A stretch of DNA of 64,000 nt from Marmoricola sp. Leaf446 (GTDB lineage Bacteria; Actinomycetota; Actinomycetes; Propionibacteriales; Nocardioidaceae). This document shows, in pieces, positions 1-64,000 of the stretch. The stretch spans positions 854,903-918,902 of the forward strand of contig NZ_LMRF01000001.1 of assembly GCF_001424755.1 (NCBI RefSeq). The letters run 5' to 3'. The first letter of the stretch is position 1. Each line of letters starts with the position of its first letter. The translations under genes were made by a program, and so were the position numbers. The notes beneath the pieces are model-generated. The model had not been told where the DNA came from. It saw nothing but the letters and a program-made list of their open reading frames with translations, and ran no database searches.

Positions 1-1
1 G

Positions 2-595
2 CTGCGCGAGGAGGAGTCGGCCCGGGCCGGTCGCACCCTCGGCGTCCACGTCGAGCTCAAGCACGCGGCCCACCTCGCCGGCCTCGGGCTGGCGCTGCAC
101 GAGCCGCTGGTCGACCTGCTGCGAGCCCACCGGCTCACCACCGCGCTCGCGCCGCTGACCGTGATGGCCTTCGAGGCCGACGTGCTGCGCCGGCTGCGTC
201 GGGACGTCGACGTCGACCTGGTGCAGCTCGTCGACAAGGGGCAGTCCAAGGCGCTGCGGCGCGGCCGGCTGCACAAGGTGGGGGAGTACGCCACCGGCGT
301 CGGCCTGCACAAGCAGCTCGCGCTGCCCCGGGACGCCGACGACCGCAGCACCGGCCCCGGTCCGGCCGTGGAGCGGGTGCAGTCGCGTGGGCTCGACGTG
401 CTGGTCTGGACGCTGCGCAACGAGAACCGCCACCTGCCCGCCGAGCTGCGCGTCCCCGGCCCGCCCCGCCGCCACGGCCACGCCGACCTTGAGGTCGAGG
501 CCCTGCTCGCCCTCGGGGTCGACGGCCTGCTGTGCGACCACCCCGAGACCGCCCTCGCCGTGCGCGCGCGGCGTACGGCTGCGGTGGCGGTGTAG
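2..595 (+). CDS. Glycerophosphodiester phosphodiesterase, 3' part
   Basis: The gene enters from the left edge, so only the last 197 codons are visible. GDPD enzymes hydrolyse glycerophosphodiesters to glycerol-3-phosphate and an alcohol. The visible part shows the internal VELKH strand (family form E-x-K) near the start and the C-terminal GVDGLLCDHPETAL strand, which closes the TIM barrel in this family. The catalytic HRG/HRx segment would lie upstream of the window. It converges on the sigma factor gene, with 54 nt between the stops. Family assignment is firm; substrate and any signal peptide cannot be judged. Confidence 0.85.
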   Translation: MREEESARAGRTLGVHVELKHAAHLAGLGLALHEPLVDLLRAHRLTTALAPLTVMAFEADVLRRLRRDVDVDLVQLVDKGQSKALRRGRLHKVGEYATGVGLHKQLALPRDADDRSTGPGPAVERVQSRGLDVLVWTLRNENRHLPAELRVPGPPRRHGHADLEVEALLALGVDGLLCDHPETALAVRARRTAAVAV

Positions 596-649
596 CGCTC
601 CCCGAGGAGGGTGGCTGGCGGACCCGATCGATCCGGCCGGCCCGGAGGC

Positions 650-1561
650 TCAGCGGCCCTTGAGGTCGCCGACGTCGGAGCGGAGCTGGCCCAGGATGCG
701 GGTGAGCAGCCGGGAGACCTGCATCTGGGTGACGCCGATGCGGCTGGCGATCTCGCGCTGGGTGAGGCCCTCGTAGAACCGCATCGTCAGGATCTGGCGG
801 TCGCGGTCGGAGAGCGCCCGCAGCACCGGGCGCAGCACCAGCCGGGCCTCGGAGGCCTGGTGGTCGAGGTCGTCGAAGGGGAGCAGGTCGCCCAGCGTCG
901 TGAGGCCGTCGCCGCCCGCGGGGTGGTCGAGCGAGGCGGGCACGAAGCAGCCGTCGCTGGCCAGCGCCTCGATGACCGACGCCTCCGGCTCCTCGAGCCG
1001 GCGAGCGATCTCGGCGGGGAGGGGAGCGCGGCCGAGCTCGTTGGCCAGCTCGGCGTCGGCCACGTTGATGCGGGCCTGCAGCTCCTGGATGCGGCGCGGC
1101 GGTCGGATCATCCAGCCGTGGTCGCGGAAGTGCTTGCGCAGCTCGCCGCGGATGGTCGGCACGGCGTAGGACAGGAAGTCGTGGCCGGTGGTGACGTCGT
1201 AGCCGTTGGTCGCCTTGGTCAGCGCGAGCGCGGCCACCTGGCGCAGGTCGTCGAGCGGCACGCCGCGGGAGCGGTAGCGCTTGGCCTCGGCGTGGGCGAG
1301 CTCGAGGTGCAGCACGATCACCTGGTCGAGCAGCTGCTGCCGCTCCACGACCGACTCGGAGGCGAGCGCCAGCGTGAACAGCTCGCGGGTGCGCTCGTTG
1401 CGGGCCTGGCTGGCGTTGCTGCGGGCGACGGCTCGCCGGGCGGCACGGGTCTCCGGGGTGCTGGGAGCCGGGGTGGCGTCGTCGGGGCGCGCGTCGTCGA
1501 CCGTCGTGCGCGTCGTCGCGCTGCGGTCGGCGCCCGAAGGCGGTGGAGCAGTGGTGGTCAT
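650..1561 (-). CDS. RNA polymerase sigma factor, SigB/SigF/SigG type
   Basis: A 303-residue sigma-70-family factor that directs RNA polymerase to stress or developmental promoters. Region 2 (about residues 100-158) has the sequence from DLRQVAALALTKA through FLSYAVPTIRGELRKHFRD. Region 4 (about 250-295) contains LTQREIASRIGVTQMQVSRLL, typical of the SigB/F/G subfamily. The ATG at 1561 was chosen because residues from the upstream in-frame ATG (1681) are arginine- and proline-rich and unlike the family; ribosome-binding sequence is weak at both. No anti-sigma (RsbW-like) gene lies next to it, so its control must be encoded elsewhere. Which actinobacterial Sig paralogue it matches cannot be settled here. 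Confidence 0.9.
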   Translation of the reverse strand: MTTTAPPPSGADRSATTRTTVDDARPDDATPAPSTPETRAARRAVARSNASQARNERTRELFTLALASESVVERQQLLDQVIVLHLELAHAEAKRYRSRGVPLDDLRQVAALALTKATNGYDVTTGHDFLSYAVPTIRGELRKHFRDHGWMIRPPRRIQELQARINVADAELANELGRAPLPAEIARRLEEPEASVIEALASDGCFVPASLDHPAGGDGLTTLGDLLPFDDLDHQASEARLVLRPVLRALSDRDRQILTMRFYEGLTQREIASRIGVTQMQVSRLLTRILGQLRSDVGDLKGR

Positions 1562-1765
1562 CAGGCCACTCGACCTTGCTCTCCCGCGGGAGACAGGGTG
1601 CCGCGAGAACCCGTCGGGTCCCCAGGTGCCGGGTCGAGGTCTACAACCGGGCTCCCGCTGCCGTGACAGCAGCGCGTCCATGCACCATAGCCCACGAATC
1701 CGTCAAGTGGACGAACCGTCCAGTTTTTTGTTCAACCAGACGACAGGTGTTCACTCAGACGGGTC
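1562..1765. other. Spacer between sigma factor and acyl-CoA dehydrogenase genes
   Basis: About 200 nt, less GC-rich than its surroundings. On the minus strand it carries TTGACG and TATGGT only 11 nt apart, too close for a standard sigma-70 promoter, and a GGTTC...GGGCTAT pair with an unusual 19-nt spacing that is only loosely like SigF-type promoters. The sigma gene promoter is probably here, but it cannot be placed with confidence. Confidence 0.3.
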
Positions 1766-2917
1766 TCACAGCCCCAGGCTGCGCCCGATGATCTCCTTCT
1801 GGATCTCCGTCGTGCCGCCGTAGATCGTCGAGATCCGGCTGTCGAGGTAGGCCTTGGCGATGGGGAACTCCATCATGTAGCCGTAGCCGCCGTGGAGCTG
1901 GACGCCCTGGTTGACCAGCTTGTTCTGCAGCTCGGTGCACCAGTACTTCGCCATGGCGGCGTCGACCGCGGTCAGGTCGCCGGTGAGGTGCTTGCGCAGG
2001 CACTCGTCGAGGAACGCGCGGGCGACCCGGGTCTCGGTCGCCATCTCGGCCACGAGGAACCGGTTGTGCTGAAACTTGCCGATCGGCTTGCCGAACGCCT
2101 CGCGGGTCTTGGCGTAGTCCAGGCACATCGCGAGCACGGCCTCGCAGGCGGCGACGGCCTGCGCCGCGATGATCAGCCGCTCCTGGGGGAGGTTCATCAT
2201 CAGGTAGATGAAGCCCTCGCCCTCCTGGCCCAGGAGGTTCTCCTTCGGCACCCGCACGTCGGTGAAGGACAGCTCGGCGGTGTCCTGCGCGTGCAGGCCG
2301 ATCTTGTCGAGGTTGCGGCCGCGCTCGAAGCCCTCCATGCCGCGCTCCACGACGAGCAGGCTGATGCCCTTGTGGCCGGCGTCGGGGTCGGTGCGGGCCA
2401 CGACGATGACGAGGTCGGCGTTGATGCCGTTGGAGATGAAGGTCTTGGAGCCGTTGAGGACGTAGTGGTCGCCCTGGTCGACGGCCGTGGTGCGGACGCC
2501 CTGGAGGTCGCTGCCGGCGCCCGGCTCGGTCATCGCGATGGACGTGATGGTCTCGCCCGAGACGCAGCCGGGGAGCCACCGCTGCTTCTGCTCCTCGGTG
2601 CCGAGGCTGGTCAGGTAGGGGACGATGATGTCGCTGTGCACCGAGAACCCGGGCCCGCTGACGTTGGCCCGGGCCTGCTCCTCGGACAGGATGACGTGGT
2701 AGCGGAAGTCCTGCACGCCCGGGCCGCCGTAGGCCTCCGGGACGTCGAAGCACAGCAGCCCGGCCTCGCCCGCCTTGGTCCACAGCTCGCGCGGCACGAT
2801 GCCGTCGCGCTCCCACTGGTCGTGGTGGGGGACGACCTCGCGCTCGTAGAAGGTGCGCGCGGTCTTGCGGAAGTCCTCGTGCTCGTCGGAGTAGAGGGAC
2901 GCGGACGTCTCGGCCAT
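1766..2917 (-). CDS. Acyl-CoA dehydrogenase (long-chain-type)
   Basis: A 383-residue FAD enzyme that introduces the alpha-beta double bond in acyl-CoA during beta-oxidation. It has the family signature MTEPGAGSD (129-137), the LPQERL motif (243-248) followed by ACEAVL, and QLHGGYGYM. The C-terminal motif reads YGGTTEI, with Gly where medium-chain enzymes carry their catalytic Glu (YEGT). Long-chain ACADs share this feature and use a Glu on the ACE segment, so Glu259 is the likely base. The ATG at 2917 follows a GAGGACC ribosome-binding site. It is divergent from a MerR-family gene; the dyads between them suggest that regulator controls it. The exact chain-length preference is an inference. 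Confidence 0.9.
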   Translation of the reverse strand: MAETSASLYSDEHEDFRKTARTFYEREVVPHHDQWERDGIVPRELWTKAGEAGLLCFDVPEAYGGPGVQDFRYHVILSEEQARANVSGPGFSVHSDIIVPYLTSLGTEEQKQRWLPGCVSGETITSIAMTEPGAGSDLQGVRTTAVDQGDHYVLNGSKTFISNGINADLVIVVARTDPDAGHKGISLLVVERGMEGFERGRNLDKIGLHAQDTAELSFTDVRVPKENLLGQEGEGFIYLMMNLPQERLIIAAQAVAACEAVLAMCLDYAKTREAFGKPIGKFQHNRFLVAEMATETRVARAFLDECLRKHLTGDLTAVDAAMAKYWCTELQNKLVNQGVQLHGGYGYMMEFPIAKAYLDSRISTIYGGTTEIQKEIIGRSLGL

Positions 2918-2951
2918 GGGGTCCTCGCAGCGGATCGGGTCGGGCGGATGC

Positions 2952-2982
2952 TGACACCACCACTGTCACAGCAACGGTGTCA
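2952..2982. promoter_or_regulatory. Candidate operator: TGACA dyad plus extra half-site
   Basis: TGACA-N7-TGTCA is a perfect 17-bp inverted repeat at 2952-2968, followed after 9 nt by another TGTCA (2978-2982). It lies 35 nt upstream of the acyl-CoA dehydrogenase start and faces the divergent MerR-family gene. A 17-bp dyad is a common size for MerR-type operators; binding by the neighbouring regulator is an inference. Confidence 0.5.
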
Positions 2983-3031
2983 ACGATCAAGCGACGGGCG
3001 GTCGTCCGGCCGGCGGTGTCGTGGGCGACGT

Positions 3032-3048
3032 TGCCAGCAGGACTGGCA
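3032..3048. promoter_or_regulatory. Second candidate operator dyad
   Basis: TGCCAG-N5-CTGGCA is a perfect 17-bp palindrome that can also be read as TGCCA-N7-TGGCA, the same layout as the dyad at 2952-2968. The two centres are 80 bp apart. It lies just upstream of the MerR-type gene start (3100) and could mediate autoregulation. Confidence 0.45.
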
Positions 3049-3099
3049 CAGTGGGGCACGACGGTGCCGCTCGGTGCCGCGAACCGCGAGGAGGAACCG

Positions 3100-3882
3100 G
3101 TGGCCGAAGCCGCGCAGGAGGACCGCGAGCTCTACACCGTGGACGAGCTGGCGTCGGCGACCGGCACCACGGTGCGCACCACGCGGTACTACGCCGGGCT
3201 CGGCCTGATCCCGCCGCCGATCCGTCGCGGCCGGATGGCCTACTACACGACCCAGCACCGCGCCCGGCTCGACCTGGTGCGGGCCCTGCAGGACCACGGC
3301 TTCACGCTGGCCGCGATCGAGCAGTACCTCCGGCGGTTGCCCGACGACGCGGGCGTCGAGGACCTCGCGCTGCAGCGGGCGATGCTGACCTCGTGGGGCG
3401 GGGGCCGGCGCGAGCCGGTGACGCGGCGCCAGCTGGAGGCGCAGGCCGGTCGGGCGCTGGGCGACGACGACCTGGACCGCCTCGAGAAGATCTTCGCCGT
3501 ACGCCGGGACGGTGACCGCTTCGAGCTGCTGCCGGCCTTCGACGTGGCGCTCCGGCTCGACTCCCTCGACCTCCCGACGGACTCCCTCGAGGTGGCCTCG
3601 GAGGCGATCAACCGCCACATGGTCGCGCTGGCCGACGAGCTGACCGACGTGCTGCGCCACCGGGTGCTCAAGCCGTTCCGCGGCCGGGAGCACTCCGAGG
3701 CCGACACCGCCGCCTTCGAGCAGACGATGTCGCGGCTGCGGCAGCTGACCCTGGAGGCCGTCGTGGCCGGGTTCCAGCGAGCCGCCAACGACGTGATCAC
3801 CCGGTCGTTGGCGGTCCCGGAGGAGCCGGCCGGCCCGGCCGGCGCTCAGCCGCGCGGGACGACGGCCCAGAGCACCAGGTAG
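3100..3882 (+). CDS. MerR-family transcriptional regulator
   Basis: A 260-residue regulator with an N-terminal winged helix (about residues 12-78: YTVDELASATGTTVRTTRYY, then GLGLIPPP and RRGRMAYYT), typical of MerR proteins. The C-terminal 180 residues are helical and unassigned; no metal-binding cysteine cluster is present, so it is not a metal sensor of the classical kind. The GTG at 3100 is chosen because GAGGAGGAA precedes it by 5 nt; an upstream in-frame ATG at 2977 lies inside the operator region. It diverges from the acyl-CoA dehydrogenase gene, and a ligand such as an acyl-CoA is plausible but unproven. Its 3' end overlaps the convergent PspC gene by 37 nt. Confidence 0.88.
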   Translation: MAEAAQEDRELYTVDELASATGTTVRTTRYYAGLGLIPPPIRRGRMAYYTTQHRARLDLVRALQDHGFTLAAIEQYLRRLPDDAGVEDLALQRAMLTSWGGGRREPVTRRQLEAQAGRALGDDDLDRLEKIFAVRRDGDRFELLPAFDVALRLDSLDLPTDSLEVASEAINRHMVALADELTDVLRHRVLKPFRGREHSEADTAAFEQTMSRLRQLTLEAVVAGFQRAANDVITRSLAVPEEPAGPAGAQPRGTTAQSTR

Positions 3883-4097
3883 ACGAGCGGGCCGACGGGC
3901 AGCGTCAGCACCATGGCGAGCACCGCCAGCACGCGGACCACGGTGGGGTCCACGCCCAGGTAGGCGCCCACGCCGCCGCAGACCCCGGCCAGCGGGCCGT
4001 CGGTGCGGACCAGGCGGCGGTAGGGCGGGGCGGGCTGCTGGTGGTCCGTCGGGTGGCTGGTCGGGTACGTGGTCGGGTGCGTGGTCTGCTCGGTCAT
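3846..4097 (-). CDS. Small PspC-domain membrane protein
   Basis: An 83-residue protein: about 25 polar N-terminal residues rich in Thr, His and Pro, then one PspC domain (RLVRTDGPLAGVCGGVGAYL, then VDPTVVRVL) ending in a hydrophobic helix and VVPRG. PspC domains sit in the inner membrane and take part in envelope-stress sensing. The ATG at 4097 follows ACGAGGAGT and overlaps the upstream gene's TGA by 4 nt, so it is the last gene of a three-gene unit that diverges from the PspC-histidine kinase gene. The 3' end overlaps the MerR-type gene on the other strand. Confidence 0.82.
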   Translation of the reverse strand: MTEQTTHPTTYPTSHPTDHQQPAPPYRRLVRTDGPLAGVCGGVGAYLGVDPTVVRVLAVLAMVLTLPVGPLVYLVLWAVVPRG

Positions 4098-4438
4098 CGT
4101 GACTCCTCGTCGATGGTGCGGGTGGGGGTGAGCGGAGCGGTGTGCTCCAGGTCGTCGTGCAGGTCGTCGTGCAGGTCGTCGTGCAGGTCGTCGTGCAGCG
4201 GCGGCACCGGGTCGGGCTGCGGCCGACGGGCCCGGTTGCGGGCGCTGACCACGCTGGCCAGCAGGCCCAGGACCCCGGCCACGACGAGGACGCCGGGCAC
4301 CAGGAAGGCGACCTGGTCGGCGCCCACGGCGTCGGAGGCGACCAGCGCCCACACCGCCACGACGCCGAGGAACAGCAGCGCCATCACCAGGTGGGCGACC
4401 TTGACGGACCGGTGGGTGGCGGGGGAGGTGGTGCTCAT
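4094..4438 (-). CDS. Small membrane protein with LHDD repeats
   Basis: A 114-residue protein of unknown function. Residues about 14-33 and 44-64 form two membrane helices. The tail is polar and carries four tandem copies of Leu-His-Asp-Asp (81-96), encoded by a perfect 12-bp DNA repeat. Its ATG overlaps the upstream PspC gene's TGA by 1 nt and its TGA overlaps the downstream ATG, so the three genes are translationally coupled. The context implies a partner of the PspC stress system; no family was recognised. Confidence 0.7.
   Translation of the reverse strand: MSTTSPATHRSVKVAHLVMALLFLGVVAVWALVASDAVGADQVAFLVPGVLVVAGVLGLLASVVSARNRARRPQPDPVPPLHDDLHDDLHDDLHDDLEHTAPLTPTRTIDEESR
4149..4196. repeat. 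Four perfect 12-bp tandem repeats
   Basis: The unit AGGTCGTCGTGC is repeated four times without a mismatch inside the small membrane protein gene, where it encodes (LHDD)4 on the minus strand. Perfect identity of the copies suggests recent slippage expansion. Confidence 0.9.
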
Positions 4439-5706
4439 CAGGACTCCTCGGTCTGGACGGTGATCTGGCCGACCCGGGCGTCGACCTCGAGGTCGAGCAC
4501 GGGGACGTCGGGGGCCTGCTCCGAGGGTCCGACCCGGTCGGCGAGCACGGGGTTGAGGCCCTCGCGGTGCCGGTCGCCGATGTCGATGCTCCCGGCGTAC
4601 GCCACCTCGGCGTCGACGCGGACGGCGACGCCCTCGGGCACGAGGACCCGCGCCTCCCCGGCCGCGATCCGCACCGCGACACGGCGGCCGTCGAGCGCCC
4701 GTGGGTCGCCCACGTCGGTGAGGTCGAGGGTGAACAGCCCGTTGCCGTTCGTGTAGGAGGCCCGCACCGCGCCCGGGTCGGTCGGGACGACGTAGGTCTC
4801 GTCGGCGCGGACCGAGGAGCCGGCCGCGGCGTCCACCGCACTGGTGATCCCGAGCGCCAGGGTGGCGAGCAGGCCGAGCGCGACCAGGCCGCCGGGGCGG
4901 CCCACGAAGGCGCCGACCAGGAGCGCCACCGCGACGACGGCCAGCGCGAGGGCGGCGTACGCCGAGAGCAGCACGTCGTCGCCGACGTCGAGGATGCCGA
5001 GCACGCCGAGCGCGATGGCGACGAGCGCGACGGTGGGCCAGAACAGCACCAGGCCGGTACGCCGCGACCGCGGCGCGGGCGGGGTGGCGAAGCCCGCCGG
5101 GTAGGACCGCGTCGGGGGCATGGCCGCGGTCGGGGCGCCCCCGGGTGCGGCCGGCGCGCCGGAGCGGCTGTCGGCCGTGGGGGCGTTGCCCCACGGGGCG
5201 GGCGGCGGCGCGTCCTCGCGGTCGCGGCGCTGGCGGGCACTGCTGACCAGGGCGGCCACGACGAGCACGAGCAGCAGCAGCGGCACGGGTACGCCGAGGC
5301 CGACTCCCCAGCCCGAGCCCCAGCCGTCGCCGGCGAAGGGCGTACCCAGGACGATCAGCACCGCGAGCAGCCCGGCGACCAGCACCACCGCCCGTCGGCC
5401 CTCGGCGCCGACCTCGAGCGGCGCCCGGTCGCGGCCGTCCTCGGGCACGAACGCCCACACCGCGGCGTACACCAGCAGGCCGGCGCCGCCGAAGAGCGCG
5501 AGCACGGCGAGCAGCACGCGCACCACGGTGGGGTCGACGCCGAAGTGGCGGCCCAGCCCGCCGGCGACGCCGGCGAGGTAGCGGTCGGAGGTGGAGCGGG
5601 AGAGCCGGCCCAGGTCGCGCACCTGCTCGGTGCCGAGCCGGGGGCCGGGGTCGGTCTGGGTGGTGCCCTCGGTGGGGCGGTCTGCCTGGTCGTCCATGTC
5701 CACCAT
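4438..5706 (-). CDS. PspC-domain membrane protein with C-terminal beta domain
   Basis: A 422-residue protein. The N-terminal PspC domain (about residues 37-92: RYLAGVAGGLGRHFGVDPTVV, then WAFVPEDG) is followed by membrane helices (about 105-155), a Pro/Ala-rich linker, a second helical membrane block (about 215-290) and a C-terminal soluble region with strand-rich segments (GEARVLVPEGVAVRVDAEVA) like the LiaF/VraT cell-wall-response fold. It is the first gene of the three-gene minus-strand unit and diverges from the sensor kinase gene. In this type of cluster the protein probably senses or damps envelope stress. An alternative start is the ATG at 5697. Confidence 0.82.
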   Translation of the reverse strand: MVDMDDQADRPTEGTTQTDPGPRLGTEQVRDLGRLSRSTSDRYLAGVAGGLGRHFGVDPTVVRVLLAVLALFGGAGLLVYAAVWAFVPEDGRDRAPLEVGAEGRRAVVLVAGLLAVLIVLGTPFAGDGWGSGWGVGLGVPVPLLLLVLVVAALVSSARQRRDREDAPPPAPWGNAPTADSRSGAPAAPGGAPTAAMPPTRSYPAGFATPPAPRSRRTGLVLFWPTVALVAIALGVLGILDVGDDVLLSAYAALALAVVAVALLVGAFVGRPGGLVALGLLATLALGITSAVDAAAGSSVRADETYVVPTDPGAVRASYTNGNGLFTLDLTDVGDPRALDGRRVAVRIAAGEARVLVPEGVAVRVDAEVAYAGSIDIGDRHREGLNPVLADRVGPSEQAPDVPVLDLEVDARVGQITVQTEES

Positions 5707-5843
5707 CGTGGTCGGGCGGGCACCCCCGCACCATCGGGGACGACCCTGGTCCGACCCCGGGTGCCCGGGGGTCGACCCCCGGCGCCGGACCGGGGTCGCT
5801 CCCGATGCCGGGGGAGGCCCCGGGGTGTCACGATGGACCGGAC

Positions 5844-7163
5844 ATGAGCCCGGACACGAGCACCGTCCTGCCCCCGCACCCCGGGTCCCGCCCCGGGGCG
5901 GCGCCGCGCCGCGCCTACCGGGCGACCGACGAGGCCCTGCTGGGCGGCGTGGCCGCCGGCCTGGCGCGCCACCTGCGGCTCCCGGTCTCGCGGGTGCGGA
6001 TCGCGATGCTCGCGCTGGTGGTGCTCGGCGGCTTCGGCGCGGTGCTGTACGCCGCGCTGTGGCTGGTGCTGCCCGCCCGCCGCGACGGCGCCGGCGGCAC
6101 GCCGGGGCTCGACGCCGCCACCCGGCAGGGCCGGCGCAGCGGCGGGCGTGCCCGCCGGCTGATCGACCACGGCCCGCTCGTGGCGGTCGGGGCCATCGCC
6201 GCGGGCGTGCTGCTGCTGCTCACCCTGGTCACCGGCCGCACGCTCGCGGTCGCCCCGCTCGTCATCGGGGCCGCCGGCCTGTCGGTGCTGTGGGTGCAGG
6301 CCGACCGGGCGCAGCGCGACCGGTGGCGCGACGACCGGCGCCGGGTCAACCCGGTGCGTGCCCTGGTCGGCGACGGGGGAGCGGCCGCGTGGCTGCGCCT
6401 GCTCGCCGGCACCTCGCTGCTCCTGGTCGCGGTCGTGGTGTTCGCGCTGCGCTCGGGCAGCCTGTCGGTGGCGCTCGACGTCGGCCTGGCCGCCGCGATC
6501 GCGATGGTCGGCATCGGGCTGGTGCTCGGGCCCTGGCTGGTGCGGCTCTCGGCCGACCTGAGCGAGGAGCGCGAGGCGCGGGTGCGCTCGGAGGAGAGGT
6601 CCGACGTGGCCGCGCACCTGCACGACTCGGTGCTGCAGACCCTGGCCCTGATCCAGCGCTCGGCCGCCGACCCGGCCACGGTGTCGCGGTTGGCCCGGGC
6701 CCAGGAGCGCGACCTGCGCGCCTGGCTGTTCCAGAGCGACGAGCCCGGCCCGACCACCCTGGCCGGCGAGCTGCGCGCCGTGGCCGCGGAGGTCGAGGAC
6801 GTGCACGGCGTCCCGGTCGAGGTGGTCTGCGTCGGCGACGCCCCGCTCACCGAGGCCGACCGGCCGCTGGTGCTGGCCGCCCGCGAGGCGGTGGCCAATG
6901 CGGCCCGGCACTCCGGGGCCGCCACCGTGGACGTCTACGCCGAGACCACCCCGCGCTGCATCGAGGTCTTCGTGCGCGACCGCGGCCGCGGGTTCGACAT
7001 CACCGCCGTGCCCGAGGACCGCCACGGGCTGCGCCACAGCATCGAGTCGCGGATGTCCCGCCACGGGGGCCGGGCCGAGGTCCGCAGCACCCCCGGCAGC
7101 GGCACCGAGGTCCGGCTCGCCATGCCCCGTCCCCCGCACGACCCGTACCAGGAGGCACCGTGA
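5844..7163 (+). CDS. PspC-domain sensor histidine kinase
   Basis: A 439-residue membrane kinase. Residues about 25-80 form a PspC domain (ATDEALLGGVAAGLARHL), followed by four more hydrophobic helices to about residue 235. The dimerisation and phosphotransfer segment carries LHDSVLQTL, with His260 the likely phosphorylated residue of the HisKA_3/HPK7 type. The ATPase domain shows the N box (REAVANAARHSG) and DRGRGFD. The ATG at 5844 was preferred to the one at 5805 because the PspC domain sits near the N-terminus in homologues. The stop overlaps the response regulator start by 4 nt, forming a two-component pair. Confidence 0.92.
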   Translation: MSPDTSTVLPPHPGSRPGAAPRRAYRATDEALLGGVAAGLARHLRLPVSRVRIAMLALVVLGGFGAVLYAALWLVLPARRDGAGGTPGLDAATRQGRRSGGRARRLIDHGPLVAVGAIAAGVLLLLTLVTGRTLAVAPLVIGAAGLSVLWVQADRAQRDRWRDDRRRVNPVRALVGDGGAAAWLRLLAGTSLLLVAVVVFALRSGSLSVALDVGLAAAIAMVGIGLVLGPWLVRLSADLSEEREARVRSEERSDVAAHLHDSVLQTLALIQRSAADPATVSRLARAQERDLRAWLFQSDEPGPTTLAGELRAVAAEVEDVHGVPVEVVCVGDAPLTEADRPLVLAAREAVANAARHSGAATVDVYAETTPRCIEVFVRDRGRGFDITAVPEDRHGLRHSIESRMSRHGGRAEVRSTPGSGTEVRLAMPRPPHDPYQEAP

Positions 7164-7843
7164 GCGACCCCGTGAGCCACCCCGTCCCCACCGGCCGGCA
7201 CACCGTCGTGATCGTCGACGACCACGCGATGTTCCGGGCCGGTGTGCGTGCCGAGCTCGGCAGCAGCGTCACCGTGCTGGCCGAGGCCGCCGACGTCGAC
7301 GAGGCCGTCGCCGCGGTGCGGTCCCACCGGCCCGCGGTGGTGCTGCTCGACGTGCACCTGCCCGGAGGCGGCGGGGCCGAGGTGATGCGCCGGTACGCCG
7401 CGTCGCCGGGCGCCGTCGACGCCCCCACCCGCTTCCTCGCGCTGTCGGTCTCCGACGCCGCCGAGGACGTCATCGGCACCATCCGGGCCGGCGCGCGCGG
7501 CTACGTGACCAAGACCATCACCGGCCCCGAGCTGGTCGCCGCCATCGACCGGGTGGCCTCCGGTGACGCGGTGTTCTCGCCGCGGCTGGCGGGGTTCGTG
7601 CTCGACGCGTTCGCCGGCACCATCGAGGTCGCGGCGGTCGACGAGGACCTCGACCGGCTCACCGAGCGCGAGCGCGAGGTGATGCGGCTGATCGCGCGGG
7701 GCTACTCCTACCGCGAGGTCGGGGCCGAGCTGTTCATCTCCACCAAGACCGTCGAGACCCACATGTCCTCGGTGCTGCGCAAGCTGCAGCTCTCCTCGCG
7801 CCACGAGCTCACGAGGTGGGCCTCGGACCGGCGCCTGCTCTAG
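7160..7843 (+). CDS. LuxR/NarL-type response regulator
   Basis: A 227-residue regulator paired with the PspC kinase. The receiver domain has the acidic pair Asp20-Asp21, the phosphoacceptor Asp64 (VVLLDVHLPGG) and the conserved Thr/Lys region (VTKTITGPEL). The C-terminal LuxR helix-turn-helix runs from LTEREREVMRLIARG to KTVETHMSSVLRKL. The GTG at 7160 lies 4 nt after GGAGG and overlaps the kinase stop (GTGA). Likely targets are the divergent PspC genes, by analogy with similar clusters. The 3' end overlaps the convergent gene by 35 nt. Confidence 0.94.
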   Translation: MSDPVSHPVPTGRHTVVIVDDHAMFRAGVRAELGSSVTVLAEAADVDEAVAAVRSHRPAVVLLDVHLPGGGGAEVMRRYAASPGAVDAPTRFLALSVSDAAEDVIGTIRAGARGYVTKTITGPELVAAIDRVASGDAVFSPRLAGFVLDAFAGTIEVAAVDEDLDRLTEREREVMRLIARGYSYREVGAELFISTKTVETHMSSVLRKLQLSSRHELTRWASDRRLL

Positions 7844-8864
7844 GGCCGCGCGGCGTCTGCGCCAGGAGGCGGGCGGGCAGCAGGCTCGCCCAGGCCGGGC
7901 GCCAGTCGGGGTGGCGCTGACCCATCTCCCACGCGAGGTCGTCGAGCGCCGGGCCCTGCTCGGGGTGCAGCACCCGCCACCAGGACGGGTAGGAGTCGAA
8001 GGCCCGCTCGAACTCGACCACCACGCCGTCGGAGGCCACCCGGGCGAAGAGCCACGCCCCGCTCTGAGCGCTCGCCTCGTCGTGGTGCAGCACGTGGAGC
8101 AGCGTGACCAGGGTGCGCTCGGCCGCGGCGGGCAGCCGGGTGTTGGTGGGGGCCGGGACCAGCCGGTCGCGGCGCGCCATCACGGCGTACTCGAAGGGGG
8201 AGGTGGGGCCGCTGACCTGCGCCCACCGCACGACGGCCGGCGGCTGCTGGATCAGCGCGCGCTCGCGGTCGGGGGCCTCGCGCATCTGGCGGTGCAGCTG
8301 GTCGCGCAGCCGCTCGCGCACCGGGCCGCGCGGGAGCAGCGGGGGCGGCGTACGTGCGTCGGCCAGGAGGTCCAGCGCCTGCAGCACGCGGAGGTCGTCG
8401 ACGTCGGCGGGCGCGTGGCGGCGCAGGTCGGCGTCCGTCACGCGCCCGGACCGCGCGGCCTCGCACAGCTCGGGGTCGGCGCCGAGCAGGGCCCGCAGCA
8501 GCGGCACCGCGCCCGGGTCCTCGACCGAGGTGCTGGTGTCCCACTCCTCGTGGGCCCACCAGCACACGAAGGTCGGGCGGCCCTCGTCGGTGGCCTCGCT
8601 GAGCGTCCAGTCCGGGGCGCCCCGGCGGGCGTCGGGCGGCGCCGTGGGGGCGTCCGCGGAGCGGCCCCACAGCACCCAGCGTCCGCCGCGGGTGGGCTGC
8701 ATCCGCAGCCAGGAGCCGTCGGCCCGGTCCAGGCGCAGCACCAGCGCGGGCAGGTCGAGGACGTGCTCGTCGTGCCCCGCGTCGTCGGCCAGGAGGGCGA
8801 GCGCCGCCACGCAGGCCCAGGACCACCACAGGTCCTCGGGCGGCGGCAGTGCGTCGGGTTCCAC
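7809..8864 (-). CDS. Protein of unknown function
   Basis: A 351-residue, tryptophan-rich soluble protein that I do not recognise. The N-terminal half has DLWWSWACVAALALLAD and a WVLWGRS segment; the C-terminal 100 residues (FERAFDSYPSWWRVLHP, then DDLAWEMGQRHPDW) recall the layout of YezG/DUF600-like proteins, but the resemblance is weak. The GTG at 8864 is chosen because translation from further upstream would run into the neighbouring gene. The 3' end overlaps the response regulator gene on the other strand. No signal peptide or membrane segment is seen. Confidence 0.6.
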   Translation of the reverse strand: MEPDALPPPEDLWWSWACVAALALLADDAGHDEHVLDLPALVLRLDRADGSWLRMQPTRGGRWVLWGRSADAPTAPPDARRGAPDWTLSEATDEGRPTFVCWWAHEEWDTSTSVEDPGAVPLLRALLGADPELCEAARSGRVTDADLRRHAPADVDDLRVLQALDLLADARTPPPLLPRGPVRERLRDQLHRQMREAPDRERALIQQPPAVVRWAQVSGPTSPFEYAVMARRDRLVPAPTNTRLPAAAERTLVTLLHVLHHDEASAQSGAWLFARVASDGVVVEFERAFDSYPSWWRVLHPEQGPALDDLAWEMGQRHPDWRPAWASLLPARLLAQTPRGPRAGAGPRPTS

Positions 8865-8935
8865 GCGGACATTGTGCGGATGCCGGGCGCGGACGGCGAG
8901 CCCGCCCCGAGGAGCGAGACCGACCGGGGTGGGGC

Positions 8936-10492
8936 CTACTCGGCGACGGCCACGAAGGAGGCGTCGATCAGCCACTCCACGGGGGCACGGTCGTCGGTGT
9001 AGACGGTGCCGCCGTCGAGGCCGGGCTCGAGCCGTGCGGCCGCGTCGTCGGCGACGGGACGGACGTCCGCGGGCACGTCGGCCGCGCGCAGCTGGTCGCG
9101 GGGGTCCTGCTCGGCGGTGGTCGCGAGCAGCACGGTGTTGGTGTCGTCGACCGGGTCGCGCCAGACGTTGGCCTCGCCGTAGACCGCGCGCATCGTCGCG
9201 GTGAGGACCTTCTCGAGCTGGTCGTTGCCGGGGACGTGCCCGACGTTGACGGTGACCGTGCCACCGGGGTTGAGCCGGTCACGGGTGACCTCGAAGAACT
9301 CCTTCGTGGTCAGGTAGTAGGGGATGTAGGGCTGGCGGTAGGCGTCGAGCATGATGTTGTCGAAGCGCTCGTCGCTCTGCTGCAGCCACGGCCGGGCGTC
9401 GGCGGTGTGGGTGGTGATGCGGTCGCTGGTCATCCCGAAGTACTCGCGGCCGATCTCGCTGACCCTGTCGTCGAGCTCCACGGCGTCGACCTCGACGTCG
9501 GGGAAGTAGTGCGTCAGGCCGCGGGCCACGGTGCCGCCCGCGCTGCCGAGGTTGACGATCTTCTGCGGGGCGCTGCCGCCGCCGAAGCCGGCGACCAGCA
9601 TCGAGTCCCAGTAGCCGCCGAACAGGAAGTCGTCGGGGCGGTAGATCGAGTGGATCGCCTGGCCCTCGTTGAGCTCCAGCACGCGGGTGCCGTCATCGGC
9701 CTCGATGACGCGGGCGTACTGGTACTCCGTCTCGGCCTCGTCGATCACCCGGCCGGCGTCGGTCACGGTCTTGGTCGAGCCCGGGGGCACCGCGACCAGG
9801 ACGGCGATCGCGACGGCGATCACGATGCCCAGCAGCCGGACCCTGCCGCGCAGCGCGGGCACCGAGACCAGCGCCAGCAGCAGCGAGAAGACCAGGAAGG
9901 TGCGCTGGCTGCCCACCAGCGGGATCAGTGCCAGGGTGGCGCCGAAGGTGCCGGTGAGGCTGCCGATGGTGCCGAGGGCGTAGAGCCGGCCGGCCGTCTT
10001 GCCGGTGTCCTCGACGCTGTCGACCTTCAGCCGCACGGCGTAGGGAGAGACGATGCCCAGCATCAGCACCGGCACCGCGATCATCGCGCCGACGCCGACC
10101 AGCGAGCCGAGGAACAGGCCGCCGGAGTACTCCGAGAAGGCGCGCACCGACTGCCGCAGGAACGGCGCGGCCAGGAAGGGCACCGCGGCGAAGAAGACGC
10201 TGGAGGCCAGCACCCACCGGGCCAGGCCGTGCAGCGTGGGGTTGCGGTCGGCCAGCCGGCCACCGATGGCGTAGCCGACCGAGAGCGAGACCAGCGTGAT
10301 CGCGATGGTGTTGGCCCACACGATCGTGCTGGCGCCGAACCAGGGGGCCAGCAGCCGGGCGGCGGCGATCTCGGCGCCGAGGCTCGCGGTGCCGACCACG
10401 AACACGATCAGCTCGAGCAGGCCGCGGGGCGGTCGGTGGGGCGCGTCACCGGTCGGGGCCGCGTCGGACGTGGAGGCGCTGGTCTGCGTCAC
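8936..10492 (-). CDS. Fused membrane protein/spermidine synthase-like protein
   Basis: A 518-residue fusion. About residues 25-245 form a multi-helix membrane region (for example LLELIVFVVGTASLGAEIAAA), and the rest is a Rossmann-type aminopropyltransferase-like domain with the glycine loop NLGSAGGTVARGL, the acidic VDAVELDDRV strand and IMLDAYRQPYIP. Such fusions are usually annotated as spermidine synthase, but their reaction is unproven; the domain could also be a methyltransferase. The GTG at 10492 overlaps the upstream glycosylase stop by 4 nt, so the gene is third in the lhr operon. Confidence 0.82.
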   Translation of the reverse strand: MTQTSASTSDAAPTGDAPHRPPRGLLELIVFVVGTASLGAEIAAARLLAPWFGASTIVWANTIAITLVSLSVGYAIGGRLADRNPTLHGLARWVLASSVFFAAVPFLAAPFLRQSVRAFSEYSGGLFLGSLVGVGAMIAVPVLMLGIVSPYAVRLKVDSVEDTGKTAGRLYALGTIGSLTGTFGATLALIPLVGSQRTFLVFSLLLALVSVPALRGRVRLLGIVIAVAIAVLVAVPPGSTKTVTDAGRVIDEAETEYQYARVIEADDGTRVLELNEGQAIHSIYRPDDFLFGGYWDSMLVAGFGGGSAPQKIVNLGSAGGTVARGLTHYFPDVEVDAVELDDRVSEIGREYFGMTSDRITTHTADARPWLQQSDERFDNIMLDAYRQPYIPYYLTTKEFFEVTRDRLNPGGTVTVNVGHVPGNDQLEKVLTATMRAVYGEANVWRDPVDDTNTVLLATTAEQDPRDQLRAADVPADVRPVADDAAARLEPGLDGGTVYTDDRAPVEWLIDASFVAVAE

Positions 10493-11367
10493 GCGGTGGA
10501 ACCTACCTGGGCGCCGGTCACGCGCCGTGGGGGCTGGCAGGACGGGCACCAGTAGGTCGGCCGCGCCCGCCCGACGGGGCCGAGGTCGGCCTGCCGCAGC
10601 CGGGTGCCGCAGCGGGCGCACGGTCCCCGGTGGCCGTAGACCCAGTAGCGGCGTCCCTGGCGCGAGCCCGGCCCACCGGCCCCCGAGCGGTAGTCCGAAC
10701 GCGGGGCCCGGGCGGCCCGGAGCGCCCGCGGGTCGCCGGTGGTGACCCGGAACGGGCGGTCGCGGTTGGCCAGCAGCTGCTCGTGGGCGATCGCGACGAG
10801 CGCGGCGAGGTCGGGCACCAGCGCCACCGGGTCACGCGGGTCGACGCCGCCGAGGAAGCAGATCTCGCAGGCGAAGACGTTGCCGATGCCGGCCAGCGAC
10901 CGCTGGTCGAGCAGCGCCTCGACGAGCGGCCGGTCGGGGTGCGCGCGCAGGTTGGCCACGGCGGTCGCGGCGTCCCAGTCGGGACCCAGCAGGTCGGGGC
11001 CGAGGTGGCCCACCAGCCGGTCCTCGGCCTCGGTGCGGACGAGGTCGAGCAGCACCGAGAAGCCGACCGCCTCGGTGGTCGCGGTGCCGAGCACGACCCG
11101 GGCGGTGTGCCACGGACGCCGCCAACGGGCGCCGGGCCGCTGCACGTCCCAGCGGCCCTCCATCTTGAGGTGGGTGTGCAGCGTCAGGCCCGAGTCGAAG
11201 CGGGTCAGCAGGTGCTTGCCCCGCGTCGCGGTGCCCAGCACGGTGGCCCCACGCAGGTCACGGGTGGCCAGGGAGGGCACCCGGAGGTCGGAGCGGGTGA
11301 GCACCTGGCCGCGCAGTCCCTCGTCGAGCCGTCGCGCGGCGCGTACGACGCTGTCGCCCTCGGGCAC
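10489..11367 (-). CDS. nei2: Endonuclease VIII-like DNA glycosylase (Fpg/Nei family)
   Basis: A 292-residue base-excision repair glycosylase/AP lyase for oxidised pyrimidines. The mature N-terminus PEGDSV supplies the catalytic Pro2 and Glu3 and matches the Nei branch (Fpg has PELPEV). The H2TH region is LVEALLDQRSLAGIGNVFACEI, and the C-terminal zinc finger is CARC...CPSC. The GTG at 11367 encodes the initiator directly before the conserved Pro. It begins 6 nt after the end of lhr and overlaps the next gene, so it should be co-transcribed with the helicase. Symbol by analogy with mycobacterial Nei2. Confidence 0.88.
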   Translation of the reverse strand: MPEGDSVVRAARRLDEGLRGQVLTRSDLRVPSLATRDLRGATVLGTATRGKHLLTRFDSGLTLHTHLKMEGRWDVQRPGARWRRPWHTARVVLGTATTEAVGFSVLLDLVRTEAEDRLVGHLGPDLLGPDWDAATAVANLRAHPDRPLVEALLDQRSLAGIGNVFACEICFLGGVDPRDPVALVPDLAALVAIAHEQLLANRDRPFRVTTGDPRALRAARAPRSDYRSGAGGPGSRQGRRYWVYGHRGPCARCGTRLRQADLGPVGRARPTYWCPSCQPPRRVTGAQVGSTA

Positions 11368-11373
11368 CGGACC

Positions 11374-14300
11374 TCAGCCCCGCACCCGCAGGCCGCGGGG
11401 CGTGGCGATGAACCCGGCCGCCTCCATGGCCCGGCGCAGCGGCTCGGAGCCGTCGCCGTGGATGCTGGCGCCGTCGGCCTTCTCGACGACCAGCCGGCCC
11501 AGCGCCCCGTCGCCCACGGCCCGGCCGAGCGCCGTGACCGCCGCGACCAGCCGGTCCTGCGCCGCAGCGTCGTCACCGCCGGTGCCCTCGGTGTCCATGA
11601 AGGTGAGCAGCGTCTTGCCGCCGCGCTCGACGTAGAGGGCGAGGTGGCCGTCGACCAGCACCACCAGGGCCCCGGCCTTGCGGCCGGGCCGGTGGCCGGA
11701 CTCCTGCGGTGGCCAGGGCAGCGCCGCGCCGTAGGGGTTGGCCGGGTCGGTCGCGGCCAGCGCCACGGCGTGCACCGGCTGGGAGTCGCGGTCGCGCTGG
11801 GTGTCGCCGTGCATCCGCAGCCGGTCGATGGCACCGACGGTGCCGAACTGGGCGGCGCCCAGCCCCTCCACGAAGTAGCCGCGCCGGCAGCGCCCGGTGT
11901 CCTCGAACGCCGCCAGCACCTTGTAGGCGCCGGCGAAGCCGCCGGGCGTCCGCTCGCTGACCACGGCGCCGCGGGTGACCACGCCGTGGCGCTCCAGCAG
12001 GCTCTCGGCCACCGCGTGCGCCCGCAGCGTCGGGTCGGTCTCGCGCTCGGGCAGCAGGAACCAGCGGCCGGCCATGTCGGGCGGGGCGGCCCGCAGCGCG
12101 GCGCTGCTCAGGCGCGGCCGGCTGGGGCGGGCGCTGCGCACGCGGGGCGGGGTGCGCCGGGCGCGGTGGGCGCTGCGGCCGCTGCGGGTCAGCACCCGCA
12201 GCGGGGCGAGGGTGTCGTTGCCGAGCCGGCCCGACCAGACCAGGCCCCAGACGGCGGCCGTCAGCGCCTTGTCGTCGCTGCTGCCCGCGGCGGTGGCGAG
12301 CTGCCGGAAGAAGTAGGCGCCGCCCCCGGACAGGGCGTCGAGGACGGCCTCGTGCTCCGGGGTGAGCGCGAGCTCGCCGAGGTCGGGCAGCGTGAGCGGG
12401 GCGGCGTCGGCGAGGTGCAGGGAGACCCAGCCGTCGGCGCCGGGCAGGTCGCCGTGCCCGGCCCACACCACCTCGCCGGTCGAGGTCAGCTCGTCGAGCA
12501 TCGCGGGGCTGTAGTCGGCCACGCGGGCGGGGAGCACCAGCGTCTCGAGCGCGCTCGCGGGCACGCCGCAGCCCGCGAGCTGGTCGACCACCGTGACCAC
12601 GCCGTCGAGGCCGCGCAACCGGCTCTGCCGGCCGGTCGCCGTCGGCGGCACGACGTGCTGCCAGGCGGGCACGAAGCGCGCGAGCGCCGCGGGCTCGACC
12701 GGCTCGACCTCCTGTCGCAGCCGGGCGAGCGAGCGGCGGCGCAGCAGCCGCAGCACCTCGGCGTCGCACCACTCGGCACCGCTGCCCTGGGGCCGGAACT
12801 CGCCCTCCATCACCCGGCCCTGGGCCGCGAGCCGGGCCAGGGTCTGGTGGCAGACCGCGACGCCGAGGCCGAGGCGTGCCGCGACCTCGTGGGCGGTGAA
12901 GGGGCCGTGGGTGCGGGCGTAGCGGCCGACCAGGTCGGCCAGCGGGTCCTCGACCGGCTCGGTGAAGACGTCGGGCACGCCGGGGGGCACGGGGACGCCC
13001 AGGCCGTCGCGCAGCCGGGCGACGTCCTCGACGACGGCGAAGCGCTGCTGGCCCGACATCAGCACGGGCACGACCCGGCGCGCGGTCACCAGCTGCTGCA
13101 GCCAGCCGTCGACCTGGTCGGGGTCGGAGCAGCGCGCGCGCACCTCGTCGGCGTCGAGCGGGCCGAGCAGCCGGAGCAGGTCGGCGATGCCCTCGGCGTC
13201 CTTGGCCCGTCGGCTCTCGGCCAGCCGCTGCACCTCGGACTCGACCTCGGCGAGCACCTCGGGGTCGAGCAGCTCGCGCAGCTCGGCCCGTCCGAGCAGC
13301 TCGGCCAGCAGGCCCTGGTCGAGGGTGAGCGCGGCCGCCCGGCGCTCGGCCAGCGGCGAGTCGCCCTCGTACATGAAGGCGGCGACGTAGCCGAACAGCA
13401 ACGACTGCGCCATCGGCGACGGACGCTGGGTCTGCACGTCGACCAGTCGCAGCCGACGGTCGGCGATCCGGCGGTGCAGGGCCACCAGCGAGGGCAGGTC
13501 GTAGACGTCCTGCAGCACCTCGCGGACGGTCTCGAGGATGATCGGGAACGACGGGTAGCGCGCCGCCACCTCGAGCAGCTGCGCGGAGCGCTGTCGCTGC
13601 TGCCACAGCGGGGCGCGACGTCCCGGGTCCCGGCGGGGGAGCAGCAGCGCCCGCGCGGCGCACTCGCGGAACCGCGACGCGAACAGGGCCGAGCCGCCCA
13701 CCTCGGTGGTGACCAGCGGCTCGAGCTCCTCGGGCTCGAAGGCCACCAGCTCGGCCCCGGGGGGCTCCTGGTCGGTCTCGGGGATGCGCAGCACGATGCC
13801 GTCGTCGGTGGCCATGGCCTGCGCGTCGAGGCCGTAGCGCTCGCGCAGCCGGGCGTTGATGGCCAGCGCCCACGGCGCGTGGACCGGGGTGCCGTAGGGG
13901 GAGTGCACCACGATGCGCCAGTCGCCGAGCTCGTCGCGGAAGCGCTCCACCAGCAGCTGCTGGTCGTGGGGGACCGCCGAGGTGACCTCCTTCTGCTCCT
14001 CGAGCAGGGAGACCAGGTTGTCGGCGGCCCACGCGTCGAGGCCCGCGCCGCGCACCCGGGCCAACGCCTGCTCGCGCGGCAGCGCCGAGAGCTCGCGGGT
14101 GAACGCCCCGATGGCCCCGCCGAGCTCGGCCGGACGGCCCAGGGTGTCGCCGGTCCAGAACGGCAGCCGTCCGGGCTGGCCGGGGGCCGGTGCGACCAGG
14201 ACGCGGTCGTGGGTGATGTCCTCGATCCGCCAGCTGGTCGTGCCGAGGGTGAAGACGTCGCCGACCCGCGACTCGTAGACCATCTCCTCGTCGAGCTCGC

Positions 14301-15948
14301 CCACCCGGCTGGCCTTCTCGCCGACGAGGAAGACGCCGAACAGGCCGCGGTCGGGGATGGTGCCGCCGCTGGTGACGGCCAGCCGCTGGGCGCCGGGCCG
14401 CCCGGTCAGCTCCCCGGTGACGCGGTCCCACACCAGGCGGGGACGCAGCTCGGCGAACTCGTCGCTGGGGTAGCGGCCCGAGAGCAGGTCGAGGGTCGCG
14501 TCGTAGGCGCTGCGCGGGAGCGTCGCGAAGGGTGCCGAGCGGCGTACGACGTCGAAGAGGTCGTCGGCCGGCCAGGCGTCCATCGACGTCGCCGCCACCA
14601 CCTGCTGGGCCAGCACGTCGAGCGGGCTGGCCGGGACGTGGAGCGCCTCGATGCCGCCGGAGCGCATCTGCTCGACCGCGACCGCCGAGGGCACCAGGTC
14701 ACCGCGGTGCTTGGGGAAGAGCACCCCGCGCGAGACCTCGCCCACCTGGTGGCCGGCGCGACCGACGCGCTGCAGCGCGCTCGCGACCGACGGGGGCGAC
14801 TCGACCTGCACGACCAGGTCGACGGCGCCCATGTCGATGCCGAGCTCGAGGCTGCTGGTGGCCACCACGCAGGGCAGCCGGCCGCGCTTGAGGTCGTCCT
14901 CGATGATCGCCCGCTGCTCCTTGGAGACCGAGCCGTGGTGGGCGCGGGCGACCAGGGGCGCCGCGGGGTCGGAGCCGCCGGTCTGGCCGGACTGGGCCAT
15001 CACCTCGGCGGGCGGGCCGTCCTGGGCGGCGTCCTCGCGGTCGAGACCGGCGCGCTCGGCGGCCAGCTCGTTGAGCCGGGCCGTGAGCCGCTCGGCCAGC
15101 CGCCGGGAGTTGGCGAAGACGATGGTCGAGGTGTGCTGCTCGACCAGGTCGAGCACCCGCGCCTCGACGTGGGGCCACAGCGAGCCGGCCCGGGGGCCGT
15201 CGTCGCCCTCCTCGCCGCCGAGCTGGGTCATGTCCTCGACCGGGACCACGACGGTGAGGTCCCACTGCTTCTCCGAGGGCGGGGCGACGACCTCGACCGG
15301 GGCGGCGCCGCCGAGGAACCGGGCGACCTCGTCGACGGGGCGGACCGTGGCGGAGAGGCCGATGCGCTGGGCCGGGCGCTCCAGGAGCTCGTCGAGGCGC
15401 TCGAGCGAGACCGCCAGGTGGGCGCCCCGCTTGGTGCCCGCCACCGCGTGCACCTCGTCGAGCACCACGGTCTCGACGCCGCGCAGCGCCTCGCGGGCCT
15501 GCGAGGTCAGCATCAGGAACAGCGACTCGGGGGTGGTGATGAGGATGTCGGGGGGCGAGGTCTGGATCCGTCGCCGCTCCTGGGCCGGGGTGTCGCCCGA
15601 CCGGACGCCGACCCGGATCTCCGGCACCTCCAGGCCGAGCCGCTCGGCCGTCTGCCGGATGCCGACCAGCGGGGCGCGGAGGTTGCGCTCGACGTCGACG
15701 GCGAGGGCCTTGAGCGGGGAGACGTAGAGGACGCGGCAGCGGTGCTGCTTCTCCTCGGGGGGCGGTGTCGTGGCCAGCCGGTCGATGGACCACAGGAACG
15801 CCGAGAGCGTCTTGCCCGAGCCCGTGGGGGCGACCACCAGGGCGTGCCGACCGGCGGAGATGGCCTCCCAGGCGCCCTGCTGGGCGGGCGTGGGGGCGGC
15901 GAAGGCAGCCGCGAACCAGGCGCGGGTGGGTTCGCTGAACTGCTGCAC
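11374..15948 (-). CDS. lhr: ATP-dependent helicase Lhr
   Basis: A 1524-residue superfamily 2 DNA helicase, the usual length for bacterial Lhr. Motif I is APTGSGKT (about residues 39-46), motif II DEVH, motif III SATVRP and motif VI QRVGRAGHQVG; a winged helix and the long C-terminal region of full-length Lhr follow. It translocates on single-stranded DNA and unwinds RNA:DNA hybrids. The GTG at 15948 is supported by a -10 hexamer that ends 6 nt upstream and by protein similarity starting at QQFSEPTRAWF. It heads an operon with a Nei-type glycosylase, which suggests a joint role in repair. It is divergent from an ABC exporter. Confidence 0.93.
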   Translation of the reverse strand: MQQFSEPTRAWFAAAFAAPTPAQQGAWEAISAGRHALVVAPTGSGKTLSAFLWSIDRLATTPPPEEKQHRCRVLYVSPLKALAVDVERNLRAPLVGIRQTAERLGLEVPEIRVGVRSGDTPAQERRRIQTSPPDILITTPESLFLMLTSQAREALRGVETVVLDEVHAVAGTKRGAHLAVSLERLDELLERPAQRIGLSATVRPVDEVARFLGGAAPVEVVAPPSEKQWDLTVVVPVEDMTQLGGEEGDDGPRAGSLWPHVEARVLDLVEQHTSTIVFANSRRLAERLTARLNELAAERAGLDREDAAQDGPPAEVMAQSGQTGGSDPAAPLVARAHHGSVSKEQRAIIEDDLKRGRLPCVVATSSLELGIDMGAVDLVVQVESPPSVASALQRVGRAGHQVGEVSRGVLFPKHRGDLVPSAVAVEQMRSGGIEALHVPASPLDVLAQQVVAATSMDAWPADDLFDVVRRSAPFATLPRSAYDATLDLLSGRYPSDEFAELRPRLVWDRVTGELTGRPGAQRLAVTSGGTIPDRGLFGVFLVGEKASRVGELDEEMVYESRVGDVFTLGTTSWRIEDITHDRVLVAPAPGQPGRLPFWTGDTLGRPAELGGAIGAFTRELSALPREQALARVRGAGLDAWAADNLVSLLEEQKEVTSAVPHDQQLLVERFRDELGDWRIVVHSPYGTPVHAPWALAINARLRERYGLDAQAMATDDGIVLRIPETDQEPPGAELVAFEPEELEPLVTTEVGGSALFASRFRECAARALLLPRRDPGRRAPLWQQRQRSAQLLEVAARYPSFPIILETVREVLQDVYDLPSLVALHRRIADRRLRLVDVQTQRPSPMAQSLLFGYVAAFMYEGDSPLAERRAAALTLDQGLLAELLGRAELRELLDPEVLAEVESEVQRLAESRRAKDAEGIADLLRLLGPLDADEVRARCSDPDQVDGWLQQLVTARRVVPVLMSGQQRFAVVEDVARLRDGLGVPVPPGVPDVFTEPVEDPLADLVGRYARTHGPFTAHEVAARLGLGVAVCHQTLARLAAQGRVMEGEFRPQGSGAEWCDAEVLRLLRRRSLARLRQEVEPVEPAALARFVPAWQHVVPPTATGRQSRLRGLDGVVTVVDQLAGCGVPASALETLVLPARVADYSPAMLDELTSTGEVVWAGHGDLPGADGWVSLHLADAAPLTLPDLGELALTPEHEAVLDALSGGGAYFFRQLATAAGSSDDKALTAAVWGLVWSGRLGNDTLAPLRVLTRSGRSAHRARRTPPRVRSARPSRPRLSSAALRAAPPDMAGRWFLLPERETDPTLRAHAVAESLLERHGVVTRGAVVSERTPGGFAGAYKVLAAFEDTGRCRRGYFVEGLGAAQFGTVGAIDRLRMHGDTQRDRDSQPVHAVALAATDPANPYGAALPWPPQESGHRPGRKAGALVVLVDGHLALYVERGGKTLLTFMDTEGTGGDDAAAQDRLVAAVTALGRAVGDGALGRLVVEKADGASIHGDGSEPLRRAMEAAGFIATPRGLRVRG

Positions 15949-15954
15949 CCCGAC

Positions 15955-15977
15955 ATCCTGCCGGAGCCCACCGACAG
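15955..15977 (-). promoter_or_regulatory. RecA-NDp/PafBC-like promoter of lhr
   Basis: Read on the minus strand: CTGTCGGTG, 8 nt, CAGGAT, then 6 nt to the lhr GTG. The known LexA-independent damage promoter is TTGTCRGTG-N8-TAnnnT, so there is one mismatch in the upstream element and one in the -10. The spacing is exact, and the start codon would be leaderless. Confidence 0.55.
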
Positions 15978-16039
15978 CCCCCGGTGGGGCGGGACCGATG
16001 AGTCCGTGGCCCGGGGGCGGTCGGTTAGGGGCGCGACGG

Positions 16040-16062
16040 TTGTCGGTGGTGTCTGGGAGGGT
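16040..16062 (+). promoter_or_regulatory. RecA-NDp/PafBC-like promoter of ABC exporter
   Basis: A perfect TTGTCGGTG (16040-16048), 8 nt, then GAGGGT (16057-16062), which keeps the key A and T of a -10 hexamer. The ATG follows after 7 nt. The -10 is imperfect, so strength is uncertain. Confidence 0.55.
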
Positions 16063-16069
16063 GACGAAC

Positions 16070-17043
<974 letters not shown>

Positions 17044-17047
<4 letters not shown>

Positions 17048-17853
17048 GCCTGTCCACCGCCGTCTCCGACGGCTTCGTCGTCGCCAAGCGCAACCTCATC
17101 AAGGTCAAGCGGGTGCCCGACCTGCTGGTCTTCACGACGCTCTCACCGATCATGTTCGTGCTGCTGTTCGCCTACGTCTTCGGCGGCGCCATCGACCAGA
17201 GCGGCGACGGCAGCGCCTACCGCGAGTTCCTGATCGCCGGCATCTTCGCCCAGACGGTGGTCTTCGGCTCGACCATCACCGGCGCCGGCATCGCCGAGGA
17301 CGTGCAGAAGGGGATCATCGACCGGTTCCGCACGCTGCCGATGTCGCCGTCCGCGGTGCTCTTCGGCCGCACCCTCTCCGACGTGGTCAACAACGTGATC
17401 GTGCTCGTGGTGATGTCGCTGACGGGCCTCGCGGTCGGCTGGCGCATCCGCGACGGCTTCTGGCACGCCCTGGTGGGGTTCCTGCTGCTGCTCGTCTTCG
17501 CCTACGCCATCTCGTGGATCATGGCGCTCGTCGGGTTGCTGGTGCCGAGCCCCGAGGTGGTCAACAACGCCTCCTTCATCATCATCTTCCCGCTCACCTT
17601 CATCGCCAACACGTTCGTGCAGCTGGAGACGCTGCCCGGCCCGCTGCGCACCTTCGCGGAGTGGAACCCGATCTCGGCGGTCACCCAGGCGGCGCGGGAG
17701 AACTTCGGCAACGTGCCGCCCGGGGGCGGGCTCTCCACGCCGTCGTGGGCGCTGCAGAACCCCGAGCTCTACACGCTGATCTGGTCGGCCGTGGTGCTGC
17801 TGGTCTTCGTGCCGCTCGCCTCGGCCCGCTACGCCCGCGCCACCAGCCGGTGA
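17044..17853 (+). CDS. ABC exporter permease, DrrB/ABC-2 type
   Basis: A 269-residue ABC-2 permease with about six membrane helices (for example VFTTLSPIMFVLLFAYVFGG and ISWIMALVGLLVPSPEVVNN) and the conserved EWNPISAVTQAARE segment near the C-terminus. It pairs with the DrrA-type ATPase, whose TGA it overlaps by 4 nt. The pair probably exports a hydrophobic compound; drug resistance is the common role, but nothing here shows the substrate. Confidence 0.9.
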
Positions 17854-17860
17854 CGCCCCG

Positions 17861-18805
<945 letters not shown>

Positions 18806-18812
18806 GACCGCC

Positions 18813-19598
18813 ATGGCTGCCACCCGCTCGCTCGCACCCCGGATGACCGACTACTGGTGGACGGTCTACAAGCGCACCTGGAAGGGCAGCGTCGTCTCCT
18901 CGTTCGTGACGCCGCTCCTCTACGTGCTGGCCATGGGCGTGCTGCTCGGCGGCTTCATCGAGGGCGACCCCGACCGGCTCGAGGGGGCGAGCACCTACCT
19001 CGCCTTCGTGGTCCCGGGCATGCTCGCGGCCCAGTCGATGCAGCTGGTCTTCGGCGAGCTGACCTATCCCGTGATGTCGGGCGTGAAGTGGCACCGGACC
19101 TACTTCGCGATGGTGGCCACGCCGCTGTCGGTGCGCGACGTGGTGCAGTCGCAGGTCGGCTTCGTGGTGTTCCGGGTGGCCCTGAGCTCGGCGGTGTTCT
19201 GCCTCGTGGTGGCTCCCTTCGGCGTGTTCGCCACCTGGTGGGGCGCCGTGGCGGCCTGGGTGGTGCAGCTGCTGGTCGCGCTGGCCTTCGCCACCCCGGT
19301 CTTCGCGCTGTCCTCCTACCTCAAGGACGAGTCGGGCTTCTCGCTGGTCTTCCGGCTCGGCATGATCCCGATGTTCCTGTTCTCCGGGGCGTTCTTCCCG
19401 GTCGACAACCTCGACCCCGCGCTCGCGACGCTGGCGCGGCTGACCCCGTTGTGGCACGGCGTCGACCTGACCCGGATGCTCACCGTCGACCGTGTCGACC
19501 CGCTCCTGGCGCTGGTGCACGTCGGCTACCTCGCCGCCCTGACGGTCGTGGGCTACGTCCTGGTGCTGCGCTTCCTCGGCCGGAGGCTCGCCTCGTGA
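18813..19598 (+). CDS. ABC transporter permease, NodJ/ABC-2 type (first)
   Basis: A 261-residue membrane protein with six helices and the ABC-2 motif SSYLKDESGFSLVFRLGMIPMF preceding FLFSGAFFPVDNL. Its ATG is 7 nt after the ATPase stop, and its own TGA overlaps the second permease by 4 nt. The two permeases are distantly similar and probably form a heterodimer on one ATPase pair. Substrate unknown. Confidence 0.88.
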   Translation: MAATRSLAPRMTDYWWTVYKRTWKGSVVSSFVTPLLYVLAMGVLLGGFIEGDPDRLEGASTYLAFVVPGMLAAQSMQLVFGELTYPVMSGVKWHRTYFAMVATPLSVRDVVQSQVGFVVFRVALSSAVFCLVVAPFGVFATWWGAVAAWVVQLLVALAFATPVFALSSYLKDESGFSLVFRLGMIPMFLFSGAFFPVDNLDPALATLARLTPLWHGVDLTRMLTVDRVDPLLALVHVGYLAALTVVGYVLVLRFLGRRLAS

Positions 19599-20407
19599 GC
19601 CCGCTGACCGCAGCCGCGGCGACCGCGCAGACGCGGCGCCTGGGCCCGCTCGGGGCCGTGGGTCTGCTGGTCCAGCGCAACTACGTCGTCTACCGCTCCG
19701 CCTGGTGGATCTTCCTGTCCGGCTTCCTCGAGCCGGTCTTCTACCTGTTCTCCATCGGCGTCGGGGTCGGCCAGCTGGTCCAGGGCTTCGAGGTCGACGG
19801 CCGCACCATCGAGTACGCCGCGTTCGTGGCGCCCGGCATGCTCGCCGCGGCCGCGATGAACGGCTCGCTGCTCGACTCGACCTTCAACTTCTTCTTCAAG
19901 CTGAAGTACGCCAAGACCTTCGAGCAGATGCTGGCCACCCCGCTGACCACCCGCGACATCGCCCGGGGCGAGCTCGCCTGGTCGCTGCTGCGCGGCGGCA
20001 CCTACTCGCTGGCGTTCCTGCTGATCATGGTGGTGATGGGGCTGGTGGCCTCCTGGTGGGCGGTGCTGGTGCTGCCGGCGGCACTGCTCATCGGGCTCGC
20101 GTTCGGCGCCGTCGGCATGGCGCTGACGACCTACATGCGCTCCTGGCAGGACTTCGAGTACGTCACCCTCGCCACGCTGCCGCTGTTCCTGTTCTCGGCC
20201 ACCTTCTTCCCGATCGAGGCGTTCCCGACCTGGTTGGGCTGGGTGGTCGAGGCCACCCCGCTCTACCGCGGCGTGGTGCTGGTCCGCGAGCTGACCACCG
20301 GGGTGGTGACGGCCGCCTCGGTCGTCTCGGTGGTCTACCTCGTGCTGTTGTCGGTCGCGGGCATGCTGGTGGTCTCGCGGCGGCTCGACCGGCTGCTGCT
20401 CGGCTGA
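19595..20407 (+). CDS. ABC transporter permease, NodJ/ABC-2 type (second)
   Basis: A 270-residue permease with six helices; the central motifs MEQ-like FEQMLATPLTTRDIARGE and ATLPLFLFSATFFPIEAFP are the usual ABC-2 hallmarks. The GTG overlaps the previous stop (GTGA). Together with the preceding ATPase and permease it forms a complete exporter of the lipo-oligosaccharide/NodIJ class. Confidence 0.88.
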   Translation: MSPLTAAAATAQTRRLGPLGAVGLLVQRNYVVYRSAWWIFLSGFLEPVFYLFSIGVGVGQLVQGFEVDGRTIEYAAFVAPGMLAAAAMNGSLLDSTFNFFFKLKYAKTFEQMLATPLTTRDIARGELAWSLLRGGTYSLAFLLIMVVMGLVASWWAVLVLPAALLIGLAFGAVGMALTTYMRSWQDFEYVTLATLPLFLFSATFFPIEAFPTWLGWVVEATPLYRGVVLVRELTTGVVTAASVVSVVYLVLLSVAGMLVVSRRLDRLLLG

Positions 20408-20419
20408 GGGGAGGCCTGG

Positions 20420-20977
20420 GTGGGCTCGTCGGGACTCGCGGGTCGGATCGCGGCGTGGGGGACCACCCCGGCCGAGGCAGCGGCGCACCACCCCGCCGAC
20501 GGGCACGTGCCCGCCGGTGGACGCCACTTCGTCCGCGCGGTCGACGTCGACGCCGACCCGGCGACCACGTGGCGCTGGGTGTGCCAGCTGAGCGTCGCTC
20601 CCTACAGCTACGACCTGGTCGACAACCTGGGCCGTCGCAGCCCGCGCACGCTCACGCCGGGCGCGGAGCGGCTGCAGCTGGGCCAGCGCGTGCTCTTCGG
20701 TCCCGTCGTCGAGCTCGAGTCGGGCCGGCTGCTCGTGGTCGCGGCCCGGGGGCTGGGTCGGCGGGTGTGCGGCCCGGTCGCGATGTCCTACGAGGTCCTC
20801 CCCGGCCGTCGTACGCCGAGCCGCCTGCTGCTCTGCCTCGCGGTCGGCCCGCCGCGGCGACCGCTCGTCGTCCTCGACCGGGTGTGGCAGGCCGTGCTCG
20901 GGGCCGGCGACCTGGTGATGGCGCGCCGCCAGCTGCTCACGCTGCGCGACCTCGCCGAGGGCCACGACCCGCGCTGA
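20420..20977 (+). CDS. SRPBCC-like protein
   Basis: A 185-residue soluble protein. Residues about 37-75 (HFVRAVDVDADPATTWRWV, then APYSYDLVDNLGRRSPR) match the opening of SRPBCC/START-like hydrophobic-ligand-binding proteins. The GTG follows GGGGAGG by 6 nt and lies 12 nt after the ABC permease, so it is probably co-transcribed. No catalytic residue can be named and the ligand is unknown. Confidence 0.7.
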   Translation: MGSSGLAGRIAAWGTTPAEAAAHHPADGHVPAGGRHFVRAVDVDADPATTWRWVCQLSVAPYSYDLVDNLGRRSPRTLTPGAERLQLGQRVLFGPVVELESGRLLVVAARGLGRRVCGPVAMSYEVLPGRRTPSRLLLCLAVGPPRRPLVVLDRVWQAVLGAGDLVMARRQLLTLRDLAEGHDPR

Positions 20978-20989
20978 GGGCGGGCTTGG

Positions 20990-20995
20990 CAGACT
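20990..20995 (+). promoter_or_regulatory. Putative -10 of mtnP
   Basis: CAGACT lies exactly 6 nt before the ATG at 21002, with the key A and T of the TAnnnT pattern. This fits a leaderless transcript. Confidence 0.4.
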
Positions 20996-21001
20996 GCGCC
21001 C

Positions 21002-21850
21002 ATGACCGACCTCCCCTCCGCTCCGCACCCCGGCGGGACGCCGCGCGTCGCCGTCATCGGCGGCAGCGGGTTCTACGAGTTCCTCGACGACCCGACCACC
21101 GTGACGGTGGAGACGCCGTGGGGCGAGCCCTCCGCGCCGATCGCGGTCGGTGACGTCGGCGGTCGGCCGGTCGCGTTCCTGCCGCGCCACGGTGCCGGGC
21201 ACCGCTACCCGCCCACCCAGATCCCCTACCGGGCCAACCTCTGGGCGCTGAGGTCGCTCGGCGTCGAGCGGATCCTCGCTCCGTGCGCGGTGGGCGGCCT
21301 GCAGCCCGAGACCCAGCCCGGGACGCTCGTCGTGCCCGACCAGCTCGTCGACCGCACCACCCGCCGCGTGCAGACCTACGTCGAGACCGGCGCCGCCCAC
21401 GCTCCCTTCGCCGACCCCTACTGCCCCGAGCTGCGCACGGCGCTGACCTCGGCCGCGGGGGAGGGCACGATCGACGGCGGCACGATGGTCGTCATCGAGG
21501 GCCCGCGGTTCTCCACCCGCGCGGAGTCGCAGAGCTACGCCGCCGCCGGCTGGACGGTCGTCAACATGACCGGACACCCCGAGGCCGTCCTGGCCCGCGA
21601 GCTCGGCCTCTGCTACGCCACGATCGCCCTCGTCACCGACCTCGACGCCGGGGTCAGCGCGGAGGAGTCGGTCGACCAGGCCGCGGTGTTCGCGCTGTTC
21701 GAGAAGCACATCGGGCGGCTCAAGACCATGCTCGGCGAGGTCGTCGCCGGCCTGCCCGAGGGCCAGCCCGGGTGCGGCTGCGGGGCGTGGCTCGACGACG
21801 TCGAGCTGCCCTTCGAGCTCCCCGGCCCGGGCCGGACGGTGTCCGCGTGA
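21002..21850 (+). CDS. mtnP: S-methyl-5'-thioadenosine phosphorylase
   Basis: A 282-residue enzyme of the purine nucleoside phosphorylase family that splits methylthioadenosine into adenine and methylthioribose-1-phosphate. Seen: AVIGGSGFYEF (phosphate-binding start), FLPRHGAGHRYPPTQIPYRAN, APCAVGGLQPE, VVIEGPRFSTRAES, NMTGHPEAVLARE and TDLDAG with the base-binding Asp. MTA phosphorylases and inosine/guanosine-type PNPs are close relatives; the NMTGHPEA motif supports MTA. It is coupled by GTGA to the epimerase gene and so may serve the downstream gene set. Confidence 0.88.
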   Translation: MTDLPSAPHPGGTPRVAVIGGSGFYEFLDDPTTVTVETPWGEPSAPIAVGDVGGRPVAFLPRHGAGHRYPPTQIPYRANLWALRSLGVERILAPCAVGGLQPETQPGTLVVPDQLVDRTTRRVQTYVETGAAHAPFADPYCPELRTALTSAAGEGTIDGGTMVVIEGPRFSTRAESQSYAAAGWTVVNMTGHPEAVLARELGLCYATIALVTDLDAGVSAEESVDQAAVFALFEKHIGRLKTMLGEVVAGLPEGQPGCGCGAWLDDVELPFELPGPGRTVSA

Positions 21851-22887
21851 AGGTCCTCCTCACCGGTGCGCTCGGCTTCATCGGCGCCCGCATCGACGCC
21901 CAGCTGACCTCCCGCGGCGACGAGGTGGTCCGCGTCGACGCCGTGATCCCGCAGGCGCACGCCGAGGACACCGTGGTGCCCGACGACCTGCACCGGCTCG
22001 ACGTCCGCGACGCCGTGCAGTGGGCCGACCTGCTCGACGGGGTCGACGTGGTGTGCCACCAGGCCGCCATGGTCGGTGCCGGCGTCACCGTCGCCGACCT
22101 GCCGCTGTACGCCGGCCACAACGACCTCGGCACCGCGGCGCTCCTGGCCGCGATGCACGACCGTGGGGTGGACGCGCTGGTCGTGGCCAGCTCGATGGTC
22201 GTCTACGGCGAGGGCCGCTACGCCTGCGAGGAGCACGGTCGCCAGGTCCCCGGGGTGCGCAGCCGTGCCGCCCTCGACTCCGGCGACTTCGAGAACCACT
22301 GCCCGACGTGCGACCGGGCGCTGTCGTGGGAGCTCGTCCCCGAGGACGCCCTGCTCGACCCCCGCAGCAGCTACGCCGCCAGCAAGCTCGCCCAGGAGCA
22401 CTACACCTCGGCGTGGGTGCGCCAGGCGCGCTCGCGGGCGATCGGGCTGCGCTACCACAACGTCTACGGCCCGGGCATGCCCCGCGACACCCCCTACAGC
22501 GGCGTGGCCGCGATCTTCCGCAGCTCGCTCGAGCACGGCCAGGCCCCGCGGGTCTTCGAGGACGGCGGGCAGATGCGCGACTTCGTCCACGTCGACGACG
22601 TCGCACGGGCCAACCTGGCCTCGATCGACGCGGTGGTGGGTCGGGACGCCGAGTCGTGGGCGGCGTACAACGTCTGCTCGGGGTCGCCGGTGCCGATCAT
22701 CCGGGTCGCCGAGCTGCTGGCGCAGGCCGCCGACGGCCCCGCGCCCGAGGTGACCGGGGACTACCGACCCGGTGACGTGCGCCACGTCGTGGCCAGCCCG
22801 GAGCTCGCCGCGCAGGAGCTCGGCTTCCGGGCCCAGGTGACCCCGGAGGCCGGCGTCGAGGAGTTCGCGACGGCACCCCTGCGGTGA
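21847..22887 (+). CDS. NAD-dependent sugar epimerase with Zn-type insert
   Basis: A 346-residue extended SDR. It has TGALGFIG (6-13), a catalytic SSM (115-117) and Y176xxxK180. Between them an insert contains Cys127, His130, Cys152 and Cys155 (C-x2-H...C-x2-C), a probable zinc site. This insert is typical of proteins annotated dTDP-L-rhamnose 4-epimerase in actinobacteria. The sugar nucleotide used here is not shown. It starts on a GTG overlapping mtnP and is followed by a glycosyltransferase, which suggests a sugar-modification pathway. Confidence 0.85.
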   Translation: MKVLLTGALGFIGARIDAQLTSRGDEVVRVDAVIPQAHAEDTVVPDDLHRLDVRDAVQWADLLDGVDVVCHQAAMVGAGVTVADLPLYAGHNDLGTAALLAAMHDRGVDALVVASSMVVYGEGRYACEEHGRQVPGVRSRAALDSGDFENHCPTCDRALSWELVPEDALLDPRSSYAASKLAQEHYTSAWVRQARSRAIGLRYHNVYGPGMPRDTPYSGVAAIFRSSLEHGQAPRVFEDGGQMRDFVHVDDVARANLASIDAVVGRDAESWAAYNVCSGSPVPIIRVAELLAQAADGPAPEVTGDYRPGDVRHVVASPELAAQELGFRAQVTPEAGVEEFATAPLR

Positions 22888-22973
22888 GCGGGGCCGCTCC
22901 GGGAGGCGGGACCGGCGACGGACCCGCCGTGCCCCAGTCACGCAAGTCGCCGTCCTCGCTGGGCGTCGCCCCC

Positions 22974-22979
22974 TACGGT
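22974..22979 (+). promoter_or_regulatory. Putative -10 of GT2 gene
   Basis: TACGGT is followed by 6 nt and the ATG at 22986, the classic leaderless arrangement. It supports that ATG over the GTG at 22884. Confidence 0.5.
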
Positions 22980-22985
22980 GTAAGC

Positions 22986-23654
22986 ATGTCGACCCCCGAT
23001 GCGGTCTGCGACGTGGTGATCCCCTGCCGCGACGAGGCCCCCGCCCTGCCGGCCCTGCTGGCACTGGTCCCCGACGGCTTCCACGCCATCGTCGTGGACA
23101 ACGGGTCGACCGACGACACCGCCGAGGTGGCCCGCGGCCTGGGCGCCACGGTCGTGCAGGAACCACGTCCCGGCTACGGCGCCGCCGTGCACGCCGGGCT
23201 CGAGGCGGCGACCGCCGACTACGTCGCGATCATCGACGGCGACGGGTCGATGGATCCCGCCCAGCTGGTCGGCCTGCTGACCGAGGTGCGCGAGGGGCGT
23301 GCCGACCTGGCCGTGGGCCGACGCCGTCCCGTCGCGCGCGGGGTCTGGCCCTGGCACGCCCGGGCCGGCAACGCGCTCGTGCTGTGGTGGTTGCGACGCC
23401 GCATCGGCCTCGCCGTCCACGACATCGCCCCGATGCGGGTCGCCCGCCGCGAGCAGCTGCTCGGGCTCGGCGTGGAGGACCGTCGCTTCGGCTACCCCGT
23501 CGAGCTGCTCCAGCGCGCCGGCCGCGCCGGGTGGCGGCTCAGCGAGCAGGACATCGACTACCACCCGCGCGCCGCCGGCACGAAGTCCAAGGTCTCGGGC
23601 TCCGTGGTCGGCACCGTGCGTGCCGCCCGCGACTTCGCGCGGGTGCTCACGTGA
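22986..23654 (+). CDS. Glycosyltransferase family 2
   Basis: A 222-residue GT-A fold glycosyltransferase of the dolichyl-phosphate-hexose type: CDVVIPCRDEAPALPALL, VVDNGSTDDTAEVA, a DGDGSMDP metal-binding motif and a WRLSEQDIDYHPRAAGTKSKVSGS segment. No membrane helices. A GTG at 22884 overlapping the epimerase stop is an alternative start, but the added 34 residues are unlike the family, and a -10 precedes the ATG. Its stop overlaps the DUF2064 gene. Confidence 0.86.
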   Translation: MSTPDAVCDVVIPCRDEAPALPALLALVPDGFHAIVVDNGSTDDTAEVARGLGATVVQEPRPGYGAAVHAGLEAATADYVAIIDGDGSMDPAQLVGLLTEVREGRADLAVGRRRPVARGVWPWHARAGNALVLWWLRRRIGLAVHDIAPMRVARREQLLGLGVEDRRFGYPVELLQRAGRAGWRLSEQDIDYHPRAAGTKSKVSGSVVGTVRAARDFARVLT

Positions 23655-24385
23655 GCGCCCCGGTGACGGACGCCGCACCCGCGGTGGTGCTCGTGGTGGC
23701 CAAGGCTCCCGTGCCCGGCCGCGTGAAGACGCGCCTGGGCGCCAGCATCGGCATGGAGGCCGCGGCCGAGCTGGCGGCCGCCTCGCTGCTCGACACGCTG
23801 GCGGCGTGCGCCGCGGCGTACCCCGCCGGACGTCGGCACCTCGCGCTCGACGGCGACCTCGCCGAGGCCCGTCGCGGGCAGGAGCTGCGCGACGCGCTCG
23901 AGGGGTGGCAGGTGCACCCCCAGCGCGGCGACGGCCTGGCCGAGAAGCTCGGCGCGGCCCACGCCGACGTCGCGGCCGTGTCCGGCGGCCCCGTCGTCCA
24001 GGTCGGGATGGACACCCCCCACGCACCGGTCGAGACGCTGCAGGCAGCGGCCGACCTCCTCGTCGGCCCGGACGACGCGGTCCTGGGCCCCGCCCACGAC
24101 GGCGGGTGGTGGCTGCTCGGCGTTGCCGGGCCCCACCTGCTCGTCCATCTCCCGGAGGTACCCATGTCCACCGACGCCACAGGAGCCGGCACGCTCGACG
24201 CGCTGGCCCGAGCCGGTGGTCACGTCCACCAGGTGGAGGCGCTGCGCGACGTCGACGAGCTCGACGACGCCTCGGCCGTGGCCCAGGCCGCACCGCAGAG
24301 CCGCTTCGCCCACGCCTTCGCCGCGCTCGGTGTCGACCCGGCGGTCGACCCGGGCGTCGAACCGGCGACCGAGGTGCCCGCGTGA
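23651..24385 (+). CDS. DUF2064/TIGR04282-type glycosyltransferase
   Basis: A 244-residue protein with the family pattern VVAKAPVPGRVKTRL, VGMDTPHAPVETL and LGPAHDGGWWLLG, plus the C-terminal VEALRDVDELDD. Members of this nucleotidyl/glycosyltransferase-like family have been named after arsenosugar biosynthesis clusters, but most are uncharacterised. Its GTG start overlaps the GT2 gene and its stop overlaps the methyltransferase gene, so all three are coupled. Confidence 0.85.
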   Translation: MSAPVTDAAPAVVLVVAKAPVPGRVKTRLGASIGMEAAAELAAASLLDTLAACAAAYPAGRRHLALDGDLAEARRGQELRDALEGWQVHPQRGDGLAEKLGAAHADVAAVSGGPVVQVGMDTPHAPVETLQAAADLLVGPDDAVLGPAHDGGWWLLGVAGPHLLVHLPEVPMSTDATGAGTLDALARAGGHVHQVEALRDVDELDDASAVAQAAPQSRFAHAFAALGVDPAVDPGVEPATEVPA

Positions 24386-25074
24386 GCACCGCCGAGTTCT
24401 ACCCCGGCGCCGACGGCCTGGCCGCGGAGACCCTGACCGACGGGCACGCCCACGTCAGCTTCAGCGAGATCTTCGCCGACGCGCTGCGCGGCATCCCCTG
24501 CTCGGTCCGGGGCGTGTACGCCGAGGAGGAGCTGCTGCCCGTCCACAGCTGGCTGCGACCCGCCGACCGTGCCGACCGCGCCGTGCTGAGCCACTGCGAG
24601 GGCGCGACCATGGACGTCGGCTGCGGCCCGGGCCGGATGAGCGCCCACCTGCGCGAGCGCGGCCACGCCGTGCTCGCCGTCGACATCGTCCGCGAGGCCG
24701 TCGAGCAGGCCCGCCGCCGCGGCGTGCCCGCCCTGCGGCGCAACGTCTTCGACCCCATGCCCGGCGAGGGCCACTGGGACACCGTGCTGCTCGCCGACGG
24801 CAACATCGGCATCGGTGGCGAGCCGCACGCGCTGCTGCGTCGGTGTGCGGAGCTGCTGGGCCCGGGCGGCCGTCTCGTCGTCGACCTCGAGGCGCCCGGC
24901 ACCGGCCTGAAGACGCACGAGGCGCGACTGGTCAGCGAGGGCCGCCGCACCTCGATCTTCCCGTGGGCGCAGGTCGGCGCGGACGCCGTCGAGCCCCTCG
25001 CACGCAAGGCCGGGCTCCAGGTGAGCCGGCTGCGCGAGCACCACGGCCGCTGGTTCGCCGTCCTGACGCCGTAG
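24382..25074 (+). CDS. SAM-dependent class I methyltransferase
   Basis: A 230-residue methyltransferase. Motif I is MDVGCGPGRMSAHL (about residues 74-87), the acidic end of strand 2 is VLAVDIV, and motif IV is TVLLADGNIGIGG. The target is unknown. The GTG overlaps the DUF2064 gene (GTGA), and the following oxidoreductase starts 8 nt downstream. Confidence 0.85.
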   Translation: MSTAEFYPGADGLAAETLTDGHAHVSFSEIFADALRGIPCSVRGVYAEEELLPVHSWLRPADRADRAVLSHCEGATMDVGCGPGRMSAHLRERGHAVLAVDIVREAVEQARRRGVPALRRNVFDPMPGEGHWDTVLLADGNIGIGGEPHALLRRCAELLGPGGRLVVDLEAPGTGLKTHEARLVSEGRRTSIFPWAQVGADAVEPLARKAGLQVSRLREHHGRWFAVLTP

Positions 25075-25082
25075 GCCCGGCC

Positions 25083-26222
25083 GTGCGCCTCCCCGTCCCG
25101 AGGGACACGTCGTTCACCTCGCCGCTGCGCGACGAGCGGCTCACCGCCCGGCTCGGGGTGTGGCTCGGCGCGTGCTTCGGGCTGTGCTTCCTCACCGGCC
25201 TGGTCAGCCACTGGTACTACCTGCCCGACCCCTGGTTCCTGCCGCCCACCCGCCCGGTGTGGGGCTACCGCCTCACCCAGGGCCTGCACGTCCTCAGCGG
25301 CATCGCGGCGATCCCGCTGCTGCTCGTCAAGCTCTGGAGCGTCTACCCGCGGCTGTTCGCTGGCCTGCCCCGGGGCGGCGTCCGGGCGCTGCTGCTCTCG
25401 GGCCTGGAGCGGCTCTCGATCGCGGTGCTGGTCGCCGCCTCGGTGTTCCAGCTCGTCGTCGGCCTCGCCAACTCCGCGCAGTGGTACCCCTGGGCGTTCT
25501 CCTTCCGCGCCACCCACTACGCCGGGGCCTGGATCGCCATCGGCGCGCTGGTGCTGCACGTCGCGGTCAAGCTGCCGGTCATCCGCCGGGCCTTCGGCTC
25601 GCCCGTCGACACCGACCTCCCCGAGCGCGCCGGGCCGGGTCGTCGCACGGTGCTCGGTGCCGCGCTCCTGGCCGCAGGCGTCGCGGTGCTGGCCAACGCG
25701 GGCGGCACCGTGCCGCTGCTGCGCCGGGTCTCGGTCCTCGCGGTCCGCACGGGGGAGGGCCCCCAGGGCGTCCCCGTCAACAAGTCGGCCGCCGCCGCGG
25801 GCGTCGAGGAGAGCGCACGCGACACCGGCTACCGGCTGACGGTCACGGGGCCCGACGGCGAGGTCAGCCTGAGCCGCGACGAGCTGGCCGGGCTCGAGCA
25901 GCACACCAGCGAGCTGCCCATCGCCTGCGTCGAGGGGTGGAGCGCCGGGGCCACCTGGTCCGGCGTACGGCTGGCGGAGCTGCTGGACCGCGTCGGCGCC
26001 CCGCAGGACGCCCAGGTGCGGGTCGTCTCGCTGCAGGAGTCCGGCTCGTTCCGGTCCACGGTGCTGCCGCCGGCCTTCGCCCGGGACGACCTGACCCTGC
26101 TGGCGCTGCGGCTCCACGGCGAGGACCTCGACCTCGACCACGGCTTCCCCTGCCGGCTGATCGCGCCCAACCGGCCCGGTGTGATGCAGACCAAGTGGGT
26201 CTCGCGCGTGGAGGTGGTCTGA
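25083..26222 (+). CDS. Molybdopterin oxidoreductase fused to cytochrome b561-like domain
   Basis: A 379-residue membrane enzyme. The N-terminal 200 residues hold about five helices with conserved His candidates for haem (His69, His145, His159) and a WYYLPD loop, resembling cytochrome b561. The C-terminal domain (about residues 240-379) is of the sulfite-oxidase/YedY (MsrP) type, with LPIACVEGWS supplying Cys282 as the likely molybdenum ligand. It may reduce or oxidise a periplasmic or outer-face substrate. No separate YedZ gene is present. It abuts the next membrane-protein gene (no gap). Confidence 0.85.
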   Translation: MRLPVPRDTSFTSPLRDERLTARLGVWLGACFGLCFLTGLVSHWYYLPDPWFLPPTRPVWGYRLTQGLHVLSGIAAIPLLLVKLWSVYPRLFAGLPRGGVRALLLSGLERLSIAVLVAASVFQLVVGLANSAQWYPWAFSFRATHYAGAWIAIGALVLHVAVKLPVIRRAFGSPVDTDLPERAGPGRRTVLGAALLAAGVAVLANAGGTVPLLRRVSVLAVRTGEGPQGVPVNKSAAAAGVEESARDTGYRLTVTGPDGEVSLSRDELAGLEQHTSELPIACVEGWSAGATWSGVRLAELLDRVGAPQDAQVRVVSLQESGSFRSTVLPPAFARDDLTLLALRLHGEDLDLDHGFPCRLIAPNRPGVMQTKWVSRVEVV

Positions 26223-26705
26223 GTGGCCCGGACCGCGCCGAGCGGCGAGCGGGTGCTGCAGGGGGTGGTCGGCGCCGTGGGCGTCGCCGCCGCGGCGTAC
26301 GGCGGGCTGCTGCTGCTCGACCTCGACGGGCCAGACCTGCTCGACGCCCTGCTGTGGCTGGCCGGCGGCGTGGTGCTGCACGACGCCGTCGTCGCGCCGC
26401 TGACGGTGCTGGCGACGCTGGCGCTGCGCCGGGTGCTCCCGTCGCGCACCTGGACGGCGGTCACCGTCGGCCTGGTGGTCCTGCTCACGGTCACGGCGAC
26501 CGCGGTGCCCGTGCTCGGTCGGTTCGGTGCGCGACCGGACAACCCGACGCTGCTCGACCGCGACTACACCTCGGGGTGGTTGCTCCTGGCCGGGGTCGTC
26601 GTGGTCGGCACCCTCGTGTGGAGCCTGCGGGCCCGCGGACGGGTCAGAGGAGCTGGTGGAGCAGCAGGCCCAGCGAGCCGACGATCGTCCCCGCCGCCGC
26701 GATGA
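26223..26705 (+). CDS. Small membrane protein
   Basis: A 160-residue protein with four membrane helices (about residues 9-30, 38-60, 72-95 and 114-134) and a charged tail. The GTG at 26223 immediately follows the oxidoreductase TGA, so it is the last gene of the set and may assist that enzyme. Its final 62 nt overlap the convergent gene. Not recognised. Confidence 0.65.
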   Translation: MARTAPSGERVLQGVVGAVGVAAAAYGGLLLLDLDGPDLLDALLWLAGGVVLHDAVVAPLTVLATLALRRVLPSRTWTAVTVGLVVLLTVTATAVPVLGRFGARPDNPTLLDRDYTSGWLLLAGVVVVGTLVWSLRARGRVRGAGGAAGPASRRSSPPPR

Positions 26706-26988
26706 CCAGCGGTGCCCGTCGCTCCCGGTCGGCCTGGGGGGTGCGCGGCACGAGCGAGACCACCATCGCCACCAACGCCATCACGCCGACCAGCGAGCCC
26801 ATCACGATCGGGATGCTCGGGGCGGTCGACTCCTCGGCGGTCGCACCGCCGACGGTGTAGCACAGCGACGACGTCAGCGCCGCGGTGATGATGGCCGGGA
26901 AGGGGAGCGGGCCGGCGCGCAGCTGCAGCACGGCGGCGGCGAGCAGCACGACCGAGGCCACCACGACCACCAGCGTCCCCAGTGACAT
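26644..26988 (-). CDS. Small membrane protein
   Basis: A 114-residue hydrophobic protein with four predicted helices, starting MSLGTLVVVVASVVLLAAAV. The ATG at 26988 lies 6 nt after AGGGGA, better than the one at 27021. It stands alone on the minus strand, convergent with and overlapping the preceding gene. Family not recognised. Confidence 0.62.
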   Translation of the reverse strand: MSLGTLVVVVASVVLLAAAVLQLRAGPLPFPAIITAALTSSLCYTVGGATAEESTAPSIPIVMGSLVGVMALVAMVVSLVPRTPQADRERRAPLVIAAAGTIVGSLGLLLHQLL

Positions 26989-27102
26989 CGCGTCCCCTTC
27001 CTCGTGCACCGACGGGTCCATGGTCTACACGATCGCCCCGGTCCGCGGGAGGACCGGGTCCGGTCCGGCGCCGGTGCGGGGCCGTCCGGCATGATCGCGG
27101 GC

Positions 27103-27297
27103 GTGAGGCACACCGAGTTCTGGACCCGGATGGACGCGGCGCTGGGGTCGGCGTACGCCCGCACCTGGGCCGACCAGCAGGTGCTGTCCGCGCTGGGCGG
27201 TCGCACCGTCACCGAGTCGCTGGACTCCGGCGAGGACGTGCGCGAGGTGTGGCGGGCGGTGTGGGCCGAGCTCGGCCTGCCGCCCCGCGACCGCTGA
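27103..27297 (+). CDS. DUF3046 protein
   Basis: A 64-residue protein of the DUF3046 family, which in actinobacteria lies just upstream of recA (M. tuberculosis Rv2738c). It starts RHTEFWTRMDAALG and contains YARTWADQQVLSALGGRTV. The GTG at 27103 is 7 nt after CATGAT, a leaderless -10; an in-frame ATG at 27091 is an alternative. Function unknown; here a 5'-nucleotidase gene has been inserted between it and recA. Confidence 0.82.
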   Translation: MRHTEFWTRMDAALGSAYARTWADQQVLSALGGRTVTESLDSGEDVREVWRAVWAELGLPPRDR

Positions 27298-27335
27298 GCG
27301 AGGCGACGTTGCCGGCACCGGGGCCCGTTTGCCCA

Positions 27336-27357
27336 GACGTCATCGAACCGTGACGTC
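27336..27357. promoter_or_regulatory. Inverted repeat before 5'-nucleotidase gene
   Basis: GACGTCA-N8-TGACGTC is a perfect 7-bp dyad about 90 nt before the GTG. It could be an operator or the end of DUF3046 transcription; there is no T-run. The likely -10 of the nucleotidase, TAGGGT, lies at 27389-27394. Confidence 0.35.
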
Positions 27358-27427
27358 CCGGACCCTTCGCCGCGCCCGGGCCCGAGGTTAGGGTTCCCGG
27401 GTCCCACTCGGAGGATCTGGAGCCCAC

Positions 27428-29341
27428 GTGTCGATGTCCACCTCGAAGCGGCGCCTGACCGGCGCCCTCGCGTCCGCCGCCGTCGCCCTGGGCGCACTGG
27501 CCCCGCTGGGTCTCGGCGCCTCGACCGCCGACGCGGCCCCGGTCGCCGCCAAGCCGGCCAAGCCCACGAAGCCCGCCAAGCCGGGCAAGCCCGCGAAGCC
27601 GGGGAAGCCCGACAAGCCGGGTCGCTACGTGCCGGTGCAGCTGCTGTCGTTCAACGACTTCCACGGCAACCTCGAGCCCCCGTCCGGGTCGGGCGGCCGC
27701 AACACCACCGGCTACACCCTCGCCGACCCCAAGGCCCCCGTCGCGCAGACCACCGACGCGGGTGGAGCGGAGTACCTCGCGACCCGGCTCGCCCAGGCCC
27801 GCGAGGGACACCCCCACAGCCTCACCGTGGCCGCCGGCGACCTCATCGGCGCCTCGCCGTTGCTCTCGGCCGCCTTCCACGACGAGCCGGCCGTGGAGTC
27901 GCTCAACAAGCTCGGCCTCGACGTCAGCGCCGTGGGCAACCACGAGTTCGACGAGGGCTACCAGGAGCTCCAGCGGATGGCGCGGGGCGGCTGCCTCGAC
28001 GACGGCGCGGGCGAGGACAACCAGGACTCCTGCCCGGCCGGCACCTTCGCCGGGGCGGACTTCGACTACCTCGCGGCCAACGTGCGCTACGCCGGGAGCG
28101 ACGAGACGATCCTCCCGCCGTACGCCGTGAAGCAGGTCGGCGCGGCCAAGATCGGCTTCATCGGCATGACGCTGGAGGAGACCCCCGACATCGTCACCGC
28201 CAGCGGCGTGGCCGGCCTCGAGTTCGACGACGAGGTCAAGGCGGCCAACGCGCTGGTCCCGGTGCTGCGCAAGCAGGGCGTCAACGCGGTGGTGGTGCTG
28301 ATCCACCAGGGCGGCACCCCGAAGCCGCTGCAGCTCGGCAAGGACGCCGCCGGCAAGCCCTACTCCGTCGCGGCGCCCTACGACCACACCTGCGCCAAGG
28401 GCGGGAGCCTCGAGGACACCTCGCCGATCCTGCCGATCGCGAAGAACCTCGACCCGGCGATCGACATGGTCGTCTCCGGGCACACCCACAACCCCTACGT
28501 GTGCGACGTCAAGGACCCTGCCGGCCAGGACCGGCTGGTCACCTCGGCCTCGTCCTTCGGGCGCCTGGTCACCGAGACCAACCTGACCTACGACAAGGCC
28601 AGCAAGGACATCGTGCGGGCCAGCGTGGAGGGGACCAACCTCCAGGTGACGCGCGACGTGCCCAAGGACCGGGCGCAGACCGCGCTGATCGCGAAGTACA
28701 AGGAGCTGGTGCGGCCCATCGCCTCGCGGGTCCTCGGCACGATCGGCGCCGACGTCACCCGGACCGCGTCCAGCACCGGAGAGAGCGCCCTGGGCGACCT
28801 CATCGCCGACGCCCAGCTGGCCGACGACTCGGTGGTGACCGGGGGCGTCAGGCCCGTGATCGCCTTCATGAACCCCGGGGGGATCCGCGCGGACCTCACC
28901 CGCGACAAGCAGACCTACGGCGAGCAGGTGGGCGAGGTGACCTACGGCGAGGCCTTCGACGTCCAGCCGTTCAACAACTTCCTGGTCTCGATGACGCTCA
29001 CCGGTCAGCAGGTCTACGACGTGCTGACCCAGCAGGTCACCGGGGCCAACCAGTCGGGCAAGAAGGTCCTGCAGGTCAGCGAGGGCTTCCAGTACCGCCT
29101 CGGCAGCACGGGCCCCGTGGACGGCAGCGTCACCCTGGGTGGGGTGCCGATCGACAAGGCCACGAGCTACCGCATCGTGACCAACAACTTCCTCGCCGAC
29201 GGGGGAGACGGGTTCCCGGCCTTCAAGGGCGGGACGGGCGTCTACTACGGCGGTCTCGACATCGACGCGTTCGCCGACTACCTCGAGGGGAGCTCGCCCT
29301 ACGTGCCGGCGACGCCGGACCGCATCCTCCCGGCGAGCTGA
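27428..29341 (+). CDS. Secreted bifunctional metallophosphatase/5'-nucleotidase
   Basis: A 637-residue exported enzyme of the UshA/CD73 family, which hydrolyses extracellular nucleotides to nucleosides and phosphate. A signal peptide (about residues 1-36, ending ADAA) is followed by a lysine-proline repeat (about 40-65) that may span the cell wall. Metal motifs: SFNDFHGNL, GDLIGASPLL, GNHEFDEG and SGHTHNPY. The C-terminal substrate domain includes NPGGIRADL and NNFLADGGDGFPAF. No LPXTG signal or terminal membrane helix is seen, so it should be released or wall-bound. GTG at 27428 follows CGGAGGATC. Confidence 0.92.
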   Translation: MSMSTSKRRLTGALASAAVALGALAPLGLGASTADAAPVAAKPAKPTKPAKPGKPAKPGKPDKPGRYVPVQLLSFNDFHGNLEPPSGSGGRNTTGYTLADPKAPVAQTTDAGGAEYLATRLAQAREGHPHSLTVAAGDLIGASPLLSAAFHDEPAVESLNKLGLDVSAVGNHEFDEGYQELQRMARGGCLDDGAGEDNQDSCPAGTFAGADFDYLAANVRYAGSDETILPPYAVKQVGAAKIGFIGMTLEETPDIVTASGVAGLEFDDEVKAANALVPVLRKQGVNAVVVLIHQGGTPKPLQLGKDAAGKPYSVAAPYDHTCAKGGSLEDTSPILPIAKNLDPAIDMVVSGHTHNPYVCDVKDPAGQDRLVTSASSFGRLVTETNLTYDKASKDIVRASVEGTNLQVTRDVPKDRAQTALIAKYKELVRPIASRVLGTIGADVTRTASSTGESALGDLIADAQLADDSVVTGGVRPVIAFMNPGGIRADLTRDKQTYGEQVGEVTYGEAFDVQPFNNFLVSMTLTGQQVYDVLTQQVTGANQSGKKVLQVSEGFQYRLGSTGPVDGSVTLGGVPIDKATSYRIVTNNFLADGGDGFPAFKGGTGVYYGGLDIDAFADYLEGSSPYVPATPDRILPAS

Positions 29342-29383
29342 CCCTCCCCGGAGCCTTCCCGGACACCTCGACCGCACCGCCAG

Positions 29384-29416
29384 CACGCCGGCCCGCCACC
29401 TCGGCGGGTCGGCGTG
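29384..29416. terminator. Hairpin terminator after 5'-nucleotidase gene
   Basis: A 14-bp stem (29384-29397 with 29403-29416, one G-T pair) and a 5-nt loop, 42 nt after the stop. Only TT follows, so it is a strong hairpin without a clear U-run, as often in actinobacteria. It separates the nucleotidase from recA. Confidence 0.65.
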
Positions 29417-29428
29417 TTGCGTCGTGCA

Positions 29429-29444
29429 TCGAACAGGTGTTCGT
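29429..29444. promoter_or_regulatory. SOS (LexA) box of recA
   Basis: TCGAACAGGTGTTCGT matches the actinobacterial LexA operator TCGAAC-N4-GTTCGA at 15 of 16 informative positions. It lies about 150 nt before recA and immediately before TACCGT (29447-29452), a candidate -10. Confidence 0.85.
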
Positions 29445-29512
29445 ACTACCGTGGGACTCCACAGGCAGGGGTCGCGCCGTGGTTCTCCACAGGCCGGCAG
29501 CAGTCACCGACG

Positions 29513-29535
29513 TTGTCGGTGGTCGCGCCTAACGT
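29513..29535 (+). promoter_or_regulatory. LexA-independent RecA-NDp/PafBC promoter of recA
   Basis: TTGTCGGTG, exactly 8 nt, then TAACGT: a full match to TTGTCRGTG-N8-TAnnnT, the PafBC-dependent damage promoter type. The predicted transcript starts near 29542, giving a leader of about 52 nt before the ATG. Confidence 0.8.
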
Positions 29536-29593
29536 CTGGCAGGACACGAGGTCGACCCGCGCCGCCCGGCGCGACGAGAGGTGAGGAAGTCCC

Positions 29594-30664
<1,071 letters not shown>

Positions 30665-30722
30665 CAGGCCGGCAGGTCGAGGAGCGACCCCCGCACCCGA
30701 CGTAGGAGGGGGTGGGGGAGCG

Positions 30723-30744
30723 CGTCTCGAGACCCGGTGAGACG
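30723..30744. other. Weak hairpin between recA and recX
   Basis: CGTCTC and GAGACG form a 6-bp stem with a 10-nt loop, 60 nt after recA. It might lower read-through into recX, but it is short and lacks a U-run. Confidence 0.3.
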
Positions 30745-30786
30745 ACGACCGCCCGCCACCACCGCTGACCCGGGAAGGTGCCCACG

Positions 30787-31404
30787 ATGACGACCGGACG
30801 TCGCAGCAGGTCCCGCGACCGCTGGGGCCGGGAGCCCGCCGCTGACCTCGACACCGGCCCCGACGCGGACCCGGAGTCGGTGGCCCGCACGATCCTCCTC
30901 GACCAGCTCACCGGGCGGGCCCGCACCCGCGCCGAGCTGGCCGACAAGCTGGCGAGCAAGGGGGTGCCCGACGACGTCGGGCACCGCCTGCTCGACCGGT
31001 TCGAGGAGGTCGGGCTGGTCGATGACTCCGCCTTCGCCCGCGAGTGGGTCGAGCAGCGTCAGCGTGGACGTGGCCTCGCCCGTCGCGCCCTCGCTCAGGA
31101 GCTGCGCCGCAAGGGCGTCGACGACGAGGTCGCCCGCGAGGCCCTGGAGGAGGTCGACGGCGACGCCGAGGAGGCGTCGGCCCGTCGCCTGGTCCAGGCT
31201 CGGCTGCGCACCGTCGGCGGCCTCGACCGCGACCGCGCCACGCGTCGGCTGGTCGGGATGCTCGCCCGCAAGGGCCACTCCAGCTCGACGGCCTTCCGCG
31301 TGGTCCGCAGTGAGCTCGACGCCCTCGGGGCCTCCCGCGACGACGGGTTGGATGTGACCGACGGTGTGGACGTGACCGACGGGGCGGAGCAGCCTGATTG
31401 GTGA
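30787..31404 (+). CDS. recX: Regulatory protein RecX
   Basis: A 205-residue helical protein that binds in the groove of the RecA filament and limits its activity. Three-helix repeats are visible: ILLDQLTGRARTRAELADKLASKG, SAFAREWVEQRQRGRGLARRALAQELRRKGV (both split by short loops) and ATRRLVGMLARKGHSSSTAFRVV. The C-terminal tail has a VTDGVDVTDG duplication. The ATG at 30787 is 8 nt after GGGAAGG; a GTG at 30778 is an alternative. It is 122 nt downstream of recA. Confidence 0.95.
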   Translation: MTTGRRSRSRDRWGREPAADLDTGPDADPESVARTILLDQLTGRARTRAELADKLASKGVPDDVGHRLLDRFEEVGLVDDSAFAREWVEQRQRGRGLARRALAQELRRKGVDDEVAREALEEVDGDAEEASARRLVQARLRTVGGLDRDRATRRLVGMLARKGHSSSTAFRVVRSELDALGASRDDGLDVTDGVDVTDGAEQPDW

Positions 31405-31437
31405 CGTCCAGGGCGCCCGCGGCAGCCGGAGTCCGCG

Positions 31438-31965
31438 TCAGCTGACGCCGCTGGCGGCGGCGTCGCCGCCGACGGCGCTCTCGCCGATCAGGTAGGTCAT
31501 GGTGGTCGTCTCGTCGGTGTCGAGGGTCCCCGCGCGCAGGGCGGCGCGGCCCCAGCTGCGCCACATGGTGCGGTAGGCCAGGGGGTTGTGGCTGTCCTCG
31601 GCGTAGGACCACAACCCGTCGTGCCCGTGCCGCAGCAGCGTCGTCGAGCACGCGGCGTGCACCGAGCCGTCCCCCGGGTCGCGCAGCACGTTGCGCAGCT
31701 CGAACACGACGCGGTCGTGGGCGGCGTCGAAGGACTGCCACACCACCTCGTGCCGGTCCAGCATCGTCCCCGGGAAGGTCGTCATCGAGGTGAGCACCCA
31801 CCCACGGATGGCCTCACGACCGACCGCGTCGGGATGCCCGGCGCGCCGGTAGGTCGCGTCCTGCGTGAACAGGTCGGCGAACTCGCCCCAGCGGCCCGTC
31901 CGGGCGATCTCGTCGACCCGGGCACGGTAGTCCGTGAACGCCTGCTCGAGGTCGGACTGCTGCAC
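31438..31965 (-). CDS. SnoaL-like protein
   Basis: A 175-residue protein with the cone-shaped SnoaL/NTF2 fold expected from DLEQAFTDYRARVDEIARTG, FADLFTQDATYR and GREAIRGWV. Members bind small hydrophobic molecules or act as isomerases or polyketide cyclases; nothing identifies the ligand. The GTG at 31965 fits the usual N-terminus. It converges on recX (33 nt between the stops). Confidence 0.75.
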   Translation of the reverse strand: MQQSDLEQAFTDYRARVDEIARTGRWGEFADLFTQDATYRRAGHPDAVGREAIRGWVLTSMTTFPGTMLDRHEVVWQSFDAAHDRVVFELRNVLRDPGDGSVHAACSTTLLRHGHDGLWSYAEDSHNPLAYRTMWRSWGRAALRAGTLDTDETTTMTYLIGESAVGGDAAASGVS

Positions 31966-32085
31966 GGGGGAGATCCAAGCAGACCCCGGCCCGGGGCGAG
32001 GGCACTCCCGAGGAGGTCGGCGGGATTTCGCCAGCCTGGTGCCTCCCGGCATCCCGGGGCCGCTCGTGGGGTACGACGGGACGTG

Positions 32086-32925
32086 GTGCGCATCGGGGTC
32101 TCGGGCTGGACCTACCGGGCCTGGCGGGGTGACTTCTACCCCGCGGGGCTGGTGCAGCGGCGCGAGCTGGCCTACATGGCCGAGCGGTTGACCTCGATCG
32201 AGGTCAACGGGTCGTTCTACTCCCTGCAGCGGCCCTCCAGCTGGGAGCGGTGGCGCGCCGAGGTGCCCGAGGGCTTCGTGTTCTCGGTCAAGGGCAGCCG
32301 GTTCGTGACGCACCTGCGCCGGCTGCGCGAGCCGCGGGTGCCGCTGGCCAACTTCTTCGCCCAGGGCCTGCTCGGCCTGGGTGACGCGCTGGGTCCGGTG
32401 CTGTGGCAGCTGCCGGCCACCCAGGCCTGGGACGAGCAGCTGGTGGGGGAGTTCCTCGACCTGCTGCCCCGCACGACCGGCGAGGCGCTCGAGCTCGCGC
32501 AGCAGCACGACGACAAGGTGCGCGGCGACCGGCTGTGGTCGGGCGAGGTCGTCGACCGCCCGCTGGTGCACGTCCTCGAGCCCCGCCACCACGGGTTCGC
32601 CGCTCCCGGGGCGCTGCAGCAGCTCGACGAGGCGGGGGTGGGGCTGGTGGTGGCGGACTCCGCCTCGAAGTTCCCCCGCTTCGAGCAGGCGCAGGGCCCC
32701 GTCGTCTACGTGCGCCTGCACGGAGACGTCGACCTCTACGTGAGCGGCTACGGCGAGGAGGCCCTCGACGCCTGGGCCGAGCGGATCCGCGGGTGGACCG
32801 CCGACGGGCGCGAGGCCTACGTCTACTTCGACAACGACGCCAAGGGCCACGCCCCGTGGGACGCGTTGCGGCTGATCGAGCGGCTCGGGCGACCCCCGGG
32901 CCTGGAGGACCGGCACGGGTCCTAG
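32086..32925 (+). CDS. DUF72 protein
   Basis: A 279-residue TIM-barrel-like protein of the DUF72 (YecE) family. Typical segments are RIGVSGWTYRAWRGDFYP, SIEVNGSFYSLQRPSSWERW, FVFSVKGSRFVTHLRRL and VYFDNDAKGHAPWDAL. Its function is unknown. The GTG at 32086 begins the conserved first strand; one codon upstream there is a second GTG. Confidence 0.88.
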   Translation: MRIGVSGWTYRAWRGDFYPAGLVQRRELAYMAERLTSIEVNGSFYSLQRPSSWERWRAEVPEGFVFSVKGSRFVTHLRRLREPRVPLANFFAQGLLGLGDALGPVLWQLPATQAWDEQLVGEFLDLLPRTTGEALELAQQHDDKVRGDRLWSGEVVDRPLVHVLEPRHHGFAAPGALQQLDEAGVGLVVADSASKFPRFEQAQGPVVYVRLHGDVDLYVSGYGEEALDAWAERIRGWTADGREAYVYFDNDAKGHAPWDALRLIERLGRPPGLEDRHGS

Positions 32926-32928
32926 AGT
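32923..32928 (+). promoter_or_regulatory. Putative -10 of DUF4442 gene
   Basis: TAGAGT, overlapping the DUF72 stop codon (TAG), lies 8 nt before the ATG at 32937, so the transcript would have at most 1-2 leader bases. Confidence 0.4.
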
Positions 32929-32936
32929 CCGCAGGC

Positions 32937-33413
32937 ATGAGCCGCGTCCTCGACCTGCACCGCACCAGCACCTCGCTGCCCCTGGTGGGCCCCCTCGTGG
33001 GCGAGCGGTTGTTCTCCTTCGCCTTCAGCCAGGTCGCGCCGTACTTCTGGAGCATCCGGCCGCGGTTCACCGTGATCGAGCCCAATCACGCCGAGGTCGT
33101 GATCCGCAAGCGTCGTGCGGTGAAGAACCACATCGGCACGGTGCACGCCATCGCGCTCTGCAACGGGCTGGAGGCGGCGATGGGCGTGCTGGCCGAGGCG
33201 AGCATCCCGGCCGACAAGCGGTGGATCCCCAAGGGCATGGAGGTCAGCTACACCGCCAAGGCGACGAGCGACATCACCTGCCACGCCGACACCGACCCGG
33301 CCCGGTGGACCGGCGACGACCCGGACGTCCCGGTGCACGTCAAGGGCGTCCGCTCCGACGGCACGGTCGTCATCGAGGGCGTCATCCGGCTCTGGGTCAC
33401 GCCCAAGCGCTAG
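32937..33413 (+). CDS. DUF4442 hotdog-fold protein
   Basis: A 158-residue protein of the DUF4442 family, related to hotdog-fold thioesterases (PaaI-like). Seen: FSQVAPYFWSIRPRF, HIGTVHAIALCNGLEAAMG (hotdog helix) and MEVSYTAKATSDIT. The substrate is probably an acyl thioester, but no catalytic Asp/Glu is evident. It converges on gluD with 13 nt between the stops. Confidence 0.82.
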   Translation: MSRVLDLHRTSTSLPLVGPLVGERLFSFAFSQVAPYFWSIRPRFTVIEPNHAEVVIRKRRAVKNHIGTVHAIALCNGLEAAMGVLAEASIPADKRWIPKGMEVSYTAKATSDITCHADTDPARWTGDDPDVPVHVKGVRSDGTVVIEGVIRLWVTPKR

Positions 33414-33426
33414 GCCGGGCCGGTCC

Positions 33427-34296
33427 TCAGACGGTCCCCGCGCCGGCGCCGGAACCCACGCCCACCGCGCCGACACGCGTGACGTCGAGCGGGTTGCGCT
33501 CGCCGACGTAGCGCTTCTGGACCCAGGTGGCCAGCAGCGTCAGCGCCAGGCACATCAGGATGTAGAGCGCCGCGGTGACGAAGATGGCCGGCACCTGGTT
33601 GTTGAACTGCAGGTAGATCAGCCGGGTCACCGCCGTCAGGCCGGGCGCCGCGACGGCGTACCCGAGGCTGGTGTCCTTGAGCGCCACCACGCACTGGCTG
33701 ATGATCGAGGGCAGCATGATCTTGACCGCCTGGGGCAGCAGGATCAGGTTGGTGACCTGGTTCTTGCTCATCCCCAGGGCGTACGCCGCCTCGGACTGCC
33801 CCTTCGGCACCGCGACGATGCCCGCGCGGAACACCTCGGCCAGCACCGACCCGTTGTAGAGCGTCAGCGCCACCACGACGCTCCAGTAGGCGCCGGACTC
33901 GCCCCGGGTGACCCCGAAGGTGAAGAAGACCAGGATCATCATCAGCAGGGCCGGGACGGCGCGGAAGAACTCCACCACGACCGCCGCCGGCACCGAGATC
34001 CACCGGCGGTCGGCGAGCTTGGCCACCCCGAGGACGAGACCGAACACGAGCGCGCCGACGACGGCGCTGGCCGCCATCTTCAAGGTCGTGAGTACGCCGT
34101 CGACCAGGATGACCTCGACGTAGCGGGGGGTGATGAAGACCTCCCACAGGTCGTAGTCGAACTGGCCCTTCTGCTGCAGCCGCAGCAGGACGAGCGCGAC
34201 GATCCCCAGGAGGACGAGGCTGACCAGGACGGTGTACAGCCGGTGGCGCCGGACGGTGCGGGGACCGGGGGCGTCGTACAGGACCGAGGCGCTCAT
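33427..34296 (-). CDS. gluD: Glutamate ABC transporter permease GluD
   Basis: A 289-residue polar amino acid permease with the inner-membrane EAA loop (EAAYALGMSKNQVTNLILLPQAVKIMLP) and five or more helices. The start overlaps the gluC stop by 1 nt. The C-terminal tail is Gly/Ala/Val-rich. Together with GluC it forms the channel of a glutamate/aspartate uptake system. The order A-B-C-D is the same as in Corynebacterium glutamicum gluABCD. Confidence 0.9.
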   Translation of the reverse strand: MSASVLYDAPGPRTVRRHRLYTVLVSLVLLGIVALVLLRLQQKGQFDYDLWEVFITPRYVEVILVDGVLTTLKMAASAVVGALVFGLVLGVAKLADRRWISVPAAVVVEFFRAVPALLMMILVFFTFGVTRGESGAYWSVVVALTLYNGSVLAEVFRAGIVAVPKGQSEAAYALGMSKNQVTNLILLPQAVKIMLPSIISQCVVALKDTSLGYAVAAPGLTAVTRLIYLQFNNQVPAIFVTAALYILMCLALTLLATWVQKRYVGERNPLDVTRVGAVGVGSGAGAGTV

Positions 34297-34979
34297 CAGG
34301 CGACCCTCCAGCGGCGTTCGAGGCGGTTGGCCACGAAGGACACCGCGAGGACGAGCACGACGAAGAGCAGGGCGAAGGTGAGGAAGACGCCGTAGCGCTG
34401 GGTGGGGTCGTCGTTGGTGAAGGACCGCATCCGCGCGAAGGCCTCGAAGACGCCGAACGCCCCGGCCACGGTGGTGTTCTTCAGCAGGGCGATCAGCACG
34501 CTGGCCAGCGGCGGGACCGAGGCCCGCACCGCCTGCGGCAGGATCACCTGGCGCATCACGCCGCCGAAGGGCAGCCCGATCGCCCGGGCCGCCTCGGCCT
34601 GACCGAGCGGGACGGCGTTGATGCCCGAGCGCAGCGCCTCGCACACGAAGGCCGAGGTGTAGACGCTCAGCGCGACCACCGCGGCCGTGAACAGGTTGTC
34701 GAGGTTGACGCCGCCGAAGGTGAGGTCGATGACGTCGTAGGTGATGCCGATCTTGGGCGCCGCGAACCGGAAGAAGAGCAGCACGAGCAGCAGCGGGGTG
34801 TTGCGCACCAGGCTGACGTACGTCGCACCCGCGGCGCGCAGCACGGCGACCGGTCCGACCCGCATCGCGGCCAGCAGGGTGCCGCCGACCACCGACAGCA
34901 CGGCCGAGACAGCGAACAGCACGAGCGTGGTGGCGAACGCGCGGACCACGAGGTCGAGGTTCTCCAGGACGATCGTCAC
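34296..34979 (-). CDS. gluC: Glutamate ABC transporter permease GluC
   Basis: A 227-residue permease with the EAA motif EAARAIGLPFGGVMRQVILPQAVRASVPPL (in two parts) and RNTPLLLVLLFFRFAAPKIG near the N-terminus. It starts at a GTG after a stable hairpin that separates it from gluB. It is the partner of GluD. Confidence 0.9.
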   Translation of the reverse strand: MTIVLENLDLVVRAFATTLVLFAVSAVLSVVGGTLLAAMRVGPVAVLRAAGATYVSLVRNTPLLLVLLFFRFAAPKIGITYDVIDLTFGGVNLDNLFTAAVVALSVYTSAFVCEALRSGINAVPLGQAEAARAIGLPFGGVMRQVILPQAVRASVPPLASVLIALLKNTTVAGAFGVFEAFARMRSFTNDDPTQRYGVFLTFALLFVVLVLAVSFVANRLERRWRVA

Positions 34980-35006
34980 CGGCGCCCTCCCTTCGGTTCG
35001 AGCGAC

Positions 35007-35041
35007 GCGCCCGGGGTGACCGTCGAGGTCACCCCGGGCGC
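35007..35041 (-). other. Intercistronic hairpin between gluB and gluC
   Basis: A perfect 15-bp stem (GCGCCCGGGGTGACC, loop GTCGA), 13 nt after the gluB stop and 27 nt before the gluC start, with no U-run. Such hairpins stabilise the upstream mRNA or partly terminate, so that binding protein exceeds permease. This role is an inference. Confidence 0.75.
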
Positions 35042-35054
35042 GGCTGCGGGTGGG

Positions 35055-35951
35055 TCAGGCCTGGCAGTCGTCGAGCTTCGGGGGCTCGGGCGTCTCGACG
35101 TCCTCGCCGCCCAGCGTGGCCTCGAACGCCTCGGCCCAGGAGCCGTCGTCGAAGGACTTCTGCAGGGTCTCGTTGATGAACTCGCACATCTCCGGGGTGT
35201 CCTTGGAGTAGCCCACGCCGATGCGCTCCTCGGAGAACGGCTCGCCGACGACCTTGAGCTCGCCCTCGTTCTGGGCGGCCAGGCCCAGCAGGATCGAGCC
35301 GTCGGTGGAGACCGCGTCGACGTTGCCGTTGAGCACGTCGTCGGTGCACTGCGAGTAGTTGTCGGCCGGGGTCGGCACGGCGCCCTCGGCCTCGATGTTC
35401 TCCAGCGAGGTCGACCCCTGGGCGGCGCAGACCTTCTTGCCCTTGAGGTCGGCGATGCCGGTCACGTCGCTGTCGGCCTTGACGAGCACCTGCTGCCCGG
35501 TGAGCAGGTAGGGCCCGGTCTGACCGACGATCTGACGACGCTCGGGCGTGATGGAGTACGACGCGAGCACCAGGTCGACGCGGTCGGACTGCAGGTAGGG
35601 CTCCCGGTTGTCCGAGACCGTCTCCTCCCAGGTGACCTTGTCCGACTCGGGGTCGATGCCGAGCGCGGCCACGATCAGCTTGGCCACCTCGACGTCGAAG
35701 CCGGTGGGCACGTCGGACGCCGCGTCCTTGAAGCCCAGGCCGGGCTGGTCGAACTTGACCCCGACGGTGATCTCGCCCGCCTCGGCGAGCTCCTTCATCT
35801 TGGTGCCGTCCTCGAAGTTGTCGGCGGCGTTCTCGACCGCGTCGACGTCGGAGGAGGTGCCGGACTCCTCGCCGGCGTTGCCGCCGCACGCGCTGAGCGC
35901 GAGGGCGAGGCCGGCGGTCGCGAGGACCGCCCTGTTCCGTGTGAACCGCAT
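35055..35951 (-). CDS. gluB: Glutamate-binding lipoprotein GluB
   Basis: A 298-residue solute-binding lipoprotein. The signal ends in the lipobox LALSAC with Cys22 as the lipidated residue. The mature domain has [34 protein letters not shown] and [24 protein letters not shown] (split here), typical for glutamate/aspartate binders. It has a good ribosome-binding site (AGGAGAAG). It feeds GluCD and GluA. Confidence 0.93.
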
Positions 35952-36051
35952 GTGCTTCTCCTTTGTCCGGGCCGGTGACCCGATCCCTGTCCGGTGGTGT
36001 GGAAGTGCAGCTGTCCCGAGCTCTGGGGACGCCGGCCGCGTGGGCCGGGCG

Positions 36052-36792
36052 TCAGTGGGTGAGGATCTTGCCGAGGAAGTCCTTGGCGCGCGGCGACTGC
36101 GGCCGCGTGAAGAACTCCTCGGGGGTGTTCTCCTCCACGATCGCCCCGTCGGCCATGAACACGACCCGGTCGGCGGCGGTGCGGGCGAACCCCATCTCGT
36201 GGGTGACCACGATCATGGTCATGCCCTGCTTGGCGAGGTCGACCATGACGTCGAGGACCTCGGAGATCATCTCCGGGTCCAGCGCCGACGTCGGCTCGTC
36301 GAAGAGCATCGCCTTGGGCTCCATGGCCAGGGCGCGGGCGATGGCGACGCGCTGCTGCTGGCCGCCGGAGAGCTGGGCGGGGTACTTCTCGGCCTGGTGG
36401 CCCACCCCGACCCGGTCCAGCAGCTCGCGGCCGCGCTTCTCGGCGTCGGCCTTGCTCTTGCCGCGCACCTTGATCGGACCGAGGGTGACGTTCTCCAGGA
36501 TCGTCTTGTGGGCGAAGAGGTTGAAGCTCTGGAACACCATGCCGACCTCGGAGCGCAGCGCGGCGAGGGCCTTGCCCTCCTGCGGCAGCTCCTGGCCGTC
36601 GAGGGTGATGCGGCCCTTGTCGATGGTCTCGAGCCGGTTGATGGTGCGGCACAACGTCGACTTGCCCGACCCCGAGGGCCCGATCACGACGACCACCTCG
36701 CCCTTGGCGACGGAGAGCCGGATGTCCTGGAGGACGTGCAGCTGGCCGAACCACTTGTCGACGTGGTCGAGGACGATCAGGGGCTCGGGCAT
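36052..36792 (-). CDS. gluA: Glutamate ABC transporter ATPase GluA
   Basis: A 246-residue ATPase: Walker [10 protein letters not shown] (38-46), Q-loop [10 protein letters not shown], signature [15 protein letters not shown], Walker [15 protein letters not shown] and H-loop VTHEMGFAR. It energises amino acid uptake and is first in the gluABCD operon. The ATG at 36792 lies 6 nt after TAGGGT, so the mRNA is probably leaderless. Confidence 0.95.
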
Positions 36793-36798
36793 GGCCGC

Positions 36799-36804
36799 AC
36801 CCTA
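36799..36804 (-). promoter_or_regulatory. Putative -10 of gluA (leaderless)
   Basis: TAGGGT on the minus strand, 6 nt before the gluA ATG. Confidence 0.5.
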
Positions 36805-36979
36805 GGGGGAGGGTGGGGTCGAGTCGAGCGGACCGGGTGGCGCGTGCCGCATCGCGACCCGTTCGTGACCTGGGCCGCGACGCTCGTCACTCCGTCCGTG
36901 CGGACGTTTCGCCGGACCCGCGCAGGGCACAGCAGAGGTGTCCGCTGCGCGTCACCCGAGCACGAGGAGAGCAACCACG

Positions 36980-37684
36980 ATGAGCACCCTGGTCGGCAGC
37001 CTGGTCCGCGGCACGGTGAGGACGGCGTACGGCGCCGCCCGCCACCCGATCGCCACCGCCTCGCAGGCGGTGGGGCTCGCCACGGACGTGGTGCGCCTGG
37101 GCGTGGGCGTGGTGCACGGCCGCATCCCCGGCTCGCCGCCCGAGCAGCGGCCCGCCACGCGGCCGAGCACCCAGCGTCCCGCCGGGGACCCCGGGGACGC
37201 GCGCGCGACCGGCACCGCGGCCTCCACCAGCCCGGCCTCCGACCCGGCCCGGGCCGCGGAGTCGCGGCCGACCACCTCGCGCGACGCCGCGCCCGCCGCT
37301 CCGGCCGCGCCGGCCGCGCCGACCGGCGCGCCGGTCGAGCCGGTGACCGACGCCCCGGGCGAGCCCGAGGCCAGTGCGCCGCCCCGGATCCCCACGCCCG
37401 ACGAGATCGCCGTCCGCGCGGCCGGACCGATGCCGGGCGCCCCCGGCGAGGCGTTCTCCACCGAGCCCAAGGTGGCCAGCCGCGAGGTCGAGCACGGCGG
37501 GAGCGCCACCGGCGACCGCGAGGCCGTCGACGGCTTCCTGGAGGACATGGAGGCCGGCGAGCCCGAGTCGCCGGTCGACGCCATCGGCTCCACGACCGGC
37601 ACTCCCGAGCCCGGCGCCGAGGCGGCCGTGCTCTCCGAGGCCGAGACGCTCCAGCGCGGGGCGGAGCGCAACCCGGGGGAGTGA
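36980..37684 (+). CDS. Low-complexity protein, unknown function
   Basis: A 234-residue protein with a short N-terminal amphipathic segment ([21 protein letters not shown], split) and a long Ala/Pro/Thr/Glu-rich disordered region. The C-terminal 60 residues are acidic. No signal peptide or domain is seen. The ATG at 36980 follows GAGGAG by 10 nt. It precedes miaB by 37 nt. Composition alone would allow a false call, but the ribosome-binding site and start context support it. Confidence 0.6.
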
Positions 37685-37721
37685 CCCGCCGCGACGACGG
37701 CCCGTACCCTGGGTGACTGTC

Positions 37722-39218
37722 ATGGCTGAGCAACGCACCTACGAGGTCCGCACCTACGGGTGCCAGATGAACGTCCACGACTCCGAGCGGCTCACCGGGC
37801 TGCTGGAGACGGCCGGCTACACCGCCGCCCCGGCGGGCGCCGAGCCGGCCGACGTGGTCGTGCTCAACACCTGCGCGGTGCGCGAGAACGCCGACAACAA
37901 GCTCTACGGCAACCTCGGTCACCTCGCCTCGGTCAAGAAGAAGCGGCCGGGGATGCAGATCGCGGTCGGGGGCTGCCTGGCCCAGAAGGACCGCGCCACC
38001 ATCACCGACAAGGCTCCCTGGGTCGACGTCGTCTTCGGCACCCACAACATCGGCTCGCTGCCGGTGCTGCTGGAGCGGGCCCGGGTGGCCGAGGAGGCCC
38101 AGGTCGAGATCCTGGAGTCCCTCGACGTCTTCCCGTCCACGCTGCCCACCAAGCGCGAGTCGGCGTACGCCGCCTGGGTCTCGGTCTCGGTCGGGTGCAA
38201 CAACACCTGCACCTTCTGCATCGTCCCGGCGCTGCGCGGCAAGGAGAAGGACCGCCGCCCCGGCGACGTCCTCGCCGAGGTCGAGGCGCTGGTCGCCGAG
38301 GGCGTCAGCGAGGTCACCCTGCTGGGGCAGAACGTCAACGCCTACGGCGTGGAGTTCGGCGACCGCCAGGCGTTCTCCCGGCTGCTCCGCGCCTGCGGTG
38401 AGGTCGAGGGCCTGGAGCGGGTGCGGTTCACCTCTCCCCACCCGGCAGAGTTCACCGACGACGTCATCGAGGCGATGGCGCAGACCCCCAACGTGATGCC
38501 GTCGCTGCACATGCCGCTGCAGTCGGGCTCCGACCGGGTGCTCCGGGCGATGCGGCGCTCCTACCGGCAGTCCCGCTACCTCGGCATCATCGAGCGGGTG
38601 CGGGCCGCGATGCCCGACGCCGCGATCACCACCGACATCATCGTGGGCTTCCCCGGCGAGACCGAGGAGGACTTCCAGGACACGCTCGAGGTCGTCCGGC
38701 GGGCGCGGTTCTCCAGCGCCTTCACCTTCCAGTACTCCAAGCGCCCCGGCACCCCCGCCGCCGTGCTCGAGGAGCAGGTGCCCAAGGCCGTGGTCCAGGA
38801 CCGCTACGAGCGGCTGGTCGCCCTCGTCGACGAGGTCGCCTGGGCCGAGAACCGTGCCCTCGAGGGCCGGGTCGTGGAGCTGATGGTCGCCGAGGGGGAG
38901 GGCCGCAAGGACGCGGCCACCCGACGCCTCACCGGCCGGGCGCGCGACAACCGGCTGGTGCACTTCACGCCACTGGCGGTCGACGGCACGCCGCTCGAGG
39001 TCCGTCCCGGCGACGTCGTCGAGGTCGTCGTGTCGTACGCCGCACCGCACCACCTGGTCGCGGACGGTCCCGTGAGGTCCGTACGCCGCACCCGCGCCGG
39101 CGACGCCTGGGAGGCGAGGACCGCCGCACCGGCCACCGCGACACCGGGGGTCTCGCTCGGCCTGCCGACCATCGGGGTGCCCGCCCCGCTGCCGCCGCTG
39201 GTCGACGGCTGCCGCTGA
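37722..39218 (+). CDS. miaB: tRNA-2-methylthio-N6-dimethylallyladenosine synthase MiaB
   Basis: A 498-residue radical SAM methylthiotransferase acting on i6A37 of tRNA. The N-terminal cluster uses Cys14, Cys51 and Cys85; the radical SAM cluster is Cys159-x3-Cys163-x2-Cys166 (GCNNTCTFC). Then come [26 protein letters not shown] and a C-terminal TRAM domain. TACCCT lies 11 nt before the ATG, suggesting a very short leader. The MiaA enzyme that makes its substrate is encoded 1.5 kb downstream. Confidence 0.97.
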
Positions 39219-39228
39219 GGGCGTCGGC

Positions 39229-39867
39229 TCAGCGTCGCCGGGCCACCACGACCGCGCAGACGGGCTCCCAGCCCAGCGTCAGGTAGAGCCGCCGACCCTC
39301 GTCGGAGGCCACCAGGACGCCTCGGTCGGCACCGGCCTCCACGGCGGCATCGCCGAGCAGGCCCATCACGACCGAGCCGAGCCCACGGCGTCGGTGGGCG
39401 GCCACGGTCGAGATCCGGTCGGGGACGGCGACCGCCCGCACCAGCCCGACCTGGCCCCACGCGGCCGGTGAGCCGTGGGGGGCGGTGATCCCCACCTCGG
39501 CGCGGTGGGGTCCCGGGCGTGAGGTCGTCGCGGTGTAGCCGGGCGGGAGGGGCGCCGCGGGCGACGCGGCCAGCGACCGGGTCATCAGCCACTCGGGCAC
39601 GTCGGCCGTGGCCAGCCCGTGCTCCGCGAGCCGGTCGGCGACCCGGCCGGGGTCGGTCGTGGGCACGGTGACCCAGGGGTCGCGCTCGTCCCACGAGGCC
39701 CGCGCCGCGACGTCGGTGCGGCGGGGGTGGCGGTCGGCGTCGAGCACGAGCAGCTCGACCTCGCGACCCGGGGCCCCGACCGGGGTCCGCAGCACGCCCT
39801 CGGCGACCTCCTCGGCGGGCGGGAGGTCGCGCGAGCAGGCCCACCCGGCGACCCACGCGCGCACCAC
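39229..39867 (-). CDS. GNAT-family acetyltransferase-like protein
   Basis: A 212-residue protein. The C-terminal half has the acetyl-CoA-binding pattern of GNAT enzymes: VAAHRRRGLGSVVMGLLGDAAVEAGADRG and LYLTLGWEPV. The N-terminal half is unassigned. The start is uncertain: GTG at 39867, the neighbouring GTG at 39864, or a CTG at 39918 that overlaps the upstream gene's TGA. It converges on miaB. Confidence 0.75.
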   Translation of the reverse strand: MVRAWVAGWACSRDLPPAEEVAEGVLRTPVGAPGREVELLVLDADRHPRRTDVAARASWDERDPWVTVPTTDPGRVADRLAEHGLATADVPEWLMTRSLAASPAAPLPPGYTATTSRPGPHRAEVGITAPHGSPAAWGQVGLVRAVAVPDRISTVAAHRRRGLGSVVMGLLGDAAVEAGADRGVLVASDEGRRLYLTLGWEPVCAVVVARRR

Positions 39868-39914
39868 GTCGGGCGGCGGCGGGGCCGGACGGGCGCGGGC
39901 CGTGCTGGGACGGG

Positions 39915-40154
39915 TCAGACGGGCGGCTCGTCCTCGACGTGCTCCTCGGACTCGTCGACGTCCTCGGGGGCGTCGATCTCGTCCGGCACCTGGTCCTCCT
40001 CGACCTGGGCCGAGCGCGGCTGGTCGGGGGTCGCGGGTGGCTGGTCGTCGGTGTCGACGCGCGGGGCGTCCGCGGGGCCGCCGGGTGCGAAGTCGGGCGC
40101 CGGGTCGGTGGTGGGCTCGGGGGCGGGCGAGAGGTCGCCGTCGGAGGAGCTCAC
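39915..40154 (-). CDS. Small acidic protein
   Basis: A 79-residue protein made mostly of Asp, Glu, Pro and Ala, probably disordered. The GTG overlaps the upstream antitoxin-like gene's TGA by 4 nt (GTGA), which supports that it is translated. No family recognised. Confidence 0.55.
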   Translation of the reverse strand: MSSSDGDLSPAPEPTTDPAPDFAPGGPADAPRVDTDDQPPATPDQPRSAQVEEDQVPDEIDAPEDVDESEEHVEDEPPV

Positions 40155-40561
40155 CGGTCGCGACCCGGGGTGCCGTCGCCCTGCGGGCCGGTGGGGGCCT
40201 TGGGGTCCTTCTTGGCGGTGGGCGTCGAGGGGCTGCTGGGGCCGGCGGGGTGGTCGGTGCCGCGGGTCGGGCCGGCACCGCTGCCCACCCCGGTGCCGGT
40301 GGTTCCGGCGGTGCCCGTGACGGGACCGGTCGGCGTCGTGGGGCCGTCGGGGCCGCGGCCCCCGAGGTCGTCGTTGCGGCCGTCGAGGTTGTCCAGGCCC
40401 TGCTTGGCGCGGGCGACGCCCTGGCTGATCTTGTCGGTGTGCTTGCCGCCGGTCTTCTTGTCCACGGCGGCGGCGGCCTTGTCGAGGCCCTGGTTGATCT
40501 TGTCGCCGTGCTTGTCCACGGCGTCGGACAGCTTCTTCTTGGCATCGTCCATGAAGCCCAT
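40151..40561 (-). CDS. MT0933-like antitoxin-family protein
   Basis: A 136-residue protein. Residues 1-60 (MGFMDDAKKKLSDAVDKHG, DKINQGLDKAAAAVDKKTGGKHTDK) match the MT0933/Rv0909-like antitoxin family. The rest is a low-complexity Thr/Gly/Pro tail. AGGAGG lies 6 nt before the ATG. In M. tuberculosis the partner toxin (Rv0910) is encoded next door and belongs to the SRPBCC type; no such gene adjoins here. Many family members may not be antitoxins at all. Confidence 0.7.
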   Translation of the reverse strand: MGFMDDAKKKLSDAVDKHGDKINQGLDKAAAAVDKKTGGKHTDKISQGVARAKQGLDNLDGRNDDLGGRGPDGPTTPTGPVTGTAGTTGTGVGSGAGPTRGTDHPAGPSSPSTPTAKKDPKAPTGPQGDGTPGRDR

Positions 40562-40695
40562 GGCGTCCTCCTGGGTCTCGGTGTCTCGGTGTCTCGGGGT
40601 CTGCGGGATGGCGGGTGCGGGCCGCGACGTGCCGGCGCGTCGGTCACGGCGTACCCGCCTGGCCTGCGTCCAACCTAGCGGGCGAGACTAGGCCG

Positions 40696-41622
40696 GTGAC
40701 CGCTCCTGCGCTGCCCGTCGTGGCGGTCGTCGGCGCGACCGCGGCCGGCAAGAGCGACCTGGCCCTCGACCTGGCCCTGGACCTCGGCGGCGAGGTGGTC
40801 AACACCGACTCGATGCAGCTCTACCGCGGCATGGACATCGGCACCGCCAAGCTGCCGGAGGCCGAGCGGCGCGGCGTGCGCCACCACCTGCTCGACGTGC
40901 TCGAGGTGACCGAGTCGGCCACGGTGGCGCAGTTCCAGCAAGAGGCCCGCGCTGCGATCGCGGACTGCCACGCGCGCGGGGTGGTGCCGGTGCTGGTCGG
41001 CGGCTCGGCGCTCTACACCCGGGCGGTGCTCGACCGGTTCGAGTTCCCGGGCACCGACCCGCAGGTGCGGGCCCGGCTGGAGGCGGAGCTGGCCGAGCGG
41101 GGTCCGCACTCGCTGCACGACCGGCTGGCCGAGGTCGACCCGGCGGCGGCGGCGCAGGTGCTGCCGAGCAACGGCCGGCGCGTCGTACGGGCGCTGGAGG
41201 TCGTGGAGATCACCGGCCGGCCGTTCGCGGCCACCCTCCCCGTCCACGAGTACGCCGCCCCGGCGACCGTGCAGGTCGGCGTCGACGTCGACCGTGGGCT
41301 GCTGGAGGAGCGGATCGCCACCCGGGTCGACCGGATGTGGCAGGCGGGCCTGGTGGCCGAGGTGCAGGAGCTTCTCGGCCGCGGCCTCCGCGAGGGGCGT
41401 ACGGCGCACCGCGCGCTCGGCTACCGCCAGGTGCTCGCCGCCCTCGACGGCGAGATCACCGAGGCGCAGGCCCGCGAGCAGACGGTGACCGGCACCCGCC
41501 GGTTCGCCCGGCGCCAGGACAGCTGGTTCCGCAAGGACGACCGGGTGGTGTGGGTGGCCCACGACGACCCGCAGCGGCTGGAGCGCGCCCGGGCGGCCGT
41601 GCACGCCCTCGGCGACGGGTGA
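40696..41622 (+). CDS. miaA: tRNA dimethylallyltransferase MiaA
   Basis: A 308-residue enzyme that puts a dimethylallyl group on A37 of tRNAs reading UNN codons, the substrate of MiaB. P-loop GATAAGKS (13-20), VNTDSMQLYRGMDIGTAK, HHLLDVLEVTESATVAQFQQ and GGSALYTRAVLD are diagnostic, as is the C-terminal RRFARRQDSWFRKD. GTG start; GAGACT lies 6 nt upstream as a possible -10. Confidence 0.97.
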   Translation: MTAPALPVVAVVGATAAGKSDLALDLALDLGGEVVNTDSMQLYRGMDIGTAKLPEAERRGVRHHLLDVLEVTESATVAQFQQEARAAIADCHARGVVPVLVGGSALYTRAVLDRFEFPGTDPQVRARLEAELAERGPHSLHDRLAEVDPAAAAQVLPSNGRRVVRALEVVEITGRPFAATLPVHEYAAPATVQVGVDVDRGLLEERIATRVDRMWQAGLVAEVQELLGRGLREGRTAHRALGYRQVLAALDGEITEAQAREQTVTGTRRFARRQDSWFRKDDRVVWVAHDDPQRLERARAAVHALGDG

Positions 41623-41673
41623 GCCGGCCGGTGCCCACGGGCACGGGCGAGGGCGTGGGCGGCCGCGGCGGCG

Positions 41674-41679
41674 TACGGT
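41674..41679 (+). promoter_or_regulatory. Putative -10 of PPOX gene (leaderless)
   Basis: TACGGT followed by 6 nt and the ATG at 41686. Confidence 0.5.
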
Positions 41680-41685
41680 CCGGAC

Positions 41686-42345
41686 ATGACGACGACGACC
41701 ACCCCGACCCCGGACGGGTGGAGCGAGGTCACCGACGTCGAGAGCCTGACGGCGATCGTCGGTGAGCCCGGCCCCCGCGCCCGCGACAAGGTGCGCCACG
41801 CGCTGACCGAGCTCGACGTGGCGTGGCTGGACTCCTCGCCGTTCTGCGTGCTGGCCACCTCGGCCGCCGACGGCGGGGGGCTGGACGCCTCGCCCAAGGG
41901 CGACCCCGCCGGCCGGCTGGTGCACGTGATCGACGAGCGCACCATCGCGATCGCGGAGCGACCCGGCAACCGGCGCGTCGACGGCTACCGCAACGTGCTG
42001 GAGAACCCCCGGGTCGGGCTGCTGTTCCTGATCCCGGGCCGCGGCGACACGCTGCGCGTCAACGGCCGCGCCCGGCTGGTGAGCGACGCGCCGTTCTTCG
42101 ACGACCTCGAGGTGAAGGGGCACCGGCCGGTGCTGGCCCTGGTCGTGGAGGTCGAGGAGCTGTTCCACCACTGCGCCAAAGCGTTCCTGCGCGCGCAGCT
42201 GTGGGAGCCGGGGTCGTGGGACCCCGAGGCCGTGGTGCCGCGGCGGGCGGTCGTCGCCCAGCGGCTGGAGCGGCCCGAGGACACCGTCGACGAGCTCGAC
42301 GCCTACTACGGCCCGTCCTACGCCGACCAGCTCTACTCGTCGTGA
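41686..42345 (+). CDS. PPOX-type flavoprotein (MSMEG_1061-like)
   Basis: A 219-residue split-barrel FMN protein of the pyridoxamine-phosphate-oxidase-like superfamily. Typical segments are FCVLATSAADGGGLDASPKGDPAG, IAERPGNRRVDGYRNVLENP and LFLIPGRGDTLRVNGRA (strings shortened at natural breaks). The family MSMEG_1061 is FMN-dependent and of unknown substrate. Its stop overlaps dapF, so the two genes are coupled. Confidence 0.85.
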   Translation: MTTTTTPTPDGWSEVTDVESLTAIVGEPGPRARDKVRHALTELDVAWLDSSPFCVLATSAADGGGLDASPKGDPAGRLVHVIDERTIAIAERPGNRRVDGYRNVLENPRVGLLFLIPGRGDTLRVNGRARLVSDAPFFDDLEVKGHRPVLALVVEVEELFHHCAKAFLRAQLWEPGSWDPEAVVPRRAVVAQRLERPEDTVDELDAYYGPSYADQLYSS

Positions 42346-43199
42346 CAGGATCCCTGAGCGTGAACGAGTACTCCTTCGTCAAGGGCCACGGCACCGAGAA
42401 CGACTTCGTGCTCGTCCCCGACGCCGGCGGGAAGCACGAGCTGCAGCCGGGGCAGGTCGCGCTGCTGTGCGACCGCCGCGCCGGCCTCGGCGCCGACGGC
42501 GTGATCCGCGTGGTGCGCACCGACGCCACCGACGACCCGGCCGCGGTCGCGGCGCGCGGCGAGGCGACGTGGTTCATGGACTACCGCAACGCCGACGGGT
42601 CGCTCTCGGAGATGTGCGGCAACGGCATCCGCGTGCTCGGTCGCTTCCTGGCCACCCACGCCGACGTCGACGCCCGCGGCCCGCTGCCGATCGCGACCCG
42701 CGCCGGCACCAAGGTGCTGACCTTCGCCGACGGCGACCCGCTGGGCGAGATCACCGTCGACATGGGCGCCCCCGCGCTGCTCGGCGAGACCACGGTCAGC
42801 GTCGGCGACCGCTCCTGGCCGGCCGTCCACGTCTCGATGGGCAACCCCCACGCGGTCGCCTTCGTGGACTCCCTCGACGACGCCGGCCCGCTGACGACCG
42901 CGCCCGGCCACGACGAGGGCACCTACCCCGACGGCGTCAACGTCGAGTTCGTCGTGCGCCGCGGCGAGCACCACCTCGCCGTCCGCGTCCACGAGCGTGG
43001 CTCCGGGGAGACCCGCTCCTGCGGCACCGGCGCCTGCGCGGTCGCCGTGGCGGCGGCGGTCGCCGACGGGGCCGAGCGCGGCACGGCGTACACCGTCGAC
43101 CTGCCGGGCGGCACGCTCCGCCTGGTTTGGACCGAGGACGACCGCGTCCTGATGACCGGCCCCGCCGTCCTTGTCGCGGAGGGCCTCACCGCGCTCTGA
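42342..43199 (+). CDS. dapF: Diaminopimelate epimerase
   Basis: A 285-residue epimerase converting LL- to meso-diaminopimelate for lysine and peptidoglycan. Catalytic cysteines are Cys92 (EMCGNGIRV) and Cys227 (RSCGTGACA). The N-terminal FVKGHGTENDFVL is diagnostic. The GTG at 42342 overlaps the previous stop (GTGA); a second GTG at 42360 after AGGA would give 279 residues and is about as likely. Confidence 0.96.
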   Translation: MTGSLSVNEYSFVKGHGTENDFVLVPDAGGKHELQPGQVALLCDRRAGLGADGVIRVVRTDATDDPAAVAARGEATWFMDYRNADGSLSEMCGNGIRVLGRFLATHADVDARGPLPIATRAGTKVLTFADGDPLGEITVDMGAPALLGETTVSVGDRSWPAVHVSMGNPHAVAFVDSLDDAGPLTTAPGHDEGTYPDGVNVEFVVRRGEHHLAVRVHERGSGETRSCGTGACAVAVAAAVADGAERGTAYTVDLPGGTLRLVWTEDDRVLMTGPAVLVAEGLTAL

Positions 43200-43242
43200 G
43201 GGGCGGCTCCGACCCCCCTGGGCGCAGGTGCGCGCCGCTCCC

Positions 43243-43248
43243 TAGGAT
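43243..43248 (+). promoter_or_regulatory. Putative -10 of SDR gene
   Basis: TAGGAT followed by 7 nt and the ATG at 43256. Confidence 0.5.
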
Positions 43249-43255
43249 CCGGCGC

Positions 43256-44032
43256 ATGGACATCAACGGAGCCAGTGCGATCGTCACGGGTGCGGCGTCG
43301 GGGATCGGCGCGGCCGTCGCCCGGCAGCTCGCCGAGCGGGGCGCCCACGTCGTCGTCGCGGACATCGACCAGGAGAAGGGCGAGGCGCTCGCCGCCGAGA
43401 TCGGCGGCGTCTTCGCGCCGGTCGACGTCACCCGCACCGAGCAGATCGAGGCCGCGATCGAGGAGGCCGAGAAGCTCGGCCCGCTGCGGCTGCTGGTCAA
43501 CTCCGCCGGCATCGGGTGGGCGCAGCGCACCGTGGGCCGCGACGGCACCTACGCCTCGGCCGCCGACCTGGAGGCGTTCTCCAAGGTGGTCCGGATCAAC
43601 CTGATCGGCACCTTCGACTGCATCCGGCTCGTCGGCACCGCGATCTCCCGCACCGAGCCGACCGCGTCCGGCGAGCGGGGCGCGATGGTCAACCTCGCCA
43701 GCGTCGCCGCCTTCGACGGCCAGATCGGGCAGGCGGCGTACTCCGCCTCCAAGGGCGGCGTCGTGGGTCTGACGCTCCCGGTCGCGCGCGACCTCGCCGC
43801 GGTCGGCATCCGGCTCAACACCGTGGCGCCCGGCCTGATCGACACCCCGATCTACGGCGAGGGCGAGGCCTCGGAGGCGTTCAAGGCCAAGCTCGGCGAG
43901 AGCGTGCTGTACCCCAAGCGCCTGGGCAAGCCCGAGGAGCTGGCGAGCATGGTGGTGGAGTGCCTGACCAACTCCTACATGAACGGCGAGACCGTCCGCG
44001 TCGACGGCGGCATCCGGATGCCCCCCAAGTAG
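43256..44032 (+). CDS. SDR, 3-hydroxyacyl-CoA dehydrogenase type 2-like
   Basis: A 258-residue classical SDR. NAD-binding TGAASGIG (about 11-18), Asp in VVADID (NAD preference), NSAGIGWA, catalytic [10 protein letters not shown]...YSASK and [13 protein letters not shown]. The extended variable loop and the sequence around [23 protein letters not shown] match the HSD10/type II 3-hydroxyacyl-CoA dehydrogenases, so a role in fatty acid degradation is likely. It stands alone between dapF and the phosphatase gene. Confidence 0.85.
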
Positions 44033-44090
44033 GCCCACCGTTCACCCGGGCGTGGCGCAGGGGTCACCGCGGCGGGGTGGGCTGGAGCGC

Positions 44091-45662
44091 ATGACCTCTC
44101 GGCCCTCCCTCTCCCGTCGTCACCTGCTGGCCGGCTCGGCCGGCGTCGTGGCCGCCGGCGCGCTGTCCCGACCCACCGGCGCGGTGGCGTCCCGCACGGC
44201 GCCCGGCCAGCTCCGCACCCGGCTGGCGCTGCCCGACGGCGTGCAGACCGGTGACGTCACCAGCCGCTCGGCGGTGCTGTGGTCCCGGGCCTCGGGGGAG
44301 GGGCGGCTGGTGGCCCGGGTCGGCAGCGGCCGTTCCTCGCGCGTCGTACGAGGTCCGTGGGCGACGCCCGACACCGACCTCACCGCCCGGATCGAGCTCG
44401 AGGGGCTCGCGCCCGGTCGGGCCTACGACGCCGCGCTGTGGTTCGAGGGCCCCGACGGCACCCGCGGCGAGGTCGGTCGGGCCCGGTTCAGCACCGGCGA
44501 CCGCCGCCCCGCGGCCACGTCGTTCGTCTGGACCGGCGACACCGCGGGCCAGGGGTGGGGGATCAACCCCGACCTCGGCGGGATGACGGCGTACGCCGCG
44601 ATGCACGCCACCCGCCCCGACTTCTTCGTCCACGCCGGCGACACCATCTACGCCGACGGCCCGATCGCCGAGCGCGTGGTGGAGCCCGACGGCCAGGTCT
44701 GGCGCAACCTGGTCACGCCCGAGGTCTCCAAGGTCGCCGAGACGCTGCGCGAGTTCCGCGGCCGGCACCGCTACAACCTGATGGACGCCAACGTCCGCGC
44801 GTTCTACGCCGACACCCCCGTCGTGGCGCAGTGGGACGACCACGAGACGGTCAACAACTGGTGGCCCGGGGAGGTCCTCGACGACGCGCGCTACACCGAG
44901 CGCCGCGTCGACGTGCTGGCCGCCCGCGCCCGTCGCGCGTGGCAGGAGTACCAGCCGATCGCCACCGGCGCCGCGCGCGGCCGCGGGCGCAGCGGCTTCG
45001 CCGAGGCCCGGATCTACCGCAGGATCGAGCGCGGTGCCCACCTCGACGTGTTCTGCCTCGACATGCGCACCCACAAGTCGCCCAACACCGCCGGGCTCGA
45101 GCCGCGCGAGACCCCGGTGCTGGGGCGCGAGCAGGCCGAGTGGCTGGTCCGGGAGGTACGCCGCTCCCGCGCCACCTGGAAGGTGATCAGCGCCGACCTG
45201 CCGCTGGGCCTCGTGGTGCCCGACGGCGCCGCCCAGGAATCGGTCTCCAACGGCGACCCCGGCGCGCCGCTCGGCCGCGAGCTCGAGCTGGCGCGCGTGC
45301 TCAGCGGCCTCAAGGGCGTGCCGGGCGTGCTGTGGATCACCGCCGACGTGCACTACTGCGCCGCCCACCACTACAGCCCCGAGCGGGCGACCTCCACCGA
45401 CTTCGACCCGTTCTGGGAGGTCGTGGCCGGCCCGATCAACGCCGGCACCTTCGGCCCGAGCCGGCTCGACGGCACCTTCGGGCCGCGACAGGTCTTCGCC
45501 CGGGCGGCGGACTACCCCAACCAGTCGCCGCGCGGTGGCAACCAGTTCTTCGGCCACGTCGACATCGCCCGGTCGGGCCTGCTCACGGTCTCGCTGCGCG
45601 ACGCGCGCGGCACGGTGCTCTGGACGCGCGACCTCGAGCCGGGCCAGCCGGCGACCGAGTAG
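44091..45662 (+). CDS. phoD: PhoD-type alkaline phosphatase, Tat-exported
   Basis: A 523-residue secreted phosphatase/phosphodiesterase. A Tat signal begins SRRHLL (8-13) and is followed by AGSAGVVAAGAL. An N-terminal Fn3-like domain (GDVTSRSAVLWSRA) precedes the PhoD domain with WTGDTAGQGWG, HAGDTIYADGP, WDDHETVNNW and ADVHYCAAHHYSP. It uses Fe/Ca and releases phosphate from extracellular esters. The ATG at 44091 is chosen since the Tat motif is then close to the N-terminus. Confidence 0.93.
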   Translation: MTSRPSLSRRHLLAGSAGVVAAGALSRPTGAVASRTAPGQLRTRLALPDGVQTGDVTSRSAVLWSRASGEGRLVARVGSGRSSRVVRGPWATPDTDLTARIELEGLAPGRAYDAALWFEGPDGTRGEVGRARFSTGDRRPAATSFVWTGDTAGQGWGINPDLGGMTAYAAMHATRPDFFVHAGDTIYADGPIAERVVEPDGQVWRNLVTPEVSKVAETLREFRGRHRYNLMDANVRAFYADTPVVAQWDDHETVNNWWPGEVLDDARYTERRVDVLAARARRAWQEYQPIATGAARGRGRSGFAEARIYRRIERGAHLDVFCLDMRTHKSPNTAGLEPRETPVLGREQAEWLVREVRRSRATWKVISADLPLGLVVPDGAAQESVSNGDPGAPLGRELELARVLSGLKGVPGVLWITADVHYCAAHHYSPERATSTDFDPFWEVVAGPINAGTFGPSRLDGTFGPRQVFARAADYPNQSPRGGNQFFGHVDIARSGLLTVSLRDARGTVLWTRDLEPGQPATE

Positions 45663-45668
45663 CCGGCC

Positions 45669-45980
45669 TCAGACCCCGTGGCGGGGGTTGCGGTCCGGGT
45701 CGTGGGGGTGGCTCTCGACCGGGTCGGGCTGGACGTCGGGCCGGCCGTCGCGCGAGGACTGCTCGGGCAGCGGCTCGCCGTCCTCGCCGCGCTCGGGTCC
45801 GTCGTCGGTGTGGGTCGGCGCCGAGTCGTAGGTGACGCCGGTGTCCTTGCCGCGGATCGCCCCGGTGCGCTCGCTGCTCACGCCCATGCCGCCGGCGAGG
45901 CCCTCGGGGCTGTCGGCGTTGGGGTCGGACTCGGTGGGCTCGGTGACGGGGGTGGCCGGGGTCTCGGGGTTCTCGCTCAC
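45669..45980 (-). CDS. Small acidic protein
   Basis: A 103-residue, Glu/Asp/Pro-rich protein without recognised domain; its middle (GGMGVSSERTGAIRGKDTGVTYDSAP) is less biased and may be the functional core. GAGGAG lies 6 nt before the GTG. It follows another acidic gene on the same strand after 32 nt and ends 6 nt from the phosphatase stop. Confidence 0.6.
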   Translation of the reverse strand: MSENPETPATPVTEPTESDPNADSPEGLAGGMGVSSERTGAIRGKDTGVTYDSAPTHTDDGPERGEDGEPLPEQSSRDGRPDVQPDPVESHPHDPDRNPRHGV

Positions 45981-46012
45981 GGTGGCTCCTCGGTGGTCGT
46001 GCAGGGTCGTGG

Positions 46013-46306
46013 CTACTGGGACGGCTGCTCGGTGGAGGCCTCGGTGTTCTCCTGCTGCACCGCGGTCTCCTCGGTCCGCTCGGACGCGGCCGAGGGACCG
46101 GGCTGCTCGTCGTCGACGTCGATCGTGCCGCCGTGGGAGTCCTCCGCCGAGTCGGCGGCGGGCTCGTCGTGCAGGCCCGTGTCCTCGGCCAGGCCGGGCT
46201 GGGAGCGGTCCTCGGCCCCGGTCACGCCGGGCGGCGTCGACACCTCGGACGCGTCGGAGGAGGCAGTGGTCGGGGTCTCGTCGGTCCCGGCAGGGTCGTG
46301 GCTCAT
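46013..46306 (-). CDS. Small acidic protein
   Basis: A 97-residue protein rich in Glu, Asp, Ser, Thr and Pro. The ATG at 46306 begins MSHDPAGTDETPT. No domain or signal is seen. It is divergent from the gamma-glutamyltransferase gene and leads the second acidic gene. Confidence 0.55.
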   Translation of the reverse strand: MSHDPAGTDETPTTASSDASEVSTPPGVTGAEDRSQPGLAEDTGLHDEPAADSAEDSHGGTIDVDDEQPGPSAASERTEETAVQQENTEASTEQPSQ

Positions 46307-46433
46307 GACTACGGCGTACCCGACCCCGAGGCGCCCAACCCGCCGCTGCGGTCGTCGGTGATTGCGGCTGTCGGTGCCCGGGTGTGTGATGTTGGGGTCG
46401 GTCCGCACCGGCACCGTCTCTCGGAGGTCTGCC

Positions 46434-48287
46434 ATGCCACGTCGCCGCCCACGTCGTCTCCTCGCCGCCCTGGTCGCCACGACCACCGGGCTGGGCGCGC
46501 TCGCCCTGGCCCCCGCCAGCGCGGGTGCCGAGCAGCGGGTGCCCTCCGGTGGCCGCTACAACGTGAAGACCGCGACCAGCACCGGCTACGGCGGCGCGGT
46601 CACCTCGGTCGACCCCGAGGCCTCGCGGGTCGGCATCGAGGTGCTGCGCCGTGGCGGCAACGCCGTCGACGCGGCCGTCGCGACGGCTGCCGCGCTCGGC
46701 GTCACCGAGCCCTACAGCTCGGGCATCGGCGGCGGCGGCTACTTCGTGCACTACGACGCCCGGACCAAGCAGGTCAGCACCCTCGACGGGCGCGAGACCG
46801 CCCCGGCCACGATGCCGACCGACGCCTTCGTCGACCCCGCGACGGGCAAGCCCTACCGGTTCACCCCCGAGCTGGTCACCAGCGGGGTCTCGGTGGGCAC
46901 CCCGGGCACGCTGGCGACCTGGGACACCGCGCTGCGTCGCTGGGGCACCCGGAGCCTCGCGCGATCCCTGCGTCCGGCCACCCGGCTGGCCTCCCGCGGG
47001 TTCGTGGTCGACCAGACCTTCCGCGACCAGACGGCCGACAACGCCGCTCGGTTCCGCCAGTTCCCCGCCACGCAGCGCCAGTTCCTGCCCGGCAACCGGC
47101 TGCCGCGGGTCGGCAGCGTGATGCGCAACCGCGATCTCGCCGCGACCTACCGGCTGATCTCCCGCAAGGGCACCAAGGCCTTCTACACCGGTCCGCTGGC
47201 CCGCCAGATCGCCCGCACCGTGCAGGACCCGCCGACCGTGCGGCGGCCCAGCCTCCCGGTCCCGCCCGGCTACCTCACCACCCGCGACCTCGCCGGCTAC
47301 CGCGTGGCCGCCCAGGCGCCGACCCGCTCCACCTACCGCGGCTACGACGTCTACGGCATGGCGCCGTCCTCCAGCGGCGGCTCGACCATCGGCGAGGCGC
47401 TCAACATCCTCGAGCGCCACGACCTGGGCTCGCTGTCCGAGGTCCGTGCGCTCCACCTCTACCTCGAGGCGAGCGCGCTGGCGTTCGCCGACCGCGGGGA
47501 GTACGTCGGCGACCCGCGGTTCACCGACGTGCCCCTCACCGACCTGCTGTCCCCGACCTACGCCGCCGAGCGCGACTGCCGGCTCGACCCCGCCCGTGCC
47601 GCGACCAAGCCGGTGGAGGCGGGCGACGTCGAGGACTACGACGGCGTCTGCGGCGACGGCACCACCCAGCGCCGCCCGGAGCAGGACACCGAGAACATCT
47701 CCACGACCAACCTGACCACCGCCGACCGCTGGGGCAACATCGTCGAGTACACCCTCACCATCGAGCAGACCGGAGGCTCCGGCATCACCGTGCCGGGACG
47801 TGGGTTCCTGCTCAACAACGAGCTCACCGACTTCTCCTACGACGGCGTCGCGGCCGACGACCCCAACCGGATCCAGCCGGGCAAGCGGCCCCGCTCGTCG
47901 ATGTCGCCGACGATCGTGCTCCGGGGCGGCAAGCCCGTGCTCGCGCTGGGCTCGCCCGGCGGCTCGACGATCATCACGACGGTCCTGCAGACGTTGGTCA
48001 ACCGGCTCGACCTCGGCATGACCATCCAGCAGGCGCTCGCCTCGCCGCGCGCGTCGCAGCGCAACAGCAAGGCCGTCACCGCCGAGCCGGAGTTCATCAC
48101 GCTCTACGGCGACGCGCTCGAGGAGTACGGCCACACCCTGACCCCGTCCGGTGACGCCTTCACCAGTGCCGCACAGATCGGGGCGGCCACGGCCATCGAG
48201 CTCGGGTCCGGCGGTCGGATGACGGCGGTCGCCGAGCCGGTCCGACGAGGTGGAGGCTCGGCACTGGTCGTGCGTCCCGGGCGGTGA
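46434..48287 (+). CDS. ggt: Secreted gamma-glutamyltransferase
   Basis: A 617-residue N-terminal-nucleophile hydrolase, exported (signal about residues 1-33, ASAGA), acting on glutathione-like gamma-glutamyl compounds. It has GGNAVDAAVATAAALGV, SSGIGGGGYFVHYD and DGRETAPA; the self-cleavage site is at ENISTTNLTTAD with the first Thr of TTN as nucleophile; then FLLNNELTDFSYD, RPRSSMSPTIV and SPGGSTIITTV. In many family members a His follows TT; here it is Asn. GGAGG lies 7 nt before the ATG at 46434. Confidence 0.92.
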   Translation: MPRRRPRRLLAALVATTTGLGALALAPASAGAEQRVPSGGRYNVKTATSTGYGGAVTSVDPEASRVGIEVLRRGGNAVDAAVATAAALGVTEPYSSGIGGGGYFVHYDARTKQVSTLDGRETAPATMPTDAFVDPATGKPYRFTPELVTSGVSVGTPGTLATWDTALRRWGTRSLARSLRPATRLASRGFVVDQTFRDQTADNAARFRQFPATQRQFLPGNRLPRVGSVMRNRDLAATYRLISRKGTKAFYTGPLARQIARTVQDPPTVRRPSLPVPPGYLTTRDLAGYRVAAQAPTRSTYRGYDVYGMAPSSSGGSTIGEALNILERHDLGSLSEVRALHLYLEASALAFADRGEYVGDPRFTDVPLTDLLSPTYAAERDCRLDPARAATKPVEAGDVEDYDGVCGDGTTQRRPEQDTENISTTNLTTADRWGNIVEYTLTIEQTGGSGITVPGRGFLLNNELTDFSYDGVAADDPNRIQPGKRPRSSMSPTIVLRGGKPVLALGSPGGSTIITTVLQTLVNRLDLGMTIQQALASPRASQRNSKAVTAEPEFITLYGDALEEYGHTLTPSGDAFTSAAQIGAATAIELGSGGRMTAVAEPVRRGGGSALVVRPGR

Positions 48288-48415
48288 GTCCGGCGGGTCG
48301 CCGCCGCAGCGGGTCCCCGTGCGCGCCCGGAGGTTTCAGGTGCGGGCGCAGATGGTAGGAAATGTCCAGCTGGGGGGCGGGACGCTGCCCCCACCACCGA
48401 CCCGAGGAGCCTCCC

Positions 48416-48715
48416 GTGGAGAGTCCGGACAGCGCCGACCGCCCCCTGATCCCGCCCGTCGTCTACCTCCCGTGCCGAGCCCCGATCCCCGGCGCCGACC
48501 CCACCGTGGAGATGCGACGGCTCGAGGACGGCCGCGTCGCCCTGCTCCTCTACACCGCGCTCGACCGGCTCGCCCGCTGCTGCGGCGACGACCAGCCGTG
48601 GGCGCTCTACCGCACCGAGGACCTCGACGCGCTGCAGCGTGACACGCCCTTCGACGTCGTCATGGTCGACCAGGAGCTCCCCGCGCACCTCCGGCACGAC
48701 CGGACGACGGCATGA
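48416..48715 (+). CDS. SAV_915-family protein
   Basis: A 99-residue protein with VVYLPCRAPIPG, LLLYTALDRLARCCGDDQPWALY and FDVVMVDQELP, a pattern I associate with the SAV_915 family of Streptomyces. Its function is unknown. GAGGAG lies 6 nt before the GTG. Its stop overlaps the next gene (ATGA), so it leads the five-gene cassette. Confidence 0.65.
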   Translation: MESPDSADRPLIPPVVYLPCRAPIPGADPTVEMRRLEDGRVALLLYTALDRLARCCGDDQPWALYRTEDLDALQRDTPFDVVMVDQELPAHLRHDRTTA

Positions 48716-49017
48716 GCGACCTGCGGATCACCCCGGCCGACGCCGAGACGATCTCCGGCCTGCACGGAGACGCCGCCGACGGCATCGAGGGCACGGCCTC
48801 GTCCTCGCCCGGCACCGTGGACGCCGGTCCCGCGTCCGCCGCGATCGCCGCGATCCTCGCCCGCGTGGGCCTCGAGGCCGACGACCTGGCGCTGGTGCAC
48901 CGGGGTGCCGAGGAGCTGATGGACCAGACCGCCACCGACTACGCCGCGACCGACGAGTCGGTCGACGCCGCCTTCGACCAGCTCACCGAGGGTGTCCCCG
49001 AGGGGTGGACCAGGTGA
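48712..49017 (+). CDS. EspC/WXG100-like small helical protein
   Basis: A 101-residue helical protein. LRITPADAETISGLHGDAAD and the DYAATDESVDAAFDQL end resemble EspC-type type VII secretion substrates (YxxxD/E-like signature at YAATDE). No signal peptide is seen. It overlaps both neighbours by 4 nt. The T7SS link is inferred from sequence pattern and the WXG protein next to it. Confidence 0.6.
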   Translation: MSDLRITPADAETISGLHGDAADGIEGTASSSPGTVDAGPASAAIAAILARVGLEADDLALVHRGAEELMDQTATDYAATDESVDAAFDQLTEGVPEGWTR

Positions 49018-50216
49018 TCGAGACCAAGGTCGAGGGCAGTCCCGCCGCTGTGCGCACGGCCGCCACCTGGGTGGGCGAGACGCTGCGGGGTCAGGTGGTC
49101 GACGCCGGTCAGGACGCGACCGACGCCCGCCAGCGCGCGGCCAGCGCCTGGGAGGGCGAGGCGTCCTCGGCCTACCGCAGCTTCGCCGGCAAGGTCGTCG
49201 AGGCGAGCGACGAGCAGGCGGACGACCTGTCGAAGGTCGCCGAGAAGCTGCGGACCTACGCGGTGAAGCTCGACCACGTCCAGGGCCGGATGGCCGGCCG
49301 CCGGGGGGAGGCGAGCGGGGGCGGGCTCACCGTCGCCGGGACCGTGATCCAGCAGCCGCCGGACCCCGTGCGTCCCGCCGACCTCCCGGCTGGCTCCAGC
49401 CAGGCCGCGGCCGACGCCTGGGACCGGGACAACGCGGCGTTCGAGCGGGCGAACGACAAGGTCGAGCTCTACAACCGCCTGTCCACCGAGGTCGAGGACG
49501 ACCTCACCAACCTCGAGGAGTGGATCGGGGCCAACCTGACCGCGATCGCCACGGTGGAGGACCCGCCGCTGAGCAGCTACCTGATGAAGCAGCTCCAGAA
49601 GGCACCCGCCCTCGCCATGATGTTCGGCACGGACCTCCGCGGACGCCAGCTGCGTGCCGACTCCGAGGAGCTCCGTCGCCGGGCGGAGGACCTGCGTCGC
49701 CAGGCCGACGAGGCCCGCGCGGCGCGCCGCTCCGGCAACCCCGCCCGGGCCGCCGCCGGCAACGCGGTCGACGTCCGTGACACCAGGCGCACCGCCCGCG
49801 GCCTCGACGCGATCTCCGAGGGCGCCGAGCGGCTCGGGCGACGGGTGCCGGTGATCGGCACGGTCCTGAGCCTGGGGCTCGCCGGCAACGACATCGCCAA
49901 CGGTGAGTCCCCCGGCCAGACCATCGCCAGCGAGGCCGCGGGCATGGCCGGCGGCGCGCTCGGGGCCGCGGCCGTGGTCGGAGGTGCCGCGCTGCTGGGC
50001 GCCACCGCCCCGGTCTGGGGCGTGGCGGTCGGCGCCGCCGCCCTCGGTGTCGGGGCCGGCATGCTCGCCGAGTACGCCTGGGACCACTGGGTGCCCGAGG
50101 ACGTCACGGAGGCCATCGACGAGGGGCTCGAGGAGTTCGGCGAGGGCGTGGCAGACGTCGCGAGCGACGTGGGGGAGGCCGCCAGCGACGCCTGGGACGC
50201 GGTGACCCCGTGGTGA
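49014..50216 (+). CDS. WXG100-domain protein with glycine-zipper C-terminus
   Basis: A 400-residue protein. Residues 1-100 form a helical hairpin with W46-E47-G48 at the turn, as in WXG100 type VII secretion proteins. A polar helical middle (about 165-275) is followed by a Gly/Ala-rich hydrophobic region (about 278-359) and an amphipathic acidic tail (360-400). The hydrophobic block is like glycine zippers of pore-forming effectors, but no catalytic toxin domain is visible. GTG start overlapping the previous stop. It may be a secreted effector or structural protein. Confidence 0.7.
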   Translation: MIETKVEGSPAAVRTAATWVGETLRGQVVDAGQDATDARQRAASAWEGEASSAYRSFAGKVVEASDEQADDLSKVAEKLRTYAVKLDHVQGRMAGRRGEASGGGLTVAGTVIQQPPDPVRPADLPAGSSQAAADAWDRDNAAFERANDKVELYNRLSTEVEDDLTNLEEWIGANLTAIATVEDPPLSSYLMKQLQKAPALAMMFGTDLRGRQLRADSEELRRRAEDLRRQADEARAARRSGNPARAAAGNAVDVRDTRRTARGLDAISEGAERLGRRVPVIGTVLSLGLAGNDIANGESPGQTIASEAAGMAGGALGAAAVVGGAALLGATAPVWGVAVGAAALGVGAGMLAEYAWDHWVPEDVTEAIDEGLEEFGEGVADVASDVGEAASDAWDAVTPW

Positions 50217-51049
50217 GCCGCGGGCTGACCCCACCCGGCCCCACCCCCGGGGTCCCGCTCCGTCAGCGGCTGGGGCTCGTCACGACCGCCCTGGTCGTCG
50301 CACCCGTCACCGCCGCTGCGGGGGTGCTGATGGTGCTCCGGGGCGACCTGCTCCTGATGGTCGCGGGCGTGCTGGTGCTGGCCACCGGCGTGCTGGCGAC
50401 GGCCTACCTGACGCAGTTCCTGCGCACCCCGACCGGCACGCCCCGGGTCCGCGAGCGGGACGGGGCCACGGTCCTGCCCGAGTCCGGTCTCGCCCGCGTG
50501 ACCGCCTGGGGCGCCCTCGCAGGATCGCTGGTGTCCCTGCTGGTCCTCGTGCTGGCGGCCGTGGGGGCGGGGGCGGACGGTGCCGCCTCCGAGGTGGGGG
50601 TCTGGATCGCAGCGGGCGTGCTGCTCCTCGCCGTGCCGACCGTCGCCGGGGTGGTGCACCGGCGCGTCCGGCCCGGTGAGCTCGTGCTGACGCGCGAGGC
50701 CATCACCCTCGTGTCGTGGAACGCCGACCGGTCCCTGGCCTGGGACGACGTCGTCGAGGTCTCGATGCCCAGCGTGCCCCGCAGGACCCTCGTCGTCGCC
50801 GCAGCCCGGGCCGAGGACGTCGGACTCGGACGTCGCCCGGTCGGTGTCGGCGAGCAGCAGGCCCGCTCCGTGGCCGGCGCCGACCGCGCGCTGGCGATCT
50901 CCTTCCCGCACCTCACCGGTGACCCGGGGACGATCGCCCGGGCGGTGGCCCACTGGTGCACGACACCGCCCGCGCGGGGCGAGCTCGGCACCCCCGCTGC
51001 CCGCGTGCGCCTGAGCGGCCGCACCGAGCCGACGGCGGCAGTTCGGTGA
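50213..51049 (+). CDS. Membrane protein of WXG100 cassette (first)
   Basis: A 278-residue protein with two pairs of membrane helices (about residues 22-68 and 95-145) and a C-terminal soluble domain with RPGELVLTREAITLVSWNADRSLAWDDVVEV, similar in layout to PH-like membrane proteins. It looks like a paralogue of the next gene (RGGLLLTPRELVWSTYNTTT...AWKDLV). The GTG overlaps the effector-like gene by 4 nt. It could be an immunity or anchoring factor; this is speculation. Confidence 0.65.
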   Translation: MSRGLTPPGPTPGVPLRQRLGLVTTALVVAPVTAAAGVLMVLRGDLLLMVAGVLVLATGVLATAYLTQFLRTPTGTPRVRERDGATVLPESGLARVTAWGALAGSLVSLLVLVLAAVGAGADGAASEVGVWIAAGVLLLAVPTVAGVVHRRVRPGELVLTREAITLVSWNADRSLAWDDVVEVSMPSVPRRTLVVAAARAEDVGLGRRPVGVGEQQARSVAGADRALAISFPHLTGDPGTIARAVAHWCTTPPARGELGTPAARVRLSGRTEPTAAVR

Positions 51050-51921
51050 GCGGCCCATCGAAGGGCCCGTCGAAGAACCCGTCGGGTGGTCCGGTGAGCG
51101 GGTCGGAGGTGCCGCGCCGGCACACGCTGCCTGCGCGGCCTGCGGTGCGGCTCTACGGCGGCATCGCCCTGATCGTCCTGGTCGCGCTGGTGCCGCTGGC
51201 CGGTGCGGTGGTGATGGTGCTCAGCGGCGGCTGGCTCGCGGCCTCCGGGCTCGCCCTGGCCCTGCTCGTGCTCAGCGCGGTGGTCTTCCTGGTCACGGCC
51301 ACCGCCGCACGCCGCACCGGGCGGATCGACGCACGGTCCCGCGACGGGGGCCTGGAGCTGCCCGTCTCGCGCTGGGTGCTGTCGTGGCTGGGTGCGCTGG
51401 TGGTGCTCTTCGTGGTGTTCGCCCTGACGCTGGTGGCCAACGCCCTGACGGCGTCGGCGGGTGGGCCGTGGGGCCCGCTCGTGCTGGTGGTCGGGGTGCT
51501 GGCCCTCGGGGTGCCCATGGGACTGCGCCTGGTGCGCGGCCACTACCAGCGGGGTGGGCTGCTGCTCACTCCGCGCGAGCTGGTGTGGTCGACGTACAAC
51601 ACGACCACGCGGGTGGCCTGGAAGGACCTGGTGGGGGAGCGGCTGGTGGCGGACCCCGGTGCCCGGCTCGTGCTCGAGGCGCGCACCGCTGCGAGCCTGC
51701 ATCGCACCCGCGGACCGCAGGGCCTGGCCGAGCAGCCGGTCGGTGGGCCTCGGGTCGCTGCTCACGAGGTGTCGGTGCCGCTGGCCTTCCTCGGCTCCGA
51801 CGGGGCGCTGGCGGCCGACCTGGTCACCCACTACCGCACCGACCCCGCGGCCCGCCGTGAGCTGTCCGACCCCGCCACCGCGCGGCGCTGGTCGACCACC
51901 GGCTCCGGCGAAACCGGTTAG
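51046..51921 (+). CDS. Membrane protein of WXG100 cassette (second)
   Basis: A 291-residue protein with four membrane helices (about residues 35-80 and 110-165) and the PH-like C-terminal domain shared with the preceding gene. A short Lys/Ser/Pro repeat (SGPSKGPSKNPSGG) lies at the N-terminus. The GTG overlaps the previous stop by 4 nt. Last gene of the cassette; hflX follows after 35 nt. Confidence 0.65.
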   Translation: MSGPSKGPSKNPSGGPVSGSEVPRRHTLPARPAVRLYGGIALIVLVALVPLAGAVVMVLSGGWLAASGLALALLVLSAVVFLVTATAARRTGRIDARSRDGGLELPVSRWVLSWLGALVVLFVVFALTLVANALTASAGGPWGPLVLVVGVLALGVPMGLRLVRGHYQRGGLLLTPRELVWSTYNTTTRVAWKDLVGERLVADPGARLVLEARTAASLHRTRGPQGLAEQPVGGPRVAAHEVSVPLAFLGSDGALAADLVTHYRTDPAARRELSDPATARRWSTTGSGETG

Positions 51922-51956
51922 CCCCGTCGCGACGGGCGAACTAACCTGGGAGACGT

Positions 51957-53471
51957 ATGACGAACGCATCCGAACCCTTCGACCTCGCCCAGGAGCTCGC
52001 CGACACGGCGACCTGGGACGAGGAGCCCACCGAGCCCCGCCGTCCCGAGGTCGCCACGGCACCGGCTCCCACCACACCCGAGACCTCGTGGCCCGACGAG
52101 CGCGAGCAGACCACCGGTGAGCAGGACCTCGCGGCCCGGCACCAGCTGCGCCGCGTCGCCGGGCTCTCCACCGAGCTGGAGGACATCTCCGAGGTCGAGT
52201 ACCGCCAGCTGCGCCTGGAGCGCGTGGTGCTGGTCGGTGTCTGGACGCAGGGCTCGGTGGCCGACGCCGAGAACTCCATGGCCGAGCTCGCGCTGCTGGC
52301 CGAGACCGCCGGCTCGACGGTGCTCGACGCGCTCTACCAGCGCCGGGACAGCCCGGACCCCGCGACCTACATCGGGCGCGGCAAGGTCGAGGGCCTGGCG
52401 GAGATCGTCAAGGCCAGCGGCGCCGACACCGTCATCTGCGACGGTGAGCTGGCCCCCAGCCAGCTGCGCAACCTCGAGGACAAGGTCAAGGTCAAGGTCG
52501 TCGACCGGACCGCCCTGATCCTCGACATCTTCGCCCAGCACGCGAAGTCACGCGAGGGTCAGGCGCAGGTCGAGCTGGCGCAGCTCAACTACATGAAGCA
52601 GCGACTCCGCGGCTGGGGCGGCAACCTGTCCCGTCAGGCCGGTGGCCGGGTCGCCGGCGGCGCGGGCATCGGTGGACGCGGCCCCGGTGAGACCAAGATC
52701 GAGACCGACCGCCGCCGCATCAACACCAAGATCGCCAAGCTGCGTCGCGACCTCACCCACATGAAGACCACGCGCGACACGAAGCGCTCGGGTCGCAAGC
52801 GTCACGAGATCCCCAGCGTCGCGATCGCGGGCTACACCAACGCGGGCAAGTCCTCGCTGCTCAACCGGCTCACCGACGCCGGCGTGCTGGTCGAGGACTC
52901 GCTGTTCGCGACGCTGGACCCCACCACCCGGCGCACCGAGACCGGTGACGGCCGCGTCTACACGATGAGCGACACCGTCGGGTTCGTGCGGCACCTGCCC
53001 CACCAGCTGGTCGAGGCGTTCCGCTCGACGCTGGAGGAGGTCGCCGACTCCGACCTGATCGTGCACGTGGTCGACGGCTCGCACCCCGACCCCGAGGGCC
53101 AGCTGGCCGCGGTGCGTGAGGTGCTGGCCGAGATCGGTGCCGACAAGGTGCCCGAGCTGGTGGCCATCAACAAGGCCGACGTCGCCGACCCGCTGGTCGT
53201 GGCCAGGCTGCGGCAGCGCGAGCCCCACTCGGTGGTCGTCTCGGCCCGCACCGGTGAGGGCGTCGCCGAGGCGCTGGCCGCCATCGAGTCAGAGCTGCCG
53301 AAGCCGGCCGTCGAGGTCTCGGTGCTGCTGCCCTACGACCGCGGCGACCTGCTCTCCAAGGTCCATGAGCACGGTGAGGTGATCTCGCTGGAGCACACCG
53401 GCGACGGCACCCAGCTGAAGGCCCGCGTCAACGAGGTGCTGGCCGGCGAGCTCGCGGCGTACCCCGGCTGA
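51957..53471 (+). CDS. hflX: GTPase HflX
   Basis: A 504-residue ribosome-binding GTPase that rescues or splits stalled ribosomes. The N-terminal HflX domain has PATYIGRGKVEGLAE and RTALILDIFAQHAKSREG; a coiled coil includes ETDRRRINTKIAKLRRDL. The G domain has P-loop GYTNAGKSS (about residue 292), DTVGFVRHLP (G3) and NKAD (G4). The N-terminal 60 residues are acidic and variable. TAACCT lies 9 nt before the ATG. Confidence 0.96.
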   Translation: MTNASEPFDLAQELADTATWDEEPTEPRRPEVATAPAPTTPETSWPDEREQTTGEQDLAARHQLRRVAGLSTELEDISEVEYRQLRLERVVLVGVWTQGSVADAENSMAELALLAETAGSTVLDALYQRRDSPDPATYIGRGKVEGLAEIVKASGADTVICDGELAPSQLRNLEDKVKVKVVDRTALILDIFAQHAKSREGQAQVELAQLNYMKQRLRGWGGNLSRQAGGRVAGGAGIGGRGPGETKIETDRRRINTKIAKLRRDLTHMKTTRDTKRSGRKRHEIPSVAIAGYTNAGKSSLLNRLTDAGVLVEDSLFATLDPTTRRTETGDGRVYTMSDTVGFVRHLPHQLVEAFRSTLEEVADSDLIVHVVDGSHPDPEGQLAAVREVLAEIGADKVPELVAINKADVADPLVVARLRQREPHSVVVSARTGEGVAEALAAIESELPKPAVEVSVLLPYDRGDLLSKVHEHGEVISLEHTGDGTQLKARVNEVLAGELAAYPG

Positions 53472-53485
53472 GCCTCCGCGCCGCC

Positions 53486-53491
53486 TAGGAT
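53486..53491 (+). promoter_or_regulatory. Putative -10 of DUF2207-like gene
   Basis: TAGGAT followed by 7 nt and the ATG at 53499. Confidence 0.5.
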
Positions 53492-53498
53492 CCGCGGC

Positions 53499-54485
53499 AT
53501 GAGCCGGGACCGCCTCGCCGGGTCGGTCCTGCGCGTGGTGGCCGGCCTGCTGCTCGCGTGGGTGGTGCTGCTCCCGGTGCTGCGGCCGGCGGAGCAGGTG
53601 CCGGCCGCCGACGACGGAGTGACGGTGACCGACCACCGTGCGGCGTACGTCGTGGACGGGCGGGGCACGCTGCGTGCCGCCGAGACCCTGACCGTCAGCC
53701 TCGCCCGGCCGACGGCAGGGCTGGAGCGACGCTTCGACCTCCGCGACCCGGGCTCCGTGCGCGGCGTCCGAGCGCCCCGCGAGGTGACCGTGACCCGCGA
53801 CGGCCAGGCGGAGGAGGTCGCGCTCAGGCGGGAGGCGGGCGTGGTCGTCGCGCGGCTCGGCGACCACGATCGCGAGCTGACCGGCGAGCACGTCTACGTG
53901 CTGCGTTGGACCGTCCCCGGGGTGCTGGCCACGGCCGGGGACGACGACGACCGGGCCAGGCTGCGCCTCGACCTGCTGCCGGCGGGGTGGGGCCTGCCGG
54001 TGCTGCGCAGCCGCACCAGCCTGGAGCTGCCAGACCGGCCGCTGCGCGTGCGCTGCTCCGTCGGCGGTGCCGCGTGCCGGCCCCGGGTCGCCGACCGTGG
54101 CCTGGTCGTGGCCACCGGCCGGCTGGCCGTGGGGGAGGCGGTGCGGGTCGACGCGGTGCTCGACGGCGAGGCACCCGGGCTCGCGAGGTTGCCGTGGCCG
54201 CTGCGGCTGGTGCCGGCACTGGGGGAGCGGCGGTGGCCGCCGGTCGTGGTGCTGCTGCTCACCCTCGCCACGTCGTACGCCGGGACGCGGCTGGCCGCCC
54301 ACCCGCGACCGCGGCGCACGCGGCTGCTCGTCGTCGGTGCGGTGCTCGCCACCGGGGTCACCTGGCTGCTGGCGCCCTGGACGCTGGTGCTGCTCGTGCC
54401 GGGGGCGTTCGTCGTGGCCGCCCTGCCGCTCCTGCTCCCGGACGGCGCCGCACGGGCCGCCCGGGAGCGTGTGGGACCGGTCTAG
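53499..54485 (+). CDS. DUF2207-like membrane protein
   Basis: A 328-residue membrane protein: an N-terminal signal-anchor helix (about 8-27), a beta-rich extracytoplasmic domain (about 40-220) that resembles the DUF2207 N-domain, and three or four C-terminal helices. Function unknown. The 3' end overlaps the convergent BCCT gene by 4 nt. Confidence 0.65.
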   Translation: MSRDRLAGSVLRVVAGLLLAWVVLLPVLRPAEQVPAADDGVTVTDHRAAYVVDGRGTLRAAETLTVSLARPTAGLERRFDLRDPGSVRGVRAPREVTVTRDGQAEEVALRREAGVVVARLGDHDRELTGEHVYVLRWTVPGVLATAGDDDDRARLRLDLLPAGWGLPVLRSRTSLELPDRPLRVRCSVGGAACRPRVADRGLVVATGRLAVGEAVRVDAVLDGEAPGLARLPWPLRLVPALGERRWPPVVVLLLTLATSYAGTRLAAHPRPRRTRLLVVGAVLATGVTWLLAPWTLVLLVPGAFVVAALPLLLPDGAARAARERVGPV

Positions 54486-56305
54486 GAGTCGCTCTTGCGC
54501 GGGTCGGAGGCGGCCAGCGTCTCCTCGTCGTACGGGCTCTCCTCGACCGCGATCGCGAAGTCGTCGCCGTGGCGGGTGACGCCGTCGACCACGGCCTGCT
54601 CGACGGCGGCGCTGCCGTAGCGGCGGCGCACCATCAGCGGGTCCGAGCGCAGGTCCTTCACCAGCGCGACGCACAGCACGATCATCACCAGCACGAACGG
54701 CAGCGCCGCCACGATGGTGAGGTTCTGCAGCCCGGTGAGGGCGTCGCCCCCGTCGCCGCCGACCAGCAGCATGACCGCGGCCACGCCGCCCATCAGCACA
54801 CCCCAGAAGATGACGGTCGCGCGCTTGGGCTCGATGGTGCCGCGCGAGGACAGCGTGCCCATCACGATCGACGCGGCGTCGGCGCCCGAGACGAAGAAGA
54901 TCGCCACGAGCACCATGACCAGCACGGCGGTGATGCTGGAGAGCGGCAGCTGGTCGAGCATGCCGAACAGCTGGCTCTCGGCGGCCTCGATGTCCCCGAG
55001 ACCGGCGCCCTGCTGCTCCAGCCGGATGGCGGTGCCGCCGAAGATCGCGAACCACACCAGCGAGACCAGGCTCGGCACCAGCAGCACGCCGGTGACGAAC
55101 TGGCGGATGGTGCGTCCCCGGGAGATGCGGGCGATGAACATGCCGACGAAGGGCGTCCAGGACAGCCACCAGGCCCAGTAGAAGACGGTCCAGGTGGAGA
55201 GCCACGCGGCCATGCCGTCGCCGCCGATGGCCTCGGTGCGGGCCGACATCTGGGCGAGGTCCTGCACGTAGGAGCCCAGCGCGGTGGGGACCAGGTCGAG
55301 GATAAAGACCGTCGGGCCGACCACGAACACGAACAGTGCGAGGGTCAGCGCGAGCACCATGTTGGTGTTGGACAGCCACTGGATGCCCTTCTCGACGCCG
55401 GAGACGGCCGAGAAGATGAACGCGATGGTCAGCACGACGATGATGCCGACGAGGACGCCGTTGCCGACGCGACCGATGCCCGTCACGATCTCGAGCCCGG
55501 AGCCGATCTGGAGGGCGCCGAGGCCCAGCGAGGCCGCCGAGCCGAACAGGGTGGCGAAGATGGCCAGGATGTCGATCACCCGACCGGCGGGGCCGGAGGT
55601 GGTGCGGCGGCCGAACAGCGGGGTGAAGACCGAGCTGACCAGCTGCGGGCGGCCCTTGCGGTAGACGCTGTAGGCGATCGCGATGCCCAGCACGGCGTAG
55701 ATCGCCCAGGGGTGCAGCGTCCAGTGGAACATCGTGGTCGCCATGGCGTGCTGCACGGCCTCGGGGTTGCCGGCCGCCCCGGTGCCGGGGGGCGGGGTGA
55801 CGAAGTGGGACAGCGGCTCGCTGACGCCGTAGAACATCAGGCCGATGCCCATGCCGGCCGAGAACATCATCGCGATCCAGGACACCGTCCTGAACTCCGG
55901 CTTCTCGCCGTCGTTGCCGAGCGGGATGTCGCCGAAGCGGCCCATGGCCAGCCAGATCACGAAGGCCACGAAGGCCGTCGCGGTCAACACGAACAGCCAG
56001 CCGGTGTACGTCGTGACCCAGGTCAGCGCCGTGTCGGAGACCGACGTCAGGGAGCCCGTGGAGACGAACCCCCAGACCAGGAAGGCCAGGCTGATGGCGG
56101 CGGTCACGCCGAAGACCACCTTGTCGAGACCCGAGCCGTGGTCCTGCTCGTCGACGACGCTCTCCAGCGCCGGGTGCTCACCGGTCTGCGCCGCGCGGGC
56201 GACGAGGTCGGGGCTGGTGGACACGGCGTCCACGACGTCGTGGCGGCCGTCGCGGGGATCCCTCTCGGGTCCGCTCGCGGTGGGTTCTGTGGTGGTCGTG
56301 GCCAT
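54482..56305 (-). CDS. BCCT-family betaine/choline/carnitine transporter
   Basis: A 607-residue secondary transporter with 12 membrane helices. BCCT signatures are FSAGMGIGLMFYGVSEPLSHF (divided here), TMFHWTLHPWAIYA and WTVFYWAWWLSWTPFVGMFIARISRGRTIR (shortened by reading in two parts), which include the tryptophan box for trimethylammonium binding. N- and C-terminal tails are charged, as in osmoregulated members. The ATG at 56305 was chosen over the one at 56413 because the latter reaches the dinG start region. Substrate, probably glycine betaine, is inferred. Confidence 0.93.
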   Translation of the reverse strand: MATTTTEPTASGPERDPRDGRHDVVDAVSTSPDLVARAAQTGEHPALESVVDEQDHGSGLDKVVFGVTAAISLAFLVWGFVSTGSLTSVSDTALTWVTTYTGWLFVLTATAFVAFVIWLAMGRFGDIPLGNDGEKPEFRTVSWIAMMFSAGMGIGLMFYGVSEPLSHFVTPPPGTGAAGNPEAVQHAMATTMFHWTLHPWAIYAVLGIAIAYSVYRKGRPQLVSSVFTPLFGRRTTSGPAGRVIDILAIFATLFGSAASLGLGALQIGSGLEIVTGIGRVGNGVLVGIIVVLTIAFIFSAVSGVEKGIQWLSNTNMVLALTLALFVFVVGPTVFILDLVPTALGSYVQDLAQMSARTEAIGGDGMAAWLSTWTVFYWAWWLSWTPFVGMFIARISRGRTIRQFVTGVLLVPSLVSLVWFAIFGGTAIRLEQQGAGLGDIEAAESQLFGMLDQLPLSSITAVLVMVLVAIFFVSGADAASIVMGTLSSRGTIEPKRATVIFWGVLMGGVAAVMLLVGGDGGDALTGLQNLTIVAALPFVLVMIVLCVALVKDLRSDPLMVRRRYGSAAVEQAVVDGVTRHGDDFAIAVEESPYDEETLAASDPRKSDS

Positions 56306-56412
56306 GCCGAGTGCCTCTTTCTCCAGGTCTACGGGTGGTGCCGAGCTGCCGTGAGGCGGCCCGTCCTCCACAGCCCACCAGGGGGTGACCGGGGACGAGC
56401 GATCAACCAGCA

Positions 56413-56418
56413 TAAGGT
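56413..56418 (+). promoter_or_regulatory. Putative -10 of dinG (leaderless)
   Basis: TAAGGT followed by 6 nt and the GTG at 56425. No SOS box or TTGTCGGTG element is seen upstream. Confidence 0.5.
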
Positions 56419-56424
56419 GCTCCG

Positions 56425-58437
56425 GTGGTCGAGGAGCAGGGCGTGCGCGGGGTCCTCGGCGCCGCGGTGGCCACGCTGGGGGGCCAGGAGCGGCCCGGGC
56501 AGGTGGCGATGGCCGAGGCGGTCGCCCGTGCGATGTCGCAGCGGCGGCACCTCCTGGTGCAGGCCGGCACCGGCACCGGCAAGTCCCTGGGCTACCTCGT
56601 GCCGGCGATCCTGCACGGCGACCGGGTGGTGGTCGCGACCGCCACCCTGGCGCTGCAGCACCAGCTCGTCGAGCGCGACCTGCCGGCCCTCGTCGAGGCC
56701 GTCAAGGACCAGCCGGGCTGCGAGGACGCCTCGTTCGCCGTGCTCAAGGGCCGCTCCAACTACGCCTGCCTGCACCGGGTCCGCGAGGGCGTGCCCGACG
56801 ACCAGGGCGCGCTGCTCGACGCGGCCTCGTTGCCCGAGGGGTCCCTCGGGGCCGAGGTGCTCGCGCTGCGGGAGTGGGTCGAGGACGAGTCGTCCTCGGG
56901 CGGCACCGGCGAGCGCGACCACGCGCCGCGTCACACCGACCGGGTCTGGCGCCAGGTGAGCGTCAGCCACCGCGAGTGCCTGGGGGCGGCCCGCTGCCCC
57001 TACGGCCAGGAGTGCTTCGCCGAGCTGGCGCGCGAGCGGGCCCAGCGCTCCCGGGTCGTGGTGACCAACCACTCGCTGCTGGCCATCGACGCCATCGAGG
57101 GCATCCCGATGATCCCGGCCTACGACACCGTGGTGGTCGACGAGGCGCACGAGCTGGTCGCCCGCGTCACCCAGGCGGCGACCGACGAGCTCTCGGCCAG
57201 CGAGGTCGACCGCACCTCCCGCCGTGCTGCCCGGCTGGTCGAGGGCGACGAGGCCGACGACCTCGGCGACGCGGGCGAGGCCCTGCTCGACGCGCTGCTC
57301 ACGGTCGAGCCGGGCCGCGTCGACCGACCGCCGCAGGCGCTCGCCGACGCGCTCGAGCTGGTCCGCGACGCCGCCCGGGCCCTGGTCTCCGCGCTGCCCA
57401 AGGAGCCCGCCATCGGCTCCGGCGAGGTGCCGGACCCCGGCGCGGCCCAGGCCAAGGGCTGGGCGCAGGAGCTCTTCGCGACCGCGGAGCGGATGGCGGC
57501 CGGCTCCGACCGCGACGTGCTCTGGGTCTCCGAGCGCGACCGCGTGCGCGGCGGTCGCTCGCTGCACGTGGCACCCCTCGAGGTCGCGATGCCGATGCGG
57601 CACGGCCTGCTCGTCGACAAGACCGCCGTCCTGACCTCGGCAACACTGCGGCTCGGCGGCGACTTCGACGCGGTCGCCACCTCGCTGGGGCTGTGGCCCC
57701 GCGAGCGCGTCACCGCCGACACCCCCGTCGACGCGGACACCGACGACGGGGCCGAGGACGACGTGCAGCCGTGGGAGGCGCTCGACGTGGGCTCGCCGTT
57801 CGACTACCGCGCCCAGTCGATCCTCTACGTCGCCCGCCACCTGCCGCAGCCGGGCCGCGACGGCCTGACCCAGCGCCACCTCGACGAGATCGCCGAGCTG
57901 GTCGACGCCGCCGACGGCCGCACCCTGGGCCTGTTCTCCAGCCGCCGTGCGGCCGAGGCCGCCGCCGAGCACGTGCGCGAGGTCCTGCCCCACCTCACCA
58001 CCCTGGCCCAGGGGGAGGCCCAGCTGCCCGAGCTGGCCCGGCAGTTCGTCGGCGACCCGCACACCAACCTCTTCGGCACGCTCAGCCTGTGGCAGGGCCT
58101 CGACGTGCCGGGGGAGACCTGTCAGCTGGTGATCATCGACCGGGTGCCGTTCCCGCGACCCGACGACCCGCTGATGTCGGCGCGCCAGCGGGCGGCCGAC
58201 CAGCGCGGCGGCAACGGCTTCATGCAGGTGGCCGCCACCCACGCGGCGCTGCTGCTCGCCCAGGGATCCGGGCGTCTGATCCGCACCACCACCGACCGGG
58301 GTGTGGTGGCCTGCCTCGACCCACGGCTGGTGACCGCGCGCTACGGCTCGTTCCTCCGGGCGAGCCTGCCCCCGATGTGGCAGACCGAGGACCCGGCGGT
58401 GGTGCGCCAGGCCCTGAGGCGCCTGGCCGGCGCCTGA
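56425..58437 (+). CDS. dinG: DinG-like ATP-dependent DNA helicase
   Basis: A 670-residue XPD/DinG-family 5'-3' helicase. Walker A AGTGTGKS (47-54), DEAH box (239-242) and the iron-sulfur cysteines Cys115, Cys185, Cys191 and Cys197 are visible; motif VI is QGSGRLIRT. It resolves R-loops and other unusual DNA structures. GTG at 56425 with a leaderless -10. Although E. coli dinG is an SOS gene, no LexA box lies before this one. Confidence 0.92.
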   Translation: MVEEQGVRGVLGAAVATLGGQERPGQVAMAEAVARAMSQRRHLLVQAGTGTGKSLGYLVPAILHGDRVVVATATLALQHQLVERDLPALVEAVKDQPGCEDASFAVLKGRSNYACLHRVREGVPDDQGALLDAASLPEGSLGAEVLALREWVEDESSSGGTGERDHAPRHTDRVWRQVSVSHRECLGAARCPYGQECFAELARERAQRSRVVVTNHSLLAIDAIEGIPMIPAYDTVVVDEAHELVARVTQAATDELSASEVDRTSRRAARLVEGDEADDLGDAGEALLDALLTVEPGRVDRPPQALADALELVRDAARALVSALPKEPAIGSGEVPDPGAAQAKGWAQELFATAERMAAGSDRDVLWVSERDRVRGGRSLHVAPLEVAMPMRHGLLVDKTAVLTSATLRLGGDFDAVATSLGLWPRERVTADTPVDADTDDGAEDDVQPWEALDVGSPFDYRAQSILYVARHLPQPGRDGLTQRHLDEIAELVDAADGRTLGLFSSRRAAEAAAEHVREVLPHLTTLAQGEAQLPELARQFVGDPHTNLFGTLSLWQGLDVPGETCQLVIIDRVPFPRPDDPLMSARQRAADQRGGNGFMQVAATHAALLLAQGSGRLIRTTTDRGVVACLDPRLVTARYGSFLRASLPPMWQTEDPAVVRQALRRLAGA

Positions 58438-58486
58438 CCCGTGCCGGACCTGCCGCGGAGCCACGCCGTACGCGGCCGGGTCGCGC

Positions 58487-60601
58487 TCAGCGGGCGGTGA
58501 CGATCACCGATCGCGACGACCAGGGGGAGGCGCCGAGGCCGTTCTCCGCCGTCACCACGAAGGTGTAGCGGCCCTGGGGGAGCCGGTAGACCAGCGCGCG
58601 GACGTTGGCCGCCGTGCGACCGGTCGTGTAGGTGCGGACCACCCGGTTGCGGGAGTCGAGCTTGTAGGCCCGCACCCGGTAGCCGAGGATCGCCTGCCCA
58701 CCGGTGACACGCGGGGCGGCCCAGCGCGCGGTCGCGCTCACGGTGCCGCCGGCGGAGCCCGAGGAGGCGGCACCGATGGACGGGGCGCCGGGACGGCTGA
58801 GCACGACGGGCGAGGCGGGCGCGGGGGTGGGCGTGGGGGTCGGCGCCGGGACGGTGGTGCCGCACCCGTGGGTGGTCAGCGTGTAGCTCCCGATGCTGGC
58901 GTAGTCGGAGTAGGTGCTCGTCGCCGAGCTGCTGTTGCCGACGCCGTCGACGCGGAGGTAGTAGGTGCCCCTCGTCAGGGTGCGGGTCACCGTGGCGTCC
59001 ATGCCGGTCGAGACGTACACCGGGTAGAGCAGACCACCCAGCGGGTAGGTGTCCATCCGGTAGCCGGAGGCGGGTGAGGCGAGGTCGAGCCTCCTGCCGT
59101 CGGCGTCCTGCAGCTCCAGGCTCAGGTCGAGCGCGGTCTGGGCGCCGATGCCCTTGGCGGCCGCCTGCACGGTGGTGTCGCACCCGAGGTCGAGACGGAA
59201 GGTGTCGACGTCGCTGCGGGAGGTGATGACGCCCCGGGCGGTGGTGCTGCCGTCACCGCTGACGGCGGTCGCGGCCGTGCGCTCCTCGGGGTGGTCGTCC
59301 GCCAGCAGCGGCAGGTGGTGCTCCTGCATCACCTGCAGGTCGTCCTCGGGGTTGTTGGCGCCGGCGTACTCGCCCCGGCTCCACTGGTTGACGGCGCGCA
59401 TGGCCGAGAGACCCATCAGCGGGCCCCAGCCGTCGGTGCCCCGGTAGTACGTCGAGGTCGCGGTCGCGTCGTGGGAGAGGCCGAGCGTGTGGCCCACCTC
59501 GTGGGCGGCCCCCTGGGCCGTGAGCACGGGCGACAGGGCGGGGTTGTCGGCGAAGACCCAGGCCGGGCTGCGGAACCCCGCGGGGTCCACCTCGCCGAAC
59601 GAGCCGTCCATCGCCAGCCCGAAGCAGCCCGAGCAGGCCTGGTCGTTGGCCGAGGTGTCGCTGGTGAACACGACCCGGGTGCCGTACGTCGGGTCCGACT
59701 CGGTCTCGCGTCGCAGGGCGGCCGCACCGGGGTCGGCGGTGGTGACGTCGACGTCGAAGGCGGCGAAGCTCTCGGCCACCTGTCGCCACACGTGCTGCAC
59801 CCACGCGTGCTCGTTGAGGCTGAAGGTGGTCGCGTCACCGTTGCTGTCCCACCCCTTCCAGGTCCCGGAGGGGAGCCGGTGGTCGCTCCCCGCGTCGTTC
59901 CACGCCGTGCCGGAGACGGTGGCGCCGTCGAAGTCGAGGTAGACGGTCCGCGTCGACCCCGGTCGGCTGTGGAGGGCGAAGGTCTGTGCCTGGGGGAACA
60001 GTGCGGTCAGCGGGACCTGGCCCGTGGTGCCCTCGACGGCCGCTTCCTGCGCCTGCGGCTCGGCGTAGAAGACGTAGCCGGCCGAGACCAGGTGGACGGT
60101 CTCGTCCTGCGAGAGCAGGTCGCGTAGCTCCGCGGTCGAGCGCGAGTTGCGGCGGGCCAGCTCGGGCAGGAGGTCGCGGTGGGAGGCGAGCACCTCGCGG
60201 CCGGTGAGCGTCCGGGGCAGGACCCGGTCGGTGGTGACCCCGGACGCCTGCGGACCGCGCACCGCGCGTGGCGTGCTCGTGGCGCCGGTCCGGTCCCCGG
60301 CCGTCTGGTCGCCGGCCGTCTGGTCGCTGGCGGGCTCGTCGCCGGTGGGCCGGTCGGTGGCGGGCTCCTGGGCGGGTGCCTCGGCGACGCGGGCACGCCG
60401 TGCCGCTCCCCGGTCACGGCGACCGTCGGCAGCCGCGGAGCTCACCGCCGGGTCCGCCGGCTCGGCGACCCGGACGGAGGGTGCCGTGATCGCCGTGCGG
60501 GAGTCCGGGACGGACAGGCTGTCGGCGCCGTGGGCCAGCACGGCCGCAGCCACGGCGGTGGTGGCGCCGAGGGCGATCAGACGACGTGCGCGGGGGGTCA
60601 C
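58487..60601 (-). CDS. Secreted zinc metallopeptidase with Fn3 domain
   Basis: A 704-residue exported protein. A signal segment (about 8-25) precedes a long Ala/Asp/Thr-rich region (about 45-120) with short repeats (TAGDQTAGD). The zinc motif is H367-E-x2-H371-x5-H377 (HEVGHTLGLSH), so it is a metzincin-like protease; Met-turn candidate MGLSAM. A pre-peptidase C-terminal-like beta domain and a fibronectin type III domain (about 612-704) follow. The GTG start is poorly supported by ribosome-binding sequence. It lies 57 nt after lexA on the same strand. Confidence 0.85.
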   Translation of the reverse strand: MTPRARRLIALGATTAVAAAVLAHGADSLSVPDSRTAITAPSVRVAEPADPAVSSAAADGRRDRGAARRARVAEAPAQEPATDRPTGDEPASDQTAGDQTAGDRTGATSTPRAVRGPQASGVTTDRVLPRTLTGREVLASHRDLLPELARRNSRSTAELRDLLSQDETVHLVSAGYVFYAEPQAQEAAVEGTTGQVPLTALFPQAQTFALHSRPGSTRTVYLDFDGATVSGTAWNDAGSDHRLPSGTWKGWDSNGDATTFSLNEHAWVQHVWRQVAESFAAFDVDVTTADPGAAALRRETESDPTYGTRVVFTSDTSANDQACSGCFGLAMDGSFGEVDPAGFRSPAWVFADNPALSPVLTAQGAAHEVGHTLGLSHDATATSTYYRGTDGWGPLMGLSAMRAVNQWSRGEYAGANNPEDDLQVMQEHHLPLLADDHPEERTAATAVSGDGSTTARGVITSRSDVDTFRLDLGCDTTVQAAAKGIGAQTALDLSLELQDADGRRLDLASPASGYRMDTYPLGGLLYPVYVSTGMDATVTRTLTRGTYYLRVDGVGNSSSATSTYSDYASIGSYTLTTHGCGTTVPAPTPTPTPAPASPVVLSRPGAPSIGAASSGSAGGTVSATARWAAPRVTGGQAILGYRVRAYKLDSRNRVVRTYTTGRTAANVRALVYRLPQGRYTFVVTAENGLGASPWSSRSVIVTAR

Positions 60602-60658
60602 CCCCTCATGGTCACCCGAAATACGGACTCTCGGGGTTAAACGCCTATATCGGACAAA

Positions 60659-61414
60659 CTACATCCGACGCAGGACCGCCGTGACCTTGCCGAGGATGGT
60701 GGCGTAGGTGCCGTCGATCGGGTCGTAGGCGTCGTTGTGCGGCAGCAGCCAGACCTTGCCGTCCTTCTTCTGCAGCGTCTTCACGGTGGCCTCGCCGTCG
60801 AGCATGGCCGCGACGACCTCGCCGTTCTCCGCGTTGGGCTGCTGGCGCACGACCACGTAGTCACCGCTGCAGATGGCGGCGTCGACCATGGAGTCGCCGG
60901 AGACCTCGAGCAGGAACAGCGTCCCGTCGCCGACGAGGGACTTCGGCAGCGGGAAGATGTCCTCGACCCGCTCCTCGGCCAAGATCGGCCCACCCGCCGC
61001 GATGCGACCCACCATCGGGACCATCGTCGCCTCGGGCATGCTGTCGCCGGCTCCGGTGGGGTCGAAGGGCGACTCGTCGGCGCTCGCGATCGCGCGGCGG
61101 GCCGCCATCAGCTCGGGGATGAAGACCTCGAGTGCGCGCGGACGGTTGGGGTCGCGCTTGATGAAGCCCTTCTGCTCGAGCACGCGCAGCTGGTGGGCGA
61201 CGCTGGAGGAGCTCGTCAGGCCCACCAGCTCGCCGATCTCGCGGATGCTGGGCGGGTAGCCGCGCTTCTCGATCGACTCGCGCAGCACGTTGAGGATGCG
61301 CTGCTGGCGAGGGGTGAGGCCGGTGACGTCGGGGGCCGCGTCGGGCAGCTCGGACACGGTGCCTCCCTTCGTGCTGGGGGAGGAACCGGGGGTCTGTGCG
61401 TCTCGCGTCGCCAT
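60659..61414 (-). CDS. lexA: SOS repressor LexA
   Basis: A 251-residue repressor/autoprotease. A winged helix (about 33-95: [23 protein letters not shown]), cleavage site Ala140-Gly141 (GRIAAGGPI), catalytic Ser175 (GDSM) and Lys212 (TVKTL) are visible. Two starts are plausible: the ATG at 61414, exactly 7 nt after TACGGT (leaderless), and a GTG at 61357 after GGGAGG, which would give 232 residues. It is divergent from the LysM gene and has a LexA box at its promoter. Confidence 0.96.
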
Positions 61415-61421
61415 GTGCCGC

Positions 61422-61427
61422 ACCGTA
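61422..61427 (-). promoter_or_regulatory. lexA -10 hexamer
   Basis: TACGGT on the minus strand, 7 nt from the ATG. TTGAAG (61446-61451) lies 18 nt upstream as -35 and overlaps the LexA box. Confidence 0.6.
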
Positions 61428-61447
61428 GTCCAGCCGGGACCACCACT

Positions 61448-61463
61448 TCAAACACCTGTTCGA
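61448..61463. promoter_or_regulatory. SOS (LexA) box of lexA
   Basis: Read toward lexA, TCGAACAGGTGTTTGA matches TCGAAC-N4-GTTCGA with one change. It overlaps the -35 of lexA, so LexA should repress its own gene. Confidence 0.85.
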
Positions 61464-61495
61464 ACCGCGTGTCGCGGCGCGAGCCTGGCTCGTGT

Positions 61496-61511
61496 GCGAA
61501 CGCGTGTTCGA
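61496..61511. promoter_or_regulatory. SOS box upstream of LysM gene (first)
   Basis: GCGAACGCGTGTTCGA has a perfect CGAAC-N4-GTTCG core. Confidence 0.8.
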
Positions 61512-61547
61512 CCAAATGCTTGTCTCGGGGGTCCGCGTGCCCTACCG

Positions 61548-61563
61548 TCGTACAGGTGTTCGA
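61548..61563. promoter_or_regulatory. SOS box upstream of LysM gene (second)
   Basis: TCGTACAGGTGTTCGA differs from the recA/lexA-type box at one position. Confidence 0.75.
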
Positions 61564-61579
61564 TCGAACGTCTCTTCGA
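61564..61579. promoter_or_regulatory. SOS-like box upstream of LysM gene (third)
   Basis: TCGAACGTCTCTTCGA has one mismatch in the right half and directly abuts the preceding box. Confidence 0.6.
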
Positions 61580-61596
61580 ACCCGCTGACGATCCGG

Positions 61597-61619
61597 TTGT
61601 CGGTGGTCGCGGATAGACA
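61597..61619 (+). promoter_or_regulatory. RecA-NDp/PafBC-like promoter of LysM gene
   Basis: TTGTCGGTG (61597-61605), 8 nt, TAGACA (61614-61619). Only the last -10 base departs from TTGTCRGTG-N8-TAnnnT. The predicted leader is about 70 nt. Confidence 0.7.
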
Positions 61620-61695
61620 TCGTTCCAGCACCCGGCAGGGGTCGCCGACCGCGCCGGGTCGCCCGACCCGGCACTTCCCCGAAAGAGGTTGATCG

Positions 61696-62220
61696 ATGAG
61701 CACGCTGAGCATGACCCGCGAGACCGCCCGCACGTCCACCGAGGCCCGAGTCCGGGTCCCGCGTCCGCGTGCGAGCGCCTCCTCGTTCGACTTCACCGCC
61801 CCGGTCCCCGCGGTCGGCCAGGACGACCCGGCCCTGCGCGTCCTCGACGTCCCGAGCACGGCTCGTCCCGCGGCGCGGCTCGTCGCCCCCGTCCCGGAGC
61901 CCCAGCGCCAGGTCCACGTCGCCCGCCCGGTGCGCCTGACCCGTCGTGGTCGGCTCACGGTGACCCTGACCTTCCTCGGGCTCGTGCTGGCGACCATGGT
62001 GGCGCTCGGCGGCAGCTGGGCCGTCGCCTCGCTCGGAAGCGGCGAGCCGGCTCCGGTGCGGGTGGTGGAGGTGCAGCCGGGCGACACGCTCTACGGCATC
62101 GCCTCCTCGCTGGCCGAGCCGGGCGAGGTCCGCGACATGGTCTACCGCATCCAGGAGCTCAACTCGCTGCCCACGGCCACGATCGCCGAGGGCCAGAAGC
62201 TCGCCGTCCCCCGCGGCTGA
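61696..62220 (+). CDS. LysM-domain membrane protein (ChiZ/DivS-like)
   Basis: A 174-residue protein: a positively charged cytoplasmic N-terminus of about 85 residues, one membrane helix (about 86-112) and a LysM peptidoglycan-binding domain at the C-terminus (VQPGDTLYGIASSLAEPG to GQKLAVPRG). Position divergent from lexA and domain layout match M. tuberculosis Rv2719c (ChiZ) and, functionally, DivS: damage-induced cell-division suppressors. AAAGAGG precedes the ATG by 7 nt. Multiple LexA boxes and a PafBC-type promoter lie upstream. Orthology is inferred. Confidence 0.82.
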   Translation: MSTLSMTRETARTSTEARVRVPRPRASASSFDFTAPVPAVGQDDPALRVLDVPSTARPAARLVAPVPEPQRQVHVARPVRLTRRGRLTVTLTFLGLVLATMVALGGSWAVASLGSGEPAPVRVVEVQPGDTLYGIASSLAEPGEVRDMVYRIQELNSLPTATIAEGQKLAVPRG

Positions 62221-62253
62221 GTCATCGGCCCGTCCGCCACGGGCCGGCATGAC
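62221..62253. terminator. Hairpin right after LysM stop codon
   Basis: CGGCCCGT-N5-ACGGGCCG (62226-62233/62239-62246) extended by GTCAT/ATGAC with a 2-nt bulge. It starts on the base after the TGA. Confidence 0.6.
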
Positions 62254-62294
62254 GTGCGACGACCTCCTCGACCCGGGTCGACGCACGGGGGAAG

Positions 62295-62327
62295 CGACGG
62301 GGCGGAGCCACTGGCTCCGCCCCGTCG
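62295..62327. terminator. Strong bidirectional hairpin terminator
   Basis: A perfect 15-bp stem with a 3-nt loop between two convergent genes, 17 nt from the lysoplasmalogenase stop. No long U-run on either side. It can serve both strands. Confidence 0.75.
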
Positions 62328-62343
62328 GTGCGTTCCGGCGCGC

Positions 62344-63039
62344 TCAGTCCGCTCGGGCGCGCGCTGCGCCCTCGGCCAGCAGCAGCTGGGCCGCCGTGTA
62401 GGTCAGCATCACGGCCCTGTCCAGGGCCGGCGAGGCGTCCTCCAGCACGAACGTGCGGGTGGCGAGCAGCGTGTCCGAGAGCAGGAAGGTCCAGGCTCCG
62501 GCGGCGAGGAGGTGGCGTGACCGCGGTGGCAGCGACGCGTCGAGGTGGCCGGCTCGGGCGGCGAGGCCGGCCAGCAGGGCGGCGTACGACACGACGGGCG
62601 CGGCCAGGGCTGCGTCGCGTCTGGCCGCGGCGTACGTCAGGAGGGGGGCGGTGGCGACCCACACGCCTGCGGCGGCACGGGCGCCGTACGACTCCCGCAG
62701 CGGTGGGGGACCGGCCAGATGCTGCAGGCCGTGCAGGGTGGCCGCGTGACCCATGGCGAAGGCCGTCACGCCGCCGAGGAACGAGCGGCGACCGTGCCCG
62801 AGCAGCGCGACGTCCCCGACCCACCCGCCGGCCTGGGCGGCCAGGGTGCTGCGCCGCAGTGGTGACCCGGCGGCGCGGGGATCGGCGACGAACGCCGTCG
62901 CGAGCGTGGGCACGAGCAGCGGCTTGGTGACCCGTCGCAGCCGCCGTGCGCTGGTCGTGCGGCTCCCTGCGGCCCAGGAGTCGACCAGCGCCAGAGCGAC
63001 GTAGCCACGGCGCAGCGTCCGTGCGGTCGCGGTCGACAC
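62344..63039 (-). CDS. Lysoplasmalogenase-like (YhhN/TMEM86) membrane protein
   Basis: A 231-residue membrane protein with seven to eight helices. TKPLLVPTLATAFV, GDVALL, FLGGVTAFAMGHAATLHGL and FLLSDTLLATRTF fit the YhhN/TMEM86 family, whose characterised members hydrolyse lysoplasmalogens. The GTG at 63039 lies 5 nt after the preceding gene's stop, so the two are probably co-transcribed. Confidence 0.82.
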   Translation of the reverse strand: MSTATARTLRRGYVALALVDSWAAGSRTTSARRLRRVTKPLLVPTLATAFVADPRAAGSPLRRSTLAAQAGGWVGDVALLGHGRRSFLGGVTAFAMGHAATLHGLQHLAGPPPLRESYGARAAAGVWVATAPLLTYAAARRDAALAAPVVSYAALLAGLAARAGHLDASLPPRSRHLLAAGAWTFLLSDTLLATRTFVLEDASPALDRAVMLTYTAAQLLLAEGAARARAD

Positions 63040-63044
63040 GGGAC

Positions 63045-63899
63045 TCAGCGCTGGCCGGACAGTGACGGGCTGGCCTCGGCCACGCGCAGCGCGGTCGTAG
63101 GGCCGGTGGTCGTCACGGTGCCGTCCACCGGCTGCAGCGGCCCGCCGTTGAGCGACCACTGCGCCGTCCAGGTGACCACGACGCGGTGCTCGACGGTGAC
63201 GTGGGCGTCGGCGTAGCGGTGGACGATCTCCTTCGACGGGTACGGCGCCCCCGCCGTGCTGGTGGTGGTGCTCGTGCCGTCGCCGTGCAGCCAGGTGAAC
63301 TCGCTCGGCTCGATCTGCAACCGCACGTCCTGCCCCAGGATCGTCACGTCCCGGGTCAGCGGCTCGGCCTCGGTGAAGAAGATGGTGTCGAAGTTGACCA
63401 GCGTCTTGTCGCCCGGCTGGCTCTGCGACCGCAGCTCCGGCACCGGCACCCGCCGGAACGCCTCGAGCACCATCGCCTCGGTCACCTGCGGCGGGGCGGG
63501 TGCGGCCGCGGCGACGGCCGGGGGAGCGCCGTTGCCAGAGCACACGAACCCCAGCGGCGTCTCGCCACCGACGCCGACCTGCCACTGGCGGTACTGCACG
63601 CTGCCGGGTGGGCACGGGCTGGCGGGACACACACCAGCTCCGGTACTCGGGTTGCCGACGCCGGTGTCGCAAGGGGAGCGGTATTCATAGCGCACTTGCG
63701 GGACCACGGCTGAAGAAGGGCGAGTTTGCGCTGCTCCCGCAACATCGCTGCCCTTGATTGCCGCGCCGCCCGCCGATTCCTTCAGCAGAACGTCGAAAGC
63801 GTCGTCGCCCGGTGATACCGGATCTCGTCCGGCTTGGGAAGCACTAGGGCCGAGTGCGATCACCAAAGCAAGTAGGAGAGCACCGATGTACTGCGTCAT
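63045..63899 (-). CDS. Secreted protein, unknown, PKD-like C-terminus
   Basis: A 284-residue protein with a signal peptide (residues 1-23), a cysteine/proline-rich middle (PCDTGVGNPSTGAGVCPASP, then PCPPG) and a C-terminal half that resembles a PKD-like beta domain (FTWLHGDGTSTT, YADAHVTVEHRVVVTW). I do not recognise a family. The first 200 nt of the gene are less GC-rich than the rest of the window. It leads the lysoplasmalogenase-like gene. The remaining 100 nt to the window edge hold no gene that I can see. Confidence 0.65.
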   Translation of the reverse strand: MTQYIGALLLALVIALGPSASQAGRDPVSPGDDAFDVLLKESAGGAAIKGSDVAGAAQTRPSSAVVPQVRYEYRSPCDTGVGNPSTGAGVCPASPCPPGSVQYRQWQVGVGGETPLGFVCSGNGAPPAVAAAAPAPPQVTEAMVLEAFRRVPVPELRSQSQPGDKTLVNFDTIFFTEAEPLTRDVTILGQDVRLQIEPSEFTWLHGDGTSTTTSTAGAPYPSKEIVHRYADAHVTVEHRVVVTWTAQWSLNGGPLQPVDGTVTTTGPTTALRVAEASPSLSGQR

Positions 63900-64000
63900 G
63901 CTGTCGGATCCAGTTCTGCGACTCGCCAGCCGTCTCGAACTGGTCGGAGAACGAACGCGCGCAACCGCTTCGCTGCCCCCGGGAAGGCCGTGGGCGTTGC

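What the first reader, a model, noticed from the sequence alone, without database searches (positions are those of the whole stretch)
61415..61695. Triple SOS box plus PafBC-type promoter before a division-suppressor-like LysM gene
The 281-nt lexA-LysM region holds four LexA-type boxes (61448, 61496, 61548, 61564), two of them abutting, and a TTGTCGGTG-N8-TAGACA element. Seen directly: the boxes and their spacing. Known: TCGAAC-N4-GTTCGA is the LexA site and TTGTCRGTG-N8-TAnnnT the PafBC promoter in mycobacteria. Inferred: two independent damage pathways converge on a cell-division checkpoint, with unusually tight LexA control given three sites on the LysM side.
Basis: partly seen in the sequence, partly recalled or inferred. 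Interest (0 to 1): 0.7.

Follow-up and report, generated by a model that had tools for sequence, protein, structure and literature searches.

The report
Split two-switch DNA-damage promoter beside lexA
Between the SOS repressor gene and a predicted cell-division brake of a Nocardioides-type bacterium lie four LexA boxes and one PafBC-type promoter element; dual control of the counterpart gene is already published for the tuberculosis bacterium, but here the two switches sit apart, so that either damage signal alone would likely turn the brake on, whereas in most of the compared relatives with both elements they are fused.

Summary
Four LexA boxes (61448, 61496, 61548, 61564) and TTGTCGGTG-N8-TAGACA (61597) lie between lexA and a divergent LysM gene, beyond chance. 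The basic idea is not new: in M. tuberculosis lexA has one SOS box, and three further boxes plus a PafBC motif serve the operon on the other side (PMC8151990). "Unusually tight" is not supported: 20 of 32 regions of the window's design have four LysM-side boxes, the window three. The comparison adds geometry. Of 153 distinct lexA-LysM regions, 68 have the PafBC-type element right in front of the LexA boxes (one composite promoter); 34, the window included, have it downstream of all boxes (28 in the window's family, 4 Kribbella, 2 elsewhere). In the window's family the boxes instead surround a sigma-A-like -35/-10 (22 of 22 testable; 0 of 4 Kribbella). My reading: one LexA-gated PafBC promoter versus two separable promoters, likely AND-like versus OR-like logic. 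The layout is shown; binding, transcription starts and division arrest are inferred. The element's -10 lacks the final T in 91 of 103 cases, though 18 of 21 PafBC-type sites in this genome have it.

The parts
60659..61414 (-). lexA (ATG at 61414; a GTG at 61423 is also possible)
   Evidence: TIGR00498 236.8 bits, above cut-off 110.95; Pfam LexA_DNA_bind and Peptidase_S24
61422..61427 (-). predicted -10 of lexA (TACGGT on the minus strand), close to a leaderless start
   Evidence: read from sequence; inference
61448..61463 (.). LexA box of lexA, TCAAACACCTGTTCGA
   Evidence: score 23.1; a box that begins TCAAAC is present in 141 of 153 regions
61496..61511 (.). LexA box O1, just upstream of the P1 -35, GCGAACGCGTGTTCGA
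   Evidence: score 19.7
61520..61525 (+). P1 -35-like TTGTCT, 17 nt before the P1 -10
   Evidence: TTG at this place (within 1 nt) in 22 of 22 testable B-type regions of the window's family, 0 of 4 Kribbella, 3 of 48 A-type. Against: the generic consensus scan found no promoter
61529..61544 (.). place where relatives carry a LexA box between P1 -35 and -10; degenerate in the window and in G002
   Evidence: spacer box in 19 of 22 testable B-type regions of the family, 0 of 4 Kribbella, 0 of 48 A-type
61543..61548 (+). P1 -10-like TACCGT, sharing its last T with box O2
   Evidence: TA at this register in 22 of 22 testable B-type regions of the family, 9 of 48 A-type
61548..61563 (.). LexA box O2, over the predicted P1 start, TCGTACAGGTGTTCGA
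   Evidence: score 24.2
61564..61579 (.). LexA box O3, abutting O2, TCGAACGTCTCTTCGA
   Evidence: score 18.0; a pair spaced 16 or 17 nt in 108 of 153 regions
61597..61605 (+). PafBC-type (-26) element of P2, TTGTCGGTG
   Evidence: conserved TGTCRG core on the LysM strand
61614..61619 (+). P2 -10, TAGACA (no final T)
   Evidence: TAGACA in 25 of the 31 core-positive B-type regions of the lineage
61681..61688 (+). predicted ribosome-binding site GAAAGAGG
   Evidence: read from sequence
61696..62220 (+). LysM gene, 174 aa; predicted membrane helix near residues 87-105, LysM at 125-172
   Evidence: Pfam PF01476 E 1.3e-6; hydropathy

Best explanation
The lexA-LysM gap holds four LexA boxes and one PafBC-type element laid out as two separate predicted promoters of the LysM gene, an upstream one (P1) likely shut by LexA and a downstream one (P2) likely switched on by PafBC, so that either damage signal alone would raise a predicted cell-division inhibitor. 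P1 is a sigma-A-like -35/-10 pair (61520, 61543) with a LexA box just upstream of it and an abutting pair over its start. P2 is the PafBC-type element (61597) with its -10 (61614), starting 17 nt beyond the last box. In most compared relatives that have both signals the PafBC-type element sits directly in front of the LexA boxes, so LexA would also have to leave before PafBC could act; the window's family (apart from Aeromicrobium) and Kribbella have the two apart. The product, a one-helix LysM protein like YneA or ChiZ, would hold back septum synthesis until the DNA is repaired. Shown: sequence elements, spacing, conservation, lineage distribution, PafB in the genome. Inferred: binding, transcription starts, logic, protein role.
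For: Boxes and element beyond chance. In 153 distinct lexA-LysM regions the element core occurs on the LysM strand in 102, on the opposite strand in 4, expected from shuffles 0.8. A-type (composite) 68: in 56 the element starts 21-27 nt before a scoring box, in 12 the next scoring box starts 36-40 nt on, the first box of the pair being too weak. B-type (downstream) 34, including L056 relabelled by hand; 28 are of the window's family, 4 Kribbella, 2 of family f5. Sigma-A-like -35 at the right spacing: 22 of 22 testable B regions of the family, 0 of 4 Kribbella, 3 of 48 A; LexA box in the P1 spacer: 19 of 22, 0 of 4, 0 of 48 (regions without an abutting pair not counted; rows are related, so p-values overstate). 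PafB matches chain 7p5x_AY (1.3e-62; that this is the M. smegmatis PafBC-polymerase structure is recalled) and PafBC 6sj9 (1.2e-41). Of the 29 motif sites whose downstream ORF was listed, 10 chosen as repair-like were checked and carry domains of UvrA, UvrB, UvrC, DnaB, class II ribonucleotide reductase, SbcD, a UvrD-type helicase, a DNA ligase, an exonuclease/GIY-YIG protein and DUF6504; recA was recognised by eye. Dual control of the M. tuberculosis counterpart is published (PMC8151990). PafB contacts a -26 motif and PafBC works with the housekeeping sigma (PMC11804915, passages).
Against: No expression or binding data for this organism. The P2 -10 lacks the final T that 18 of 21 PafBC-type sites in this genome have. 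The generic sigma-70 scan finds no promoter in 61400-61700. P1 -35 TTGTCT is a weak match, and the P1 test fails in all 4 Kribbella regions. Box O3 ends only 17 nt before the PafBC-type element (10 nt in four relatives), so LexA might still hinder P2. A strict AND reading of fused promoters is strained by a cited title saying Rv2719c is damage-inducible independently of RecA (Brooks 2006, seen only in a reference list). 50 of 153 regions show no element core, although PafB was found in 77 of 80 genomes tested. Three window-family regions (L134, L140, L154) fail the core test. Many of the motif's other genome sites lie before genes with no evident repair role.
Confidence: 0.66

Rival explanations
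1. Only the LexA-controlled promoter works here; the PafBC-type element is a decayed remnant, so the LysM gene answers to SOS alone.
For: Its -10 lacks the final T; a few close relatives have lost the strict core (L134, L140, L154).
Against: The element is kept in 32 B-type regions of the lineage while its distance to the ATG varies from 53 to 131 nt in the 31 measured, and 25 of 31 keep TAGACA exactly. TA[GC]A is the usual -10 of this gene's element across the sample (87 of 103), which speaks for constraint rather than decay.
Confidence: 0.17
2. LexA controls both promoters even here: LexA on the abutting pair, so close upstream of P2, also blocks the PafBC/RNA polymerase complex, and induction needs both signals.
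For: The gap from the last box to the element is 17 nt in the window and 10 nt in four relatives.
Against: The gap in 31 B-type regions of this lineage runs from 10 to 79 nt, unlike the 21-27 nt phasing of the 56 direct composite regions; boxes 47-78 nt upstream of a start rarely block it (general knowledge).
Confidence: 0.14
3. The downstream element is not used by PafBC but by another regulator or is a constitutive weak promoter.
For: The consensus was defined in mycobacteria; I saw no PafBC binding data for this family; the -10 differs.
Against: The same motif precedes recA and several repair genes in this genome and PafB is present.
Confidence: 0.08

Closest known systems
lexA-Rv2719c (chiZ) intergenic region of Mycobacterium tuberculosis (PMC8151990; Dullaghan 2002 and Brooks 2006, titles seen in reference lists)
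   Same: lexA has one SOS box; three more boxes and a PafBC motif, pointing away from lexA, serve the operon on the other side, whose first gene is a LysM division gene; dual damage control.
   Different: The relative placement there is not given in the text I read, and no named M. tuberculosis locus was fetched.
mycobacterial recA with a PafBC-dependent and a LexA-controlled promoter (PMC11804915 and PMC8151990, passages)
   Same: Two separate damage promoters, one per pathway; the window's own recA has a LexA box at 29429 and a perfect PafBC motif at 29513.
   Different: One LexA box in the window's recA region, not a cluster; a repair gene, not a predicted division inhibitor.
yneA of Bacillus subtilis and divS of Corynebacterium glutamicum (PMC13396833 and PMC3989709, passages)
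   Same: SOS-induced division inhibitor gene close to lexA; YneA has one membrane helix plus LysM.
   Different: Only LexA control is described in the passages seen; the NCBIfam YneA model is not met by the window protein (36 of 60 bits).

Membership tests
Actinobacterial LexA (SOS) box | dyad TCGAAC-N4-GTTCGA, allowing small deviations | tested here: met
   four sites with one mismatch each; matrix from other sites scores 18.0-24.2
Actinobacterial LexA (SOS) box | bound by LexA, derepressed by damage | not testable with these tools
   needs footprint or ChIP
PafBC-dependent (RecA-NDp) promoter | TTGTCRGTG element | tested here: met
   no mismatch at 61597
PafBC-dependent (RecA-NDp) promoter | 8-nt spacer to the -10 | tested here: met
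   61606-61613
PafBC-dependent (RecA-NDp) promoter | -10 of the form TAnnnT | tested here: not met
   TAGACA; final T also missing in 91 of 103 elements of this gene in the sample. So it is called PafBC-type, not filed as a strict member
PafBC-dependent (RecA-NDp) promoter | pafB and pafC in the genome | tested here: met
   PafB. The second WYL gene lies directly behind it; its PafC identity rests on position and the WYL domain, no structure search was run for it, and NCBIfam names neither
YneA equivalog (NCBIfam NF010723) | curated score cut-off of 60 bits | tested here: not met
   36 bits
[quoted passage not shown]
YneA/ChiZ-like LysM division inhibitors | stops division when induced | not testable with these tools
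   needs expression assay

The most novel reading that the evidence does not exclude
A damage checkpoint gene was rewired in evolution by moving promoter parts: a fused promoter, in which PafBC can fire only after LexA leaves (AND-like), was split in the Nocardioides/Kribbella branch into a LexA-repressed housekeeping-type promoter with up to four operators and a LexA-free PafBC promoter (OR-like), and in Aeromicrobium it was fused again by fitting a PafBC element onto the split type's upstream promoter.
Probability: 0.3. Interest if true: 0.66.

Novelty: new variant of a known kind. Interest (0 to 1): 0.46.

Why it matters
PafBC and LexA are two damage regulators of actinobacteria, and how they are combined at one gene has been worked out in mycobacteria. 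Fused and split layouts of the same gene's promoter in related bacteria offer a natural experiment: does promoter geometry decide whether both signals, or either, start a division block? It may also give a simple reason for an older puzzle. A 2008 footprint study found strongly conserved TCGAAC half-motifs in actinobacterial lexA upstream regions and asked whether LexA binds there as a monomer (PMC2248561, passages); abutting full boxes create such back-to-back half-sites.

Tried and rejected
Chance origin of boxes or element: rejected. RNA element in the leader: no Rfam match up to E 0.1 in 61300-62400. Intrinsic terminator in 61400-61700: none. Presence/absence of pafBC as a test of the element: uninformative, because PafB was found in 77 of 80 genomes chosen from both classes. 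Tandem duplication as the origin of P2: tested by looking for a LexA half-site just behind the P2 -10; the position right behind it has the best half-site identity of 24 offsets (2.84 of 6), but the full-site score is strongly negative (-21.5), so it is only suggestive and not claimed. Polarity of the split: a tree of 84 LexA proteins (34 B, 26 of the A regions, 10 Aeromicrobium-type, 10 of family f2, 4 without core) needs at least 4 A/B changes and leaves the deep Nocardioidaceae branches open; the B regions are not one clade, the Aeromicrobium type is (SH-aLRT 98). NCBIfam had no model for PafB or the second WYL gene. A PDB search with the LysM protein gave only a weak LysM hit, E 0.077. The tally of distances mislabels the 56 direct cases; they were recounted, whose script ended in an error after these counts and was finished. 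After the recount I lowered the novel case from 0.33 to 0.30, because the Kribbella regions fail the P1 test. Paper searches bearing on the layout listed nothing whose title, abstract start or passages seen describe it; this covers only the open-licence library, and I read passages and one section part, not whole papers.

Full report
What is there. The 281-nt gap between lexA (60659-61414, minus) and a divergent LysM gene (61696-62220, plus) holds four LexA boxes at 61448, 61496, 61548 and 61564, the last two abutting, and TTGTCGGTG-N8-TAGACA at 61597. Only five places in the 64 kb window match TCGAAC-N4-GTTCGA with at most one mismatch: these four and one before recA. Looser matches are common everywhere (361 with up to two mismatches in the genome against 212 in the reversed control). 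A matrix made from seven sites outside this gap (one of them the recA site) scores the boxes 23.1, 19.7, 24.2 and 18.0; nothing in the other 61,100 bases scanned reaches 16. In the whole genome TGTCRGTG-N8-TA occurs 21 times, its reversed control 0 times.

The two regulators. lexA is secure. Two adjacent WYL genes lie elsewhere in the genome; the first matches PafB-type chains in the PDB over its whole length (7p5x 1.3e-62; 6sj9, named PafBC, 1.2e-41). The PafBC-type motif with at most one mismatch occurs 36 times (control 0). Downstream ORFs were listed for 29 of these places; recA was recognised by eye, and 10 that looked repair-like were checked: they carry domains of UvrA, UvrB, UvrC, DnaB, class II ribonucleotide reductase, SbcD, a UvrD-type helicase, an ATP-dependent DNA ligase, an exonuclease/GIY-YIG protein and DUF6504. 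Others of the 29 precede genes with no evident repair role. The motif is therefore likely in use here.

Already known. In M. tuberculosis, lexA is served by a single SOS box, while the other three boxes and the PafBC motif serve the operon on the other side (PMC8151990, part 1 of 2 of the discussion; the text prints Rv2019c, Rv2018c and Rv2017c, which I take as misprints, because the legend of its Figure S6, says rv2719c operon). [quoted passage not shown] A review states that several genes have both elements (PMC8223512, passages).

How relatives are built. 163 showed a LysM gene in the held flank and 153 upstream regions were distinct. The element core (TGTC[AG]G, then TA at the right spacing) lay on the LysM strand in 102, on the other strand in 4; 0.8 were expected from dinucleotide shuffles. 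Class A (68): the -10 runs into the LexA boxes, the element starting 21-27 nt before a scoring box in 56 and 36-40 nt before it in 12, where the first box of the pair is too weak to score. Class B (34, one relabelled by hand): the element lies downstream of all scoring boxes. Class C: 1. None: 50. Class B is 28 regions of the window's family (named ones are Nocardioides and Marmoricola), 4 Kribbella and 2 of family f5 (L269, L281). The 10 Aeromicrobium-type regions have the A layout by eye; 8 of the 10 pass the strict core test.

A second promoter. Among regions with an abutting pair, TTG stands at the -35 place 17 nt (within 1) before a -10 that touches the pair in 22 of 22 class B regions of the window's family, 0 of 4 Kribbella and 3 of 48 class A regions, and an extra LexA box fills that spacer in 19 of 22, 0 of 4 and 0 of 48. 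Kribbella therefore shares the downstream element, but its upstream promoter, if any, differs. In the window P1 is TTGTCT (61520) - 17 nt - TACCGT (61543), whose last T is the first base of the box at 61548; the spacer box is degenerate here and in genome G002, whose LexA is 100% identical. Three LysM-side boxes are thus fewer than the four of 20 of 32 class B regions. A generic consensus scan did not score this promoter, so it rests on conservation.

Mechanism. PafBC activates the housekeeping polymerase at promoters where PafB contacts a -26 motif (PMC11804915, passages). In class A the LexA pair would cover the -10/start region of that same promoter, so LexA must leave and PafBC must arrive. 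In class B LexA would shut a separate sigma-A-like promoter, and PafBC would drive another one starting beyond the boxes; either signal should suffice. The AND/OR wording is inference, and the mycobacterial title quoted above warns that LexA need not fully block PafBC-driven expression.

An unexplained constancy. The -10 of this gene's element is TA[GC]A.. in 87 of 103 cases and ends in T in only 12 of 103, while 18 of 21 PafBC-type sites in the window's genome end in T. Of 31 core-positive class B regions of the lineage, 25 have TAGACA exactly. It is kept where a LexA box follows and where none does. A weak -10 that stays silent without PafBC is my guess; it also suggests that P2 descends from the fused promoter rather than having been recruited from elsewhere. 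Eight of 8 core-positive Aeromicrobium-type regions, but only 1 of 40 other class A regions with a pair, have the -10 register of the split type's P1, which hints that Aeromicrobium re-fused. The LexA tree does not resolve the order (at least 4 changes).

Protein. [quoted passage not shown] It scores below the YneA model's cut-off, so I say it likely works like YneA, not that it is one.

Verdict. Real, functional-looking, and in its main idea already known from mycobacteria; the split geometry and its lineage distribution were in none of the papers that my searches listed, as far as I read them, and are the part worth testing.

Noticed in passing
61614-61619 and the same place in relatives: The -10 of the LysM gene's PafBC-type element is conserved as TAGACA/TAGAAC-like and lacks the final T in 91 of 103 cases, unlike 18 of 21 PafBC-type sites in this genome.
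   Followed up: partly
L059, L061, L065, L066, L064, L068: In several Nocardioidaceae other genes (a short-chain-dehydrogenase-like ORF and in some a membrane protein ORF, both recognised by eye) sit between lexA and LysM; the box cluster stays with LysM and one box stays with lexA.
   Followed up: partly
L285-L314 (family f2, same order): Third layout: TGTCAG occurs on the LysM-side strand in 25 of 30 loci (opposite strand 2), mostly some 40-110 nt before a LexA box, ahead of a small gene without a detectable LysM domain.
   Followed up: partly
L048/L002 (G000:C4:196966-197012): Own-genome near-fused example before a DUF6504 gene: TTGTCGGCG-N8-TACCTT followed by a perfect LexA box that starts 31 nt after the start of the element.
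   Followed up: no
window 29429-29594: recA (recognised by eye) has a LexA box and, 84 nt further, a perfect PafBC motif: a second split two-element gene in the same window.
   Followed up: no
G000:C1:920691 (about 1.8 kb beyond the window end): A class II ribonucleotide reductase gene with a one-mismatch PafBC-type motif upstream lies near the lexA-LysM pair.
   Followed up: no
L281, L269 (family f5): Two regions outside the Nocardioides/Kribbella branch also have the element downstream of the scoring boxes, possibly independent splits.
   Followed up: no
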